Translations under genes and position numbers: made by a program
Source: a virus
Length of the DNA: 50,492 nt
Reading direction: 5' to 3' (one strand)
Virus record (IMG/VR): IMGVR_UViG_3300032288_002345
Coordinates: 1 to 50,492 of that record
The notes under the pieces: model-generated
Told to the model about the DNA's origin: nothing
Seen by the model: the letters and a program-made list of their open reading frames with translations, nothing else
Databases searched by the model: none
In this document: positions 1 to 50,492 of the stretch, piece by piece
Position numbering within the stretch: the stretch's first letter is position 1
How the letters are laid out: each line of letters opens with the position of its first letter

Positions 1-597
1 AAAATCCATTCTGCTTCGATCATGTTCGTCTTTAGTAATAGCATATTTTTTATATCCCATGCTAAACACATTCTTTTTAATGCCGGGTTTTTGTATAGCT
101 ACCCAATCATCATACCAAAGATTACTACTATTAGGACTACACATCAAGCATTTATAATTGCATAAATTTCCAAATCTCAAATGTAAATTAACAATTTTTG
201 AATTAACAGAGCCGTCGGGTTGTGTAAATTGATCAACTGTATCTATAGTTACATATTCTGGAATTTCAATTGCAGTTTCAGTTAACAGTCGTTGTCGTTT
301 ACTAATTCCGCCTGGTTTTTCAGGACGACGTGTACTATCTTCTGAATCATAACAATTTCTACATCTTTGAGGTTTAACATTATTGCTATAATCTAATCGT
401 TGTTCTTTGTGTGTTTCACTGTTTAATGCTTCTTGAAAAGAGTGCGTTAAAACATTCATTATATTTCCGTTTTTGTCCATTGCCATTCCAAAATCTTGTG
501 AGAAATGAGCAAGGCAACAAATTTTGTAATCTCCTGATAAACTAATTTCAATTTGAGACCAAGGTTCAGGACAAAAACTTTCTAGATTATAAGCCAT
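1..597 (-). CDS. Radical SAM protein, twitch type (3' end outside window)
   Basis: The minus strand is open from an ATG at 597 to the window edge, giving 199 residues without a stop. The N-terminus (MAYNLESFCPEPWSQIEI, then GDYKICC) is the FCxxPW...CC opening of twitch-domain radical SAM proteins. Near residues 150-160 there is CNYKCLMC, the CxxxCxxC motif that binds the [4Fe-4S] cluster used to cleave S-adenosylmethionine. A further CRNCYD pair lies between them. The substrate is unknown; related proteins occur in T4-like marine phages and in surface polysaccharide clusters. It diverges from gp32, with about 135 bases between the two starts. The catalytic C-terminal part is not in the window. 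The family call is firm and the function is open. Confidence 0.8.
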   Translation of the reverse strand, partial: MAYNLESFCPEPWSQIEISLSGDYKICCLAHFSQDFGMAMDKNGNIMNVLTHSFQEALNSETHKEQRLDYSNNVKPQRCRNCYDSEDSTRRPEKPGGISKRQRLLTETAIEIPEYVTIDTVDQFTQPDGSVNSKIVNLHLRFGNLCNYKCLMCSPNSSNLWYDDWVAIQKPGIKKNVFSMGYKKYAITKDEHDRSRMDF

Positions 598-661
598 AAA
601 TTTCTTTCGATTTGTTAAAAAAAATATTTATTCTATATTTGCCCTTATGTTATATTTGTTG

Positions 662-669
662 TATAAATA
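662..669 (+). promoter_or_regulatory. T4-type late promoter octamer upstream of gp32
   Basis: The octamer TATAAATA matches the T4 late promoter consensus exactly. It lies 63 bases before the gp32 start codon. The leader that follows contains a small hairpin (CAAC/GTTG around AGCG, about 680-692) and then an A-rich stretch with AAAGGA before the ATG. Confidence 0.55.
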
Positions 670-732
670 AACATGTAAGGCAACAGCGGTTGTCTTTCAT
701 GGCACATTTAGGCAAAAGAAAGGAAAACTAAA

Positions 733-1731
733 ATGGCTTCATTGGCAGAAATTAGAGCAAAACTACAAGAGATGGAAAACCGCAGCAGCGGCAATTCCTC
801 AAGCGGAAATAGAGACAACTCAGTCTTCCCTCACTGGAACATTCCAGAAGGCACAACATCAAGAGTCCGCTTTCTTCCCGACGGTGATAATTCAAACATG
901 TTTTTCTGGGTAGAACGAGCAATGATTCGTCTCCCATTTAGCGGCGTTAAGGGACAGCCTGGCAGCAAGCCAGTTATTGTACAAGTACCATGTATGGAAA
1001 TGTATAATGAAACTTGTCCGATTCTAACTGAAGTACGTACATGGTTTAAGGACAAGAGCCTTGAAGACATGGGACGTAAGTATTGGAAGAAGCGCAGCTA
1101 TCTATTTCAGGGCTTTGTTCGTGAATCTCCAATGAACGAAGATAATGTTCCTGAAAATCCAATTCGCAGGTTTGTAGTGTCCCCCAGCATCTACCCTGTG
1201 ATTACCGCAGTGTTAAAGGACACTGAGGTTGAAGAACTGCCTACTGATTATGATCGTGGCTTGGATTTCTCCATTACCAAGACTACTAAAGGTCAGTATG
1301 CAGATTACAGCACTAGCAAGTGGGCTCGCAAAGAGTCTGCACTTACAGCCGCTGAACGTGCAGCAATCGACACATATGGCTTGTTTAACCTGAAAGACTT
1401 CTTACCAAAGAAGCCAGGAGAGACTGAACTCCGTATTATTAAGGAAATGTTTGAAGCATCAGTTGATGGGCAAACATATGATCCTGATCGTTGGAGTCAG
1501 TATTACAAGCCGGCAGGTATAGGAAGCAATCCAGATGCGGAAGATGTTTCTACGCCAGCCCCGACAACTGTTGCTCGTCCAGCACCTGTTGCAGCCGCTC
1601 CTAAAGTGGAGACTGCTCCGTGGGAGGATAATGAGCCTGCTGCTAGCGCCCCTGTTGTTACAGAAACAGCTAAGGCAGCGAATCCTCGTGCAGAAGAAAT
1701 TCTTGCAATGATTCGTAATCGCAAGTCTTAA
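733..1731 (+). CDS. 32: Single-stranded DNA binding protein gp32
   Basis: This 332-residue protein has the layout of T4-type gp32. A basic N-terminal stretch (MASLAEIRAKLQEMENR) would mediate cooperative binding. The core runs from about residue 30 to 235, and a Pro/Ala-rich acidic tail ends in AEEILAMIRNRKS. The core contains FPHWNIPEGTTSRVRFLPDG and a Cys-x7-Cys pair (VPCMEMYNETCPI); the second CxxC pair of the T4 zinc site is not evident. It would coat ssDNA and organise replication and recombination proteins. AAAGGA precedes the ATG, and a hairpin terminator follows the stop. UvsX and UvsY genes lie just downstream, which agrees with the assignment. Confidence 0.88.
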   Translation: MASLAEIRAKLQEMENRSSGNSSSGNRDNSVFPHWNIPEGTTSRVRFLPDGDNSNMFFWVERAMIRLPFSGVKGQPGSKPVIVQVPCMEMYNETCPILTEVRTWFKDKSLEDMGRKYWKKRSYLFQGFVRESPMNEDNVPENPIRRFVVSPSIYPVITAVLKDTEVEELPTDYDRGLDFSITKTTKGQYADYSTSKWARKESALTAAERAAIDTYGLFNLKDFLPKKPGETELRIIKEMFEASVDGQTYDPDRWSQYYKPAGIGSNPDAEDVSTPAPTTVARPAPVAAAPKVETAPWEDNEPAASAPVVTETAKAANPRAEEILAMIRNRKS

Positions 1732-1739
1732 TTATATAA

Positions 1740-1780
1740 AGGTGAGGCGATATTTAAATTGCCTCACCTATTCTTCTTTT
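1740..1780 (+). terminator. Rho-independent terminator after gp32
   Basis: AGGTGAGGC and GCCTCACCT form a nine-pair stem (1740-1748 with 1761-1769) around a 12-base AT loop. A T-rich run (ATTCTTCTTTT) follows. It separates gp32 from the next gene. Confidence 0.8.
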
Positions 1781-1790
1781 GGATTTTTAA

Positions 1791-2558
1791 ATGAAATTAG
1801 TTTGGAAAAGAACAGGTGATTTTATCAACTGTGTTGCAATTGATAATGAGCTAACTGAATTTTGGTTAGAACAACATTCTAATCATATTTGGGGAAGTTC
1901 TCAATTACATAAACTTTCACAAATGGAAACTTTAAAAAATATATTAATAGATTTACAAACTCAAGGGATTGATTTTATTGATCCGTTAGTAGACATTGCT
2001 AATAATTTTAACCCTGTAAATCAATTTGAACTCAATAAATTACATAAAACCTGGGTGCAGATGCATCAAATGAATTTAATACCCGCAGACAAATTAAATG
2101 ATCGAAGTATTAAATTTTCCATAGATAGTATTAATAAAATATTACATGATCTAGAATCTGCGTGGATAGTAAGAGTTACTAGTAAAACTGCATTGTTTAC
2201 CGAAAGTCCACGCAATATAAAACCTATCTTTGGAAAATCAAATATTATCTTACGTTATGATTTGCTGGGACGAAGCACTTATAATAAATGGGAATTTTTT
2301 GATAATAACGTACATTCTAGCGATACGAATGATTATCAACAATTTTCAAATCAACTTTTAGTTAATTTGAATCGAACCTATACGCAAGAACCACCTGTTG
2401 AATATGTCAATTGGTGTAAAGAAATGAATTGCGTACCCAGACCAAATGAACTTTTAATAGCTAATTTTGAAAATTTACAAGAGAATTTAACTGAATACAG
2501 AACACTGTTTATGAAAAATTTTGCCTTAATTGGCAACGATGTTATATTTACAAAGTAA
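1791..2558 (+). CDS. Conserved-type hypothetical protein, 255 aa
   Basis: I do not recognise a family. The protein is rich in Asn, Ile and Trp (MKLVWKRTGDFINCVAIDNE at the start). It has no signal peptide, membrane span or catalytic motif that I can see. It lies between gp32 and UvsX, nine bases before the UvsX start, so it is probably co-transcribed with the recombination genes. Codon use and AT content match its neighbours, which argues for a real gene. Confidence 0.65.
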   Translation: MKLVWKRTGDFINCVAIDNELTEFWLEQHSNHIWGSSQLHKLSQMETLKNILIDLQTQGIDFIDPLVDIANNFNPVNQFELNKLHKTWVQMHQMNLIPADKLNDRSIKFSIDSINKILHDLESAWIVRVTSKTALFTESPRNIKPIFGKSNIILRYDLLGRSTYNKWEFFDNNVHSSDTNDYQQFSNQLLVNLNRTYTQEPPVEYVNWCKEMNCVPRPNELLIANFENLQENLTEYRTLFMKNFALIGNDVIFTK

Positions 2559-2567
2559 GGAAAAAAC

Positions 2568-3629
2568 ATGGCAAAACCTTTTGATATTTCTAAATTTCGT
2601 AAAGATCTTACTAAGAGCATTGATGGCCTTAGTTTTGGATTTAATGATCCAACCGATTGGATCTCGACTGGAAATTATACATTAAATTATCTTATTAGTG
2701 GAGACTTTCATAAAGGTATTCCACTTGGCAAAGTAACAGTATTTGCTGGCGAATCAGGCGCTGGTAAATCATATATTTGTTCAGGTAATATTATTAGACA
2801 TGCGCAGGAGCAGGGCATTTATGTTGTGCTTATTGATAGCGAAAATGCGCTAGACGAATCTTGGCTACATGCCCTGGGCGTAGATACTAGCGAAGATAAA
2901 CTTTTAAAACTAAACATGGCAATGATTGATGATGTTGCTAAGACAATCAGTGAATTTATGAAGTCATATAAAGGATTAGATGCAACAGAACGTCCCAAGG
3001 TACTTTTTGTAATCGACAGTTTAGGTATGTTGCTAACGCCCACTGACGTTAACCAGTTTGAAGCTGGTGAAATGAAGGGAGACATGGGACGCAAGCCCAA
3101 AGCATTAACAGCACTTGTTCGTAATTGTGTTAATATGTTTGGTAGTATGAATGTTGGTATGGTTTGTACAAATCATACATATGCTAGTCAAGACATGTTC
3201 GATCCTGATGACAAGATCAGTGGCGGACAGGGATTTATCTATGCAAGTAGTATTGTGGTAGCTATGCGTAAGTTAAAGTTAAAGACTGATGCTGATGGCA
3301 ACAAGACTAGTCAAGTACATGGTATTCGTAGTGCTTGTAAGGTTATGAAAACACGTTATGCAAAACCATTTGAATCAGTACAAGTTGAAATTCCATACGA
3401 AACTGGGATGAGCCCTACTAGTGGATTGCTTGACATGTTCGAAGCAAAAGGTATTCTTCAAAAAGATGGTAACAAACTAGTTTATACAAGTTCTGTTACG
3501 GGGGAAATTATAAAGGAATTTAGAAAAGGTTGGACAGATGATAAATTAATGACAATCATTAATGAATGGAAGGAAGATAATACTTCTAACATTAATGTTG
3601 AAAATGAGGAAGTAGTAGAAAATGAGTGA
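2568..3629 (+). CDS. uvsX: UvsX, RecA-like recombinase
   Basis: This 353-residue protein has the RecA/UvsX ATPase core. Walker A is GESGAGKS at residues 61-68. A Walker B strand, VLFVIDSLGML, lies near residue 145, and the DNA-loop region KISGGQGFIYASS follows further on. UvsX forms filaments on gp32-coated ssDNA and catalyses strand exchange for recombination-dependent replication. AAGGA precedes the ATG. The acidic C-terminus overlaps the start of the next gene by eight bases. The downstream UvsY-like mediator and the nearby gp32 complete the T4 recombination module. Confidence 0.92.
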   Translation: MAKPFDISKFRKDLTKSIDGLSFGFNDPTDWISTGNYTLNYLISGDFHKGIPLGKVTVFAGESGAGKSYICSGNIIRHAQEQGIYVVLIDSENALDESWLHALGVDTSEDKLLKLNMAMIDDVAKTISEFMKSYKGLDATERPKVLFVIDSLGMLLTPTDVNQFEAGEMKGDMGRKPKALTALVRNCVNMFGSMNVGMVCTNHTYASQDMFDPDDKISGGQGFIYASSIVVAMRKLKLKTDADGNKTSQVHGIRSACKVMKTRYAKPFESVQVEIPYETGMSPTSGLLDMFEAKGILQKDGNKLVYTSSVTGEIIKEFRKGWTDDKLMTIINEWKEDNTSNINVENEEVVENE

Positions 3630-3834
3630 TACAGAATATCTTATTGCTATGTGGCAAACTGTCAAAGAATATATTCCAAGTAAAGATCGTCAAGCAGCAG
3701 CAGATCACATCATCAATGAATTAATTGATTTAGGAATAGATGACAGTGATCTTCAAGATCTAGCAGTTGATAAAGCTATGCTTAGTGCCATTAAAGAACA
3801 TATTGAATTTGAACAAACTGATGAAGAAGATTGA
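3622..3834 (+). CDS. Small acidic hypothetical protein, 70 aa
   Basis: This 70-residue acidic protein (MSDTEYLIAMWQTVKEYIPS...) overlaps the end of UvsX by eight bases, and its stop overlaps the next start as TGATG. Translational coupling in a recombination operon is therefore likely. No known domain is visible. The helical, acidic sequence could suit a small accessory factor, but that is a guess. Confidence 0.7.
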   Translation: MSDTEYLIAMWQTVKEYIPSKDRQAAADHIINELIDLGIDDSDLQDLAVDKAMLSAIKEHIEFEQTDEED

Positions 3835-4286
3835 TGTGGTATTCAAAAGTAGTATCTGATCTTGGTTCTGTGCCAGAATTCATTGCATATTATGAAAATG
3901 AATTGGCGCAGGCCAAGTATGATATTACTATAAAAGGTAATGTAGAAAAATCTATCAGTATGTTGCCAGGCATAACTGAACATCGTTTTAATCAATTACA
4001 GGAAATTGAAGCAGTATTAAATTATTTAAATATTCAAGTTCGTGTTATTAGACGTAAACACTTTCAAAAATATCTCGAGCATTATGCTCGCGCACTTAGT
4101 AGTCGCGACGCAGAAAAATACGTTGAAGGCGAACAAGAAGTTGTAGATTATGAAACAATTATAAATGAAGTTGCGTTATTACGAAATAAATGGTTGGGCA
4201 TAATGAAAGGCATTGACAGTAAACAATGGCAATTGAGTAACCTAGTAAAGCTTAAAGTTGCAGGAATGGAAGACTTCAGTATCTAA
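3834..4286 (+). CDS. uvsY: UvsY-like recombination mediator
   Basis: The ATG at 3834 overlaps the previous stop and is preferred over the TTG one codon earlier. The product is about 150 residues and mainly helical. The segment from KHFQKYLEHYARALSSRDAE to the C-terminus, with its regularly spaced charged and aromatic residues, resembles UvsY (YYSGR...KYWGIL in T4). UvsY loads UvsX onto gp32-covered ssDNA. Size, helix content and position directly after uvsX support the call; sequence similarity to T4 UvsY itself is weak. The 3' end overlaps the convergent epimerase gene by 11 bases. Confidence 0.65.
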   Translation: MWYSKVVSDLGSVPEFIAYYENELAQAKYDITIKGNVEKSISMLPGITEHRFNQLQEIEAVLNYLNIQVRVIRRKHFQKYLEHYARALSSRDAEKYVEGEQEVVDYETIINEVALLRNKWLGIMKGIDSKQWQLSNLVKLKVAGMEDFSI

Positions 4287-5100
4287 GAAATCCCAACTCT
4301 ATTCCTAGCTTAGGCGTATTGTAACTATAAAAACGACTGCTATCACCTGTATAATTTTTATCACTTATATTATCTATAATAATATTAGATTGACTCATAG
4401 TGATGTCGTTGAATAATCTAGCATGATCACTTAATTTAAATTTTTCATTATATACCATGTTAATATCGCGATGTTTCGCTTGTCCATTCATTATGATATC
4501 AATCATAGGAATAATATCTTCTAAGTTTATAAAATCAAAAAACTTATCATTTTCAATATGAAAATCTTGTTTGGCTCTTGTTTGAATTTTTCTAAAAAAT
4601 CTTTTTGGACTTTCCGTATAATGAAATACGCCAAATAGTCTTAAATTATAAAATTCTTCATATTGAGGGATGTCTCTAGCAATAAAGTTCTTAACCCATC
4701 CGTAAGTAAACTTTGGTTCATCTACAGTAAAGATGTCTTTTTCCTCAGCGTAATTGATATCGTTATCGATATCAAACTCATGACCTGACCCAAAATTAAT
4801 TAATCTTTTAAACCTGTGTCTATTTTTTACTAAGTTGTCCCATATTTTTAAATTATTTTTAATAATTTCGTGATTAAACGACTGTTTTAATTCATATAAA
4901 TTTTCTCTACCGCTCAATGCCGTGTGTATAACAATATCAAAAGTCTCTTTTTTAAAAAAATTATCAACAGCATTTGTGTCTAATAGATCTAAAGTAGATC
5001 GATTGCATTCAAATACTCTGTGTCCATATTCTTTAAAATATGCAGTTAAGTAACTGCCAATAAATCCATTTGAACCGGTAATCACAATTTTCATAATCAT
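4276..5100 (-). CDS. NAD-dependent epimerase/dehydratase (SDR)
   Basis: This is an extended short-chain dehydrogenase of 274 residues. The N-terminal VITGSNGFIGSYL is the GxxGxxG nucleotide-binding motif. YGWVK (near residue 134) is the YxxxK catalytic pair, preceded by NFGSGHE where the catalytic Ser is expected. Such enzymes epimerise or reduce nucleotide sugars. It is followed on the other strand by two methyltransferases, which fits a small glycan-modification set. The start could be the ATG at 5094 rather than 5100, as only two residues differ. It reads against its neighbours and overlaps uvsY at the 3' end. Confidence 0.82.
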   Translation of the reverse strand: MIMKIVITGSNGFIGSYLTAYFKEYGHRVFECNRSTLDLLDTNAVDNFFKKETFDIVIHTALSGRENLYELKQSFNHEIIKNNLKIWDNLVKNRHRFKRLINFGSGHEFDIDNDINYAEEKDIFTVDEPKFTYGWVKNFIARDIPQYEEFYNLRLFGVFHYTESPKRFFRKIQTRAKQDFHIENDKFFDFINLEDIIPMIDIIMNGQAKHRDINMVYNEKFKLSDHARLFNDITMSQSNIIIDNISDKNYTGDSSRFYSYNTPKLGIELGFLRY

Positions 5101-5133
5101 ACTTAATAAAATTAATTTCGAGCTATAAAATTA

Positions 5134-5775
5134 ATGATATATATTTCTATGCATAAAAGCGCAATGAATCATGCTCGATTATTTTTCGAAACTTACATTA
5201 CAGCCGACAATTTAAACATAGTAGAAGTTGGCAGTCAAGATGTACAAGGGTCTATTAGAAATCTTAAACCAGATACTGCTACCTATACTGGATATGATTT
5301 TGTATCGGGACCTGGCGTTGATCACATTGTCGATCATCCTTATAAACTTCCCATAGAAGATAATACCGTAGACGTTATAATCAGTAGCAGTTGTTTTGAA
5401 CATTCTAGTTTGTTTTGGATGAACTTTGTTGAGGCTATAAGAGTTTTGAAACCAAGTGGCTTGTTTTACATGCAAGCTCCCAGTAACGGAGAGTTTCATC
5501 GATGGCCTGTTGATTGTTGGAGATTTTATCCTGATGCGGGTATGGCTTTAGCTGAATGGGCAAGGATATATGGTTTTAATAAATGTCATCTGCTGGAGTC
5601 ATTTGTAGGCGATAAAGATGATGATATTTGGAAAGATTTTGTTAGTGTATTCATAAAAGATATTAATCATATAGATTTATATCCAAATAGAATATTAGAT
5701 AAAATAAACAATTATACAAACGGTATGAAATATGGCGACAATAGCATACTAAAATTAAATTGGTGGAAAGAATAA
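5134..5775 (+). CDS. SAM-dependent methyltransferase (class I)
   Basis: The product is 213 residues. NIVEVGSQDVQGS is the SAM-binding motif I region. VDVIISSSCFEHSSLFW is the motif found after the acidic loop in methyltransferase type 11 proteins, and VLKPSGLFYMQAPSNG is the post-motif strand. The substrate is unknown. An in-frame ATG at 5149 is an alternative start. It abuts the next methyltransferase gene with no gap, so the two are probably one transcript. Sugar or lipid methylation with the adjacent epimerase is plausible but not shown. Confidence 0.75.
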   Translation: MIYISMHKSAMNHARLFFETYITADNLNIVEVGSQDVQGSIRNLKPDTATYTGYDFVSGPGVDHIVDHPYKLPIEDNTVDVIISSSCFEHSSLFWMNFVEAIRVLKPSGLFYMQAPSNGEFHRWPVDCWRFYPDAGMALAEWARIYGFNKCHLLESFVGDKDDDIWKDFVSVFIKDINHIDLYPNRILDKINNYTNGMKYGDNSILKLNWWKE

Positions 5776-6519
5776 ATGGACAGTTTAGAATCATATAATC
5801 ACAGCCTAGAAACATTAGATATATTAAACAGGTATCAAGATTTTATGAACAACATTAAATCTGTAACTGATATGGGTTGTAATCCTGGCTTAGATGCTGC
5901 TTGGTGGGCTAGATTAAAAAGAACCGAAGATGATTCTCCTCGAAATCTTAAAGTAACAGCAGTAGATATAAATTTGCCTGACGTAGGTCTACCTAAAGAC
6001 CCTAACATAACTTATATTAAACGCGACTATAGCGATACTGGTATAAATCCCAACAGTCAAAATTTAATTTGGTCACATAATAGTCTACAATATAGTATAA
6101 GTCCAATGCATACTTTAATGCACTGGCATGATATATTAACTTTAGATGGAATGTTAGTTATTGCTGTGCCTTATAACTTTAGTTGTGTTAATATTAAAGA
6201 CAATATGACCGCAGAAATCTTCCATCAAAATGCGGCTTATTTTAACTTTAGTTTAGGCAGTTTAATGATGATGTTGATAGCGTGTGGTTTTGACTGTAAA
6301 GATGGACACTTTAAAATTGATAAAGATCGTGGCTGGATTCATGCAGCAGTCTATAAATCAAATAGAAAACCCAAGCCTAATATGAACTGGTATGAGATGA
6401 TTGACTTAAAATTATTGCCTTTATGTTTAGAAGAAAGTATATATGGCACGGGAAATTTTAATGAGACACAACTTGTAGTAGAATGGCTAGATCGATCACA
6501 ATATATAGTAGCTTTATAA
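5776..6519 (+). CDS. SAM-dependent methyltransferase-like protein
   Basis: The 247-residue product has VTDMGCNPGLDAAWWARL (motif I), VTAVDINLP (acidic residue that would hold the SAM ribose) and NLIWSHNSLQYSISP with LDGMLVIAVPYN as later motifs. The order is that of a class I methyltransferase. It starts at the base after the previous stop. SQYSISP-type methyltransferases occur in surface glycan clusters, and the neighbouring epimerase supports that setting. The target is unknown. Confidence 0.7.
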   Translation: MDSLESYNHSLETLDILNRYQDFMNNIKSVTDMGCNPGLDAAWWARLKRTEDDSPRNLKVTAVDINLPDVGLPKDPNITYIKRDYSDTGINPNSQNLIWSHNSLQYSISPMHTLMHWHDILTLDGMLVIAVPYNFSCVNIKDNMTAEIFHQNAAYFNFSLGSLMMMLIACGFDCKDGHFKIDKDRGWIHAAVYKSNRKPKPNMNWYEMIDLKLLPLCLEESIYGTGNFNETQLVVEWLDRSQYIVAL

Positions 6520-6522
6520 TTC

Positions 6523-6560
6523 TTGATTTTTACTAAGTTTAAGTTTATTATAGATAAATA
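6523..6560 (+). promoter_or_regulatory. Tandem early-type and late-type promoter before the OMP gene
   Basis: TTGATT at 6523-6528 and TATTAT at 6546-6551 have a 17-base spacer. GATAAATA at 6553-6560 overlaps the end and matches the late octamer in seven of eight positions. The gene could be expressed both early and late. About 100 bases of leader follow. Confidence 0.45.
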
Positions 6561-6566
6561 ATATAC

Positions 6567-6638
6567 GGTTGTTTGTGCATTTCAATTATGATCACAAGCT
6601 AGTATATTTTAACAACCTAGCTGAATTTTTAAATTCAG
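6567..6638 (+). promoter_or_regulatory. Structured 5' leader of the OMP gene
   Basis: Three inverted repeats lie in the leader. GGTTGTT (6567-6573) pairs with AACAACC (6611-6617). AGCTAG (6597-6602) pairs with CTAGCT (6617-6622). CTGAATTT (6621-6628) pairs with AAATTCAG (6631-6638). The second shares bases with both others, so alternative folds are possible. The ribosome binding site AAGGA is downstream at about 6651. Confidence 0.4.
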
Positions 6639-6662
6639 TGTTTTAACAAAAAGGAAATAAAA

Positions 6663-7247
6663 ATGAAGAAACTTATTATAGCATTGTTTGCCCTAGTGGC
6701 AGGCCTATCAGTCGCTACCGCTGCTGATTTACCTTCCAAGAAGGCAGCATCTGCTCCAGCAGTTTCAACAAGTGTGTTTGGATTGAATGGTGTTTATGTA
6801 GGCGGATATGTTGGTCAGAATTTCGGCCAAGTAGCTGATTACACTTGGAGCACAAGCCCATTCACTTTTGGTGGTGTGGCAGGTTACGAGTGGAATCGTT
6901 ATGTACGTACAGAAGCCACTTTTGATTACACAACAAAGCAAACACCAACAACTACTCAAACAGGCCAAACAGCATTTGCTAATGCAATTCTACAGTTTGG
7001 TATTCCAGGTACATCATTCACTCCATATGCACTAGCAGGTGTTGGTGCTGGATTCAATGCTTGGGGTAAAGGCGCATCATCATGGACTGACGATGCAAAA
7101 GCTCTTTACAACGTTGGCGCAGGTGTACGTTACAACATCACAAACAGTGTAGAGCTTGATGCTCGTTATCGCTGGATTGATGCTGTTAGTGGTACAAAGT
7201 TTAGCAACAACAACGTTGCAACATTTGGTGCTAACTACAAGTTCTAA
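6663..7247 (+). CDS. Outer membrane beta-barrel protein (Omp25/Omp31-like)
   Basis: The 194-residue precursor begins with a clear Sec signal peptide, MKKLIIALFALVAGLSVATA, cut before ADLPSK. The mature part has alternating strands (NGVYVGGYVGQNFGQ, FTFGGVAGYEWNRYVRTEATFDY, ELDARYRWIDA) and ends in GANYKF with the C-terminal Phe recognised by the BAM complex. This is the layout of small alphaproteobacterial porins. Such a gene is foreign to T4-like core modules and probably came from a host. A role in altering the infected cell surface, for example masking a receptor, is inference. Its own promoter and terminator make it a separate transcription unit. Confidence 0.82.
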   Translation: MKKLIIALFALVAGLSVATAADLPSKKAASAPAVSTSVFGLNGVYVGGYVGQNFGQVADYTWSTSPFTFGGVAGYEWNRYVRTEATFDYTTKQTPTTTQTGQTAFANAILQFGIPGTSFTPYALAGVGAGFNAWGKGASSWTDDAKALYNVGAGVRYNITNSVELDARYRWIDAVSGTKFSNNNVATFGANYKF

Positions 7248-7267
7248 TATTACTTAGAATTTAATAG

Positions 7268-7298
7268 AAAAAGGTGTAGGTAACTACACCTTTTTTTT
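7268..7298 (+). terminator. Rho-independent terminator after the OMP gene
   Basis: AAAAAGGTGTAG (7268-7279) and CTACACCTTTTT (7284-7295) form a 12-pair stem around GTAA, followed by further T residues. The T run merges into the -35 box of the next promoter. Confidence 0.85.
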
Positions 7299-7324
7299 GA
7301 CTGTAAATCATAAAATGTTATAAT
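7297..7324 (+). promoter_or_regulatory. Sigma70-type promoter
   Basis: TTGACT at 7297-7302, 16-base spacer, TATAAT at 7319-7324. AAAGGA then precedes the ATG at 7346. Both boxes are close to consensus. Confidence 0.7.
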
Positions 7325-7345
7325 TAAATTAACAAAGGATGCACA

Positions 7346-7570
7346 ATGGATCATTTTAATAATTTTTTACAAGCACTGGAAGACTTTGTTGATGCTAGAG
7401 ATGACATGTGGCAAGAAGAAAAATACAGCAATGTTAACTTAATGAATAAAATTTTAACAGAACGAGTCGAACCAGCTAAAGAAAAAATGAGAGAACATTT
7501 TAATAAAGCTGTTCAGGAAGCTATAAAAGATTATTCGCCTGTACGTAAAACTTATTTTATGGAAAATTAA
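7346..7570 (+). CDS. Small helical hypothetical protein, 74 aa
   Basis: A 74-residue, charged, helical protein (MDHFNNFLQALEDFVDARDD...) with a good AAAGGA ribosome binding site. No family is recognised. It is the first gene after a near-consensus promoter and is followed within two bases by a membrane protein gene. Confidence 0.7.
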   Translation: MDHFNNFLQALEDFVDARDDMWQEEKYSNVNLMNKILTERVEPAKEKMREHFNKAVQEAIKDYSPVRKTYFMEN

Positions 7571-7571
7571 A

Positions 7572-7862
7572 ATGAAATTTATTACAGTAATGGATATGTG
7601 GTTGCTGCTGATAAACATCGGTATGTTAGGATGTCTAATTTATGTTGTTCGAAACATGGTTAGATTAATGAAAGAATTTTATGCATTTAGAAATATGGAA
7701 CTTATTGATAAAGAACTAAGAACTGTGCTTTCTATTATAAGACAAGAACGCGACAATAATACATTACAAATAGCGGAAGAATTAGGATTTTATGACGATC
7801 TAATAGATCGTATAGAAGAACGCAGGACATCTAACATTATTGAAGGTACTACTCCTAAATGA
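7572..7862 (+). CDS. Small membrane protein with coiled-coil tail, 96 aa
   Basis: Residues 8-28 (MWLLLINIGMLGCLIYVVRN) form one membrane span. The remainder is charged and helical, probably cytoplasmic. No family is recognised. It overlaps no other gene, and the tRNA gene begins 15 bases after its stop. Confidence 0.65.
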   Translation: MKFITVMDMWLLLINIGMLGCLIYVVRNMVRLMKEFYAFRNMELIDKELRTVLSIIRQERDNNTLQIAEELGFYDDLIDRIEERRTSNIIEGTTPK

Positions 7863-7876
7863 TATATAATAAAAAC

Positions 7877-7950
7877 GGGGAATTAGTTAAACGGGATAAC
7901 GGTAGCTTTGCAAGCTTCAGTCAAGAGTTCGACTCTCTTATTCTCCACCA
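7877..7950 (+). tRNA. tRNA-Ala (anticodon UGC)
   Basis: All arms can be drawn. The acceptor GGGGAAT pairs with ATTCTCC, including a G3-U70 wobble, the identity element for alanyl-tRNA synthetase. The D arm is GTTA/TAAC. The anticodon arm GTAGC-TTTGCAA-GCTTC has one T-T mismatch at 28-42 and carries TGC. The T arm is AAGAG-TTCGACT-CTCTT. The discriminator A and the CCA end are encoded. It reads GCA and probably other GCN codons. Encoded CCA and the G3-U70 pair suggest a functional tRNA. Confidence 0.9.
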
Positions 7951-7955
7951 AAGTT

Positions 7956-8021
7956 TACAAGCGGGATTCAATAAACAAAATGACCCCGCTAAAGGTTGCG
8001 ACCAATAGCTCCCTGCTTGTA
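7956..8021 (+). promoter_or_regulatory. Possible structured leader with competing helices
   Basis: TACAAGC (7956-7962) followed by GGG can pair with CCC-T-GCTTGTA (8011-8021), with one bulged T. Alternatively AGCGGG (7960-7965) pairs with CCCGCT (7985-7990). The two helices use the same bases and exclude each other. The element sits between the tRNA and the gene starting at 8041. It may be an RNA leader or an unrelated small RNA; no known class is recognised. Confidence 0.3.
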
Positions 8022-8040
8022 CATTAACAAAGAGAAACAT

Positions 8041-8730
8041 ATGAGAAAAATCAAAGTATTTTGGAATATCAACGAACTAGCTAACTGGGATAAAGTTTTT
8101 AAGCAACAATGGGAATGTATGGAATCTAGTAAATTACTAGATGCTGCTGATGAAATTATTCTATTAGGCAATGGCAGACAGCGAACTTTTCAAACCTTAC
8201 TGAATAATAAAAGAGAAAACGTTAGACTACAAATGGTAAGCGAAAGTGCTGCTTTATTTGAATATCCTGGTTTAACATACATGCAAAAAGTTGCAAAAGA
8301 AGCAGCAGAACCATTTGATATATGTTATATACATCTTAAAGGCCTTACTCGTTGGGGCAATCCTAATGTTGAAGATTGGAAATCTTGGCTTAATTGGTGT
8401 GTAATAGAACGCTGGAGTGATAATGTTAAAGCTCTACAAACACATGATACTTCAGGTCCAAACTGGGAATCTGAGCCCTGGCCTCATCACTCCAGTAATT
8501 TTTGGTGGGCAAGAAGTGAATATATTGCAAAATTAGTTCCACTAATACATCCACATAAACTAATTTCACATAATGCTACACAATTTAAAGGCCACGGACA
8601 TTGGCGATTTGATCATGAAGCTTGGATTGGTAGCGGCGAGCCGAATGCTTTTGAAATAGCTCGTAGTTTTGAAATAGGCGGCGATCATTACACTAAACCA
8701 TATCCCAGTGAACTTTATCGAACTGATTAA
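8041..8730 (+). CDS. Probable glycosyltransferase-like protein
   Basis: The ATG at 8041 (MRKIKVFWNI) follows AAAGAG and is preferred over an in-frame codon at 7996 that would place the start inside the structured leader. The 229-residue product has FDICYIHLKGLTRWGNP, WCVIERWSDNVKAL and HHSSNFWWARSEYIAKL, patterns I associate with a GT-A-like family found in phages and bacteria. FWWAR segments are typical of these proteins. The acceptor and donor are unknown. It converges on the fibre cassette and overlaps its last gene by four bases, so surface or virion glycosylation is possible. Confidence 0.5.
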   Translation: MRKIKVFWNINELANWDKVFKQQWECMESSKLLDAADEIILLGNGRQRTFQTLLNNKRENVRLQMVSESAALFEYPGLTYMQKVAKEAAEPFDICYIHLKGLTRWGNPNVEDWKSWLNWCVIERWSDNVKALQTHDTSGPNWESEPWPHHSSNFWWARSEYIAKLVPLIHPHKLISHNATQFKGHGHWRFDHEAWIGSGEPNAFEIARSFEIGGDHYTKPYPSELYRTD

Positions 8731-9251
8731 AGATCGCAAACAGCCCAAAAACGTGTAATTAGCCCGTCGGCATTCATTGTTATGGTTGCGTCATTATTTT
8801 CGCAACCTAGCACTGCTCCTGCTGTGTGAACATATCCATTAACTGTGAAATCTGCTGTTGACAAGTAGATATTACCTTTATAAACATTAAAAGTTTCACC
8901 AGCTTTTAGATTATATTTTTCATGTTCAACATGATATGGACCAACTGGTGTTATACAATGATATGATGAATTGTCTTCCAACGCAGTAATAATAAAAGAT
9001 TCAACTTCTTTGTACTCATTGAACGGCCATACTGTACCTACCATGCCAGTTTCGTCCATAACATTGCTATTTGGATAACTTGCTTTAAAACCTCCGCTAA
9101 CAACATAGTGTCGACGAGCATAGTCTTCAGCCGTTAAGCCTGGATTTTTCAAAATTCTAGTAGATGAATCACCCGCTTGCCCGTATATTGTTGTATGGAC
9201 ATTGATATTATTATTTTTGAAGGCGTTGCTGCCGCCGTAACTGATTGCCAT
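8727..9251 (-). CDS. Putative virion/fibre-associated protein, 174 aa
   Basis: The product (MAISYGGSNAFKNNNINVHTT...) has no membrane or signal segment. It is rich in Gly, Asn, Thr and aromatic residues, as in phage fibre-associated beta proteins. The central part, YHCITPVGPYHVEHEKYNLKAGE, looks like a cupin-like or beta-sandwich segment with three histidines, but I cannot confirm a metal site. Its ATG overlaps the stop of the preceding minus-strand gene by one base. It is the last gene of a three-gene minus-strand cassette headed by the glycine-rich adhesin. Confidence 0.6.
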   Translation of the reverse strand: MAISYGGSNAFKNNNINVHTTIYGQAGDSSTRILKNPGLTAEDYARRHYVVSGGFKASYPNSNVMDETGMVGTVWPFNEYKEVESFIITALEDNSSYHCITPVGPYHVEHEKYNLKAGETFNVYKGNIYLSTADFTVNGYVHTAGAVLGCENNDATITMNADGLITRFWAVCDL

Positions 9252-9784
9252 TATATTGTCCTTACAGTCGTTAAATTTGATTCTGGAATTTGTCGTTCTA
9301 CAATTAATAAGTCATTCATTTTAGGTGCAACAGTGTCTAGATCTGGCCATTTTACGTTAAACGGGTCTGACAGATCCATAGCATTTGTAGCATCAATCCA
9401 ATGCTGAATAACCATTAATTCAGTTGGAGTTTCGTCTGGATCAGCTAATTGAGCAGCATAATTGTCTAGCAATTCTTTTTGATGATCTTTTACCTTTTTA
9501 AGTTGTTCATCAAAAATTCTTTGTCTTTCATTTTCTGATACATCTACTATTTGCCAATTCTGCTGCCAAGTGTTATCTTCGTTTTTAGTTAAGTTTTCAA
9601 CTGCCACTTGATAAGGAGTTGTTACCGGTTTATCGGTTACAATTACTACACAGTATCCTTTTGTCTCCCAAAATGCTGCCGGTGGATTCTTATCAAAATC
9701 AACATCAAATAATACATGACGCAGATTCTGTTCTTTAATTAAATCTCCAACTGGTTCGCTATTTTCAAATTTTTTAAAAAACAT
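9251..9784 (-). CDS. Putative tail-fibre assembly-like protein, 177 aa
   Basis: The start MFFKKFENSEPVGDL is followed by a globular segment and then a long charged helix (ENERQRIFDEQLKKVKDHQKELLDNYAAQL). The segment DETPTELMVIQHWIDATNAMD resembles the C-terminal tDW-like part of phage fibre assembly proteins. It sits directly after the adhesin gene, a common place for a dedicated chaperone. The function is inferred from position and shape only. Confidence 0.5.
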   Translation of the reverse strand: MFFKKFENSEPVGDLIKEQNLRHVLFDVDFDKNPPAAFWETKGYCVVIVTDKPVTTPYQVAVENLTKNEDNTWQQNWQIVDVSENERQRIFDEQLKKVKDHQKELLDNYAAQLADPDETPTELMVIQHWIDATNAMDLSDPFNVKWPDLDTVAPKMNDLLIVERQIPESNLTTVRTI

Positions 9785-9785
9785 T

Positions 9786-10583
9786 TTAGCTCCATGTAAT
9801 CTTTACTTGTCCGTTACCGCTACTGCCGCCTTGACCGCTATCTGGACATCCTGCCCCTACAGTTACTGACACCGATGAGCCAGCACTTAATACACCTGAG
9901 GCTAATGTTTTTCTTACGAAGCCCCCGCCTCCTCCTCCGCCAGCATAGCTCCAGCCAGGGTTTTTACTGCAATCTACACCTCTGTCGCCGCCTGCGCCAC
10001 CACCAGGACTAGTGCCATTTCCTCCTGGATTATTTCCGCAAGCTCCATTATCAGCTCCTGCAGATCCGCCAGTGCCGCCGCCGTATGCTTGGCCGCCTGC
10101 ATTGCCGCCCCGGTTAGTGCCTCCAGTGCCGCCTGCTTCACCCGGCTCATTGATATCTCCACCTGTAGCAGTACCTCCAATTCCTCCTGGGCTAGTAGTA
10201 CGTCTGCCACCGCCGCCGCCCCCTTTGCCGCCACCAGCATTAAGATTTAATCCAGTGGCTGTTGCAGAAGTATCTCCGCCATCTGCTAACTGTGCTCCGC
10301 CTGCTCCCCACGCATCAATCACAATGTTAGTTCTAAACAGTGGAACAGTAAAAGTAAAACTGCCAGGTGTGGAGTAAGTAGTAGTACCAGAACCAGCAGG
10401 ATCTCCAGATTTTTTACTATAAAAATCACTAAACTTTAAGTTGCTAGATGCAAAGGTTCCTGTAGTTGTTACATTATCTAGATACCAAGTAACACCTCTC
10501 ATCACTCCTAACGAAGTTCCTAAACCAAATTCATTGTCAATTTCAGTAAGTGTAAGAGATGAACCACTGGGTTTTATAGTCAT
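9786..10583 (-). CDS. Glycine-rich tail-fibre adhesin
   Basis: The 265-residue protein has a short N-terminal domain (MTIKPSGSSLTLTEIDNEFG...KFSDFYSKK) typical of phage virion proteins that begin SLTELxxEFG and end KFSDFY. From residue 75 on, the sequence is about 40 percent glycine, with repeated GGxGG blocks and four scattered cysteines. It closes with a beta segment (VSVTVGAGCPDSGQGG...VKITWS). Glycine-rich blocks form receptor-binding surfaces in the gp38-type adhesins of T-even phages. Recognition of a host receptor at the fibre tip is a reasonable inference. The GC-rich repeat run stands out against the AT-rich genome. Confidence 0.65.
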   Translation of the reverse strand: MTIKPSGSSLTLTEIDNEFGLGTSLGVMRGVTWYLDNVTTTGTFASSNLKFSDFYSKKSGDPAGSGTTTYSTPGSFTFTVPLFRTNIVIDAWGAGGAQLADGGDTSATATGLNLNAGGGKGGGGGGRRTTSPGGIGGTATGGDINEPGEAGGTGGTNRGGNAGGQAYGGGTGGSAGADNGACGNNPGGNGTSPGGGAGGDRGVDCSKNPGWSYAGGGGGGGFVRKTLASGVLSAGSSVSVTVGAGCPDSGQGGSSGNGQVKITWS

Positions 10584-10605
10584 AATAAATCCTGATTTGT
10601 TCTTA

Positions 10606-10613
10606 TATTTATG
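10606..10613 (-). promoter_or_regulatory. Late-type promoter octamer for the adhesin cassette
   Basis: On the minus strand the octamer reads CATAAATA, seven of eight bases of the late consensus. It is 23 bases before the adhesin start at 10583, and fits the late expression expected of fibre genes. Confidence 0.5.
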
Positions 10614-10632
10614 AGATTTGAAATCTAGAACA

Positions 10633-10638
10633 TATAAT
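10633..10638 (+). promoter_or_regulatory. -10 box directly before the oxygenase-like gene
   Basis: TATAAT lies eight bases before the ATG at 10646, so a transcript from it would start at or next to the start codon. No clear -35 box was found at the usual distance. Confidence 0.35.
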
Positions 10639-10645
10639 ATAAAGT

Positions 10646-11374
10646 ATGAATCAAATATTCAGATTGCAAAATTTATTAAACATCAACACTGAAATAACAG
10701 TTCAAAGTCGTCAATGCGCTGAAAGTAATATGACACTACTTACTGTTGATAATGTACTTCAAGACTATAACAAATTATACGATATTATGTCTACTTCCCC
10801 GGCAGCTGATTGGAAAAATACAGCTAATAGTCGCAATTTTATTGATTATAAAGAAGGTAGACTGAGATATCCTGTTATCGCTAGTAATCAACTGTTAGAA
10901 CTAGCATATGAATCTATTAAACATTATTTTAATAAGGAAACTGATTTATTATTTGGTTCTATAGAAGTAAATGTGTTTCAGCAAATAGCTAAACGTAAAA
11001 ACGATTTTAATATAGTGCATACTGATCAAACAACAGAAAAGCAATCTTTTACTTGTTTGTTGTTTCTAAATCAACCCAATCAATGTAGTGGAGGCACTGC
11101 ATTTTTTAAATACAAACCAACAACTCAATTTGAAAGTAACAGTAACATGTTGGGCGAGTTATTATTAGAAAAACCTAACTTACATCATAATGGAGTTGAT
11201 TATTGGAACAATGATACTGAAGGAAAAGTTTGGCAAATGACAGACTATGCAGAGATGGTAAGCAATAGGTTAATAATCTTCCCTTCAAATTATTTTCATA
11301 CTGCTTACCATCCTGTAGATAGTTTTTTTGATTTCAGTAGGCTTACATTGGTATTTTGGATGGGCGAAGTTTAA
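10646..11374 (+). CDS. 2-oxoglutarate/Fe(II) oxygenase-like protein (DUF6445 type)
   Basis: The 242-residue product has the double-stranded beta-helix pattern of this superfamily. HTDQTTEKQS holds an HxD iron pair. LLFLNQPNQCSGGTAFFKY is the typical LFLN...GGT strand pair. NRLIIFPSNYFHTAYHP contains the distal His, and SRLTLVFWM has the Arg that would bind 2-oxoglutarate. This order agrees with the DUF6445 family. The substrate is unknown, and hydroxylation of a protein or small molecule is inference. There is little room for a ribosome binding site, as a -10 box sits eight bases upstream. Confidence 0.65.
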   Translation: MNQIFRLQNLLNINTEITVQSRQCAESNMTLLTVDNVLQDYNKLYDIMSTSPAADWKNTANSRNFIDYKEGRLRYPVIASNQLLELAYESIKHYFNKETDLLFGSIEVNVFQQIAKRKNDFNIVHTDQTTEKQSFTCLLFLNQPNQCSGGTAFFKYKPTTQFESNSNMLGELLLEKPNLHHNGVDYWNNDTEGKVWQMTDYAEMVSNRLIIFPSNYFHTAYHPVDSFFDFSRLTLVFWMGEV

Positions 11375-11466
11375 ACTGTTCCTTCACTGTACCGGATGTT
11401 TATCAGTTAAAGCGTTAACAGTCAAAATTTTCTTTAGCGTTAAAACTATATAGTTCTTTATAAGAT

Positions 11467-11895
11467 TTATGTATTGTTTTTCGCCCACAATTTATACAAA
11501 ATCTTTTCAAATTTTCTAGCTTCAATCTCCCAGGGCATATCTCTGTAAGCCATATTTGCATCATATATGTAATCTTCATATCTATGTGCAGGCCCAGCAT
11601 AGTCTCTAAATTTACCAGTTGCATACTGCCAAACATGAACCATTTCGTGTGCTACTGTTGTAATAACGTCTTTTTCCAACTTTAAATCACGATTGATATA
11701 AATGGTAAATTCTTTTGGTTTAATTCCAACATCGTGATTATCACATACACCCCAAGCATCATCCAATTTTACAAATTTAATTTCAACTGTAATTGATGAA
11801 TCAAGTCGTTTATTTCTTTTGAAAAGATGAGCACGAAATAACGCCATCGCTTTGTGCGACATTAATCTTCTTTGAGTATTGGTCAATTTTTTCAT
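11467..11895 (-). CDS. SprT-like zinc metalloprotease
   Basis: The start at 11895 (MKKLTNTQRRLMSH) follows AAAGGGT and is preferred over a TTG at 11916. The roughly 142-residue product contains VAHEMVHVWQYATG, an HExxH zinc motif, followed about 20 residues later by GPAHRYEDYIY with a third potential zinc ligand. This matches the SprT-like domain of SprT/Spartan proteins, which cleave DNA-bound proteins. The C-terminal zinc ribbon of the long form is absent. Action on protein-DNA crosslinks is possible; the phage role is unknown. Confidence 0.75.
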   Translation of the reverse strand: MKKLTNTQRRLMSHKAMALFRAHLFKRNKRLDSSITVEIKFVKLDDAWGVCDNHDVGIKPKEFTIYINRDLKLEKDVITTVAHEMVHVWQYATGKFRDYAGPAHRYEDYIYDANMAYRDMPWEIEARKFEKILYKLWAKNNT

Positions 11896-11926
11896 AGTTT
11901 GACCCTTTTTGCTCAATTATTTATGG

Positions 11927-11954
11927 TTGACGAGGGGCTAATATGTGCTATTAT
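11927..11954 (+). promoter_or_regulatory. Sigma70-type early promoter
   Basis: TTGACG (11927-11932), 16-base spacer ending TGC, TATTAT (11949-11954). The TGC before the -10 makes an extended -10. ACGGAG and the ATG at 11983 follow. Confidence 0.75.
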
Positions 11955-11982
11955 CTATGTTCCATGCTAACGGAGATGCAAC

Positions 11983-12276
11983 ATGTTTAATTCTGCTGCT
12001 ATGTTTGCGTCCAAATACCCAAAGCATAGCCCTAAATATGAGGGAAAGAGTCTGTATAGCAAAATAAAAGCAACAGAAAAATGGATAGAGTATAGCTTAG
12101 ATCTTACAGAGATGTCCAAATTGCTTACAAATGTAACTCGTGAGGAAAGGTATGTATTGCTAGCTGCAATGCAAATTGCCGAGCGTAAGCGTGACTATAT
12201 GTACAAACATCCAAATTTTGACTTGCAAGCTGCTACTTTTGAGTTCAAACGTGCAAAACGCTTGCTAAAAATTTAA
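11983..12276 (+). CDS. Small basic hypothetical protein, 97 aa
   Basis: A 97-residue basic helical protein with 'ACGGAG' before the ATG. It is the only gene between a strong early promoter and a strong terminator, so it forms its own unit. No family is recognised. The high Lys/Arg content (KRAKRLLKI at the end) could suit nucleic acid binding, but no motif supports it. Confidence 0.7.
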   Translation: MFNSAAMFASKYPKHSPKYEGKSLYSKIKATEKWIEYSLDLTEMSKLLTNVTREERYVLLAAMQIAERKRDYMYKHPNFDLQAATFEFKRAKRLLKI

Positions 12277-12282
12277 CAATTT

Positions 12283-12318
12283 CAAGGGGTTAGTACCTAC
12301 TCGCTAACCCCTTGTTTT
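12283..12318 (+). terminator. Rho-independent terminator
   Basis: CAAGGGGTTAG (12283-12293) pairs perfectly with CTAACCCCTTG (12304-12314) over 11 pairs, with a ten-base loop and TTTT following. Confidence 0.9.
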
Positions 12319-12331
12319 CATTGAAATTTTT

Positions 12332-12350
12332 TGTAACACAAAATGTTACA
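12332..12350 (+). repeat. Inverted repeat TGTAAC-N7-GTTACA, copy 1
   Basis: TGTAACACAAAATGTTACA is a six-base perfect inverted repeat with a seven-base centre. It ends ten bases before the -35 box of the next promoter. The same 19 bases occur at 48117-48135, upstream of a matching promoter. A regulator binding site is possible. Confidence 0.6.
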
Positions 12351-12360
12351 AAAATTCAGG

Positions 12361-12388
12361 TTGACGTATCCTATTTTGAGCATATTAT
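12361..12388 (+). promoter_or_regulatory. Sigma70-type early promoter, duplicated copy 1
   Basis: TTGACG (12361-12366), 16-base spacer, TATTAT (12383-12388). A 24-base block from 12368 to 12391, spacer through -10, is identical to that of the promoter at 48210-48237. The ATG at 12395 is six bases after the -10 box, which predicts a leaderless transcript. Confidence 0.75.
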
Positions 12389-12394
12389 AGTAGT

Positions 12395-12721
12395 ATGATG
12401 CAGAGAAAGAAGCGCACTGATCGAACCCACATTGTGTACCAGATCTCCGTAGGGCGTAAGCTCTACATTGGGGTCACTGCTAAGACGCAGAGTACTGTAC
12501 TCAAGAGTGTGCGTAGTCGTATCGCCAAGCATTTCTATCGCGCTCAAACCGAAGGTCTCAACTGGTTGCTTTGCAAAGAGCTTCGCAAGTTGGACTGCAA
12601 GGAGGACCTTGAGTTCTCTGTTCTCGCTACTGTGCGTGGCAAGACCGAAGCACATAATTACGAGCGCGAGCTCATCCGCAAAATGAAGCCGGTGCTCAAC
12701 TCTGACAAGCGTGGCGCATAA
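12395..12721 (+). CDS. GIY-YIG-like nuclease domain protein
   Basis: The 108-residue product has HIVYQISVGRKLYIGVT, a variant of the GIY-YIG signature, then a basic helix with RSRIAKHF. The later YERELIRKMKPVLN carries a Glu where the family has its metal-binding residue, and the closing P-LN that is typical. It may be a small endonuclease, such as a homing-type or repair nuclease, or a divergent inactive member. The start lies at the predicted transcription start of its promoter. The gene is more GC-rich than its neighbours. Confidence 0.65.
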   Translation: MMQRKKRTDRTHIVYQISVGRKLYIGVTAKTQSTVLKSVRSRIAKHFYRAQTEGLNWLLCKELRKLDCKEDLEFSVLATVRGKTEAHNYERELIRKMKPVLNSDKRGA

Positions 12722-12738
12722 TGTCAAAGGAGAATGAC

Positions 12739-12969
12739 ATGACGTTTGAAAAGCATGAAGTTGACAACTTTTTGGACAATGTTATCTACGTGGATTTTTT
12801 GAAGTCCAAAATGAGTGAACGCGAACAGTTTCTGAATCTGCTTGCAATCGAACTTGATGAGTTGGATTTTGAAGACTTTGTGGATGCAGTAAACGATCCA
12901 GCTGCTTATTGTATGTTGGACGAAGATCTTAAGGATCTAGTAGATGCTTTTTTTCAAAAAGCATGTTGA
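12739..12969 (+). CDS. Small acidic hypothetical protein, 76 aa
   Basis: AAGGAG at 12727-12732 is placed six bases before the ATG at 12739, so this start (MTFEKHEVDNF) is chosen over the upstream in-frame ATG at 12721. The 76-residue product is strongly acidic and helical. Small acidic phage proteins sometimes mimic DNA or bind host enzymes, but nothing specific shows that here. Confidence 0.65.
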   Translation: MTFEKHEVDNFLDNVIYVDFLKSKMSEREQFLNLLAIELDELDFEDFVDAVNDPAAYCMLDEDLKDLVDAFFQKAC

Positions 12970-12993
12970 CTTACCAGCAGGCTATGCTAATAT
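12966..12993 (+). promoter_or_regulatory. Sigma70-type early promoter before the AAA gene
   Basis: TTGACT (12966-12971), 16-base spacer ending TGC, TAATAT (12988-12993). The extended TGC occurs here too. The -35 box overlaps the stop codon of the preceding gene. Confidence 0.7.
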
Positions 12994-13024
12994 ATAAACA
13001 TACTCCAATGCAATGAGGTTCCAA

Positions 13025-14038
13025 ATGGCTAATGTGCTTATTAAAAAGGGCTCTTATCGTAATGCGCCTATTGAGAATACAGTGTTTCCCCTCGTTAAGG
13101 GTTTAACTGAAGGCAACAAGGGTTCGTTCCTTACAGTGGATGCAAGCGAGGTTATACCTGGTCGTGATCGCATTCGTGTGCTTGTTGATAGTACAGCAGA
13201 TTTTGAGATTGTAGGCGGAACCACTGAGATTGCAGCAGTGCCTACGCAACCCAAGAAAGAAGAAACTGACGAAGAAGTAATGGCTCGCATTGGTGAGCGA
13301 TTTGATATTATGGACTCAATGACGCAGGCAGTTGTTGAAGGTGTTGTGCGTTCAATGATTGTTGTTGGTCCGCCAGGCGTTGGTAAGAGCTACGGTGTAG
13401 TCAAGAAGCTAGAAGAAGCTAATTTGTTTAACCTAATGCAAGGAGACATTCGATTCGAAGTGGTCAAGGGTGCGACCACTGCATTGGGTCTCTATGCCAA
13501 GCTGTATGAATACAGCCGCGAAGGCGACGTGCTTGTGTTCGACGACTGCGATTCGATCCTCATGGACGAGCTGTCGCTGAACATTCTCAAGGCAGCGTTG
13601 GACACTAACAAGAAGCGTACTATTCACTGGAACAGTGACAGCAAGCTTCTCCAGCGTGAAGGCATTCCTAACAAGTTTGACTTCAAAGGTGCTGCAATCT
13701 TTATTACGAATATCAAATTTGAAACGATCCGCAGTCAGAAGCTTAAGGATCATTTGAGTGCGCTTGAGTCGCGTAGCCACTATATCGATCTTACGATGAA
13801 TACTATGCGTGACAAGTATCTGCGCATCAAACAGATTGCTTTGAGCGGTGAGCTGTTCAAAGACTATCGTTTTGAGAACGGCGAAAGTGACGAGATCCTG
13901 GAGTTTATGATCTCTAATCAGACTCGTTTGCGTGAAATGAGCTTGCGTTGTGCGGTCAAGCTGGCTGATCTGCGTAAGACTATGCCGATGAACTGGAAGC
14001 GTACCGCTGAAGTTACGCTGATGAAAAACGCTTTTTGA
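13025..14038 (+). CDS. AAA+ family ATPase
   Basis: The ATG at 13025 (MANVLIKKGS) is seven bases after GAGG and is preferred over 13013. The 337-residue product has Walker A GPPGVGKS at about residues 115-122 and Walker B VLVFDDCD near 160. Sensor-like FITNIKFE follows. An N-terminal region of about 100 residues precedes the ATPase core. The architecture is that of MoxR-like or dynein-type AAA proteins seen in phages. The remodelled partner is unknown. It is led by its own early promoter and followed in the same transcript by a lipoprotein gene. Confidence 0.78.
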   Translation: MANVLIKKGSYRNAPIENTVFPLVKGLTEGNKGSFLTVDASEVIPGRDRIRVLVDSTADFEIVGGTTEIAAVPTQPKKEETDEEVMARIGERFDIMDSMTQAVVEGVVRSMIVVGPPGVGKSYGVVKKLEEANLFNLMQGDIRFEVVKGATTALGLYAKLYEYSREGDVLVFDDCDSILMDELSLNILKAALDTNKKRTIHWNSDSKLLQREGIPNKFDFKGAAIFITNIKFETIRSQKLKDHLSALESRSHYIDLTMNTMRDKYLRIKQIALSGELFKDYRFENGESDEILEFMISNQTRLREMSLRCAVKLADLRKTMPMNWKRTAEVTLMKNAF

Positions 14039-14049
14039 GGAGTGCCAAA

Positions 14050-14424
14050 ATGAATAAGAATCTTTTCGCTGTGGCTGTTCTGGGATTGGGTCTCGCTGGG
14101 TGTAGTGATGCAGAGATTGCATCAGGAAACCTTTCGAAGGCTGCTGACAATTTTGAGATCATGCGCCGTATTGTGTTCTATAATGGTATCACGAACGACT
14201 ATATTCTTAAGATTGAAGGACTGTGCTCACAGCAGCAGACTGATAAGAAGTTAGCAGTTACTTGTAAAACTGGAGCTTCGCAATACAAAAAGCACTTCCT
14301 CGGACTTAGCGATAACGTGACGTATTTCTCCGAGCAGATGGATGCTGCTCCGGTGAACGTATACCATTATCGTGTGACGTTCAAACCTGCTGCGATCATT
14401 CCGCAGATAGACTTCAGAAACTAA
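14050..14424 (+). CDS. Phage lipoprotein (beta-sandwich type)
   Basis: The start at 14050 follows GAGGAG. MNKNLFAVAVLGLGLAGC is a lipoprotein signal peptide with lipobox LAGC, so the mature protein starts with a lipidated Cys18. The mature part (SDAEIASGNLSKAADNFEIMRRIVFYNGITNDYILKIEG...) resembles the beta-sandwich lipoprotein annotated in many phages. Infected-cell lipoproteins can block receptors against superinfection, as Llp does in T5; that role here is inference. The two remaining cysteines could form a disulfide. Confidence 0.72.
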   Translation: MNKNLFAVAVLGLGLAGCSDAEIASGNLSKAADNFEIMRRIVFYNGITNDYILKIEGLCSQQQTDKKLAVTCKTGASQYKKHFLGLSDNVTYFSEQMDAAPVNVYHYRVTFKPAAIIPQIDFRN

Positions 14425-14439
14425 TAACAGGAGACTAAA

Positions 14440-14580
14440 ATGAGATTGATCAAGCGATATGATACTCAACTTAATGCCTGGCTTATTGGCTATTGGCGCG
14501 GTACTAGCTTCATTGTTATTGATACAGTAAAGCTATTAGACGATGCTAAACGTCTGTATGATGAGGAGATAGCAGCATGA
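14440..14580 (+). CDS. Small hypothetical protein, 46 aa
   Basis: AGGAG precedes the ATG at 14440. The frame (MRLIKRYDTQLNAWLIGYWR...) runs to a TGA at 14580 and overlaps the next start by four bases (ATGA). It is short, but the ribosome binding site and coupling support it. No family is recognised. Confidence 0.6.
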   Translation: MRLIKRYDTQLNAWLIGYWRGTSFIVIDTVKLLDDAKRLYDEEIAA

Positions 14581-14702
14581 TTACAATGCATGATGTTTTA
14601 ACTTTTGGGATTCTACTTCCAATTGCAGTATTCTTTTGGTTCGCTATAGGTTATATTATTTTTCTTCTAATCGAAACCCTTGCAAATAATTGGAGAAAGT
14701 AA
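14577..14702 (+). CDS. Tiny membrane protein, 41 aa
   Basis: ATGA overlap with the previous gene implies translational coupling. Residues 8-34 (LTFGILLPIAVFFWFAIG...) form one strong membrane span, followed by a short basic tail NNWRK. Small membrane proteins of this kind appear in several places in this genome; the function is unknown. Confidence 0.6.
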   Translation: MITMHDVLTFGILLPIAVFFWFAIGYIIFLLIETLANNWRK

Positions 14703-14703
14703 A

Positions 14704-14949
14704 ATGAAAAAGAAGCGTATGGCTACTGATCGGCAATGGCAATGGGATGGTAAGAAGTATTACATCAACTATAACTGGGATGATGTTAGCTTTGAAAATC
14801 TTTGGAACGATTTGAATAATTTTAATGCTCGTGATACAGAAGTCATTGACAATGAACTTATGGCTATGGATCTACTAGAAACGCTAGTTGACGACAGTGC
14901 CAATCGTGAAGCAATTAAGATGCTAGAAGGTATTGGTATCCGTTGTTAA
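14704..14949 (+). CDS. Small hypothetical protein, 81 aa
   Basis: The start at 14704 (MKKKRMATDRQWQWDGKKYY) follows GGAGAA and is preferred over an ATG at 14680 inside the previous gene. The N-terminus is basic and the rest acidic. It starts one base after the preceding stop. No family is recognised. Confidence 0.65.
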   Translation: MKKKRMATDRQWQWDGKKYYINYNWDDVSFENLWNDLNNFNARDTEVIDNELMAMDLLETLVDDSANREAIKMLEGIGIRC

Positions 14950-14968
14950 ATAAATTGGAGATGTAAGT

Positions 14969-15277
14969 ATGACAACGTTTGATTACACCCTCTTGGGTAC
15001 ATTGTTTGTGTTGTTTATTTTCAACACTGTGTTTCAGTATAGGCTAGGTTTTAGTCAGGGCAGCAAAGGAGGTTATGCAGTAGGCATGTATCATGCTGTC
15101 AATTGGTTGATGAAAAATGAAGCATTAGAAGTTGATAATAAAGTAACTGGTCAACCAGTTACTTCAGCTGAATTGGTTGCTTTCATAATTAAATCTGATT
15201 CGTTTACTGACTGTAGAATTAGTAATGAAAAAGATATGCAAACTATTACAAAGGCTTTTTTAGAAAAAGATAATTGA
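14969..15277 (+). CDS. Membrane-anchored hypothetical protein, 102 aa
   Basis: One N-terminal membrane span (about residues 7-26, YTLLGTLFVLFIFNTVFQYR) is followed by a soluble part with a Gly/Tyr-rich section and a charged C-terminus. GGAGATG precedes the start. A strong terminator follows, closing the transcription unit that starts at the AAA ATPase. Confidence 0.65.
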   Translation: MTTFDYTLLGTLFVLFIFNTVFQYRLGFSQGSKGGYAVGMYHAVNWLMKNEALEVDNKVTGQPVTSAELVAFIIKSDSFTDCRISNEKDMQTITKAFLEKDN

Positions 15278-15301
15278 TATATTTCAAATTTGTAATTTTA
15301 G

Positions 15302-15335
15302 AAGGCAACAAGTAATAATGCTTGTTGCCTTTTTT
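15302..15335 (+). terminator. Rho-independent terminator before uvsW
   Basis: AAGGCAACAAG (15302-15312) pairs with CTTGTTGCCTT (15321-15331) over 11 pairs, then a T run to 15335. Confidence 0.9.
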
Positions 15336-15340
15336 CGTTA

Positions 15341-15368
15341 TTGACATTGATAACTATCTATACTAAAT
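15341..15368 (+). promoter_or_regulatory. Promoter directly before uvsW
   Basis: TTGACA (15341-15346) is a perfect -35 box. The best -10 at 16 bases is CTAAAT (15363-15368), which is weak. The uvsW ATG at 15377 is eight bases further on. The -10 choice is uncertain. Confidence 0.5.
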
Positions 15369-15376
15369 TAGTTACA

Positions 15377-16828
15377 ATGGCAAATTGTAAGCTTGTAATT
15401 TATGATGAAGTAAACTGTAAAATTGAAGGTTTGGATCCAGATACTCGAAGAAGACTGGTGTCTAAATTCAAATATGAAGTGCCTTATGCACGTTATCTTC
15501 CAGCAGTTAGATTAGGACGGTGGGATGGCAAAGTTGCTTATTTTCAACTAAGCGGCTCTACATATGTTAACTTGTTACCTGAAATTATCGAGTGGTTAAC
15601 TGAACGTAATTACAATATCGATCTTGAAGATCAAAGAACATCCACAATTCAATTTAATTTTGAAACAGTAAATGAAAACAGTTATAGTCATATTAAATGG
15701 CCAGTGGGGCATCCAGCAGAAGGACAACCTATTGAATTGCGAGATTATCAAGTTGAAATAATCAACGATTTTCTTTCAAATCTGCAATGCTTACAAGAAG
15801 TAGCGACAGGTGCAGGCAAGACAATAATGACTGCTGCATTAAGTCAAAAATGTGAAACATATGGGCGAACCATTGTTATTGTTCCTAATAAGGATCTAGT
15901 AAGACAAACACACGCCGATTATGTTAATATGGGATTAGATGTTGGTGTATATTTTGGCGATCAAAAAGATTATGGGCGTACACATACAATTTGTACTTGG
16001 CAAAGCCTAAACAACATTCTTAAAAAAGAAAAAGAAACAGGTCTTACAATGGCAGATTTCATTGAAGACGTTGTTGCGGTAATTGTTGATGAAGTACATA
16101 TGGCTAAAGCAGATGTTCTTAAAAGTCTACTAACAGAATATATGGGACATATTCCAATACGTTGGGGCCTAACTGGTACAGTTCCAAAAGAACAGTTTGA
16201 ATTTGTCAGCCTTAAAGTTTCCATTGGTGAAGTTATTAGTAGGCTTAGTGCTAGCGAATTACAAGACAAGGGAGTGTTAGCACAATGTCACGTGAATGTT
16301 ATTCAAACTGAAGAACACGCAGACTTTACTGACTATCAAAAGGAACTTAAATACCTTACTACCAACAAGGATAGGTTGGACTATATTGCCAAACTTACTA
16401 GTGAAATCATTAAATCAGGCAATACATTAATTCTAGTAGATCGTATTGAGTCAGGTGAAGAACTTGCTACTCGAATTCCTAATAGTGTATTCATTAATGG
16501 CGATATGAAATCTGTGAATAGAAAGGAACATTATGACGAAGTTGCCGACACCATGGACAAGACAATCATTGCCACCTATGGCGTTGCTGCTGTGGGTATT
16601 AATATTCCCAGGATTTTTAATCTTGTTCTTATTGAGCCTGGTAAGTCTTTTGTGCGTGTCATTCAGTCTATCGGTCGTGGAATTCGTAAAGCACAAGATA
16701 AAGATCATGTTCAAATTTGGGACATAACAGGTAATTGCAAATTTGCAAAGCGTCATTTAACAAAACGTAAGCAATTCTATAAGGAGGCCAATTACCCATT
16801 TACTATTGAAAAGGTTAATTATAAATGA
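15377..16828 (+). CDS. uvsW: UvsW, SF2 DNA helicase
   Basis: The start at 15377 (MANCKLVIYD) is preferred, because the upstream ATG-like codon at 15341 lies in the -35 box. The 483-residue protein has an N-terminal DNA-binding part. Then come LRDYQVEIINDF (Q-like motif), ATGAGKT (motif I, near residue 150), VIVDEVHMA (DEVH, motif II), WGLTGTVP (motif III) and QSIGRGIRK (motif VI). UvsW remodels recombination intermediates, reverses forks and unwinds R-loops, which shifts replication from origin-based to recombination-based in T4. It overlaps the next start by four bases. Confidence 0.9.
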   Translation: MANCKLVIYDEVNCKIEGLDPDTRRRLVSKFKYEVPYARYLPAVRLGRWDGKVAYFQLSGSTYVNLLPEIIEWLTERNYNIDLEDQRTSTIQFNFETVNENSYSHIKWPVGHPAEGQPIELRDYQVEIINDFLSNLQCLQEVATGAGKTIMTAALSQKCETYGRTIVIVPNKDLVRQTHADYVNMGLDVGVYFGDQKDYGRTHTICTWQSLNNILKKEKETGLTMADFIEDVVAVIVDEVHMAKADVLKSLLTEYMGHIPIRWGLTGTVPKEQFEFVSLKVSIGEVISRLSASELQDKGVLAQCHVNVIQTEEHADFTDYQKELKYLTTNKDRLDYIAKLTSEIIKSGNTLILVDRIESGEELATRIPNSVFINGDMKSVNRKEHYDEVADTMDKTIIATYGVAAVGINIPRIFNLVLIEPGKSFVRVIQSIGRGIRKAQDKDHVQIWDITGNCKFAKRHLTKRKQFYKEANYPFTIEKVNYK

Positions 16829-17325
16829 GAATTTTAACAGTTGATAATACAGTATTTGAAATGACACAATTACCAGATGAAGTAACTGACTTACGTTTCT
16901 GTGTATTAGATAATTCAAATCCAGCCGAACCTGATTATTTCTTTTTACCGTTAGTGTTTCTTGAATCATTTAATGATCCTGCACTTGTTTTAAAGATTGG
17001 ACCACACACAATTAAAATGCCTTACAATTGGCGAATATTAATTGGCGAAGCAGAAATAGGTGATTTAGAAGCATTACCACTTACTAAGCTGAATGACAGA
17101 GGATTTGAAGCATTTACATTTAATCCACTTAAAAGTTTCAGAGCACAATTTTATCCCATAGAAATTGTAGATGTCTATCAAGATGTAAAATGGTTCTTCC
17201 CTAAATTAAGAAACGGCCAACTATTATGTGTACCAATTAGTGCTGGACCAAATCCTGTATGTGCGTATTTTGTTAAAGATATTAGTCGTGCTAGTGAATG
17301 TATTGACATTCAAAAAATATTATAG
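16825..17325 (+). CDS. Conserved-type hypothetical protein after uvsW
   Basis: ATGA overlaps the end of uvsW. The 166-residue product is beta-rich (MRILTVDNTVFEMTQLPDEV...). Its position directly after uvsW suggests a replication or transcription accessory. No catalytic motif is visible, and no family is recognised. Late sigma (gp55) was considered and not supported. Confidence 0.65.
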   Translation: MRILTVDNTVFEMTQLPDEVTDLRFCVLDNSNPAEPDYFFLPLVFLESFNDPALVLKIGPHTIKMPYNWRILIGEAEIGDLEALPLTKLNDRGFEAFTFNPLKSFRAQFYPIEIVDVYQDVKWFFPKLRNGQLLCVPISAGPNPVCAYFVKDISRASECIDIQKIL

Positions 17326-17336
17326 TAAGTTAAAGT

Positions 17337-17840
17337 ATGTCAGACAAACTTAACATCAACAATGAGATGCGGCAATTGGATCTCAAAAATAGAAATTTTT
17401 ATGATGAACTGACACCAGAAGAACGAAAAAAATTTAGCACATTTATATTGCTGCGTTGGGCAAGTGCAGTATCAATGAGCGGGCATAGCAGTGTTAGCAA
17501 TGATGAGCTAGCAAGTTTTTATGTTCAAGTTGCTAATCAACGTGTGAATAGAAATTTTTGGTTGCTAAATCAACACCCAAAACTACAATGGCAACTACTA
17601 ACAACCATTAGTCCGGGTGCTCGAGTTAATAAACATGAATGGATTGCATTTAAGAAAAAAACTTCAAAAAATAAACGTGCAGAATTGTTTTTAAGTCTGC
17701 ACCCTCATATTAGTTTTGAAGAAGCAGAACTACTGAGTAACATAACATCAGATGCAGAATTAACTGAGCAGTTAAAGAATTTAGGGTGGGATGATAAAAA
17801 GATCAAAGATGCAGTGAAAGGCAAAGACAATGGCGATTAA
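17337..17840 (+). CDS. Conserved-type hypothetical protein, 167 aa
   Basis: The 167-residue product has a central helical segment (FILLRWASAVSMSGHSSVSN, NFWLLNQHPKLQWQLLTTISPG) and a charged C-terminus. Similar proteins occur next to recombination genes in marine T4-like phages, as far as I recall. The clamp-loader small subunit gp62 was considered, but no clear motif supports it. It overlaps the next gene by 11 bases. Confidence 0.65.
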   Translation: MSDKLNINNEMRQLDLKNRNFYDELTPEERKKFSTFILLRWASAVSMSGHSSVSNDELASFYVQVANQRVNRNFWLLNQHPKLQWQLLTTISPGARVNKHEWIAFKKKTSKNKRAELFLSLHPHISFEEAELLSNITSDAELTEQLKNLGWDDKKIKDAVKGKDNGD

Positions 17841-18093
17841 AAATTTTATGACTGATCAACCTGGATGGTTTACCACAAGCGTTCAAGAAGTATATGGTGG
17901 GCAAGAGATTAAAGTTAGTGCAGGTTATGAAATGCATGAGTTTATGATATGGTGGCGTGAATGGAAAGAGATTATGAAAAATAATCATCCCAGTGTTCAA
18001 GATGCATTACATCAAGTTCGAGTAGTACATGAACTCAGTAAGCAACAGTCCACTAATGTATTTGCACCAAGCTGGACTGAAACATCATTATGA
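17830..18093 (+). CDS. Small hypothetical protein, 87 aa
   Basis: An 87-residue protein (MAIKNFMTDQPGWFTTSVQE...) whose ends overlap both neighbours, by 11 bases upstream and by an ATGA downstream. The segment HEFMIWWREWKEIMKNNHPSV is a strongly helical aromatic stretch. No family is recognised. The tight overlaps favour a real translated gene in the uvsW-gp49 operon. Confidence 0.65.
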   Translation: MAIKNFMTDQPGWFTTSVQEVYGGQEIKVSAGYEMHEFMIWWREWKEIMKNNHPSVQDALHQVRVVHELSKQQSTNVFAPSWTETSL

Positions 18094-18521
18094 CATCAAC
18101 CATATATGATTTATTTGATGGATTAGAATTAGAAACTAAGGTTTGCAATCAATGCGGGATTGACAAAGCATTAAGCTGCTACGGCAATAATTCAGGTGCT
18201 AAACATTTACGTTCTAAATGCAAGGATTGTGAAAAAGCACAAGTTAGACAACGCAATCAATTTAAAACTTTAGTTCCTCCTTACAATCATTGTTGTGAAA
18301 TATGTCAACGAACTGAAGAAGAATGTATGGGCGAGGGTGGCAAAAAAGTAGGAACATGGTGTTTAGATCATAATCATGAAACAGGAGAGTTTCGAGGATG
18401 GTTATGTCATTCATGCAATAGAGCATTGGGCAATTTCAAAGATAATATTGATTTACTTAGAGCAGCTATTGCATACTTAGAGAAAGCTAATGAAACAAGA
18501 CATGTCGAACTTAATTGCTGA
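18090..18521 (+). CDS. 49: Recombination endonuclease VII (gp49)
   Basis: The 143-residue product has zinc pairs CNQCG and CKDCEK in the N-terminal half. The His-Me/HNH core follows: CEICQR, then WCLDHNHETGEFRGWLCHSC, and NRALGNFKDNIDLLRAAIAYL. This is the endonuclease VII pattern. The enzyme resolves Holliday junctions and trims branched DNA before packaging. An insertion of acidic residues lies just before the HNH core. It sits in the uvsW operon, which fits a DNA recombination role. The length is close to T4 gp49 (157). Confidence 0.88.
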   Translation: MTSTIYDLFDGLELETKVCNQCGIDKALSCYGNNSGAKHLRSKCKDCEKAQVRQRNQFKTLVPPYNHCCEICQRTEEECMGEGGKKVGTWCLDHNHETGEFRGWLCHSCNRALGNFKDNIDLLRAAIAYLEKANETRHVELNC

Positions 18522-19218
18522 AGCAGTAGCTAATGCAAAAGAAGGCGAACATAAATGCCAATATTGCAGTAAAGGCTTTATTAAAGAAAGTACTTTAACT
18601 GCGCACCAATGCGAGCCAAAACGCAGAGCTCAACAGAAAACAGATGTAGGAGTTAGTTTAGGTTATCAAGCTTGGATTAGATTTTATGAGCTCAGTCAAG
18701 GTAGTGCTAAACTAAAGACCTATGATGACTTTTGCAAAAGTCAGTTTTATGGTGCATTTGTAAAGTTTGGTAGATACTGTCATAATATTCGTGCTATCAA
18801 CGCCAGCAAGTTTATTGACTTTGTGTTAAAGAATAATTTTAAATTAGATCATTGGTGCAGGGAACAAATTTACGATAAATATTTGTTGCAGTTGCTAATG
18901 ACTGAAGCTGCTGAAGATGCACTTGCAAGAGCAATTGAACACATGCAAGAATGGGCAGATTCATCAGGAGCAAATTTTAATGATTATTTCAAAAATATTT
19001 CATCTAACAGACTCGTCGCTGATATTAGAAACGGGCGCATCACTGGCTGGTGTCTTTACTGTTGTGACAGTGGCAATAATGCTTTGGCCCAACTAAATGA
19101 AGAACAAATACATTTAATATGGGCATATATTGATGCTGATATTTGGCAGAAAAAGCTTAAAGATTATGTTGCAGATGCTGAATTAGCAAAATATATTCTT
19201 CGAGAAGCAGGCTTATGA
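18490..19218 (+). CDS. C2H2 zinc-finger hypothetical protein
   Basis: The 242-residue product carries CQYCSKGFIKESTLTAHQC near residues 23-41, a classical C2-H-C zinc finger resembling eukaryotic C2H2 fingers. The rest is helical, with Trp- and Tyr-rich parts, and a second pair CLYCC near residue 190. It overlaps the gp49 gene by 32 bases, although a later ATG at 18502 is possible. Nucleic acid binding is likely; the specific role is unknown. Such proteins occur in marine T4-like phages. Confidence 0.65.
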   Translation: MKQDMSNLIAEAVANAKEGEHKCQYCSKGFIKESTLTAHQCEPKRRAQQKTDVGVSLGYQAWIRFYELSQGSAKLKTYDDFCKSQFYGAFVKFGRYCHNIRAINASKFIDFVLKNNFKLDHWCREQIYDKYLLQLLMTEAAEDALARAIEHMQEWADSSGANFNDYFKNISSNRLVADIRNGRITGWCLYCCDSGNNALAQLNEEQIHLIWAYIDADIWQKKLKDYVADAELAKYILREAGL

Positions 19219-19511
19219 TTCATGGCAAAGATTGGTATATTGATCAAAAAGGTAATATTAAAGTGAACTACGGCGGTTATAAAGAAACATGGTCACCTTG
19301 GCAGGCTAAGTTCTGTTGGTTTCCTACAAAAATTATAATTAAAGTACCAACAGATGATGCACCAAATCGTACATATTGGGAAGTATCTAAATTCGTTTGG
19401 TGGCGAACCATATATGTTAGACAACGAATTAAAACGCATTTTCCTGAAAATAATTATGAATATGAATATGCTGAAGACTTGTTTGATTTAATTAAGAAAG
19501 AATCACAGTGA
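19215..19511 (+). CDS. Small hypothetical protein, 98 aa
   Basis: A 98-residue protein rich in Trp and Tyr (MIHGKDWYIDQKGNIKVNYG...). It starts with an ATGA overlap and ends overlapping a GTG start, so it belongs to the same tightly coupled operon. No domain is recognised. The FVWWRTIYVRQRIK segment is basic and aromatic and could contact nucleic acid. Confidence 0.65.
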   Translation: MIHGKDWYIDQKGNIKVNYGGYKETWSPWQAKFCWFPTKIIIKVPTDDAPNRTYWEVSKFVWWRTIYVRQRIKTHFPENNYEYEYAEDLFDLIKKESQ

Positions 19512-20089
19512 AGAAATTTAGCGCAGATATTGACATTGACTTTGCTGATAGGGAGCTAGTTCTTAAACATATTGCACATATTCCAGCTGCTATTAATCGC
19601 AATAATGAATGGATTAAACATAATACAGGTGTATATGTTAATCCTATTCCTCAAGATCCATTTACAAATATTGCCAATATTGATTATCAAACAGCAGAAG
19701 AAATGGGCTATATTAAATTAGACTTGTTAAATGTTCATGTATATGGTATGGTAAAAGATGAAGCACATCTTAATCAATTAATTGCTACAGAACCATTATG
19801 GGAAATGTTAGATCATCGCGAGTTTGTAGAACAAGTGATTCACATTGGCAATCATTATGATTTGTTAAAGAAAATGCCTGAACCTGTAAATTCAATTGCT
19901 CGAATGGCTATGTTTATTGCACTGATTCGTCCTGGCAAGAGACACCTTGTCGGTAAATCTTGGAAGGAAGTTGGAGAAAGCATTTGGGATAAGACTGAAG
20001 ATGTTTATAGTTTTAAGAAATCACATAGTGTTGCTTATGCACATTTAGTTGTTTTACATATGAATCTATTAACTCAACTTTCGAACTAA
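19508..20089 (+). CDS. Small protein with C-family DNA polymerase motifs
   Basis: The start is GTG, overlapping the previous stop. Two segments recall bacterial DNA polymerase III alpha. SADIDIDFADRELVLKHI near the N-terminus resembles the DIDxDF motif next to the catalytic Asp residues. YSFKKSHSVAYAHLVVLHMN near the C-terminus resembles the FNKSH..AYA motif. The middle, IPAAINRNNEWIKHNTGVYVNP..., is short and lacks the full palm and PHP domains of a roughly 1150-residue DnaE. It is probably a degenerate or repurposed fragment and not an active polymerase. Related short proteins occur in marine T4-like phages. Confidence 0.6.
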   Translation: MKKFSADIDIDFADRELVLKHIAHIPAAINRNNEWIKHNTGVYVNPIPQDPFTNIANIDYQTAEEMGYIKLDLLNVHVYGMVKDEAHLNQLIATEPLWEMLDHREFVEQVIHIGNHYDLLKKMPEPVNSIARMAMFIALIRPGKRHLVGKSWKEVGESIWDKTEDVYSFKKSHSVAYAHLVVLHMNLLTQLSN

Positions 20090-20443
20090 TTGTACTACCC
20101 TACGTTTAGTTCTTTTATTAGCTAAGTTGCTGAGACTAACAACATGACCTTGTTGTTCTTTAATGTCTTTAACATTTAATGTTACCATACTATAACGAAA
20201 ATCATTCCAAGAATCTTTTAAAAATATATTAATAGGAATTAATCTATTGCTTTCCCACCACCATATATCTGCTTGTTCTAAAAATCTTAATTTATGATCT
20301 TCTGTTCTTAATTTATTAAAAGCATACATGCTAACAATATCACCATCATGATTCTGTATGACGCCAACGTAGTCGCTATGAGTGTATTTTATGAAGCTGA
20401 GGAAGGGATATTTTTCTAACAATTGTTCCAAACTTAATGACAT
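20069..20443 (-). CDS. Hypothetical protein, 124 aa
   Basis: The ATG at 20443 (MSLSLEQLLEKYPFLSFIKY) is chosen over an upstream codon at 20476. Its start overlaps a CATAAATA octamer on the other strand. The product contains YVGVIQNHDGDIVSMYAFNKL and a basic C-terminal tail, KRTKRRVVQLVRKLS. Similar short proteins are common in T4-like marine phages. The function is unknown. The 3' end overlaps the convergent gene by 21 bases. Confidence 0.65.
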   Translation of the reverse strand: MSLSLEQLLEKYPFLSFIKYTHSDYVGVIQNHDGDIVSMYAFNKLRTEDHKLRFLEQADIWWWESNRLIPINIFLKDSWNDFRYSMVTLNVKDIKEQQGHVVSLSNLANKRTKRRVVQLVRKLS

Positions 20444-20448
20444 AAATA
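20441..20448 (+). promoter_or_regulatory. Late-type promoter octamer
   Basis: CATAAATA, seven of eight bases of the late consensus, sits 23 bases before the GTG at 20471. GGGGG lies between as a ribosome binding site. Confidence 0.45.
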
Positions 20449-20470
20449 TTTCGTGAGACGGGGGTTCAAA

Positions 20471-21271
20471 GTGCAATCAATCTCAGGATATTTATATAAC
20501 CAAACAATGGACCTGGTAATTAATTTGGACCCGTTTGTTCGTGGGGAGAATCAGCTAGTGTATGCAAAGCCATTACAAATAATTAAAGGCATTGATAACA
20601 AAATCAAGCTGCTTTTCAAAAATCAAGATCAAAAATTACAAAGTTTGTTGGATACTACAATTGTGTTCAATCTAATAGACAGTACTAATTCTGAACTAGT
20701 TTTTACTAGAGCAGTGTCAGTTTATACTGACAAAAAAGGAATGGCGTTTCTTGTATTAAATGATAGAGAATTAAATGATGTTGCAGCTGGTAGTTATTAC
20801 TACAGTATTAAATTAATTACAGGCGAAAATGAAGATCGTATTGTGTATGCTGACGACAATTATAATGCACAAGGGATAGCAAGAGTAGATGATGGTGTTT
20901 ATCCTAAATTTGTTGCTAGTTTAACACCTGATATTGGCCCATTTTATAACAATAATCCAAATTTTGCTGGATATTCAATTGATGAAGTTTCTTATTCAAA
21001 TGTGTTAAATGTATTAAGTAGAGTAAAAGCAAGATCTGTCTTACAAACTGTTCAATATTATGCTAACAACTTTACTGGAACAGTTGAAATACAAGGAAGC
21101 ATGAGTTCACTTATGACCAGTTATCCAGATGATTGGTTTAATATAACAGACAGGCAGTTCATTGACTACACTGGGTGTATATTTGATAACTTTAGTGGAA
21201 AAATTGGATTTATTCGATTTAAAGTAACTACTGAATCTGGCACACTGGATAAAATTCTTTACAGACCTTAA
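20471..21271 (+). CDS. Putative structural protein, 267 aa
   Basis: The start is a GTG at 20471, six bases after a GGGGG block, behind a late-type octamer; an ATG at 20507 is the alternative. The product is beta-rich with no signal peptide. Segments such as VYAKPLQIIKGIDNKIKLLFKNQD and YYYSIKLITGENEDRIVYADDNYN suggest repeated immunoglobulin-like or fibre-type domains. Late regulation and composition favour a virion component. No exact family is assigned. Confidence 0.6.
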   Translation: MQSISGYLYNQTMDLVINLDPFVRGENQLVYAKPLQIIKGIDNKIKLLFKNQDQKLQSLLDTTIVFNLIDSTNSELVFTRAVSVYTDKKGMAFLVLNDRELNDVAAGSYYYSIKLITGENEDRIVYADDNYNAQGIARVDDGVYPKFVASLTPDIGPFYNNNPNFAGYSIDEVSYSNVLNVLSRVKARSVLQTVQYYANNFTGTVEIQGSMSSLMTSYPDDWFNITDRQFIDYTGCIFDNFSGKIGFIRFKVTTESGTLDKILYRP

Positions 21272-21285
21272 TTTTATGCTATAAT
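21258..21285 (+). promoter_or_regulatory. Promoter directly before the primase gene
   Basis: TTTACA (21258-21263), 16-base spacer ending TGC, TATAAT (21280-21285). This is an extended -10 promoter. The primase ATG at 21291 is five bases after the box, so the transcript should be leaderless. Confidence 0.6.
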
Positions 21286-21290
21286 AAAAT

Positions 21291-22307
21291 ATGTCTGAAT
21301 TGCAACAAGAAATTCTATCAGCTTGGGTAAATGGTCGTAAAACCAAACAAACTCAAAGCGGTTGGATCAGCAGTAATGCTGTTTGTTGTCAACATAACGG
21401 TCAAAGTACTGATACTCGAGGTAGGGGCGGAATGATAGCTAGCGATGGCGGTGCCAGCTATCATTGTTTTAATTGCGGGTTTACTGCTGGATGGCAACCA
21501 GGTCGTCGATTAAATCTCAAAATGCGTAAGCTATTGGGATGGCTGGGCGTCAGTGAAGATGACATTCGTCGACTTAGTTTATTTGCCCTCAGTAACTTAG
21601 ATGTTAGTTTAGATATTCAAAAGGAAGCTGTTAAAGAACTTCCCAAATATGAATCAAAAGAACACTGCCCTGGACATAATATACTCGATTGGTTTATTAA
21701 AGAAGGTGTTAGTGTAGAAGATCAACAGCAAATCGAAACTGTGATAGCTTATTTAGACAGTCGCGGGTTTAGTGATAGATTGGATCAGTTTTATTGGCAC
21801 AATGATCGAGAATCTCCAATGTATAACCGTGTATTAATTCCATTCACATTTCTTAATCAACCAATGGGCTATACTGGTAGATTAATTGTACCTGGTAAAC
21901 GCAAGTATTACACAGAACATCCTCCACACTTTGTATTCAATTATGATCGACAGCAGTCTTCTGCAAAATTCTGTTTGGTAGTTGAAGGTATATTAGATGC
22001 TGTAGCCATTGACGGGCTTAGTGTTACCAATAATGAGTGTAGCGAACAACAAGCATTAGTTATCGACAGTTTGAATCGCGAAGTTATTGTTATTCCTGAC
22101 AGAGACAAGCCTGGCATGAATCTAATAAAAGATGCAATGGAGTATGGTTGGAACGTTGCATTTCCAAATTGGGAAGAAGATATTAAAGATTGCGCTGACG
22201 CAGTTCAACGTTACGGACAGTTGTTTACTATGCGCAGTATATTAGATTCGGTTGAAACTAGTAATTTAAAAATACAACTACGTAGTCGCAAATGGATTAC
22301 CAACTAG
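21291..22307 (+). CDS. 61: DNA primase gp61
   Basis: The 338-residue protein begins with a zinc ribbon: Cys33, His35, Cys59 and Cys62 (VCCQHNG and YHCFNCGF). A toprim-type segment follows: FCLVVEGILDAVAID with the catalytic Glu, then VIVIPDRDKPGM with the DxD-like acidic pair. This is the layout of T4-type gp61, which makes RNA primers together with the gp41 helicase. The gene has no leader and no ribosome binding site. The 3' end overlaps the convergent radical SAM gene by 30 bases. Confidence 0.85.
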   Translation: MSELQQEILSAWVNGRKTKQTQSGWISSNAVCCQHNGQSTDTRGRGGMIASDGGASYHCFNCGFTAGWQPGRRLNLKMRKLLGWLGVSEDDIRRLSLFALSNLDVSLDIQKEAVKELPKYESKEHCPGHNILDWFIKEGVSVEDQQQIETVIAYLDSRGFSDRLDQFYWHNDRESPMYNRVLIPFTFLNQPMGYTGRLIVPGKRKYYTEHPPHFVFNYDRQQSSAKFCLVVEGILDAVAIDGLSVTNNECSEQQALVIDSLNREVIVIPDRDKPGMNLIKDAMEYGWNVAFPNWEEDIKDCADAVQRYGQLFTMRSILDSVETSNLKIQLRSRKWITN

Positions 22308-23402
22308 ATATTTAGGAATTATTTCGTGAAAAGTTTCAATATTTTCTGCTTTTGGAGCACACATTCCACACCAACACGATGATTTTGCACATTTAATAAC
22401 TGGCATAGAATTAGTTTCTAACCAATGTTTTAAATCCGCAATTAATTTATCAGCTTGATCTATAGTACCAATTGGTCCTTCTGTATTGTCAAATCTCATC
22501 CGACAGTCTTTGTTATTATAAATGTTACCTGTCTGTTGTTTAATATAAAGAAAGAACCAATTTACACTGCAACTCCAATCTGTAAATCGATTGGAAATAA
22601 AGAATTCTCTTTGTTTATAATTTTTATTAGAACAAAACTGGCGCCCGCCGCAACAAGCACGACCTTCTTGGCTTAAATCAGTGTTATCATTTTCTTCAAT
22701 ATGTAATGCTTCTGTTTTATAAGTTTTACTTTTATAAAAATTGTTAAACCAATTTATTTGATCTTTATTGTAATTGAAACGATCGCTGCCTTCCAGTTGA
22801 TCTAATTGTCTTGGAAGATAATTTATTTTATTTTCTTCACAAAAATCTATCATAGTAATAGCATCTTCAAATTTTGAAGGATTCATTAATACAGTAACTT
22901 TAATGTTGGCGTTTTTTGATTTCAAAAAAAGTAAATTATCTTTAACTTGCTTTTTTTGTTTTTCGTTTGCTTCAGTGTGATAGCTCACAACCCAATTATC
23001 GATATAGGGCAATAATTTACTTAATAGGTTTTTTCCAGCTACTAAGTTGGTTGTTGTGTTTACTGTTAGCGGCCACTTGTCTGCATAATTTTCTTTATAT
23101 TTTAATGTTAGCAGTTTATATATTTCTTCAATATCGGGATGAAATAAACTTTCTCCGCCATAAATGTTTAACACTACACTTTTGGTCCATTTGGCTTTAT
23201 GTTGCATATACAAATCTACGTATTCAAACATAAAATCGATTGTTTTCTTGCAACGGTCTAATTCTGGATGAGCAGTTTTATTATCATGTCCCCATTCATT
23301 GCAATAGCTACAATCTAAATTACATCGTAATGTAACTTCCCAATCTAATAGAAAGCTTGGTCGATGCTCAGGTGCAAATGCGGGTTCGATTGATTTAAAC
23401 AT
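22278..23402 (-). CDS. Radical SAM protein with C-terminal Cys cluster
   Basis: The 374-residue product has VTLRCNLDCSYCNEWG, with CxxxCxxC for the SAM-cleaving cluster, and LNIYGGESLFHPDIEEI, the GGE motif that contacts SAM. Further cysteines occur in CCGGRQFC and near the C-terminus in CAKSSCWCGMC, like auxiliary cluster-binding regions. The substrate is unknown; maturation of a peptide or modification of a nucleoside or sugar are options. It lies between primase and helicase on the opposite strand, out of place in a replication operon. Confidence 0.8.
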   Translation of the reverse strand: MFKSIEPAFAPEHRPSFLLDWEVTLRCNLDCSYCNEWGHDNKTAHPELDRCKKTIDFMFEYVDLYMQHKAKWTKSVVLNIYGGESLFHPDIEEIYKLLTLKYKENYADKWPLTVNTTTNLVAGKNLLSKLLPYIDNWVVSYHTEANEKQKKQVKDNLLFLKSKNANIKVTVLMNPSKFEDAITMIDFCEENKINYLPRQLDQLEGSDRFNYNKDQINWFNNFYKSKTYKTEALHIEENDNTDLSQEGRACCGGRQFCSNKNYKQREFFISNRFTDWSCSVNWFFLYIKQQTGNIYNNKDCRMRFDNTEGPIGTIDQADKLIADLKHWLETNSMPVIKCAKSSCWCGMCAPKAENIETFHEIIPKYLVGNPFATT

Positions 23403-23427
23403 GTGATACTTATTATATGAATAGATA

Positions 23428-23456
23428 ATGACAAATACAATTGAATAAGTTATTAT
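23428..23456 (+). promoter_or_regulatory. Promoter directly before the helicase gene
   Basis: ATGACA (23428-23433) matches the -35 consensus in five of six positions, then a 17-base spacer and TATTAT (23451-23456). The helicase ATG at 23464 is seven bases further on, so a leaderless transcript is expected. A TATAAT box also faces the divergent radical SAM gene (23412-23417). Confidence 0.55.
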
Positions 23457-23463
23457 ACAGATA

Positions 23464-24867
23464 ATGTCTAAATCTTATAAAGCTAATATCCAAAAATTAT
23501 TTTTAGAAATGATGCTACAAGACCCTCAGAGTTTTGTACGTGTTCAAAATATCTATAATATTGAAAATTTTGATCCTAGTTTACGTTTGGCAGCAGAGTT
23601 TATGAAAGAACATTGTGAGCGACACAACACAATGCCTACTTTTGAGCAAATCAATGCTGTTTGCAGAAGTGATTTACAACCTGCTCCGGGACTTAATGAA
23701 GATCATTACAATTGGTTTCTTGAAGAATTTGAAGGGTTTACTAGACAAAAAGAATTAGAACGTGCAATTCTTAAAGCGGCAGACTTATTGGAAAAGGGTG
23801 AGTACGATCCAGTTGAAAAGTTAATTAAAGATGCTGTACAAATTAGTTTAACTAAAGATATGGGTACAGATTACTTTGCTGATCCAAAAGCTCGATTATT
23901 GAAAATTAAAGAAAACAACGGACAAGTAAGTACAGGCTGGTCTACATTAGATAGATTGTTATACGGCGGATTCAACAAAGGCGAACTCAATATTTTTGCT
24001 GGCGGATCCGGTAGTGGTAAATCTTTATTCATGCAGAATATTGCTGTCAATTGGATGTTGTTAGGGCTCAATGGTGTTTATATTACATTAGAACTTAGTG
24101 AAGAACTGACTAGTATGCGTGTTGACAGTATGCTTGCAAACATTGGTAGTAAAGATATCTTTAAGGATATTGATAATGTTGATATGAAAGTGCGAATGAT
24201 GCACAAGCGTTCTGGCAACTTGCAGATCAAGTACATGCCAGCTCAAAGTAATGTAAACGATATTCGTGCTTATCTTAAAGAGCTTCAGATTAAAACAAGT
24301 CGTAAAATTGATTTTATTATGATTGATTATCTCGATCTGTTAATGCCAGTCAGTGCTAAAGTCAGTCCCAGTGACTTGTTCGTAAAGGACAAATATGTAG
24401 CAGAAGAAGTTCGTAACTTAGCAAAAGAATTACAAATTCTATTAGTAACTGCTAGTCAGTTAAATCGTGCCGCAGTTGAAGAAGTCGAATTTGATCACAG
24501 TCATATCTCTGGTGGTATCAGTAAGATCAATACAGCAGACAACTTGTTTGGTATCTTTACAAGTCGTGCAATGCGCGAGCACGGTAGATATCAGTTGCAG
24601 TGTATGAAAACTCGAAGTTCAAGCGGTGTTGGTCAGAAAGTGGATCTAGACTTTAATGTTGATACATTGCGTATTATGGATGCTCCTGAAGATGAAGGAA
24701 ACAAAGATTTTAAGAAAAGAAATAACAGTGCAATTTTTGACAATATTAAAGCTAAAAGTCAGTTAAGTGATGCATCAGTCTCAATTCCTGCTCAAGCTAA
24801 AATTAATCCTGATATACAAAGCAGCAAACTAAAACAAATGTTAGCAAATATTAAATCAACATCTTAA
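23464..24867 (+). CDS. 41: Replicative DNA helicase gp41 (DnaB-like)
   Basis: The 467-residue protein has an N-terminal helical domain and a RecA-type core. Walker A is GGSGSGKS at about residues 180-187. IDFIMIDYLDLLMP holds Walker B. Later come LLVTASQLNRAA with the sensor Gln and GGISKINTADN. It is a hexameric helicase that unwinds the lagging-strand template and partners the gp61 primase. The promoter box is seven bases before the ATG. The C-terminus is low in structure (DASVSIPAQAKINPD). The 3' end overlaps the convergent gene by four bases. Confidence 0.92.
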   Translation: MSKSYKANIQKLFLEMMLQDPQSFVRVQNIYNIENFDPSLRLAAEFMKEHCERHNTMPTFEQINAVCRSDLQPAPGLNEDHYNWFLEEFEGFTRQKELERAILKAADLLEKGEYDPVEKLIKDAVQISLTKDMGTDYFADPKARLLKIKENNGQVSTGWSTLDRLLYGGFNKGELNIFAGGSGSGKSLFMQNIAVNWMLLGLNGVYITLELSEELTSMRVDSMLANIGSKDIFKDIDNVDMKVRMMHKRSGNLQIKYMPAQSNVNDIRAYLKELQIKTSRKIDFIMIDYLDLLMPVSAKVSPSDLFVKDKYVAEEVRNLAKELQILLVTASQLNRAAVEEVEFDHSHISGGISKINTADNLFGIFTSRAMREHGRYQLQCMKTRSSSGVGQKVDLDFNVDTLRIMDAPEDEGNKDFKKRNNSAIFDNIKAKSQLSDASVSIPAQAKINPDIQSSKLKQMLANIKSTS

Positions 24868-25748
24868 TCAAAATCTACAGATTCTATTAATTGATGATTG
24901 GTAATTTGTTCTAATATTTTTTCGTTGATATATTCCATTTGACCAATTTGTATGTTTCCAGGTCTTAATCTAGGATCAAATTCTTTATATCCCAATGATT
25001 CAAAAAACTCTCGATGTGTATTAAAATAATTTCTACATTGTTGTTTTTCAACTCGAGCTTCAATTGTATTACTATTTGCTAACATTACTTTAAAATCAGC
25101 AGAAAAATGTTTCCACGGTTTAAAAGCATCGACGCTGATATATTGATCATCGTCTTTCATTAAATCTTCAAGTGTTTTGCCAATCTCAACATAATTTAAA
25201 TATAAACCACCAAATTGATAATGATTAGTCATATAGTTAAAATCTTCTAATTTTAATTGTTGATCTTTTGGTAAACCAAAATATGTAACAACAAATCTAG
25301 GCATATTTTTACGTTGTAATGATTCTAACCTATGTACCTGAATGTTTAAATTAGCTAATGCTTGTTTAACTGTAACTGGTGCATCTATCCAAAATTTATT
25401 TTTTTGTTGATCTAATAGGCCATGATATTCTTCAAATATATGATGCAGATAATTTAATGTATCTTGATCATTAATATCTTCTAATTTTCTTTTTATAATA
25501 TTTTGATAGCTATTAATAGTTTCACATGTTTGATTTATTTGATTTATACTATCAATTATATCTATAGATTTCTCTTTAAAACCATAAAACCTATTAGGAT
25601 TGTCAATTTTATAACCCAAACTTTGTGCTTTTAACACCAAATCTCGCCAACGATAAGCTATTTCTATCGGAAATAGATTGAATTTTAGTGTAAATTTTTT
25701 GATTTGATTATTAGGATCACTTAAAGTAATATAGCAGTTCATATACAT
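24864..25748 (-). CDS. Hypothetical protein, 294 aa
   Basis: A 294-residue helical protein, MNCYITLSDPNNQIKKFTLK from the second possible start at 25742. It contains a coiled-coil-like middle (INQINQTCETINSYQNIIKR) and a histidine-rich hinge (HHIFEEYHGLLDQQKNKFW). No family is recognised. It is divergent from the structural gene at 25801. Confidence 0.65.
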   Translation of the reverse strand: MYMNCYITLSDPNNQIKKFTLKFNLFPIEIAYRWRDLVLKAQSLGYKIDNPNRFYGFKEKSIDIIDSINQINQTCETINSYQNIIKRKLEDINDQDTLNYLHHIFEEYHGLLDQQKNKFWIDAPVTVKQALANLNIQVHRLESLQRKNMPRFVVTYFGLPKDQQLKLEDFNYMTNHYQFGGLYLNYVEIGKTLEDLMKDDDQYISVDAFKPWKHFSADFKVMLANSNTIEARVEKQQCRNYFNTHREFFESLGYKEFDPRLRPGNIQIGQMEYINEKILEQITNHQLIESVDFD

Positions 25749-25776
25749 ATATTATCTTTTTTTAGTAATAGAATAC

Positions 25777-25784
25777 AATAAATA
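25777..25784 (+). promoter_or_regulatory. Late-type promoter octamer
   Basis: AATAAATA lies 17 bases before the TTG at 25801, with GAGGA (25790-25794) between. Late-type expression of the downstream structural genes is consistent. Confidence 0.4.
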
Positions 25785-25800
25785 TATTTGAGGATAAATC

Positions 25801-26049
25801 TTGCGTAAACAGACTCGTAGTATATTAGATGAAATTAGTTCGATGGTTCCTACCCATGATAGAAATCTTGTGATTGAAAGTCGTGCTAATCATATTATTA
25901 ACAGTGCTATAAATTTAGTTCATCAAATAAGAGAAACATATGATGCTGAAGATGCTGATGAATTGGAAAGACGTTTAATAAACAGCATTAAAGGCAGAGA
26001 TCCTAATAAATTTATTCGGGGTCTTAGGAGAATACGTGATGAAGATTAA
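25801..26049 (+). CDS. Conserved-type small protein, 82 aa
   Basis: The start codon is TTG, with GAGGA six bases upstream. The 82-residue product (MRKQTRSILDEISSMVPTHD...NHIINSAINLVHQI...RRLINSIKGRDPNKF) is a charged helical type I associate with marine T4-like phages next to head genes. The function is unknown. It overlaps the next gene by 11 bases. Confidence 0.7.
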   Translation: MRKQTRSILDEISSMVPTHDRNLVIESRANHIINSAINLVHQIRETYDAEDADELERRLINSIKGRDPNKFIRGLRRIRDED

Positions 26050-26608
26050 AGATATTACCGAAGGATGGTGGGATCAGTTGGTAGGAGCTTTCTCACCGAG
26101 ATCTGGAAATAGATATGATACATCACGTGATTATAGACAAGAAGATGATCTATATCTTAGTAAACTACAAGCAGATGTTGAATCTGGCAAGATTGATCCA
26201 AGCAAATTAGCAACCGGCGATAAACAAGCAATTAATCCAGACCCCGGTTACTGGGCACAAAAGCAATTAGATTATGTCAATCAAAGCAATACTACTAATC
26301 CCTATAACGTTTTAAAACCCAGTAACGTTAATGTAAATTTTGGAAAACCTGTAAAAACAACTGCACCAAAAGCAGCACAACCTAATCCAATGTCGTACAG
26401 CGGTTCAGCAACGGCTACAATGAGTGGGACTGGACAAACATATATTCCAGCTACACCCAAACCTCCAAAGCCAAGAGTAAGTGTGACAGCAGCCACTGGC
26501 CCAGTTACTAATCCAGATGATGTTTCTACAATGAGTCCTGAAGAACGCAGAAAATATTATAACAAGCAGTTTAAAAGCGGTGTAAAAGTATCTGCAAACC
26601 GGGGCTAA
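26039..26608 (+). CDS. Putative head-associated protein with short N-terminal motif
   Basis: The start at 26039 gives MKIKDITEGWWDQLVGAF. The remaining 180 residues are low in structure and rich in Pro, Thr, Ser and Asn. The opening M-K-I-x-D-I-T-E matches the general pattern of T4 capsid targeting sequences (hydrophobic residues then Glu, cut by the gp21 protease). It is followed by similar openings in genes 29241, 29614 and 30573. That it is packaged in the head is inference; the disordered composition fits an internal protein. Confidence 0.5.
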   Translation: MKIKDITEGWWDQLVGAFSPRSGNRYDTSRDYRQEDDLYLSKLQADVESGKIDPSKLATGDKQAINPDPGYWAQKQLDYVNQSNTTNPYNVLKPSNVNVNFGKPVKTTAPKAAQPNPMSYSGSATATMSGTGQTYIPATPKPPKPRVSVTAATGPVTNPDDVSTMSPEERRKYYNKQFKSGVKVSANRG

Positions 26609-26621
26609 ATTATATCTCCAG

Positions 26622-26629
26622 TATAAATA
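26622..26629 (+). promoter_or_regulatory. T4-type late promoter octamer
   Basis: TATAAATA, a perfect match, 39 bases before the structural gene at 26669. GGAG precedes the ATG. Confidence 0.6.
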
Positions 26630-26668
26630 ATTACAGCGTAACAAACGCAATTTTTTGGAGAAAATAAA

Positions 26669-27061
26669 ATGGCAGACGTATCTCGTTTTAATGGTGCCCC
26701 AGCAGCTGGTGGTTTTTATGGTTATCAGCCAAAGTTCGTAAAGGTAGCAGCAACTAACAAGTTCACTGCTGATACTGGCGGCGCAGGTACTGCAATCACT
26801 GAAGGTGGTTACAGCAAGGCTGTTAAGGCAGCTCAAGTTGTTGGGTCAATTGTAATTCTAGGTGCTCGTGACAGCGGTTCAGACTACTTTAGCTGTGTTT
26901 TTGATGCAGCAACAGTAAATGATGGTGCTGGCGACACAACAGCAGGAGCTTGGGGCGCATTTATCGACGCTCTAGCTGCAACAGTAGGCGGCACAGCAGG
27001 TGATTATGCTGTAACTTCTGGTACAGAAATCAACGGTGACGGCACAATTACATACGCTTAA
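26669..27061 (+). CDS. Small abundant-type virion protein, 130 aa
   Basis: The 130-residue product (MADVSRFNGAPAAGGFYGYQ...) is rich in Ala, Gly and Thr, and low in charge. Its codon usage is more GC-rich than the neighbours, as in highly expressed phage structural genes. It has a perfect late octamer, its own ribosome binding site and its own terminator. This points to a major small structural component, such as a decoration or fibre protein. The identity is not established. Confidence 0.6.
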   Translation: MADVSRFNGAPAAGGFYGYQPKFVKVAATNKFTADTGGAGTAITEGGYSKAVKAAQVVGSIVILGARDSGSDYFSCVFDAATVNDGAGDTTAGAWGAFIDALAATVGGTAGDYAVTSGTEINGDGTITYA

Positions 27062-27083
27062 TTTTAAGATGTATGTTAGTTTA

Positions 27084-27113
27084 GAAAGGGCAAATTTTTT
27101 GCCCTTTCTTTTT
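27084..27113 (+). terminator. Rho-independent terminator
   Basis: GAAAGGGCAAA (27084-27094) pairs with TTTGCCCTTTC (27098-27108) over 11 pairs, followed by a T run. Confidence 0.9.
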
Positions 27114-27129
27114 GACTACTAAGTAGTTT

Positions 27130-27510
27130 GTGATAAATTCAAGATATACATGTTATACTTTATTTGATATATCAGATAAAGGTACACGAAGCGAAACAAG
27201 AAACTGGAATACACTTGTACAAGTTATAAGTTTAAGAACGCAACCGTTTATTAATAAATTTCCTGTATGTATTGAAGATGATTTATCTCAGTATAACTTT
27301 GGCGAACTTTACATTGGTCAGGGTAAAATATGGACATTTGAATTTCAAATTGAACACGATGTGTTTAATTTAAATGGTAATCCCTTAGCAAATTTAGTAA
27401 AAGATACCGAAATGATACCTCTTTTAGACAAACATAATATTATACACCCGCCTTGTTGTTGTATATTAGAAGGACCTGCTTGTAACATTTATTATGTGTA
27501 TAATGAATAA
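27130..27510 (+). CDS. Hypothetical protein, 126 aa (GTG start)
   Basis: The reading frame has no ATG near its start, and GTG at 27130 is the best codon. The product has YTLFDISDKGTRSETRNWN and LVQVISLRTQPFINKFPV, a pattern I have met in T4-like phage proteins of unknown role. It contains a triple Cys (PPCCCILEGPAC). No clear ribosome binding site is visible. A TTGACT lies upstream but the -10 would fall inside the frame, so no promoter is claimed. Confidence 0.6.
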   Translation: MINSRYTCYTLFDISDKGTRSETRNWNTLVQVISLRTQPFINKFPVCIEDDLSQYNFGELYIGQGKIWTFEFQIEHDVFNLNGNPLANLVKDTEMIPLLDKHNIIHPPCCCILEGPACNIYYVYNE

Positions 27511-27513
27511 ATA
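27506..27513 (+). promoter_or_regulatory. Late-type promoter octamer (overlapping a stop codon)
   Basis: AATAAATA spans the stop codon of the previous gene and lies five bases before the ATG at 27518. A transcript from it would start at about that codon. It may be chance in AT-rich DNA. Confidence 0.3.
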
Positions 27514-27517
27514 ATAG

Positions 27518-27817
27518 ATGGCAGCGAGAAAACCTATGAGTGTTAATACAACAACAACTGACATTGAAAAGGAAAGCCTTGAAGCTCATGTTGAGTTGTG
27601 TGCTCAAAGGTACGATGCTATGAAAGATAATATGGAAAGAATGGAAACTAGACTTTCAAATGTAGAAACTCTAGTTAAAGAAATTAAAGAAATGTTGGCC
27701 GAAAAAGAAAATCAAGCATACAAAAAATTGCTTGCTTTTGGTTTAACAATAATAGGCTTCTTATCATCAACACTAATTGGGCTTCTAATCTACATAGTAA
27801 AAAATAATCTACACTAA
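27518..27817 (+). CDS. Coiled-coil protein with C-terminal membrane span, 99 aa
   Basis: Residues 20-70 form a coiled coil (heptad pattern in RYDAMKDNMERMETRLSNVE). A single membrane span follows at about residues 75-95 (LLAFGLTIIGFLSSTLIGLL). This is the layout of XhlA-like proteins and of some holin-associated proteins. A role in lysis is possible but unproven. Confidence 0.6.
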   Translation: MAARKPMSVNTTTTDIEKESLEAHVELCAQRYDAMKDNMERMETRLSNVETLVKEIKEMLAEKENQAYKKLLAFGLTIIGFLSSTLIGLLIYIVKNNLH

Positions 27818-27819
27818 TC

Positions 27820-27848
27820 TTGACTCATGCAATTGGTTAACTTATAAT
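27820..27848 (+). promoter_or_regulatory. Sigma70-type promoter
   Basis: TTGACT (27820-27825), 17-base spacer, TATAAT (27843-27848). The ATG at 27855 is six bases further, so the transcript should be leaderless. Confidence 0.65.
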
Positions 27849-27854
27849 AGCTAA

Positions 27855-28283
27855 ATGAGAAAGAAACTATTCAATCAAATTGAAAATTTCGTTAACAAAC
27901 AAGTTGAATCTATTAAAAATTCAATAGTTTTAACTACAACTAAAAACGGATATAAAGTAAACAATTTTCGTATTATATCTAAAAATTCTGAATGGATTGT
28001 AGTAGATAAAGCAGGATTTAATGTCTGTAATTTAAGAAACAAACGTCTAGCAATACTTTTTGCTGCTGCATTAACTAAAAAACAACCAAATGTTGCAGAA
28101 AATGTTTATGCTATTGATGCAAACTTATCAATTTTAAAGCATGATAAAATACTTTTCGAACATAAAATAGCCAAAAAAATTAAGCCCGAGTTGTTTGAAG
28201 ATAGATACAGTAGAACAATTTTTGAGTTGCAAACACTGAATAATCGAATTTTTGAATTAGAAAAATCTGTCGGTTTGCAATAA
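27855..28283 (+). CDS. Hypothetical protein, 142 aa
   Basis: A 142-residue basic helical protein (MRKKLFNQIENFVNKQVESI...). It is led by a near-consensus promoter with almost no leader. The later region IAKKIKPELFEDRYSRTIFELQTLNNRIFELEKSVGLQ is a helix with leucine spacing. No family is recognised. Confidence 0.65.
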   Translation: MRKKLFNQIENFVNKQVESIKNSIVLTTTKNGYKVNNFRIISKNSEWIVVDKAGFNVCNLRNKRLAILFAAALTKKQPNVAENVYAIDANLSILKHDKILFEHKIAKKIKPELFEDRYSRTIFELQTLNNRIFELEKSVGLQ

Positions 28284-28286
28284 ATA
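28279..28286 (+). promoter_or_regulatory. Late-type promoter octamer
   Basis: AATAAATA lies 20 bases before the ATG at 28307, with CGAGG as ribosome binding site between. Confidence 0.4.
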
Positions 28287-28306
28287 TATTAAACGAGGGT
28301 TTTATC

Positions 28307-29239
28307 ATGATCGTCAATGAATTTGGCCAAAAGCTTACAAGTGCAGAATTAAACAAGCAACTTGAGAGTGTTTATAACTGGCGTCTTAATCTTAAAGATT
28401 TAAGTGAGATGGATGCCCATAATACTTTGAATAAAGTTTCTAATAAAATTAGAACTATTAAAACAAGCAGTCTTTCTCATCAAGCAGAACGTAATCCACA
28501 GTATATGGAAGCTATGCTTGTTAGCCAAGTTTTAGAATCTTGGTTAAATGAACGTGCAGACATGCTTGCTGAACGTACTTTATCACCTTCAGAGATCAAG
28601 AAGCGTGAAAAGTACGCTAAAGGCATGAAGAAGGTCAAGGGCGATTTTGATAAGCGTTACGGTGATCGCGGCGAAGAAGTAATGTATGCCACTGCTACTA
28701 AAATGGCTAAGAAAGAATCAGTTGAAGAAGCAATGGATTTCTTACGTAGTGTTTTATCAGGAAGCACACAGCTAAATGAAGGCGAAGTAGATCATGCATC
28801 TGCTATTGTTGCTGCTCGTGGCATGGTAGACGAAATCCAAAAGATGGTTGAAAAGATTAGCGGAATGGTTAACGAAGAACTTCCAAGTTTAATGGATACT
28901 ATTCGTGATCGTGTTGGTATGGATCAAGCACAAGCATTTAATACTGCTGCACAAGCTTCCTTAAATCCATTAATGGATGCAGTTAAACTTGCTAGAGAAT
29001 CAATGGATGCCGCAGCAAGAGCAGTAGCAGGAGAACAAGCAATGCCAATGGGTGGTGTAGCACCACCAGCAGCTGGCGTTGAAGTTGGTGCTGGCGCCCC
29101 AGTTGGTGCAGATTTAGGTGCTGCACCAGAAGCAGGCGCTGCGCCTGTTATTCCCAGAGCTGATGACGAAGAAGAAATGGCTACAAGTGATGCAGCAACA
29201 GGTGGTTCGGCAGAATTAGGTCGCGGCAAGAGAGCCTAA
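28307..29239 (+). CDS. Putative head/scaffold-type protein, 310 aa
   Basis: The 310-residue product is helical and charged to about residue 230. The segment KREKYAKGMKKVKGDFDKRY, then VMYATATKMAKK, is one I associate with a marine T4-like family. It is followed by a Pro/Ala/Gly-rich tail (AGAPVGADLGAAPEAGAAP) and an acidic end. Late octamer and location within the structural region favour a virion or scaffold role. The precise function is unknown. Confidence 0.6.
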   Translation: MIVNEFGQKLTSAELNKQLESVYNWRLNLKDLSEMDAHNTLNKVSNKIRTIKTSSLSHQAERNPQYMEAMLVSQVLESWLNERADMLAERTLSPSEIKKREKYAKGMKKVKGDFDKRYGDRGEEVMYATATKMAKKESVEEAMDFLRSVLSGSTQLNEGEVDHASAIVAARGMVDEIQKMVEKISGMVNEELPSLMDTIRDRVGMDQAQAFNTAAQASLNPLMDAVKLARESMDAAARAVAGEQAMPMGGVAPPAAGVEVGAGAPVGADLGAAPEAGAAPVIPRADDEEEMATSDAATGGSAELGRGKRA

Positions 29240-29240
29240 T

Positions 29241-29606
29241 ATGAAACTTATGGAAATAACGCCAGATTTTGTTAGAAGTCAAACAGGTACACTACTGACT
29301 ATATTACAACATCTGGCAGCTACATTGGGACAAGGCGACGAGGGCGTAAAGTCTGCCAAAGTCCCAATGAAAAGTGTTATTAATTTAATGAATAATGCTG
29401 GGTATAGTTTCAATTATGGCGATTTTTTACAAATTTATGAAACAGAACCGAGAGTTAAAGGTTTGGTAAGTAATTTTAATCAACAAGAAATTACTGTTGG
29501 AAAAGAACCTGAATTTGTATCGCATGATCAAAGTGTAGATCCTAATAAAGTAGTTGATCAGATGGCGAAATCAGCAGCTAAAGATATAAACGCTCCTATA
29601 CAATAA
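29241..29606 (+). CDS. Hypothetical protein with MKLMEIT-type N-terminus
   Basis: The 121-residue product starts MKLMEITPDFVRSQTGTLL, close in pattern to neighbouring genes at 26039 and 29614. The remainder (helical, then KEPEFVSHDQSVDP) has no known domain. It begins two bases after the preceding stop. It could be an internal head protein if the N-terminal pattern is a targeting signal. Confidence 0.6.
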   Translation: MKLMEITPDFVRSQTGTLLTILQHLAATLGQGDEGVKSAKVPMKSVINLMNNAGYSFNYGDFLQIYETEPRVKGLVSNFNQQEITVGKEPEFVSHDQSVDPNKVVDQMAKSAAKDINAPIQ

Positions 29607-29613
29607 ATATTGT

Positions 29614-30576
29614 ATGCATTTAAATGATTTATTTGAATCCGTCAGTAGTATTGTTTATCATTTTACCAGCCTACCCAATGCGGCTGAAATTCTAAAAAAC
29701 AATCACTTTAGACTTACTGCTAGCAGTGGCACGAAAACAGAACGTGATCTAGCTAGAGGTAAAGAATATTATCTCAGCACTACACGCAGTAAAGTGGGCG
29801 ACTATACACTTCATCAATTTCATAAATCAGGTCTTGTATTTGAACTAAATGGCGACTGGTTCAATCAGCGTTATAAAGGCGGCCCAGTAGATTATTGGGG
29901 TAAAAACAGCGGCAGATACTATGGCCAAGGAATACAAGGTCGTTACAGTGAAATGGAAGATCGTGTATTCAGTAACGAACCGTATATTCCTTTTCCTAAA
30001 AATCCAAAAGAGCTGATTAAAAGCATACATATTCTTTGGCAAATGAAGCCAACAGAAACACAGTTAAACGAATATCTTCGTACTATATTAATTCGAGCTA
30101 AACAATTAAGCATTCCTTATTATATCTACGAGGGCGAACATGAATTCGTACTACAAGATACTAGACGTGCAATTAATATCGATATTAATAAACTTGTGAA
30201 TCCAGAAATTAAGAAGTTTGGTGATAATTGGCCGCGCACAGAAAAAGATTGGTTTAAAGGTTATCGTGAAGTTTACTTTGCTAAGGATAAGGACAGTCTA
30301 AGCAAAGAAGGTAAACGAGTAGCAGATAAAATTATGTATTATTTTGACGATGCTGTTCGCGGTTTAGAAGCAGATATTCATAATGAAAAACGAAAAGCAA
30401 GTCCGGGCTTAGTAAAGTTCCTTAAAATCTTTAGACAAATGGGTGTCAATAATCCATGGGATTTTGTTATGGCAATGAAAGCCAAATGGAAGCCAATATA
30501 TGATGCGGCAGAAGAAAAGTATTGGGCCGACATAAAGAAGAAGCGTGAAGAGGAAGAGCAGGGTAAAACATCATGA
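29614..30576 (+). CDS. Putative ADP-ribosyltransferase-like protein
   Basis: The 320-residue product starts MHLNDLFESVSSIVYHFTSL. VYHFTSLPNAAEILKNNHF resembles the first motif of DarT-like and related ADP-ribosyltransferases (YHxT..xNxxxIL). KEYYLSTTRSK could be the second (STS/Y) motif, and SEMEDRVFS the third, with the catalytic Glu. T4 injects such enzymes (Alt) from the capsid to modify host RNA polymerase. The start resembles a capsid targeting sequence, so an injected enzyme is an attractive inference. The motifs are weak, and toxin or repair roles are alternatives. The late-type octamer at 29602-29609 sits just before the start. Confidence 0.45.
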   Translation: MHLNDLFESVSSIVYHFTSLPNAAEILKNNHFRLTASSGTKTERDLARGKEYYLSTTRSKVGDYTLHQFHKSGLVFELNGDWFNQRYKGGPVDYWGKNSGRYYGQGIQGRYSEMEDRVFSNEPYIPFPKNPKELIKSIHILWQMKPTETQLNEYLRTILIRAKQLSIPYYIYEGEHEFVLQDTRRAINIDINKLVNPEIKKFGDNWPRTEKDWFKGYREVYFAKDKDSLSKEGKRVADKIMYYFDDAVRGLEADIHNEKRKASPGLVKFLKIFRQMGVNNPWDFVMAMKAKWKPIYDAAEEKYWADIKKKREEEEQGKTS

Positions 30577-31256
30577 ATTTAGATGATTTAATTAAAACTC
30601 ATGATGAGTTAAATCCAAAATTATGGTACGAAAATAATCTTCGACGAGAAGTAGAATATCATTTGCTTTTAGTAGCTAAAGCTTTTGTCAAGTTTATTAA
30701 TATTCCAGACTTACAGCTCGAAGATATTACAATAAGTGGAAGTAATGCAAGTTATAATTATAATTTAAAAAGTGATATTGATCTACACTTAGTAGTAGAT
30801 GAGAAACATAAATGCTATGATATCCTAAAAGAATTATTTCTTGCTAAGAAAAGTTTGTTTAATGAACAACATGATATTAGTATGCGAGGAATTGCAGTAG
30901 AAGTATATGTGCAAGAAGCAAGTCAGCCACACATTAGTAACGGAATTTATAGCTTGTTACAAGACAAGTGGATTAAGCAACCTAAACCCATAATGATAAA
31001 ACCTGACATCACTAATACTAAACACAAATATGAATTTTTAAGACATGAAATATCACAGGCAATAAAGAGTAAAGATTTACAAAAATTAGATTCTATTAAA
31101 ACTAGAATAAAAGATATGAGAGCTGCTGGTTTATCTGCCAATGGCGAATTCGGACCAGAAAACTTAGCTTTTAAAATGCTTCGAAATGATGGTATACTGG
31201 AAAAACTTTATAAACTATCTACTACTGCTCAAGATGAAAAACTGAGTATTAACTGA
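30573..31256 (+). CDS. Nucleotidyltransferase (pol beta-like fold)
   Basis: The product has 227 residues. ITISGSNASYNYNLKSDIDL holds the GS motif (residues 56-57) and D68-x-D70, the metal-binding pair of the minimal nucleotidyltransferase fold. The rest is helical and basic. Targets of the fold include RNA, proteins (AMP transfer) and antibiotics. It overlaps the ART-like gene by four bases, so the two are probably made together. The start MNLDDLIKTHDEL again resembles its neighbours. Substrate unknown. Confidence 0.7.
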   Translation: MNLDDLIKTHDELNPKLWYENNLRREVEYHLLLVAKAFVKFINIPDLQLEDITISGSNASYNYNLKSDIDLHLVVDEKHKCYDILKELFLAKKSLFNEQHDISMRGIAVEVYVQEASQPHISNGIYSLLQDKWIKQPKPIMIKPDITNTKHKYEFLRHEISQAIKSKDLQKLDSIKTRIKDMRAAGLSANGEFGPENLAFKMLRNDGILEKLYKLSTTAQDEKLSIN

Positions 31257-31282
31257 TAAGTAATAAAAATAGGTAATTTGCT

Positions 31283-31621
31283 ATGCTATCAGTTACAAAT
31301 ATTACAACGCAAACTATAAATTCAACTTTAGTTGAGACAGAAATTTTCTTGATTAATTTAAATGTTCTTACAGCTATTGATTCAAACGAGTCTGCTGTTG
31401 CCATATATGCTAATAGTAATACCGAAGTTAACGGAACTTATGTTATTGGTACTCCAATGACATTAGCGAATGCTTATTACACAGTATGGCAAGGCAATGT
31501 ATCATCAACTATAAAAACTGCTGAAATGAATAAAGTAATTGACTATTTTACAAAACTAGGATATACTATTAATCGTAAAAGCGATAATGGGATAAGTTTA
31601 TATTGGCTAGTGAACTGGTAA
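31283..31621 (+). CDS. Hypothetical protein, 112 aa
   Basis: A 112-residue protein rich in Thr, Asn and Ile (MLSVTNITTQTINSTLVETE...), with a single weakly predicted fold and no signal. It precedes the nuclease gene and overlaps it by 19 bases if the TTG start there is right. Composition suggests a small structural or fibre-associated part. Confidence 0.6.
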   Translation: MLSVTNITTQTINSTLVETEIFLINLNVLTAIDSNESAVAIYANSNTEVNGTYVIGTPMTLANAYYTVWQGNVSSTIKTAEMNKVIDYFTKLGYTINRKSDNGISLYWLVNW

Positions 31622-32295
31622 GATATCAAGAAAGATTTAACTATACACCAATAAACCGTAAACAAACTAACGAGGGGCGGAAATACGTTACCCCCGACGG
31701 TCGTGCTGTAGCTAGTGTAACAACTATTCTCGATAAAACTAAATCAGAAGAAAAAAAGCAGGCTTTGCAAGAATGGCGTAATCGAGTAGGCCATAAAGAA
31801 GCTGCTGCTATTACAAGTGAAGCGGCTAATCGCGGAACTAGTATGCATAGTCATTTGGAACATTGGCTAGCTCACGGCAAAATTGAAAATAAATCCAATC
31901 TAGTGCATCAGCAAAGTGCTAAAATGGCCACTGCCATTATTAACAATTATCTAGACCCTAAGTTAGATGAATGGTGGGGCAGTGAAGTTGGATTATATTA
32001 TCCTGAGTTGTATGCAGGCACAACTGATCTTGTCGGGGTATACGATGGTATACCTAGTATTATTGACTTCAAGCAAACCAATAAGCCTAAAAAGACAGAA
32101 TGGATCGAAGATTATTTTCTACAAGCTGCTGCATATGCTGCTGCGCATAACGCCGTGCATGGCACCAATATCAAACAAGGTGTTATTTTAATGTGCAGTA
32201 AAGATGTTCAACCACAGCATTGGGTTGTAGATCTGACTGAATATACAGATAAATGGTTTGATAAGGTTCACCAGTACTATCTTCAGGATAACTAG
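31603..32295 (+). CDS. PD-(D/E)XK nuclease (RecB/Cas4-like)
   Basis: The frame begins with TTG at 31603 (MASELVRYQERF), overlapping the previous gene; another start is possible. The 230-residue product has SEAANRGTSMHSHLEHWL, the helix typical of RecB-family nucleases. GTTDLVGVYDGIPSIIDFKQT follows, matching the D-x9-ExK core with Asp and Lys (D...DFK). A Gln-rich QAAAYAAAHN helix (motif QxxxY) closes the core. Exonuclease or nickase activity is likely. Such proteins occur next to tail or head genes in marine T4-like phages. Confidence 0.75.
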   Translation: MASELVRYQERFNYTPINRKQTNEGRKYVTPDGRAVASVTTILDKTKSEEKKQALQEWRNRVGHKEAAAITSEAANRGTSMHSHLEHWLAHGKIENKSNLVHQQSAKMATAIINNYLDPKLDEWWGSEVGLYYPELYAGTTDLVGVYDGIPSIIDFKQTNKPKKTEWIEDYFLQAAAYAAAHNAVHGTNIKQGVILMCSKDVQPQHWVVDLTEYTDKWFDKVHQYYLQDN

Positions 32296-32303
32296 TATCC
32301 TAT

Positions 32304-32328
32304 TCTCACTAAATATACAAAAGTGAGA
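32304..32328 (+). promoter_or_regulatory. Hairpin before the spike gene that may hide the ribosome binding site
   Basis: TCTCACT (32304-32310) pairs with AGTGAGA (32322-32328). GTGAG, the only Shine-Dalgarno candidate before the ATG at 32336, lies in the 3' arm. The loop contains a CTAAATA octamer-like sequence. Translation could be restrained by this stem. Confidence 0.35.
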
Positions 32329-32335
32329 TTTATAA

Positions 32336-35300
32336 ATGGCTATAGTAAGTATCTCAAGAATTCAACATCGTCGAGGTTTACAGCAAGATTTGCCGCTTCT
32401 AGCAAGTGCAGAGTTAGGCTGGAGTTTAGATACACAAAAATTGTATATAGGTAATGGAACAACCGCTGAAGGTGCACCAAGAACAGGTGTAACAGAAATT
32501 TTAACAGAACATAGTGATGTTCTTGCTTTAGCAGAAACATATACATTTAAAAATGCTGATGCTGGATATACCCCAACTACTGGAGGAAGAAATAGCAGAT
32601 TAAATGCTATTGCTTACGGTGCTGATACTTATGTGGCAGTTGGTGTTAATGGCGGCATTGTAACCAGTGTTGATACAATAACTTGGACCCCTGTGTATGG
32701 CGGAACATCAAACACATTAAATGATGTATGTTTTGGCGATGGTAAATTTGTTGCAGTTGGCGCTTCGGGAACTATAATCTATAGTACAGATGGATCTGTT
32801 TGGAATAAAGCTGATACAAGTGTATTTTTAACATTAACAGGCATAACTTATGCAGGCGGCGCAATTACAAGCTTCGTGGCAATTAGCAATACTGGTTCTG
32901 TTATTACTAGTTCTGATGCTATTACTTGGACTGTGCAATCTTCAGGCGTAACTGAAAGTTTAAATTCCATAGCTTACAGTGAAGCTGACGGTGTATTGGG
33001 TATTGCTGGAAATAATGGTATTATTTTATCTAGTACAAATGCTGCTACTTGGACAATCGAACCTACTCCTACGAATTATAATTTAAAAAGTATTAATTAT
33101 ACACAAGATCAATGGATTGCAACAGGAGAATATTGCACTATTCTAATCAGTCCTGAAGATGCAACTGATTGGCAGTATGGTTATGCTGATACATTTAGAG
33201 CAAGCGCAAACAATGGCACAGTTTGGACTTTAGTTGGCGACGGTGGCATTATATACTATATTGATACTTTTATTAGTGCTACTACACTTAATGCAACAAC
33301 CAGTCCTACAACAAATAATTTAAATGATGTGGTCTATAGTTCAATTGACAATCAATTTGTTGCTGTTGGTTTTAACGGAACAATTTTAACTAGTAATGAT
33401 GGAATATCTTGGAATACACAAACTTCTGGAGTTACAGAAAATTTAAACAAAATCATATATGATTCAACTAACGGTTTATATGTTGTAGTAGGTAATACTG
33501 GAACAATTTTAACCAGCAGTGACGGTGTTACTTGGACTGAAGAAACTAGTGGAGTAACTGATAATTTATATGGCATAGAAGTTTGGACAACTACCACAAC
33601 CTATATTGCTGTAGGAGACGGAGGTACTATTTTAACTAGTTCTAACGCAACAAGTTGGACTGCTAGAGTAAGTGGTGTCAGTAGCGGATTGAATAGTGTT
33701 ACAATATCCAGTACTAGAGCAGTTGTTGTTGGTACCGAAGGTACTATATTAACCAGCGATGTATCTATGGGAAGTATTGGTGTAACTTGGGTAGATAGAA
33801 CAGGTATTACTACTGAAGACTTGCACCATGTAAATTATATTACATATACAATTAATGCTGTAGTTTATCAAAACTATTATGCTGTGGGAAATAATGCAAC
33901 TGTAATCGGTAGTGCTGATGGTATCTCATGGTTCTCAGTTTCGGTTCCATCAACCAATCACTTATTCAATATACAATATGGTATTGATAAGTTTTGGATA
34001 TTAGGTAACGTAGGTTATAGCACAATATTTGGATTAGATATCAATAACTATGATTCTTTAACATATCAATCTTTGGCGATTATTGAAAATAATACAACAG
34101 GGGTTAATGGACCAACACTTTACAGTAGTTCATATGGCGAAGGTTATTATGTTGTGGTGGGGCAATATGATACAATTTATGCTAGCGAAGATGGTCAAAA
34201 TTTCATTAGTAAAACAAATAGAACTTTTAATATAGCAAATTTGTCAACTGCGGATATTTTAGATATAATTTACGAAAATAATCAATTTAATGCAGTTGGT
34301 AACAAAGGATTAATTCTTACAAGTTTAGACGGCGACGAATGGACTGGCACAAGTTATCTATTTGGTGATAATCAAACTATCAGAACTATTCAAAAGAAGT
34401 TAGATGATTTTGTTAGTGTTAAAGATTTTGGTGCTAAAGGTGATGGACTAACTGATGATACTGAAGCTATTAACAGAGCACTTTATGAAATATATTGCAG
34501 AACAAATGCACCAGCTGCAAGAAAAGTGTTATGGTTTCCAGCTGGCAGATATATTGTAAGTGATGGTATCAATGTTCCTAATAATGCTATTTTAAGAGGC
34601 GAAGGGACGAATAATACAATAATCATTCAAACAGCAGATCCTTCATATGTAAGTTATGTTCTAACAACTGCTGATAGTAAACAACAGATTGGCGCACAAA
34701 TTGGATACAATGGTGCTACATTACCCAGTGACATATTAATTGCTGATATGGGACTAAGATCAAATGCAGATGCAGTTTGGTTAACATTTGGTAGCAAAAT
34801 AACTTTTGATAGAATTAGCTTCATTGGCAACGAAAATCTTCCAACAGGTGCTGGAAATGAATGGACTGGAATCTATATTCTAGGTTCTACTATGGCGCCA
34901 CCAACTGATATTAATATCAATGACTGTTATTTTGAAAAATATAATTATGGCATTTTCCAGCCAGACACTGAATATAGCAGAAATATAATTATTAATAGTT
35001 GTACATTTAATAATATGTTTAGAGGAATTTATCTCACTGAGACAGGCGGCATGGTTAATACTATGACTGTAAGTAATTGTATTTTTGATTTAATTTATGG
35101 CCCAGCTATTAAAACTAATTATGCAACTAATATTACTAGTACCTTTAATAGTTATAGAGATGTCGGTAACGGTTATTTAGGTATAGGTAATGCACAAGAT
35201 CCTATTATAGATTTTGGTACATTAAGTGTTGGATGCTCTAGTATTAATGATCAATTTGATAGAACTAAAGAAGAATCATATACTTCTGGCTACCAATGGG

Positions 35301-35701
35301 TACAAGGAAATAAAGATACAAGTGCATGGTTTGGTGGTCACGAAATACGACTTGGATTATACGAACAAGCCGGCGGCGAAACTTATACATTAACTGCTAA
35401 TGTTACAGATGAACCTGTTGGTTTCTCAGTTTTGTTCAATGATGATTCTTATAACAGACGTATAAAGTATCTAATAGTTAGAAACGGGGAAACAAGAATA
35501 GGAACACTTTCGGTATCCTATAATATAGACTCTGGAAATTATAACATAGATGATGACAGCAATGAAACAGGAGATGTTGGTGTTGTGTTTAGTTTAGATG
35601 GTAATGGCACAACGTTAGATTTGTTATATACAAGTGACAACAGCGACCCTGCTGATTTTGATATAACTATTGCTGAAGATTATCTAAAAACAATTTGGTA
35701 A
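32336..35701 (+). CDS. Giant tail spike/fibre: Mtd-type N-terminus, propeller repeats, beta-helix
   Basis: The 1121-residue protein has three visible parts. Residues 1-60 (ISRIQHRRGLQQDLPLLASA, IGNGTTAEGAPRTGVTEILT) match the N-terminal domain of the Mtd receptor-binding protein. About residues 75-680 carry ten or more repeats of the form VAVGxNGTILTSxDGxxW, which suggest BNR/WD40-like blades of beta-propellers. From about residue 692, VKDFGAKGDGLTDDTEAINR opens a pectate-lyase-type beta-helix, the fold of depolymerising tail spikes. Host surface glycan binding or cleavage is likely. No reverse transcriptase or variable repeat of a diversity-generating system is seen nearby. Confidence 0.82.
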   Translation: MAIVSISRIQHRRGLQQDLPLLASAELGWSLDTQKLYIGNGTTAEGAPRTGVTEILTEHSDVLALAETYTFKNADAGYTPTTGGRNSRLNAIAYGADTYVAVGVNGGIVTSVDTITWTPVYGGTSNTLNDVCFGDGKFVAVGASGTIIYSTDGSVWNKADTSVFLTLTGITYAGGAITSFVAISNTGSVITSSDAITWTVQSSGVTESLNSIAYSEADGVLGIAGNNGIILSSTNAATWTIEPTPTNYNLKSINYTQDQWIATGEYCTILISPEDATDWQYGYADTFRASANNGTVWTLVGDGGIIYYIDTFISATTLNATTSPTTNNLNDVVYSSIDNQFVAVGFNGTILTSNDGISWNTQTSGVTENLNKIIYDSTNGLYVVVGNTGTILTSSDGVTWTEETSGVTDNLYGIEVWTTTTTYIAVGDGGTILTSSNATSWTARVSGVSSGLNSVTISSTRAVVVGTEGTILTSDVSMGSIGVTWVDRTGITTEDLHHVNYITYTINAVVYQNYYAVGNNATVIGSADGISWFSVSVPSTNHLFNIQYGIDKFWILGNVGYSTIFGLDINNYDSLTYQSLAIIENNTTGVNGPTLYSSSYGEGYYVVVGQYDTIYASEDGQNFISKTNRTFNIANLSTADILDIIYENNQFNAVGNKGLILTSLDGDEWTGTSYLFGDNQTIRTIQKKLDDFVSVKDFGAKGDGLTDDTEAINRALYEIYCRTNAPAARKVLWFPAGRYIVSDGINVPNNAILRGEGTNNTIIIQTADPSYVSYVLTTADSKQQIGAQIGYNGATLPSDILIADMGLRSNADAVWLTFGSKITFDRISFIGNENLPTGAGNEWTGIYILGSTMAPPTDININDCYFEKYNYGIFQPDTEYSRNIIINSCTFNNMFRGIYLTETGGMVNTMTVSNCIFDLIYGPAIKTNYATNITSTFNSYRDVGNGYLGIGNAQDPIIDFGTLSVGCSSINDQFDRTKEESYTSGYQWVQGNKDTSAWFGGHEIRLGLYEQAGGETYTLTANVTDEPVGFSVLFNDDSYNRRIKYLIVRNGETRIGTLSVSYNIDSGNYNIDDDSNETGDVGVVFSLDGNGTTLDLLYTSDNSDPADFDITIAEDYLKTIW

Positions 35702-35706
35702 ACAAA

Positions 35707-36153
35707 ATGACAATATTTGCTGATCTTATTATTTTGTTTGGAAAGCTAAAAACATTTGTTTTGTTTTTATCTAAAATTTTTTCTTTTGTAAAACCAATTT
35801 GGAATTTTAGTATTTGGTTAGTTAAAAAAATAAACATTTTTAAAAAGACATCGCACTCAGAATCAGTTAATGTAAGCATAGACTCCGCTGTTGAAAAAGT
35901 TGGTTTCTTCGCTAAAGTAAAAAACATTATGACGCCAAGAGCAAAACTAACATATTGGATTGGCGACGAAGAAGTTATTGTTTACGTAGATCATTTTGAG
36001 CAAAAAGATAAATTTAAATTAGTTTTTAGAGAAATAATTACAGGTAGAAAAGTAATGGTAAATGGTTCTAACCCAATAATTTATAGATTAGAAGAATTGA
36101 AACCTTCAGATAAAGTTGAAGAAACTGTTATACAGCAAAATCAAAAGTATTAA
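35707..36153 (+). CDS. Membrane-anchored hypothetical protein, 148 aa
   Basis: The ATG at 35707 (MTIFADLIILFGKLK) is preferred over an upstream TTG inside the spike gene. Two hydrophobic segments (about residues 3-35) could span the membrane. The rest is charged and beta-rich (KLTYWIGDEEVIVYVDHFEQ). The function is unknown. It overlaps the next gene by one base. Confidence 0.6.
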   Translation: MTIFADLIILFGKLKTFVLFLSKIFSFVKPIWNFSIWLVKKINIFKKTSHSESVNVSIDSAVEKVGFFAKVKNIMTPRAKLTYWIGDEEVIVYVDHFEQKDKFKLVFREIITGRKVMVNGSNPIIYRLEELKPSDKVEETVIQQNQKY

Positions 36154-36593
36154 TGTTTTTCGGTAGACCAGAACAAAAAATACTTGCCTGGCGAGAATTT
36201 AGAAGTAGTTTAAACACATGGCCAGATGATATAGAACGAGTTGCAAAAGTATGGGCTCATGCACCATTAAGCAATAATTATCTCACATACGACAACCCAA
36301 GAGCGTGGCCCGATGCATGGACACTTATAAGTGACGGTGTTTTTTGTAATATTTCTATTGCTTTAGGGATGTTTTATACGCTATACTATTCAAATTACAA
36401 ATATAAAGACAGTATGAAAATAGAACATTATCACATTCCATCCCAACATCAAACATTTAATTTAGTCTCATTAGAAGACCAGAAATATATGCTTAATTAC
36501 CACTTGGGACAATCAGTAAATATCCTTACGACAAAGCATTTGCCGAGTCCAACATATATTTTAACTGCCATAAATTTACCTATTAAGAATTAG
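36153..36593 (+). CDS. Hypothetical protein, 146 aa
   Basis: The 146-residue product (MFFGRPEQKILAWREFRSSL...) has a repeated WP pattern (NTWPDDIERVAKVWAHAPLS, RAWPDAWTLISDG) and LGMFYTLYYSNYKY. Similar proteins occur near ribonucleotide reductase genes in marine T4-like phages. No catalytic motif. It sits 13 bases before the NrdA start. Confidence 0.65.
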   Translation: MFFGRPEQKILAWREFRSSLNTWPDDIERVAKVWAHAPLSNNYLTYDNPRAWPDAWTLISDGVFCNISIALGMFYTLYYSNYKYKDSMKIEHYHIPSQHQTFNLVSLEDQKYMLNYHLGQSVNILTTKHLPSPTYILTAINLPIKN

Positions 36594-36606
36594 AAAAGGT
36601 TAGTCG

Positions 36607-38907
36607 ATGAACGCAAATAGAACTATGGTCATCAAGCGTGATGGCCGAAAAGAACCACTTGATGTAGAAAAACTCCACAAAGTTGTATTCTGGGCAACTG
36701 AAGGCCTCAAAAATGTCAGTGTGAGTGAAGTTGAAATACGTAGTCAAATTCAATTTTACAATGATATTAAAACTACTGATATTCAAGAAACTATGATCAA
36801 AGCTGCGGCTGATCTTATTAGCGAAGAAAGTCCAAATTATCAATATGTTGCAGGTAGACTTGTAAATTATCATCTTCGTAAAGAAGTTTATGGTGATTAT
36901 GAACCATGGCACATTCTTGATCTTATTAAGAAGAATGTAGCTGAAGGTTGGTACGACGCTGATTTACTGAAAGATTATACAGAAGAAGAATGGAATAAGA
37001 TTAATTCCTTTATAGATCATACAAGAGATATGAGCTTGACTTATGTTGCTATGGAGCAGCTACGTGGCAAATATCTAGTGCAGAATCGAGTCACTGGGCA
37101 GATCATGGAAACACCTCAGGTGTTATACGCTTTGGTCGCAGCGGTTCTGTTTTCTAAATATGACAAGGAAACTCGCTTGTCCTGGGTAAAAGACTATTAT
37201 GAGTGCATTAGCAAGCATGATATTAGTTTACCAACACCTATTATGGCCGGACTAAGAACTCCTCAACGTCAGTTTAGTTCATGCGTTCTTATTGAAACAG
37301 ACGACAGTCTCGATTCAATTAATGCCACAACATCGGCTATCGTTAAGTATGTGAGTCAAAAGGCAGGCATTGGTATTGGTGCGGGACGTATCCGCGCATT
37401 GGGAAGTCCTGTACGCAACGGCGACACTAGTCACACTGGTGTTATTCCATTCTATAAGTTGTTTCAATCAGCTGTGCGTAGTTGTAGTCAAGGCGGTGTG
37501 CGCAATGGTGCTGCAACACTTTACTATCCAATTTGGCATCTTGAAGTAGAAGATTTACTTGTACTAAAGAACAATAAAGGTACAGAAGATACTCGTGTGC
37601 GTCATATGGACTACGGCGTACAGTTTAATAAACTAATGTATGAACGTCTAATTACTGGTGGTGAAATCACACTGTTCTCACCCAGCGACGTTCCTGGCTT
37701 ATATGATGCGTTCTTTAATGATCAGGACAAGTTCCGTGATCTTTATGAGGCAGCTGAACGAAATATAAAACTTCGTAAGAAGAAGGTAAAGGCACTTGAA
37801 CTTTTTACAAACTTCATGACAGAGCGTAAAGATACAGGTCGTGTTTATCTTATGAATGTAGACAATGTCAATTCACACGGCGCATTCCTTGAAGATGTTG
37901 CTCCAATTCGTCAATCAAACTTGTGCTGTGAAATTGCATTGCCTACCCGACCTCTTACAAACATTTACGATGAAGCGGGCGAAATTAGTCTTTGCACGTT
38001 GTCAGCAGTCAACTGGGGTAACATTAAAGAACCTTCAGACTTTGAACGCCCTTGCAGACTGGCAGTTCGTGCGTTAGATGAATTGCTTGATTATCAAAAC
38101 TATCCAGTTAAAGCAGCATATATTAGCACAATGAATCGTCGTCCTTTAGGCATTGGTATTATTAACCTGGCTTACTGGCTAGCTAAGAATGACTTTAAGT
38201 ATAGCGATGACAGCAGCCTAACCAAGCTAGACGAATATATGGAAGCAATGAGTTATTATCTTATTAAAGCCAGTGTTGAACTTGCCAAAGAAAAAGGTGC
38301 TTGCCCTAAATCAAATGAAACAAAGTATGCACAAGGTATAATGCCAATTGATAGTCGCAAGCAAGATATTGACGAACTTGTTGCTTATGAAGAACGTTGT
38401 GATTGGGCTACGTTGCGCGAAGATGCAAAGAAGTATGGCATTCGTAATTCAACTTTAATGGCATTGATGCCTGCTGAAACATCGGCTCAAATTGCTAATG
38501 CTACTAACGGTATCGAACCTCCACGTAGTTATATTTCAATTAAGCAGAGCAAGCACGGTGTGTTAAAGCAAGTTGTTCCTGAGTTCAAAAAACTCAAAAG
38601 CAAATACGAATTGTTATGGGATCAACCTAGTCCCGAAGGCTATATTAAAATTTGTGCTATTCTACAGAAGTATATCGATCAAGCTATCTCAGTTAATACT
38701 TCATATAATCCACAGTTTTACCCAGATGAAAAGGTACCGATGAGTGACATGATACGTCATACTCTCATGCATTACAAATATGGGGGAAAGACATTGTATT
38801 ACTTCAATACCTATGATGGGCAAGGCGAAATTAATATTGCTAAGTTTGTCGAGGATCTTCCGGTAGAATTACCTAGTCAAGAAAATTGCGATTCGTGTAC
38901 AATTTAG
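36607..38907 (+). CDS. nrdA: Ribonucleotide reductase class I, large subunit
   Basis: The 766-residue protein reduces ribonucleoside diphosphates together with NrdB. An ATP-cone-like N-terminus (MVIKRDGRKEPLDVEKLHKV, YQYVAGRLVNYHLRKEVY) would give allosteric control. SSCVLIETDDSLDSI carries a redox Cys. SNLCCEIALPT holds the active-site Asn-Cys-Glu region and NATNGIEPPRS is a substrate loop. The C-terminal ENCDSCTI is the Cys pair that passes electrons from glutaredoxin. The length is that of aerobic class Ia enzymes. AAAAGG precedes the ATG. It is followed by nrdB and glutaredoxin, a complete dNTP supply set. Confidence 0.93.
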   Translation: MNANRTMVIKRDGRKEPLDVEKLHKVVFWATEGLKNVSVSEVEIRSQIQFYNDIKTTDIQETMIKAAADLISEESPNYQYVAGRLVNYHLRKEVYGDYEPWHILDLIKKNVAEGWYDADLLKDYTEEEWNKINSFIDHTRDMSLTYVAMEQLRGKYLVQNRVTGQIMETPQVLYALVAAVLFSKYDKETRLSWVKDYYECISKHDISLPTPIMAGLRTPQRQFSSCVLIETDDSLDSINATTSAIVKYVSQKAGIGIGAGRIRALGSPVRNGDTSHTGVIPFYKLFQSAVRSCSQGGVRNGAATLYYPIWHLEVEDLLVLKNNKGTEDTRVRHMDYGVQFNKLMYERLITGGEITLFSPSDVPGLYDAFFNDQDKFRDLYEAAERNIKLRKKKVKALELFTNFMTERKDTGRVYLMNVDNVNSHGAFLEDVAPIRQSNLCCEIALPTRPLTNIYDEAGEISLCTLSAVNWGNIKEPSDFERPCRLAVRALDELLDYQNYPVKAAYISTMNRRPLGIGIINLAYWLAKNDFKYSDDSSLTKLDEYMEAMSYYLIKASVELAKEKGACPKSNETKYAQGIMPIDSRKQDIDELVAYEERCDWATLREDAKKYGIRNSTLMALMPAETSAQIANATNGIEPPRSYISIKQSKHGVLKQVVPEFKKLKSKYELLWDQPSPEGYIKICAILQKYIDQAISVNTSYNPQFYPDEKVPMSDMIRHTLMHYKYGGKTLYYFNTYDGQGEINIAKFVEDLPVELPSQENCDSCTI

Positions 38908-38941
38908 TATATAATTAGATTTACACATAAAAGGAACAATC

Positions 38942-40036
38942 ATGAGTCAAAGCGTATTTGATATTACTAATCGACAAGATCACACTAAACAAAGAGCATT
39001 TTTTGATAGTGGTGTAACTATCCAACGCTTTGACACAATGAAGTATCGACAATTTGATAAACTAACTGACAAGCAGTTGGGTTTCTTTTGGCGTCCTGAA
39101 GAAGTTGATATCCTTAGAGATGCTAAAGACTTTAAAGATCTAACAGCACACGAACAGCACATCTTTACAAGTAATTTGAAAAGACAAATTCTATTGGATT
39201 CAGTTCAAGGGCGAGCACCTACAGCCGCCTTTGGTCCTATCTGTAGCTTGCCTGAACTTGAAACTTGGGTCACTACATGGACATTTAGCGAAACTATTCA
39301 CAGTCGTTCATATACACACATTATTCGCAACATTTATTCAAATCCCAGTAAGATCTTTGACGAAATGATGGACATTGCTGAAATTGTTGACTGTGCTGGC
39401 GACATTAGCAAGTATTACGATGAGCTAATCAGTTTCAATAATAATGGCGACAGCTACGGCACGTTAGGTACTTACGGACACAAGAAGGCGCTGTGGATGG
39501 CTCTTATGTCAGTTAATGTACTAGAAGGTATTCGCTTCTATGTTAGCTTTGCTTGCAGCTGGGCATTTGCTGAAGTTAAAAAGATGGAAGGTAATGCTAA
39601 GATTATCAAATTCATCGCTCGTGATGAAAATCTACATCTTGCTGGCACACAGACACTACTAAAGTTATTGCCTAAGGATGATCCGGACTTTGCTAACATT
39701 GCAGAAGAAACAAAAGAAGATTGCGTTAAGTTGTTTGTTGATGCTGTTAATCAAGAAAAGGCGTGGGCAAACTATCTGTTTAAAGATGGCAGTATGATTG
39801 GACTTAATGAACAGTTGCTAAGTGAATATGTAGAATTTATCGCACACAAGCGGATGACTGCTGTTGGTTTGCCTTGCCCTTATAAGAGCAAAGAAAATCC
39901 ACTGCCCTGGACACAAAAATGGATTGCTGGTTCGGACGTTCAAGTTGCTCCTCAAGAAACAGAAATAAGTGCGTATATTATTGGTGGCACCAAACAAGAT
40001 GTTACCGAGAATAGCTTCAGCGGTTTTAAATTATAA
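38942..40036 (+). CDS. nrdB: Ribonucleotide reductase class I, small subunit
   Basis: The 364-residue protein provides the di-iron tyrosyl radical for NrdA. FWRPEEVDILRDAKDF is near the N-terminus, and ETWVTTWTFSETIHSRSYTH carries the Glu/His ligands and a Tyr candidate. IARDENLHLAGTQ carries the second ExxH pair. The C-terminus (DVTENSFSGFKL) is the peptide that docks in NrdA. AAAGGA precedes the ATG, and a TATAAT lies upstream at 38911. Confidence 0.92.
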   Translation: MSQSVFDITNRQDHTKQRAFFDSGVTIQRFDTMKYRQFDKLTDKQLGFFWRPEEVDILRDAKDFKDLTAHEQHIFTSNLKRQILLDSVQGRAPTAAFGPICSLPELETWVTTWTFSETIHSRSYTHIIRNIYSNPSKIFDEMMDIAEIVDCAGDISKYYDELISFNNNGDSYGTLGTYGHKKALWMALMSVNVLEGIRFYVSFACSWAFAEVKKMEGNAKIIKFIARDENLHLAGTQTLLKLLPKDDPDFANIAEETKEDCVKLFVDAVNQEKAWANYLFKDGSMIGLNEQLLSEYVEFIAHKRMTAVGLPCPYKSKENPLPWTQKWIAGSDVQVAPQETEISAYIIGGTKQDVTENSFSGFKL

Positions 40037-40056
40037 TAAATTAATAAGGAACAACA

Positions 40057-40326
40057 ATGATTACTCTTTATAGCAAACCACTTTGTCCATATTGTGATGG
40101 TGCCGAACACTATCTAAAGAAAAATGGATTTGAATATCAAAAGATTGATATAAGCGAAGACGTTTCTGCTTTAGAGTTTATTAAAAGTAAAGGTCATCGC
40201 ACTGTTCCACAAATCTATCTAGAAGGTAGAATTCTAGTAGAAGGTGGCTACGATGGATTGCGTAAGTTGCTGCCTGATGAATTAAACATAAGGATACAGC
40301 AATATGTTAATGGAAAAAACGTATAA
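40057..40326 (+). CDS. Glutaredoxin
   Basis: The 89-residue protein has the thioredoxin-fold CPYC active site (LYSKPLCPYCDGAEHYL), cis-Pro in GHRTVPQIYLEG and the glutathione-binding GGYDGLRKLL. It would recycle the C-terminal cysteines of NrdA. It starts 21 bases after nrdB with AAGGA as ribosome binding site. Length and order match phage glutaredoxins. Confidence 0.92.
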   Translation: MITLYSKPLCPYCDGAEHYLKKNGFEYQKIDISEDVSALEFIKSKGHRTVPQIYLEGRILVEGGYDGLRKLLPDELNIRIQQYVNGKNV

Positions 40327-40609
40327 CTCAAATGACGTAGTAACATTTAAACTTACTAGCGGCGAAGAAGTTATAGCAAGAATCAACGAAGAACGTACTA
40401 ACGAATATGTACTTAATAAGCCAATGGCATTAATTAATACGCCTCAAGGCGGTTTAGGTATGATGCCAATTCCCATTAGTTCAGATCCAGCAAATTTTGT
40501 GATGTTAAATAAACATGCAGTAGCATTTCATGCCAAATGCGAACAAAGTTTGAGCAGTCAGTATTTGGAAAAAACCACTGGAATCAAGCTAGCAACAGGA
40601 TTAATTTAA
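40304..40609 (+). CDS. Small Sm-like hypothetical protein, 101 aa
   Basis: The start MLMEKTYNSNDVVTFKLTSGEEVIARI, overlapping glutaredoxin by 23 bases, has the strand pattern of an Sm/LSM fold (VVTFKLTSGEEVIARI). A later start at 40310 is possible. It occurs next to nrd genes in marine T4-like phages, as I recall. The role is unknown; RNA binding would follow if the fold is right. Confidence 0.6.
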   Translation: MLMEKTYNSNDVVTFKLTSGEEVIARINEERTNEYVLNKPMALINTPQGGLGMMPIPISSDPANFVMLNKHAVAFHAKCEQSLSSQYLEKTTGIKLATGLI

Positions 40610-40618
40610 GGAAAACTG

Positions 40619-40912
40619 ATGTCAGGTAAAGGTGTTTGTAGATATGGTGATATTAATGAAAAGAAAGCACGACTGGAAAAAGGTTGTGCCGAAACTGTCT
40701 TAGTTAACGGCAAGAAGACAGGCATTAAATCAAAAGCCAACGTAGTCAAACATCCAGGCCAAAATCCTAAAAAACCTCACCCAATGAATCCTATTGCAAA
40801 AGGTGATGATACTGTATTAGTTGAAAAGATGCCAATCGCATTTAAAGGCACCATTGATCAGTGTAAACATAAAATGATCAAAGCCAGCGAAGATGTTTTA
40901 GTTAAGGGTTAA
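40619..40912 (+). CDS. PAAR-type spike tip protein
   Basis: The 97-residue product has the repeated TVLVNG/TVLVEK pattern of PAAR proteins (CAETVLVNGKKTG, KGDDTVLVEKMPIAFKG). Cys and His residues near the end (QCKH) could bind the metal at the needle tip. In T4 the counterpart is gp5.4, which caps the gp5 spike. It is followed by two large baseplate proteins, fitting the cell-puncturing complex. Confidence 0.75.
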   Translation: MSGKGVCRYGDINEKKARLEKGCAETVLVNGKKTGIKSKANVVKHPGQNPKKPHPMNPIAKGDDTVLVEKMPIAFKGTIDQCKHKMIKASEDVLVKG

Positions 40913-40914
40913 TA

Positions 40915-42762
40915 ATGGCATATGGTGTAGTAAATGTTTATGTTCCTGAAACTGATACTTTAATTGCTCAAGCAGTTGAATGTACTTTTGGTGAGCCAGA
41001 TGAAGGCACAGGAAATATTAGTGTTACTGCTGGTTCTAAAATTCTATCAGGAACGGGCACTAATTTTACATCTTTAGGCAATCTTTATGTAATTTGGAAA
41101 TGGCCTCACTCTGTATATGGTCCTCAGGAAATATATATAGGAAAAATAAAAGAAGTTATAAGCGACACTTCTGCTATATTGGTAGCTAATTCTGCTATTA
41201 CATGGTCAACTGGAAAAGATCCTAGCAACTGGAAATATTCAACTTATACACAAGCTGTAATTGACTTTGATGAAAATACTTGGCGTTTTACAGATGATAT
41301 ACATAGGGGAAATGGAACTATTACAGTTTCTAATACTACAAATATTATTAACGGTGTAGGTACAGCATTTGCAAAACAATTTGAAATTGGAACACAAGTA
41401 TTTGCAACTTTTGCAAACGCTGGGCCTATTCTAAGCGGAGCAGGAAATATAACTTCAAATGTATCCAGTACAACTATCACAGGTGTTAATACAAATTTTG
41501 AAATTGAATTAGCTAATAATTTTGTAATACTTTCTAATACAGGAAGTTATATAGGTACAGTTTCTAATGTAGTAAGTAATACAAATATAACACTGACTGC
41601 TAATGCTTTATCAACAGTTACAAATAAAGAATTTAAATTTAAACCTTTAACAGAAATGTTACTTGGTGTAATAAAAAATACTTTTTCAAACACACAAGCT
41701 GAATTTACATCTATTTGCAAATATACCGAAAATAATTTAAATTATAGATTTTTTGACGCAATTACACAAAATCAACCGAATGTTATGGTCAAGGGTCAAA
41801 ACGTTATTTCAAAAAGTTTAATTAATTGGTCTAGAAGTGGATTAATACCTAATATAGAACAAATTAAGAGTTATCATCCGCCTGTACCAGATCCGGTAAC
41901 TGGTATTTTGGTTAATTTTCCAGCCACAGTACATAAGTCTAGATCTTCAGGTAAACGATTACACGCTGCTAAATTAAATCCAATTGATGATACAGATAGT
42001 TCTCCTGGTAATTCTAATCATTATGGAGTAACAAAGGATTTTGATTTTGAAAATGGAATAATTGGTAGTAGTACACACAAAGCTATAGAATCGATTCCAC
42101 TAAACAAATATATTAAAAAATTAACACAGTCAAACGCATTTACAGACAATACATATGTTACTACATTGACTAATAGTATAACAGCAATATATGGAAACGC
42201 TGTTGTAACTAATCCTGGAATAGTATTAGAAAATATACCTGAAGATTTTGTATATTCTACTACATTAAATTCTAATAGCAGTCCTTTTATTGCATATGAA
42301 GGACCGGGAGCAAATGTAGTTTATATAGAAAATAAAACTGTTACATCTAATTTATATCCAACTACTGCTGACACATTAGCTGTCTTGTGTGGATTACCTG
42401 CTCCCAAGAGAATAACTGATGAAAGAAGTTCTGCAAATGTGTATTTTAGTACACCTAATCCAATTGGTGCATTAACAGAATCTCAAAAATTTGATTTAGC
42501 AGCTAGAGCTAATAATCAATTTAGTTTAAGCACTAATAAAAGAGTTAAGACAACAAGAGTACCTGCTGCAATACCAGGGCTATTAAATGTTGTATTAGCA
42601 GACGAAAATCCAACTAATCGGCAATTTGCTAATGTTCAATACGAAGGAACAGCGTATGTTCCTATTAGCACAACGTTTAACAGAGATTATCCTGTTTCTA
42701 CAGTTAACACTGCTCCAAAACAAAAAGTTTATAATGTACCATCCAAAGGAACAAACAACTAA
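40915..42762 (+). CDS. Putative baseplate/spike protein with repeats, 615 aa
   Basis: The 615-residue product starts two bases after the PAAR stop. Residues 30-240 contain three related units of about 65-80 residues (GNISVTAGSKILSGTGTNF, GTITVSNTTNIINGVGTAF, GNITSNVSSTTITGVNTNF). They are probably beta domains of a fibre or spike. The C-terminal half has no recognised domain. Its place between the PAAR tip and the lysozyme-headed hub suggests a baseplate part. It overlaps the next start by one base. Confidence 0.65.
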   Translation: MAYGVVNVYVPETDTLIAQAVECTFGEPDEGTGNISVTAGSKILSGTGTNFTSLGNLYVIWKWPHSVYGPQEIYIGKIKEVISDTSAILVANSAITWSTGKDPSNWKYSTYTQAVIDFDENTWRFTDDIHRGNGTITVSNTTNIINGVGTAFAKQFEIGTQVFATFANAGPILSGAGNITSNVSSTTITGVNTNFEIELANNFVILSNTGSYIGTVSNVVSNTNITLTANALSTVTNKEFKFKPLTEMLLGVIKNTFSNTQAEFTSICKYTENNLNYRFFDAITQNQPNVMVKGQNVISKSLINWSRSGLIPNIEQIKSYHPPVPDPVTGILVNFPATVHKSRSSGKRLHAAKLNPIDDTDSSPGNSNHYGVTKDFDFENGIIGSSTHKAIESIPLNKYIKKLTQSNAFTDNTYVTTLTNSITAIYGNAVVTNPGIVLENIPEDFVYSTTLNSNSSPFIAYEGPGANVVYIENKTVTSNLYPTTADTLAVLCGLPAPKRITDERSSANVYFSTPNPIGALTESQKFDLAARANNQFSLSTNKRVKTTRVPAAIPGLLNVVLADENPTNRQFANVQYEGTAYVPISTTFNRDYPVSTVNTAPKQKVYNVPSKGTNN

Positions 42763-45700
42763 TGGCCACAGTTAAAGATTTCAACGGATTGTTTGGAACT
42801 ATTTCAAAATTTGAAGGCTTCCGAGGAACGCCATATAGAGATCCAGGTAATGGTAATCCATATGGACTTGCTATTGGTTACGGCAACGCTAGAAATCCTG
42901 AAACCGGCGATTGGGTAAAGCCTGGCGATACAATTAGCAGAGATTCTGCTAATTCTTTGTTTGGCTCTGCTGTACAGCCTTACATTGATAGAGCTGCGGG
43001 GCAAGTTGGTATAGATACTTGGAATAATCTTTCGCCTGCTGAGCAAAATGCATTAACATCTGTAGCATACAATTACGGTAGTCTTCCCAGCAACGTAGTT
43101 ACGGCGGTTCGTAGCGGAGATTCTAATGCTATTGCAGATGCTATTGCATCTAGATCTGGAGATAACAGTGGCGTTAATGCAGGAAGACGCTCACAAGAAG
43201 CTGATATGATTAGAAACCAGCAATCAATGCCTGCTGGTGCAACAGCAGGAAATGTTGTTCCGCCAGAACTTAAAGCGGATGGGTGGTCATATGGTGATAG
43301 AGATGAAGGCGGAGCGTTTTATACTAAAACAGAAAATGGCAGAGAAGTTAGCATTCAGTATGATGCAGAATCTAAGACATGGTACAAATATGATACTGCT
43401 ACCGGTAATCCTATAGATAAAAACGGCAATGTAGTTGATCAAAATACTCCCGAAGGTCAAAAAATGATGGAAACGGGAGAAGGACAGGCTACTTCAGAGT
43501 ACGGTGCTCCTCCCGCAGGTGGCGCAGGTGGTGCTCCTGGCGGGGCACCCGGTGGTGCTCCTGGCGGTGCAGGTGGAATGGAAATTGGCGGCGCTGGGTG
43601 TAAAGGCGGCGGCACAAGTCCTGCAGGACTATTAGCCAAAGGCGGTTTGTTAGGTAATTTAGGAGGAGTAGCACAAGCTGCTGTAATGGGAGCAGCAACA
43701 GCGGCACTTAGTGGAGCAGGGATTCAAGGCATTATGGGCGGCGCTTTAGGTGCAGCTGGCGGCGCATTGGGTAATGCATTAGGAGCAGCGGCTGGCGGCG
43801 CGGGCGGCGCCTTCTTAGGACAAACATTAGGCGGCGCACTAGGCGGCATTGTAGCAGGTGCTAATCCTTTGCAAGCACTGAGCGGCAGTGCGTTTGGAGC
43901 ATTAAGCCAAATGGGAGGTGCATTAATTCCGGGTCTAAGTAATGTTATGCCTCCAGCATTAGCAGGTGCCGCTATAAATGGATTACAAGGCGTATTAGGC
44001 GGAATAGCAAGAGGTGCTAGTCCCAGTGCTGCGTTTCAGATGGGTATGGCTGGCGGTTTATCTGGATTAATAGCTAACGTATCAAACAATATGACTGGTA
44101 ACTATGCTCTTGGTGCTCAACTAGGTGCTGTAGCATCTGGCGTTTTAAACGGCACAGTAAGTCTTAATGGAGCAGCGTCTGGCAGAGTCGATCTTTCACG
44201 TTATACTAGTTTGATACAAACAGCAGCCGCAGTAAGTGGTGGTAATAGAGTTATGGTAGGTGCAATTACTGAAGCTATGTCAAACAAATTTGGCAACGGA
44301 CCAGGCGGATATGGTGCAGCAGTAAGAAATATGCAAGATGCCATGACCTTTAGTGTGTCAACTCTAGGTCAAGACATTAATGCTGTATCTGCTGACTTAA
44401 TCGCGTTAGGCGATTGGGACGCTAGTAATTTAATGAGACTTATGCAACCAGGTAACATTATATATCAACTGTTACAAGCAGGGTTAGGAGATATTACAAC
44501 TATTACTGATTTTGCTGTTGCAACAGGATTACCGTTAGCAGGAGTTGACAATCCTATATTTGATAGAGTTTCATTAGCTATTCTAAGACAAATTTCTGAT
44601 GTAGAAGTTATTAATACTGTTAAAACAGCATTTAAAATGAACCAAACTGTTTCTATTACTAACTTAGGAGATCTTTGCGATATAACAAAAATGATGCCAA
44701 ATAGTTATAGAAACATGCCTGTTTCAAATTTTAGAGAATTAGGTGTACAGTTTGCTATTATTGGAATTCGTAACGAAGTTTCATTAAGACAAATTGGAGA
44801 AGCATTTAGTAATATCGAAACTTCAACTGACTTAAATCACATGAGTCAATTAGCTCAACCGTTGCCGGTAGAAGTCGCCCAGCCATTATTAGAAGTTTAT
44901 GGTTATGGCGGCGGCAGTCTTGGCGAACAAACAATGGCCGACATTATTGGCACACCAGCAGGTTATGTTCATACTGATACTATTCCAGTAATTACTAAAG
45001 CTAACGAATTCATAATGAATCACACTGAAGCTACTAGATTAGTCGAGCTCACTAACTTATTATCAGACACATTAAAAGGTGTATATACTGATTTAGGTAG
45101 CCCAGGTGACGAAACCAACGGCATACCTGCTGATTCAGGAGCAATTGATGTACCAACTGTTGGTACGTTCGGCACATTGGACGAAGCAATACTAGCTTTC
45201 ATACCATTGATTGAAGCTGAACATCAAAACTTGTTAGATACTAACGATCCTTTACTAGTAGATCAAATTGATAAACTTAATGTAGCTTGGAATGCAAGTT
45301 GTGCTCAAATCGTTAGAGAAAATAACAATCTACAAATACATGACATTGATATATTCAACCCGTTGCCTGCAACACCAGGAAGTGTAATGGGTTTCGTAGA
45401 TAGTTTAGATTCCTATGCTATGGAAACTGGCTATGGGCAAGCTGGTGAATATATTGAACGCATTGCAAGTAAAGATGTTTATGGTGATGCAATAAAATAT
45501 GTCATGCGTCAAGCTAGAAATGGTGCTGCATTAGAAGGTTTAGGTATAGATATCGAACGCTATAAACTACCACAAAGTGAATACTTTAGAAATCCTGAAG
45601 GATTTTATGAAAAGTTATATACTGGCAATATGCCTTCGCGTCCAGAAAATCAAATGGCTACTATGTACCCTCGTACTCCAACAGATGTTTATGTATCAGA

Positions 45701-46334
45701 AAGAGAAAAGAAGCTACAGCAATTGGGTATGAGTGATGTACCTTTACTGAATAACCAAAAAGATGAACTATATTATGATGCATTATGGATGGATACTCCT
45801 GAAAATGTATTAGAAGCAATGGGTCAATCAGTAGTTAAAAATGTTGTTACAAACAATCTATCAGTGAGATTTCCCGATTTGTTAATAAAAAATCTAGATG
45901 GGTCATTCTTAAAATTTGGTGAAATTAAAAGCGAAGGATTGCTGTTAACTAATAACGATGATTTTATTGCAATAATGTTGCAATTAGTGAATAGAGCATT
46001 ATATGGAGATCTGATTACTACTAAATTTGATAATCCATTTAAAACAGATCAAATGGTATTTGGATTATTAGAGCTATTAACTCAAGTAAATTATCAAAAT
46101 ATTGCTGCTTTATTGCAAACAATAACCGGCGGCGTATTAGCATCTAGCTTCTTGACCATAATTGAACGAATCTATTCACAAGGTGCAGCAGGTGGTATAC
46201 CAGGATTGGATGCAGGGTTATTAGCACAGGTTAGAAACGGCCGAAGCTTGTTTGAAACTGATCTAAATCGTAACGATCCCAAAGCATGGGGTGCTGCTGG
46301 TCCTGATTCAGTACCGAAGAAATTTGACAACTAA
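42762..46334 (+). CDS. Baseplate hub protein with N-terminal lysozyme-like domain
   Basis: The 1190-residue protein starts with a GH24-like domain (KFEGFRGTPYRDPGNGNPYG, then LAIGYGNARN) to about residue 130. Glu18 and Asp27 align with the T4 lysozyme catalytic Glu11 and Asp20. The Thr26 position appears as Ala37 (LAIGYG). Residues 230-270 are tandem Gly-Ala-Pro repeats. Residues 270-500 are Gly/Ala-rich with Gly-zipper patterns (LGAAGGALGNALGAAAGGAG). The C-terminal 650 residues are helical and unassigned. It would be the gp5-like puncturing component, greatly extended. The GC-rich repeat DNA at about 43500-43900 stands out. Confidence 0.72.
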   Translation: MATVKDFNGLFGTISKFEGFRGTPYRDPGNGNPYGLAIGYGNARNPETGDWVKPGDTISRDSANSLFGSAVQPYIDRAAGQVGIDTWNNLSPAEQNALTSVAYNYGSLPSNVVTAVRSGDSNAIADAIASRSGDNSGVNAGRRSQEADMIRNQQSMPAGATAGNVVPPELKADGWSYGDRDEGGAFYTKTENGREVSIQYDAESKTWYKYDTATGNPIDKNGNVVDQNTPEGQKMMETGEGQATSEYGAPPAGGAGGAPGGAPGGAPGGAGGMEIGGAGCKGGGTSPAGLLAKGGLLGNLGGVAQAAVMGAATAALSGAGIQGIMGGALGAAGGALGNALGAAAGGAGGAFLGQTLGGALGGIVAGANPLQALSGSAFGALSQMGGALIPGLSNVMPPALAGAAINGLQGVLGGIARGASPSAAFQMGMAGGLSGLIANVSNNMTGNYALGAQLGAVASGVLNGTVSLNGAASGRVDLSRYTSLIQTAAAVSGGNRVMVGAITEAMSNKFGNGPGGYGAAVRNMQDAMTFSVSTLGQDINAVSADLIALGDWDASNLMRLMQPGNIIYQLLQAGLGDITTITDFAVATGLPLAGVDNPIFDRVSLAILRQISDVEVINTVKTAFKMNQTVSITNLGDLCDITKMMPNSYRNMPVSNFRELGVQFAIIGIRNEVSLRQIGEAFSNIETSTDLNHMSQLAQPLPVEVAQPLLEVYGYGGGSLGEQTMADIIGTPAGYVHTDTIPVITKANEFIMNHTEATRLVELTNLLSDTLKGVYTDLGSPGDETNGIPADSGAIDVPTVGTFGTLDEAILAFIPLIEAEHQNLLDTNDPLLVDQIDKLNVAWNASCAQIVRENNNLQIHDIDIFNPLPATPGSVMGFVDSLDSYAMETGYGQAGEYIERIASKDVYGDAIKYVMRQARNGAALEGLGIDIERYKLPQSEYFRNPEGFYEKLYTGNMPSRPENQMATMYPRTPTDVYVSEREKKLQQLGMSDVPLLNNQKDELYYDALWMDTPENVLEAMGQSVVKNVVTNNLSVRFPDLLIKNLDGSFLKFGEIKSEGLLLTNNDDFIAIMLQLVNRALYGDLITTKFDNPFKTDQMVFGLLELLTQVNYQNIAALLQTITGGVLASSFLTIIERIYSQGAAGGIPGLDAGLLAQVRNGRSLFETDLNRNDPKAWGAAGPDSVPKKFDN

Positions 46335-46346
46335 GCAATAATTTGT

Positions 46347-46354
46347 TATAAATA
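46347..46354 (+). promoter_or_regulatory. T4-type late promoter octamer upstream of tmRNA
   Basis: TATAAATA, a perfect match to the late consensus, lies 13 bases after the hub stop and directly before the first tmRNA hairpin (46361-46377). It is well placed to start tmRNA synthesis late in infection. Confidence 0.65.
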
Positions 46355-46360
46355 TATTAC

Positions 46361-46726
46361 TGTTGTTGATAGCAACATAATAAAGCGGTCTGGACCTGGG
46401 GGCGGTACCCAGCGACTCCACCATAAACACATTGGAATAAGAATGATTTGGTTAGTTTGGGATTGGTTTGCAAATAGAAATTATTATGGTGATCTAAGTC
46501 AACACCGTAAGTATCATTCATTGTATGAAGATCTGTGTATGTAATGTGTTTATGATGGGGTCGAAATAGGATCGACAGGCGTATAAAGGTTGAAGTAGAC
46601 AGTCCGGCGAAAGCTCGGTTAACGCAATAAAAACTATAAGTGCTAACGACAACGTTGCACCTTCTTACGCACTAGCTGCGTAAATGAGCCCGGGGAGGGC
46701 TTGGAAACAGAACCTCCCCACTTTTT
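46361..46726 (+). ncRNA. ssrA: Circularly permuted two-piece tmRNA
   Basis: Two tRNA-like halves occur in reversed order. The acceptor half ends with T stem CTGGG/CCCAG (46396-46412), then CGACTCC, A and an encoded CCA (46413-46423). The coding half starts GGGGTCG (46557-46563) and pairs with CGACTCC in seven pairs, including G3-U70, the alanine signal. AGGATCGAC follows as in known tmRNAs. The tag frame GCT...TAA (46642-46683) encodes ANDNVAPSYALAA, with the LAA end that ClpXP recognises. A pseudoknot follows (AGCCC/GGGCT with GGGGA/TCCCC, 46686-46719), then T5. A 133-base intervening segment closes the helix. The RNA would free stalled ribosomes and tag proteins. The exact mature 5' end of the acceptor piece is estimated. 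Confidence 0.9.
46443..46544 (+). CDS. 33-codon ORF inside the tmRNA intervening segment
   Basis: An ATG at 46443, six bases after GGA, opens a 33-codon frame that ends with TAA at 46542-46544. The peptide starts MIWLVWDWFANRNYYG and is rich in Trp, Tyr and His, with a basic middle and acidic end. It lies wholly between the acceptor and coding halves. No similar peptide is known to me. Its stop codon overlaps the 3' arm of the closing stem. It may be a real small protein, a chance frame, or a sequence kept for RNA structure. Confidence 0.35.
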   Translation: MIWLVWDWFANRNYYGDLSQHRKYHSLYEDLCM

Positions 46727-46779
46727 ATAAGGAGAAAGTCTAGGGCTTGGCAACCCTATTCTAAAAAACGGAGAAAGTA

Positions 46780-47298
46780 TTGAATATTATAAAAACAACG
46801 GCAGTGGCTATGACTCTTGCATTTGTAGGATGTGGTACTGCACAAAGTAAAATAGTAGAAAATGCAAGTACTCAAGATCATAAATGTTTAGCACAAGCTA
46901 TCTATTATGAATCCGGTTCAGAACCACTAGCCGGCCGACATGCTGTTGCTCATGTTGTATTGAATAGAGTTAAAAGTGGTTTGTATCCAACATCGATATG
47001 TGAAGTAGTTTATCAACGCAATTATCTTGCAAGAGGTTGTCAATTTTCTTGGAGCTGTCGACGTCATGCAACACCTTCAGGTGTTCGCTGGCAGCAAGCT
47101 CAAGAAGTTGCAACGTTAGTTCTTGCAGGCAAAAGTGAGGATACTAGTCGTGGTGCTACAATTTTTCATGGGCGTAACGATCGTGTAAATTATAGCTCTA
47201 AACACTATCAAAAAACTGCGGTTATTGGCGGTCATACTTTTTATCGTCAAAAGAAACTACAGTTATTGGCGGATAATCGCTTGGGAGATAAAAAATGA
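46780..47298 (+). CDS. SleB/CwlJ-like cell wall hydrolase lipoprotein
   Basis: The frame starts with TTG at 46780, after CGGAGAAAG. MNIIKTTAVAMTLAFVGCGT ends in a lipobox (FVGC), so Cys18 could be lipidated. The domain starts CLAQAIYYESGSEP with the catalytic Glu44 and continues with AVAHVVLNRVKSGLYPTSIC, CQFSWSC and GATIFHGR, the Hydrolase_2 (SleB) pattern. It would cleave peptidoglycan. A hairpin TAGGG/CCCTA lies in the 50-base leader between two GGAGAAAG copies (46731 and 46771). Its stop overlaps the next gene by four bases. Together they look like a lysis pair. Confidence 0.82.
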   Translation: MNIIKTTAVAMTLAFVGCGTAQSKIVENASTQDHKCLAQAIYYESGSEPLAGRHAVAHVVLNRVKSGLYPTSICEVVYQRNYLARGCQFSWSCRRHATPSGVRWQQAQEVATLVLAGKSEDTSRGATIFHGRNDRVNYSSKHYQKTAVIGGHTFYRQKKLQLLADNRLGDKK

Positions 47299-48107
47299 AG
47301 AAAACACTTATTGCATTATTTGCAGCACTAACAGGTATTACTGTTTTGTCTGCACCTGTTGAAGCTAGTCCTTCAAATGCAGGTAAGGTTCAAAAAACAA
47401 AAGAAATGATTACTATTTCAAAGTTTGGTCAAACTTGGAAAGTAACCAAAGCTACAGCAATAGATCGTTGTGAAAAGAGTAAAACAGATCCTAATCGTAA
47501 AAATTGGAAATTGTATTGTGAGTACGTACAGCCGGTCGCTGTTGCTAATAATGAAAATCAATGTAGGTTTTTATTCTGGACTACTAACTGCGTAATTCAA
47601 AATGAAGATGTAGTTAAGCCTGCAGAACCTACTAGGCAAATTTCAGAAGCATCTAATCAAACAAAGAAAGCATTTGTTCCTGAAAAAAGTCAAATATTGG
47701 CTAAAGCAGAAAGCACCATTGGATTAAATGCTCGTCGTGATAGGCAGACATTAAGTAAAAAACTTAGTAACGCAAACGGAATGAATATTGATCCAGTGCG
47801 TATTCCATGGTGTGCTGCTTGGATGAATATGGTATTACACGATGTTGGGTTAGAAACTACAGGCAGTCTAATGGCTCGCAGTTTCTTAGCATGGGGTAAA
47901 CCTGTTGCAGGCGAACCTAAAGTAGGAGATGTTGTAGTAATGCGTCGTGGACGCAATAGAAATAACGGTCACGTTGGATTCTTTTATGCATTCGTGGAAC
48001 ATAACGGGGTGCAGAAAATTGCAGTATTAGGCGGCAACCAGGGTAAGGAAGTTCGTATTAGCTATTACCCAATTACTAAGGTAATTGCTTACAGAACAGC
48101 AGCTTAA
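47295..48107 (+). CDS. Secreted CHAP/NlpC-like peptidase
   Basis: The 270-residue protein begins with a Sec signal peptide (MKKTLIALFAALTGITVLSA), similar to that of the OMP. About residues 35-105 are a Cys-containing segment of unknown fold. The catalytic part begins near residue 135. PWCAAWMNMVL has the nucleophile Cys173 and NNGHVGFFYA has His226, with GDVVVMRRG and VLGGNQG as flanking motifs. This fits the TIGR02594/CHAP-type amidase group, which cuts the peptide part of peptidoglycan. Export by Sec suggests endolysin action from the periplasm. Confidence 0.75.
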   Translation: MKKTLIALFAALTGITVLSAPVEASPSNAGKVQKTKEMITISKFGQTWKVTKATAIDRCEKSKTDPNRKNWKLYCEYVQPVAVANNENQCRFLFWTTNCVIQNEDVVKPAEPTRQISEASNQTKKAFVPEKSQILAKAESTIGLNARRDRQTLSKKLSNANGMNIDPVRIPWCAAWMNMVLHDVGLETTGSLMARSFLAWGKPVAGEPKVGDVVVMRRGRNRNNGHVGFFYAFVEHNGVQKIAVLGGNQGKEVRISYYPITKVIAYRTAA

Positions 48108-48135
48108 TGTTACAAATGTAACACAAAATGTTACA
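48108..48135 (+). repeat. TGTAAC/GTTACA repeat, copy 2, with a third half-site
   Basis: TGTTACAAATGTAACA (48108-48123) overlaps TGTAACACAAAATGTTACA (48117-48135), giving three half-sites in alternating direction. The second is identical to copy 1 at 12332-12350. It lies before a terminator and 75 bases before the matching promoter. Confidence 0.55.
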
Positions 48136-48145
48136 AAAAACCCCT

Positions 48146-48175
48146 AAAAATCCGCCCCTAAAAAGGCGGATTTTT
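48146..48175 (+). terminator. Rho-independent terminator after the lysis genes
   Basis: AAAAATCCGCC (48146-48156) pairs with GGCGGATTTTT (48165-48175) around an eight-base loop. It ends the unit that begins at the tmRNA or SleB gene. Confidence 0.9.
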
Positions 48176-48209
48176 GCTAAGTTGTTGAAATTATTAATAA
48201 ATTTTTCGG

Positions 48210-48237
48210 TTGACTGATCCTATTTTGAGCATATTAT
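48210..48237 (+). promoter_or_regulatory. Sigma70-type early promoter, duplicated copy 2
   Basis: TTGACT (48210-48215), 16-base spacer, TATTAT (48232-48237). A 24-base block (48217-48240) is identical to that of the promoter at 12361-12388. Here the ATG is 28 bases after the -10, with ACGGAGA as ribosome binding site. Confidence 0.75.
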
Positions 48238-48265
48238 AGTGGTATAAGCAACGGAGACCAAGCAG

Positions 48266-48664
48266 ATGGCTTATACGTTTAGCACGGAACTTGTTAGCGA
48301 TCTTCACAAGGACGCTTTTGGTTTTCGCCCCAGCGCAGATTTTTGGGATATGTGGCATAATGGTCTGAGCGACGAAGGTCGTCAAGCTGAGTGGGACTAT
48401 ATGGTCAAGGCTGTAGAACGCGAGATCGAGGACGATAAGCTTCGCGAACAGTATGCTTTGGAGGATTTTGAAACTAAGATTGGCGTACTCGTTGAGAGTG
48501 GCGCCGGCGACGAAATTACCGCATTGCGTTGGATGACGCAAACAGAAACCTTCCAGCACTCGCAAGATGCAGAGCATTGGGTTTGGGGGTTGGGAATCTT
48601 GTTTACTGATCGCGGACGCGATATCGTTAAGATGCTTAAAACCATTTACAAGTTTGAATACTAA
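48266..48664 (+). CDS. Hypothetical early protein, 132 aa
   Basis: The 132-residue acidic protein starts MAYTFSTELVSDLHKDAFGF and then has RPSADFWDMWHNGLSDEGRQ, a pattern common in small proteins of alphaproteobacterial phages. It is led by a strong promoter and is more GC-rich than average. No enzyme motif. The predicted early timing fits host takeover. Confidence 0.7.
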   Translation: MAYTFSTELVSDLHKDAFGFRPSADFWDMWHNGLSDEGRQAEWDYMVKAVEREIEDDKLREQYALEDFETKIGVLVESGAGDEITALRWMTQTETFQHSQDAEHWVWGLGILFTDRGRDIVKMLKTIYKFEY

Positions 48665-48667
48665 TAG

Positions 48668-48695
48668 TTGACAGTCTGCCAACTGGTGCTATTAT
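48668..48695 (+). promoter_or_regulatory. Sigma70-type early promoter
   Basis: TTGACA (48668-48673), 16-base spacer ending TGC, TATTAT (48690-48695): perfect -35, extended -10. GAGG and the ATG at 48721 follow. Confidence 0.75.
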
Positions 48696-48720
48696 ATAAC
48701 TATAGCCAATGAGGTGCAAA

Positions 48721-48834
48721 ATGTCTACAACAGACTGTTTGATCGTATTTGGGCCATTGCTTGCTCTCGTATTTGGAATGATTTTAGCGTTTGGCATTCA
48801 TCATTACAACACTGTTCGCAACGGAGACTTCTGA
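48721..48834 (+). CDS. Tiny membrane protein, 37 aa
   Basis: The frame at 48721 starts with MSTTDCLIVFGPLLALVF; residues 7-27 form one membrane span. GAGG lies nine bases upstream, and the gene is the first after a strong promoter. It ends one base before the next start. The longer frames overlapping it are judged to be shadows. Confidence 0.6.
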   Translation: MSTTDCLIVFGPLLALVFGMILAFGIHHYNTVRNGDF

Positions 48835-48835
48835 A

Positions 48836-48988
48836 ATGGATGAAGACTTTCAAATGTTTGAAATCACTGTTCGAGTTTGGATCAAGAAGGATGCAGATCC
48901 TGTAGAGGTCATAAACGAAGCAGACTATGTTTTCAAGCATGAAGATATCATCGATACCGAAATTGTTGATATCATTACGGAGAACTAA
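48836..48988 (+). CDS. Small acidic protein, 50 aa
   Basis: The ATG at 48836 (MDEDFQMFEITVRVWIKKDA) is preceded by CGGAG at nine bases, so it is preferred over an upstream ATG at 48791 within the previous gene. The product is about 50 residues and strongly acidic at the end (HEDIIDTEIVDIITEN). Unknown function. Confidence 0.6.
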   Translation: MDEDFQMFEITVRVWIKKDADPVEVINEADYVFKHEDIIDTEIVDIITEN

Positions 48989-48989
48989 C

Positions 48990-49205
48990 ATGGCTAACAA
49001 TCGCAGCGATAAAGCAATTGAAGACCTTTGCACTAGCTATAGCGCCTATATGGCTGCTATACGAGAGCAGCGAGATCAGGCTATCGCAGCCTGGGCGATT
49101 TGTCTAATCGCTGATCAAAAGAAGACAGGCGTTATAATGATTCCAATGGATCGTCTGTATGGTACGATTGCGTTGCGAAAAGAACTTGCTAAGGAGATGT
49201 ACTAA
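48990..49205 (+). CDS. Small hypothetical protein, 71 aa
   Basis: ACGGAGAA precedes the ATG at 48990 (MANNRSDKAIEDLCTSYSAY). The 71-residue helical product ends overlapping the next start by one base. An upstream ATG at 48927 lies inside the previous gene and is not favoured. No family is recognised. Confidence 0.65.
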   Translation: MANNRSDKAIEDLCTSYSAYMAAIREQRDQAIAAWAICLIADQKKTGVIMIPMDRLYGTIALRKELAKEMY

Positions 49206-49396
49206 TGACTAGGTATCGTATCCAAGTGGTAGAATCGGAACGCGGCTGGGGTCAAGAATATTGGCAAGAAGATTTCGATTCTTATGAAGAAGCTGTAGCT
49301 AGAATTAAAGAAATTAATAGCGGTAATACTTCTTTAGTAGCTCCTGACTACTATGTGCAGGCTGATTCGCATGTGGAAGCTATTGAGGTGACTTGA
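49205..49396 (+). CDS. Small hypothetical protein, 63 aa
   Basis: A 63-residue protein (MTRYRIQVVESERGWGQEYW...) that overlaps its neighbours by one base on each side (TAATG and TGATG), so translation is coupled. The sequence has the beta-strand and helix pattern of many phage small proteins. The function is unknown. Confidence 0.65.
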   Translation: MTRYRIQVVESERGWGQEYWQEDFDSYEEAVARIKEINSGNTSLVAPDYYVQADSHVEAIEVT

Positions 49397-49797
49397 TGTT
49401 TACTAAACCCGATATTGGTAGTGACATAGAAATCATTACCAATACACCAAACCCTGCTCAACCTCATGCACTACCCAATCGTTATCGCGGTCGGGTAGTT
49501 ATTCCTTTTAAATGGATTAATGAATATGATTTTTGTCTTACTACTGGCGATAGTGCCTTTCCTGTGCGTGTGGTTGATATCCGAAATGTTACGGAAATAA
49601 AATATCTAGATGGATCAATTGCTGTTCAAACAGAATATACAGCAGTGCCAAAAATTCAAAGTTACACAGTTGAAGGTTCTAAAGGCGATGTTTATATTGT
49701 AACTAATGATAATGGTAAGTGGGCGTGTGATTGTGTTGCTGGAAAGTTTGGGCGTTATTGTAAACATGTGGAAAAAATCAAAAAGGAATGTACATAA
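49396..49797 (+). CDS. SWIM zinc-finger protein
   Basis: The ATG at 49396 is preferred over the TTG one codon earlier. The roughly 133-residue product has a beta-rich N-terminal part (an SH3-like or RNA-modifying fold is possible). Its C-terminus, WACDCVAGKFGRYCKHVEKI, fits the CxC...CxH pattern of SWIM zinc fingers, which bind DNA or proteins. The role in the phage is unknown. It is coupled to its neighbours by overlapping stops and starts. Confidence 0.7.
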   Translation: MFTKPDIGSDIEIITNTPNPAQPHALPNRYRGRVVIPFKWINEYDFCLTTGDSAFPVRVVDIRNVTEIKYLDGSIAVQTEYTAVPKIQSYTVEGSKGDVYIVTNDNGKWACDCVAGKFGRYCKHVEKIKKECT

Positions 49798-49880
49798 TGA
49801 TTTGGGACACTTCAAGTTCTCTCGCATTGATAGCAGGATTGATTATTCTGTTTGGCTATATGGTTGAGGATTTTGAATGA
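49797..49880 (+). CDS. Tiny membrane peptide, 27 aa
   Basis: ATG at 49797 overlaps the previous stop (TAATG), and the frame ends TGA at 49880, overlapping the next start (ATGA). The peptide (MIWDTSSSLALIAGLIILFG...) has one membrane span. Coupling on both sides favours translation. It was too short for a routine gene list. Confidence 0.5.
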   Translation: MIWDTSSSLALIAGLIILFGYMVEDFE

Positions 49881-50332
49881 TCAATGCTAAAGATCATCGA
49901 GTTATGAATTTTTTGCGGCGACAGGCAATTGATGTAAAAGCCGTTAAGAGCAGCAGAATCGCAGCAGCAGTAACTATTCGTAATGAAATTATCAGCACTG
50001 GCTATTGTCAAAAAAGAACTCATCCTTTTCAAGCTCGGTATTGTAAGAATCCAGAAGCAATTTATCTCCATGCAGAGACTAATGCTATTAGTAATGCGCT
50101 CAATCATATTAATAAACGTGATCTTGCTAAATCTACCCTTTATATTCGTCGTGTAAAACTGCCTACTAAAGATGACACTGAATTTGTAGATGGCATGGCC
50201 AAACCTTGTCCTGGATGTATGCGAGCAATTATTGCATTTGGCATACGAAAAGTAGTATACTCTACTGAAGAGGATGGGCAATACGAAGTACTTAACAAAA
50301 TGGAAATGCCCATAAATATTACATGTTCTTAA
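49877..50332 (+). CDS. dCMP/cytidine deaminase-family protein
   Basis: The 151-residue protein has the zinc deaminase motifs: HAE at residues 65-67 (YLHAETNAI) and PCPGC about 50 residues later (AKPCPGCMRAII). These coordinate Zn and activate water for deamination, usually of dCMP to dUMP in T4-like phages. It links to dNTP supply with NrdAB. A segment before HAE (ISTGYCQKRTHPFQARYC) holds an additional Cys pair. It overlaps the next gene by 10 bases. Confidence 0.82.
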   Translation: MINAKDHRVMNFLRRQAIDVKAVKSSRIAAAVTIRNEIISTGYCQKRTHPFQARYCKNPEAIYLHAETNAISNALNHINKRDLAKSTLYIRRVKLPTKDDTEFVDGMAKPCPGCMRAIIAFGIRKVVYSTEEDGQYEVLNKMEMPINITCS

Positions 50333-50492
50333 ATTTTATTGCATTACTAACCGCGATTAGTATAAGTGCTGTCGCTGCTTATTACTCTATAGTTGGGCTC
50401 ACTGCTATTTTTAGTGGTGTATTAATACCTATTATTATCATGGGTTCGGTTTTAGAAGTAGGAAAAATTGTTGCCACAGTGTGGTTACATGC
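50323..50492 (+). CDS. Large membrane protein (truncated by window edge)
   Basis: The ATG at 50323 opens a frame without a stop to the window end. The visible 56 residues (MFLNFIALLTAISISAVAAY...) contain a span-like region, then FSGVLIPIIIMGSVLEVGKI, a second span. This opening recalls a large membrane protein common in marine T4-like phages. The full size is not known. Confidence 0.6.
   Translation, partial: MFLNFIALLTAISISAVAAYYSIVGLTAIFSGVLIPIIIMGSVLEVGKIVATVWLH

Follow-up and report, generated by a model that had tools for sequence, protein, structure and literature searches.

Among the described tmRNA systems closest to the locus reported here are two permuted ones. The ssrA gene of alphaproteobacteria (Rfam RF01849, Caulobacter type) shares with it the order of the pieces, the acceptor, the G3-U70 pair, the pseudoknots and the two-piece layout, but its spacers, as far as sampled, are mostly 10-60 nt long, and the few long ones are devoid of ORFs. 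The other system is that of phage Melnitz, a Methylophilales phage of the Kyanoviridae, which has a permuted tmRNA that its authors put behind an early promoter; the same authors counted 53 two-piece tmRNAs in phage genomes (PMC9004378). Melnitz resembles the virus sequence analyzed here (a stretch of 50,492 nt classed as a linear fragment, hereafter the window) in having an alpha-type permuted tmRNA, T4-like genes, the upstream sequence TTGACA-N17-TATAAATA, a spacer helix and a tag ending in ALAA, and differs from it in that the Melnitz tmRNA precedes a late-transcription coactivator gene and has a glutamine riboswitch on its 3′ side (PMC9004378). No Rfam match to such a riboswitch was obtained for the window tmRNA. 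The first-pass annotation of the window had considered a permuted tmRNA in a T4-like phage to be rare or unreported, a view that fails, since Melnitz was published in 2022 and both Gp23-positive contigs and roseophages also carry one. At least 120 permuted tmRNA candidates were obtained in each of two viral-contig scans, and 44 of 50 tested viral records passed the covariance-model cut-off. Among the sampled records, six Gp23-positive viral contigs in addition to Melnitz carry a permuted tmRNA (phage Cr30, which also has Gp23, lacks one), and further copies occur in roseophages, a Rhodobacter phage and a Mesorhizobium phage. That is, the two-piece phage tmRNA itself is already known and is common in viral contigs.

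In the window, the region 46320-46722 gave a full-length cmscan match to Rfam alpha_tmRNA (RF01849; 136.4 bits, gathering threshold 50, E 3.4e-37), and 46362-46683 matched tmRNA_permuted (RF04321; 124.5 bits, gathering 47). At the level of sequence, this confirms 46320-46722 as an alpha-type circularly permuted two-piece tmRNA, as the first-pass annotation had claimed when it named the alpha_tmRNA model as a check. The locus and its neighbours are laid out as follows:

42762-46334, + strand: upstream neighbour, a protein of 1190 aa with an N-terminal phage lysozyme domain
46324-46354, + strand: candidate composite promoter from a pattern search, with TTGACA (46324-46329), 17 nt and TATAAATA (46347-46354)
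46361-46423, + strand: acceptor piece of the tmRNA, with 5′ flank, T arm, acceptor 3′ strand and CCA (cmscan alignment and sequence)
46396-46412, + strand: T arm, stem 46396-46400/46408-46412 (read from the sequence)
46413-46419, + strand: acceptor 3′ strand, followed by A46420 and the encoded CCA at 46421-46423 (read from the sequence)
46424-46556, + strand: intervening segment of 133 nt, predicted to be removed on maturation (sequence, folding and arm pairing)
46443-46544, + strand: putative nested small gene of 33 codons plus TAA, MIWLVWDWFANRNYYGDLSQHRKYHSLYEDLCM, family F1 (homologues, dN/dS)
46557-46722, + strand: coding piece, with the GGGGUCG 5′ end (G3 = 46559), upstream pseudoknot region, tag frame and 3′ pseudoknot (cmscan)
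46642-46683, + strand: tag reading frame ANDNVAPSYALAA, GCU46642 to GCG46680, stop UAA 46681-46683 (sequence)
46780-47298, + strand: downstream cell wall hydrolase (Hydrolase_2)
47295-48107, + strand: downstream CHAP-domain protein

The acceptor strand 46413-46419 pairs at all seven positions with 46557-46563, and G46559-U46417 forms the G3-U70 pair, so that the 7-bp acceptor, G3-U70 and encoded CCA of alanine identity are all present. The tag ANDNVAPSYALAA has the expected GCN resume codon, ANDN.. start and -AA end, and terminates in ALAA. The spacer arms 46424-46433 and 46543-46552 form 10 perfect pairs, which continue the acceptor helix via ACCA/UGAU with one C-A mismatch, and folding of the precursor strand recovered the T arm, the acceptor and the spacer helix. 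All these elements, from the acceptor, G3-U70 and the tag to the ten-pair stem and its mismatched extension, are as first described. Importantly, over 77 non-redundant viral spacers the pairing of the arms with their own partners amounted to 9.16 of 10 positions, against 6.72 for swapped arms (7.03 in the best of 300 swaps); the spacer helix is above chance and the arms covary across viral spacers. ARAGORN missed the permuted tmRNA, its sole hit in the window being a tRNA-Ala at another site, which means that ordinary annotation would miss this tmRNA; the tRNA-Ala(UGC) gene lies at 7877-7950. A freshwater-2 RNA match at 46665-46744 (21.5 bits, under the gathering threshold of 49.9) was dismissed as chance.

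The claim that the tmRNA is phage-borne is backed by the T4-type replication genes in the window, encoding UvsX, gp32-like, gp41-like helicase, UvsW-like helicase and NrdB proteins. The label T4-like is borne out on the replication side; on the capsid side, the Gp23 major capsid protein had no match within the 50-kb fragment, and the label therefore rests on the replication genes. Viral contigs L213-L216 encode proteins related to the upstream lysozyme-domain protein (51-62% identity); L213, L214 and L215 have a permuted tmRNA in the corresponding position, and L216 ends before that site. Naming of a host from the T-arm pattern was abandoned, as only Thalassospira and Robiginitomaculum matched, which is too little for a host. 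The window also encodes an outer-membrane beta-barrel protein with a signal peptide (6663-7247; Pfam OMP_b-brl), and an OMP_b-brl-like gene, with a match below the cut-off, is located ~750 bases past the tmRNA of L285.

Upstream of the tmRNA, the only perfect TTGACA-N17-TATAAA of the window occupies 46324-46352, and TATAAATA overlaps its -10 box. TATAAATA occurs four times in the window against 8.6 expected, and by itself is therefore no evidence for a late promoter. The same TTGACA-N17-TATAAATA layout is found before many phage permuted tmRNAs, ~42 nt ahead of the T arm: after deduplication, the regions upstream of viral permuted tmRNA candidates numbered 159, of which 90 had a sigma-70 score of at least 10 of 12 positions (against 9 of 159 after shuffling) and 73 contained TATAAATA. 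The predicted signal is a composite, i.e. a sigma-70 promoter with its -10 box extended into a T4-late-like box, and host sigma-70 RNA polymerase could read it. A pure T4 late promoter as the sole reading was rejected in view of the perfect TTGACA 17 nt upstream and the under-representation of TATAAATA, though the box may also serve late in infection. Of the earlier description of the tmRNA as lying behind a late promoter, the late-like box stands; the reading was incomplete in that the box belongs to the TTGACA-N17 composite.

The permuted tmRNAs of the viral set vary in other respects. In L011, L044, L113, L140 (an 82-kb Gp23-positive record), L152, L168, L178, L186, L201 and L212 the tag begins ~47 nt past the 5′ end of the coding piece, and the usual upstream pseudoknot seems to be absent from these ten tmRNAs. 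The tags of L055 (ANDNVSNVFSFVDFGSLKNYVNEDYALAA) and L198 (ANDNALSNVTFVDFSAPVTAVNEDFALAA) have an apparent length of 29 residues each and are similar to each other, and those of L213/L214 (ANDNTPFEAMKIAA; both close relatives of the window phage), L097 (SNDNTPFEAMKVAA) and L154 (SNDNVPYSAMKIAA) end in MK(I/V)AA instead of the usual ALAA. Near-identical spacers are found on tmRNAs that are otherwise different (L213/L214/L230/L237/L238 and L231/L233/L236), as if cassettes had been exchanged. In L301-L304 (Roseobacter, Ruegeria and Phaeobacter phages), GOLLD RNA precedes the permuted tmRNA by no more than ~300 nt, and glutamine riboswitch aptamers lie beside the phage tmRNAs of L194 (1903-1956), L064 (2150-2198) and L227 (3357-3405), as published for Melnitz.

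What the first reading of the region overlooked is a protein gene in the spacer. With 33 codons and only a weak ribosome-binding site (TTGGAATAAGAATG), the window ORF would be unconvincing alone, and the case for it rests on its homologues. A motif search found F1 in 16 viral contigs. It occupies four other distinct tmRNA spacers (L167, L229, L279 and L285/L286), three of them alpha-type and one beta-type (L285; RF01850, 114 bits); the L167 spacer F1 has identical copies in L274, L281 and L282, and the L167 record (G043) carries Gp23. F1 also occurs as a free gene (L273/L276, L275, L277, L278, L280, L283 and L284), and in L172 it lies directly behind the tmRNA. Aligned with 11 others, the window ORF fits the consensus end GD[LVM]S.HRK[HY]....YEDLCM of these 31-35 aa proteins; twelve residues are invariant over the 12 members, among them G16, D17, H21, R22, K23 and Y28-M33, and S19 is A in L167. 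Between the window and L167, dN is 0.19 and dS 0.90, F1 estimates that are made over ~33 codons and in which dS is saturated in several pairs.

F1 had no match of weight in Pfam or PHROG (weak matches to PHROG 33314 and to zinc fingers were rejected), and tblastn gave no convincing homologue in isolate phages. The AlphaFold model has a helix at residues 3-23 with low confidence (pLDDT 63); together with the polar conserved end, this N-terminal helix suggests a small membrane-associated protein, most likely of a lysis or late module. The window tmRNA is itself flanked by the lysozyme-domain protein before it and the two cell wall hydrolases after it. In L277 the free F1 gene is followed by GTA_holin_3TM and GH108 endolysin genes, and L283 has an Amidase_2 gene farther downstream. 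The putative link between F1 and lysis is a correlation of place, with free F1 inside a lysis module in at least two cases.

Spacer ORFs are a general pattern in phages. In a set of 40 non-redundant viral spacers of at least 100 nt, fetched by tmRNA patterns or relatives, never by ORF, and leaving out the window, 31 were filled to 70% or more by a sense ATG ORF, against 1 of 40 in antisense (combined p ~5e-26 vs dinucleotide shuffles). The longest ATG ORF took up a mean spacer fraction of 0.73 in sense, 0.21 in antisense and 0.31 in shuffled sequences, and a 4-nt ribosome-binding motif preceded 27 of the 40 ORF starts vs 19 of 221 other ATGs (p 4e-15). The ORFs belong to several unrelated families with dN far under dS (F2, 0.09 vs 1.0; F3, 0.18 vs 1.4; F4, 0.07-0.13 vs 0.7-1.4), most of the sequences compared being metagenomic fragments. 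These comparisons demonstrate coding constraint on the predicted spacer ORFs across phages. Free homologues of many of these ORFs lie close to other phage tmRNAs; e.g. the F3 spacer gene of L137/L174 has its counterpart in an annotated free gene immediately before the Melnitz tmRNA. The 499-nt spacer of L049 (tmRNA on the minus strand) contains two ORFs, one of which, of 120 aa, recurs as a free gene close to the tmRNA at ~20 other loci. In redundant counts, ORFs end inside the spacer in 18 cases (including the window), at a UGA just before the coding piece in 17 (class B) and inside the tmRNA in 25, some of them weak (class C, in which the stop is the UAG of GAAAUAG in the coding piece). Spacer ORFs in the roseophages and the Mesorhizobium phage were considered and rejected, the spacers there being structured and having no convincing ORF. 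On the bacterial side, 42 alphaproteobacterial spacers had a median length of ~34 nt, and the longest (165, 115 and 89 nt, picked for length among the 42) contained no comparable ORF; only two of the bacterial matches listed exceeded 280 nt, both were read, and the long ones had no ORF, although rare bacterial cases may exist outside that list. In the literature searched, with most subscription tmRNA work outside its reach, we found no report of ORFs in tmRNA spacers, and what seems to be new is the nesting of a predicted conserved small protein gene in a tmRNA spacer, an arrangement seen again in dozens of related viruses.

Could the window simply hold an ordinary permuted phage tmRNA, with a meaningless spacer and an ORF arisen by chance? 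The shortness and weak start of the ORF would fit, as would the many phage tmRNAs with structured, ORF-less spacers, including the roseophages and the nearest relatives L213 and L215, whose spacers lack any comparable ORF (the nested gene is thus not needed for the window tmRNA). A chance origin is nevertheless improbable given the F1 homologues in four other distinct spacers and in free genes, the low dN relative to dS, the sense over antisense excess and the enrichment of ribosome-binding sites. Far less probable still is a host origin, with a prophage having acquired a piece of host ssrA or a host contig having been mis-binned: integration at ssrA is common (PMC9004378), but in four contigs the tmRNA has the same position amid phage genes, and the exact upstream-pseudoknot pattern had no hit in 84,980 prokaryote genomes, whereas a pattern of slightly different length is present in ten viral contigs, which points to a phage lineage and not to a fresh host copy.

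The remaining alternatives concern function. Instead of actively rescuing ribosomes, the phage RNA might serve as a decoy or an inhibitor, in the manner of the phage DS6A form that consists of the tRNA-like part only. DS6A-type RNA inhibits tmRNA (PMC11915505, PMC4131195), and no SmpB gene was found in nine phage records, i.e. the window and eight others including the complete Melnitz genome, suggesting that the phage tmRNA would compete for host SmpB. We think this unlikely, since the window RNA retains a full tag frame ending in ALAA, its pseudoknots and G3-U70, and -AA tag ends persist throughout the phage set. Somewhat less doubtful, and offered tentatively, is that nested gene and tmRNA control each other: RNase P maturation would destroy or free the small mRNA, and a class C cut would give a non-stop message tagged by the same tmRNA. 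The three classes of ORF ends would be in keeping with this, and a similar overlap, with an expected non-stop smpB message, has been described for Carsonella (PMC4131195). However, the window ORF ends inside the spacer and its message would keep its stop, and the class B and C stops follow from conserved tmRNA bases and so call for no selection.

We consider it probable, from the sequence comparisons above, that one transcript gives two products, the two-piece tmRNA and the small F1 protein from the spacer. Transcription from the TTGACA/TATAAATA promoter would yield a single precursor (acceptor half, spacer, coding half), in which the paired spacer arms would lengthen the acceptor helix and keep the precursor tRNA-like. 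Based on established tmRNA biology, cleavage by host RNase P would be expected just 5′ of G46557, and trimming at the CCA end would release the acceptor piece; the resulting two-piece tmRNA could be charged with alanine. Using host SmpB, it would rescue stalled ribosomes and add ANDNVAPSYALAA as a degradation tag, and, again by analogy with established tmRNA biology, the proteins bearing it would undergo tag-directed proteolysis. The discarded spacer, whose loop has a start site followed by a frame of 33 codons and a stop, would double as a mini-mRNA from which the F1 protein could be made.

Permuted tmRNA spacers are usually seen as waste, but in dozens of phages they look like selected protein genes. 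If so, a precursor thought to be a rescue RNA only would be a messenger too, phages would gain a reason for keeping the permuted form, hidden small genes would be added to genomes annotated only as "tmRNA", and processing by RNase P would be tied, in a testable way, to ribosome rescue and phage lysis. More speculatively, in many phages the spacer might be a standing site for exchangeable small genes, and tmRNA processing might determine whether the nested message is released, is cut at its stop or becomes a non-stop message handled by the same tmRNA, thereby coupling ribosome rescue to the expression of small lysis-associated or late proteins.

Melnitz, a cultured isolate, has a spacer ORF of its own and makes a direct test possible. 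That ORF (..KIPKYLSG..) differs from F1 and is without annotation in the record, and the F3 homologue of Melnitz is a free gene. A protein gene within a tmRNA gene is likewise found where a tmRNA carries a group I intron with a homing endonuclease gene (PMC11915505), but there the host element is a self-splicing intron and the product a LAGLIDADG nuclease, whereas the putative window gene lies in the spacer between permuted tmRNA halves and would encode a small unrelated protein. The smpB/ssrA overlap of Carsonella (PMC4131195) differs in that the tmRNA is one-piece and bacterial and the gene flanks it instead of being nested; still, the frame overlaps the end of the tmRNA and maturation should cut the message, as in class C spacer ORFs.
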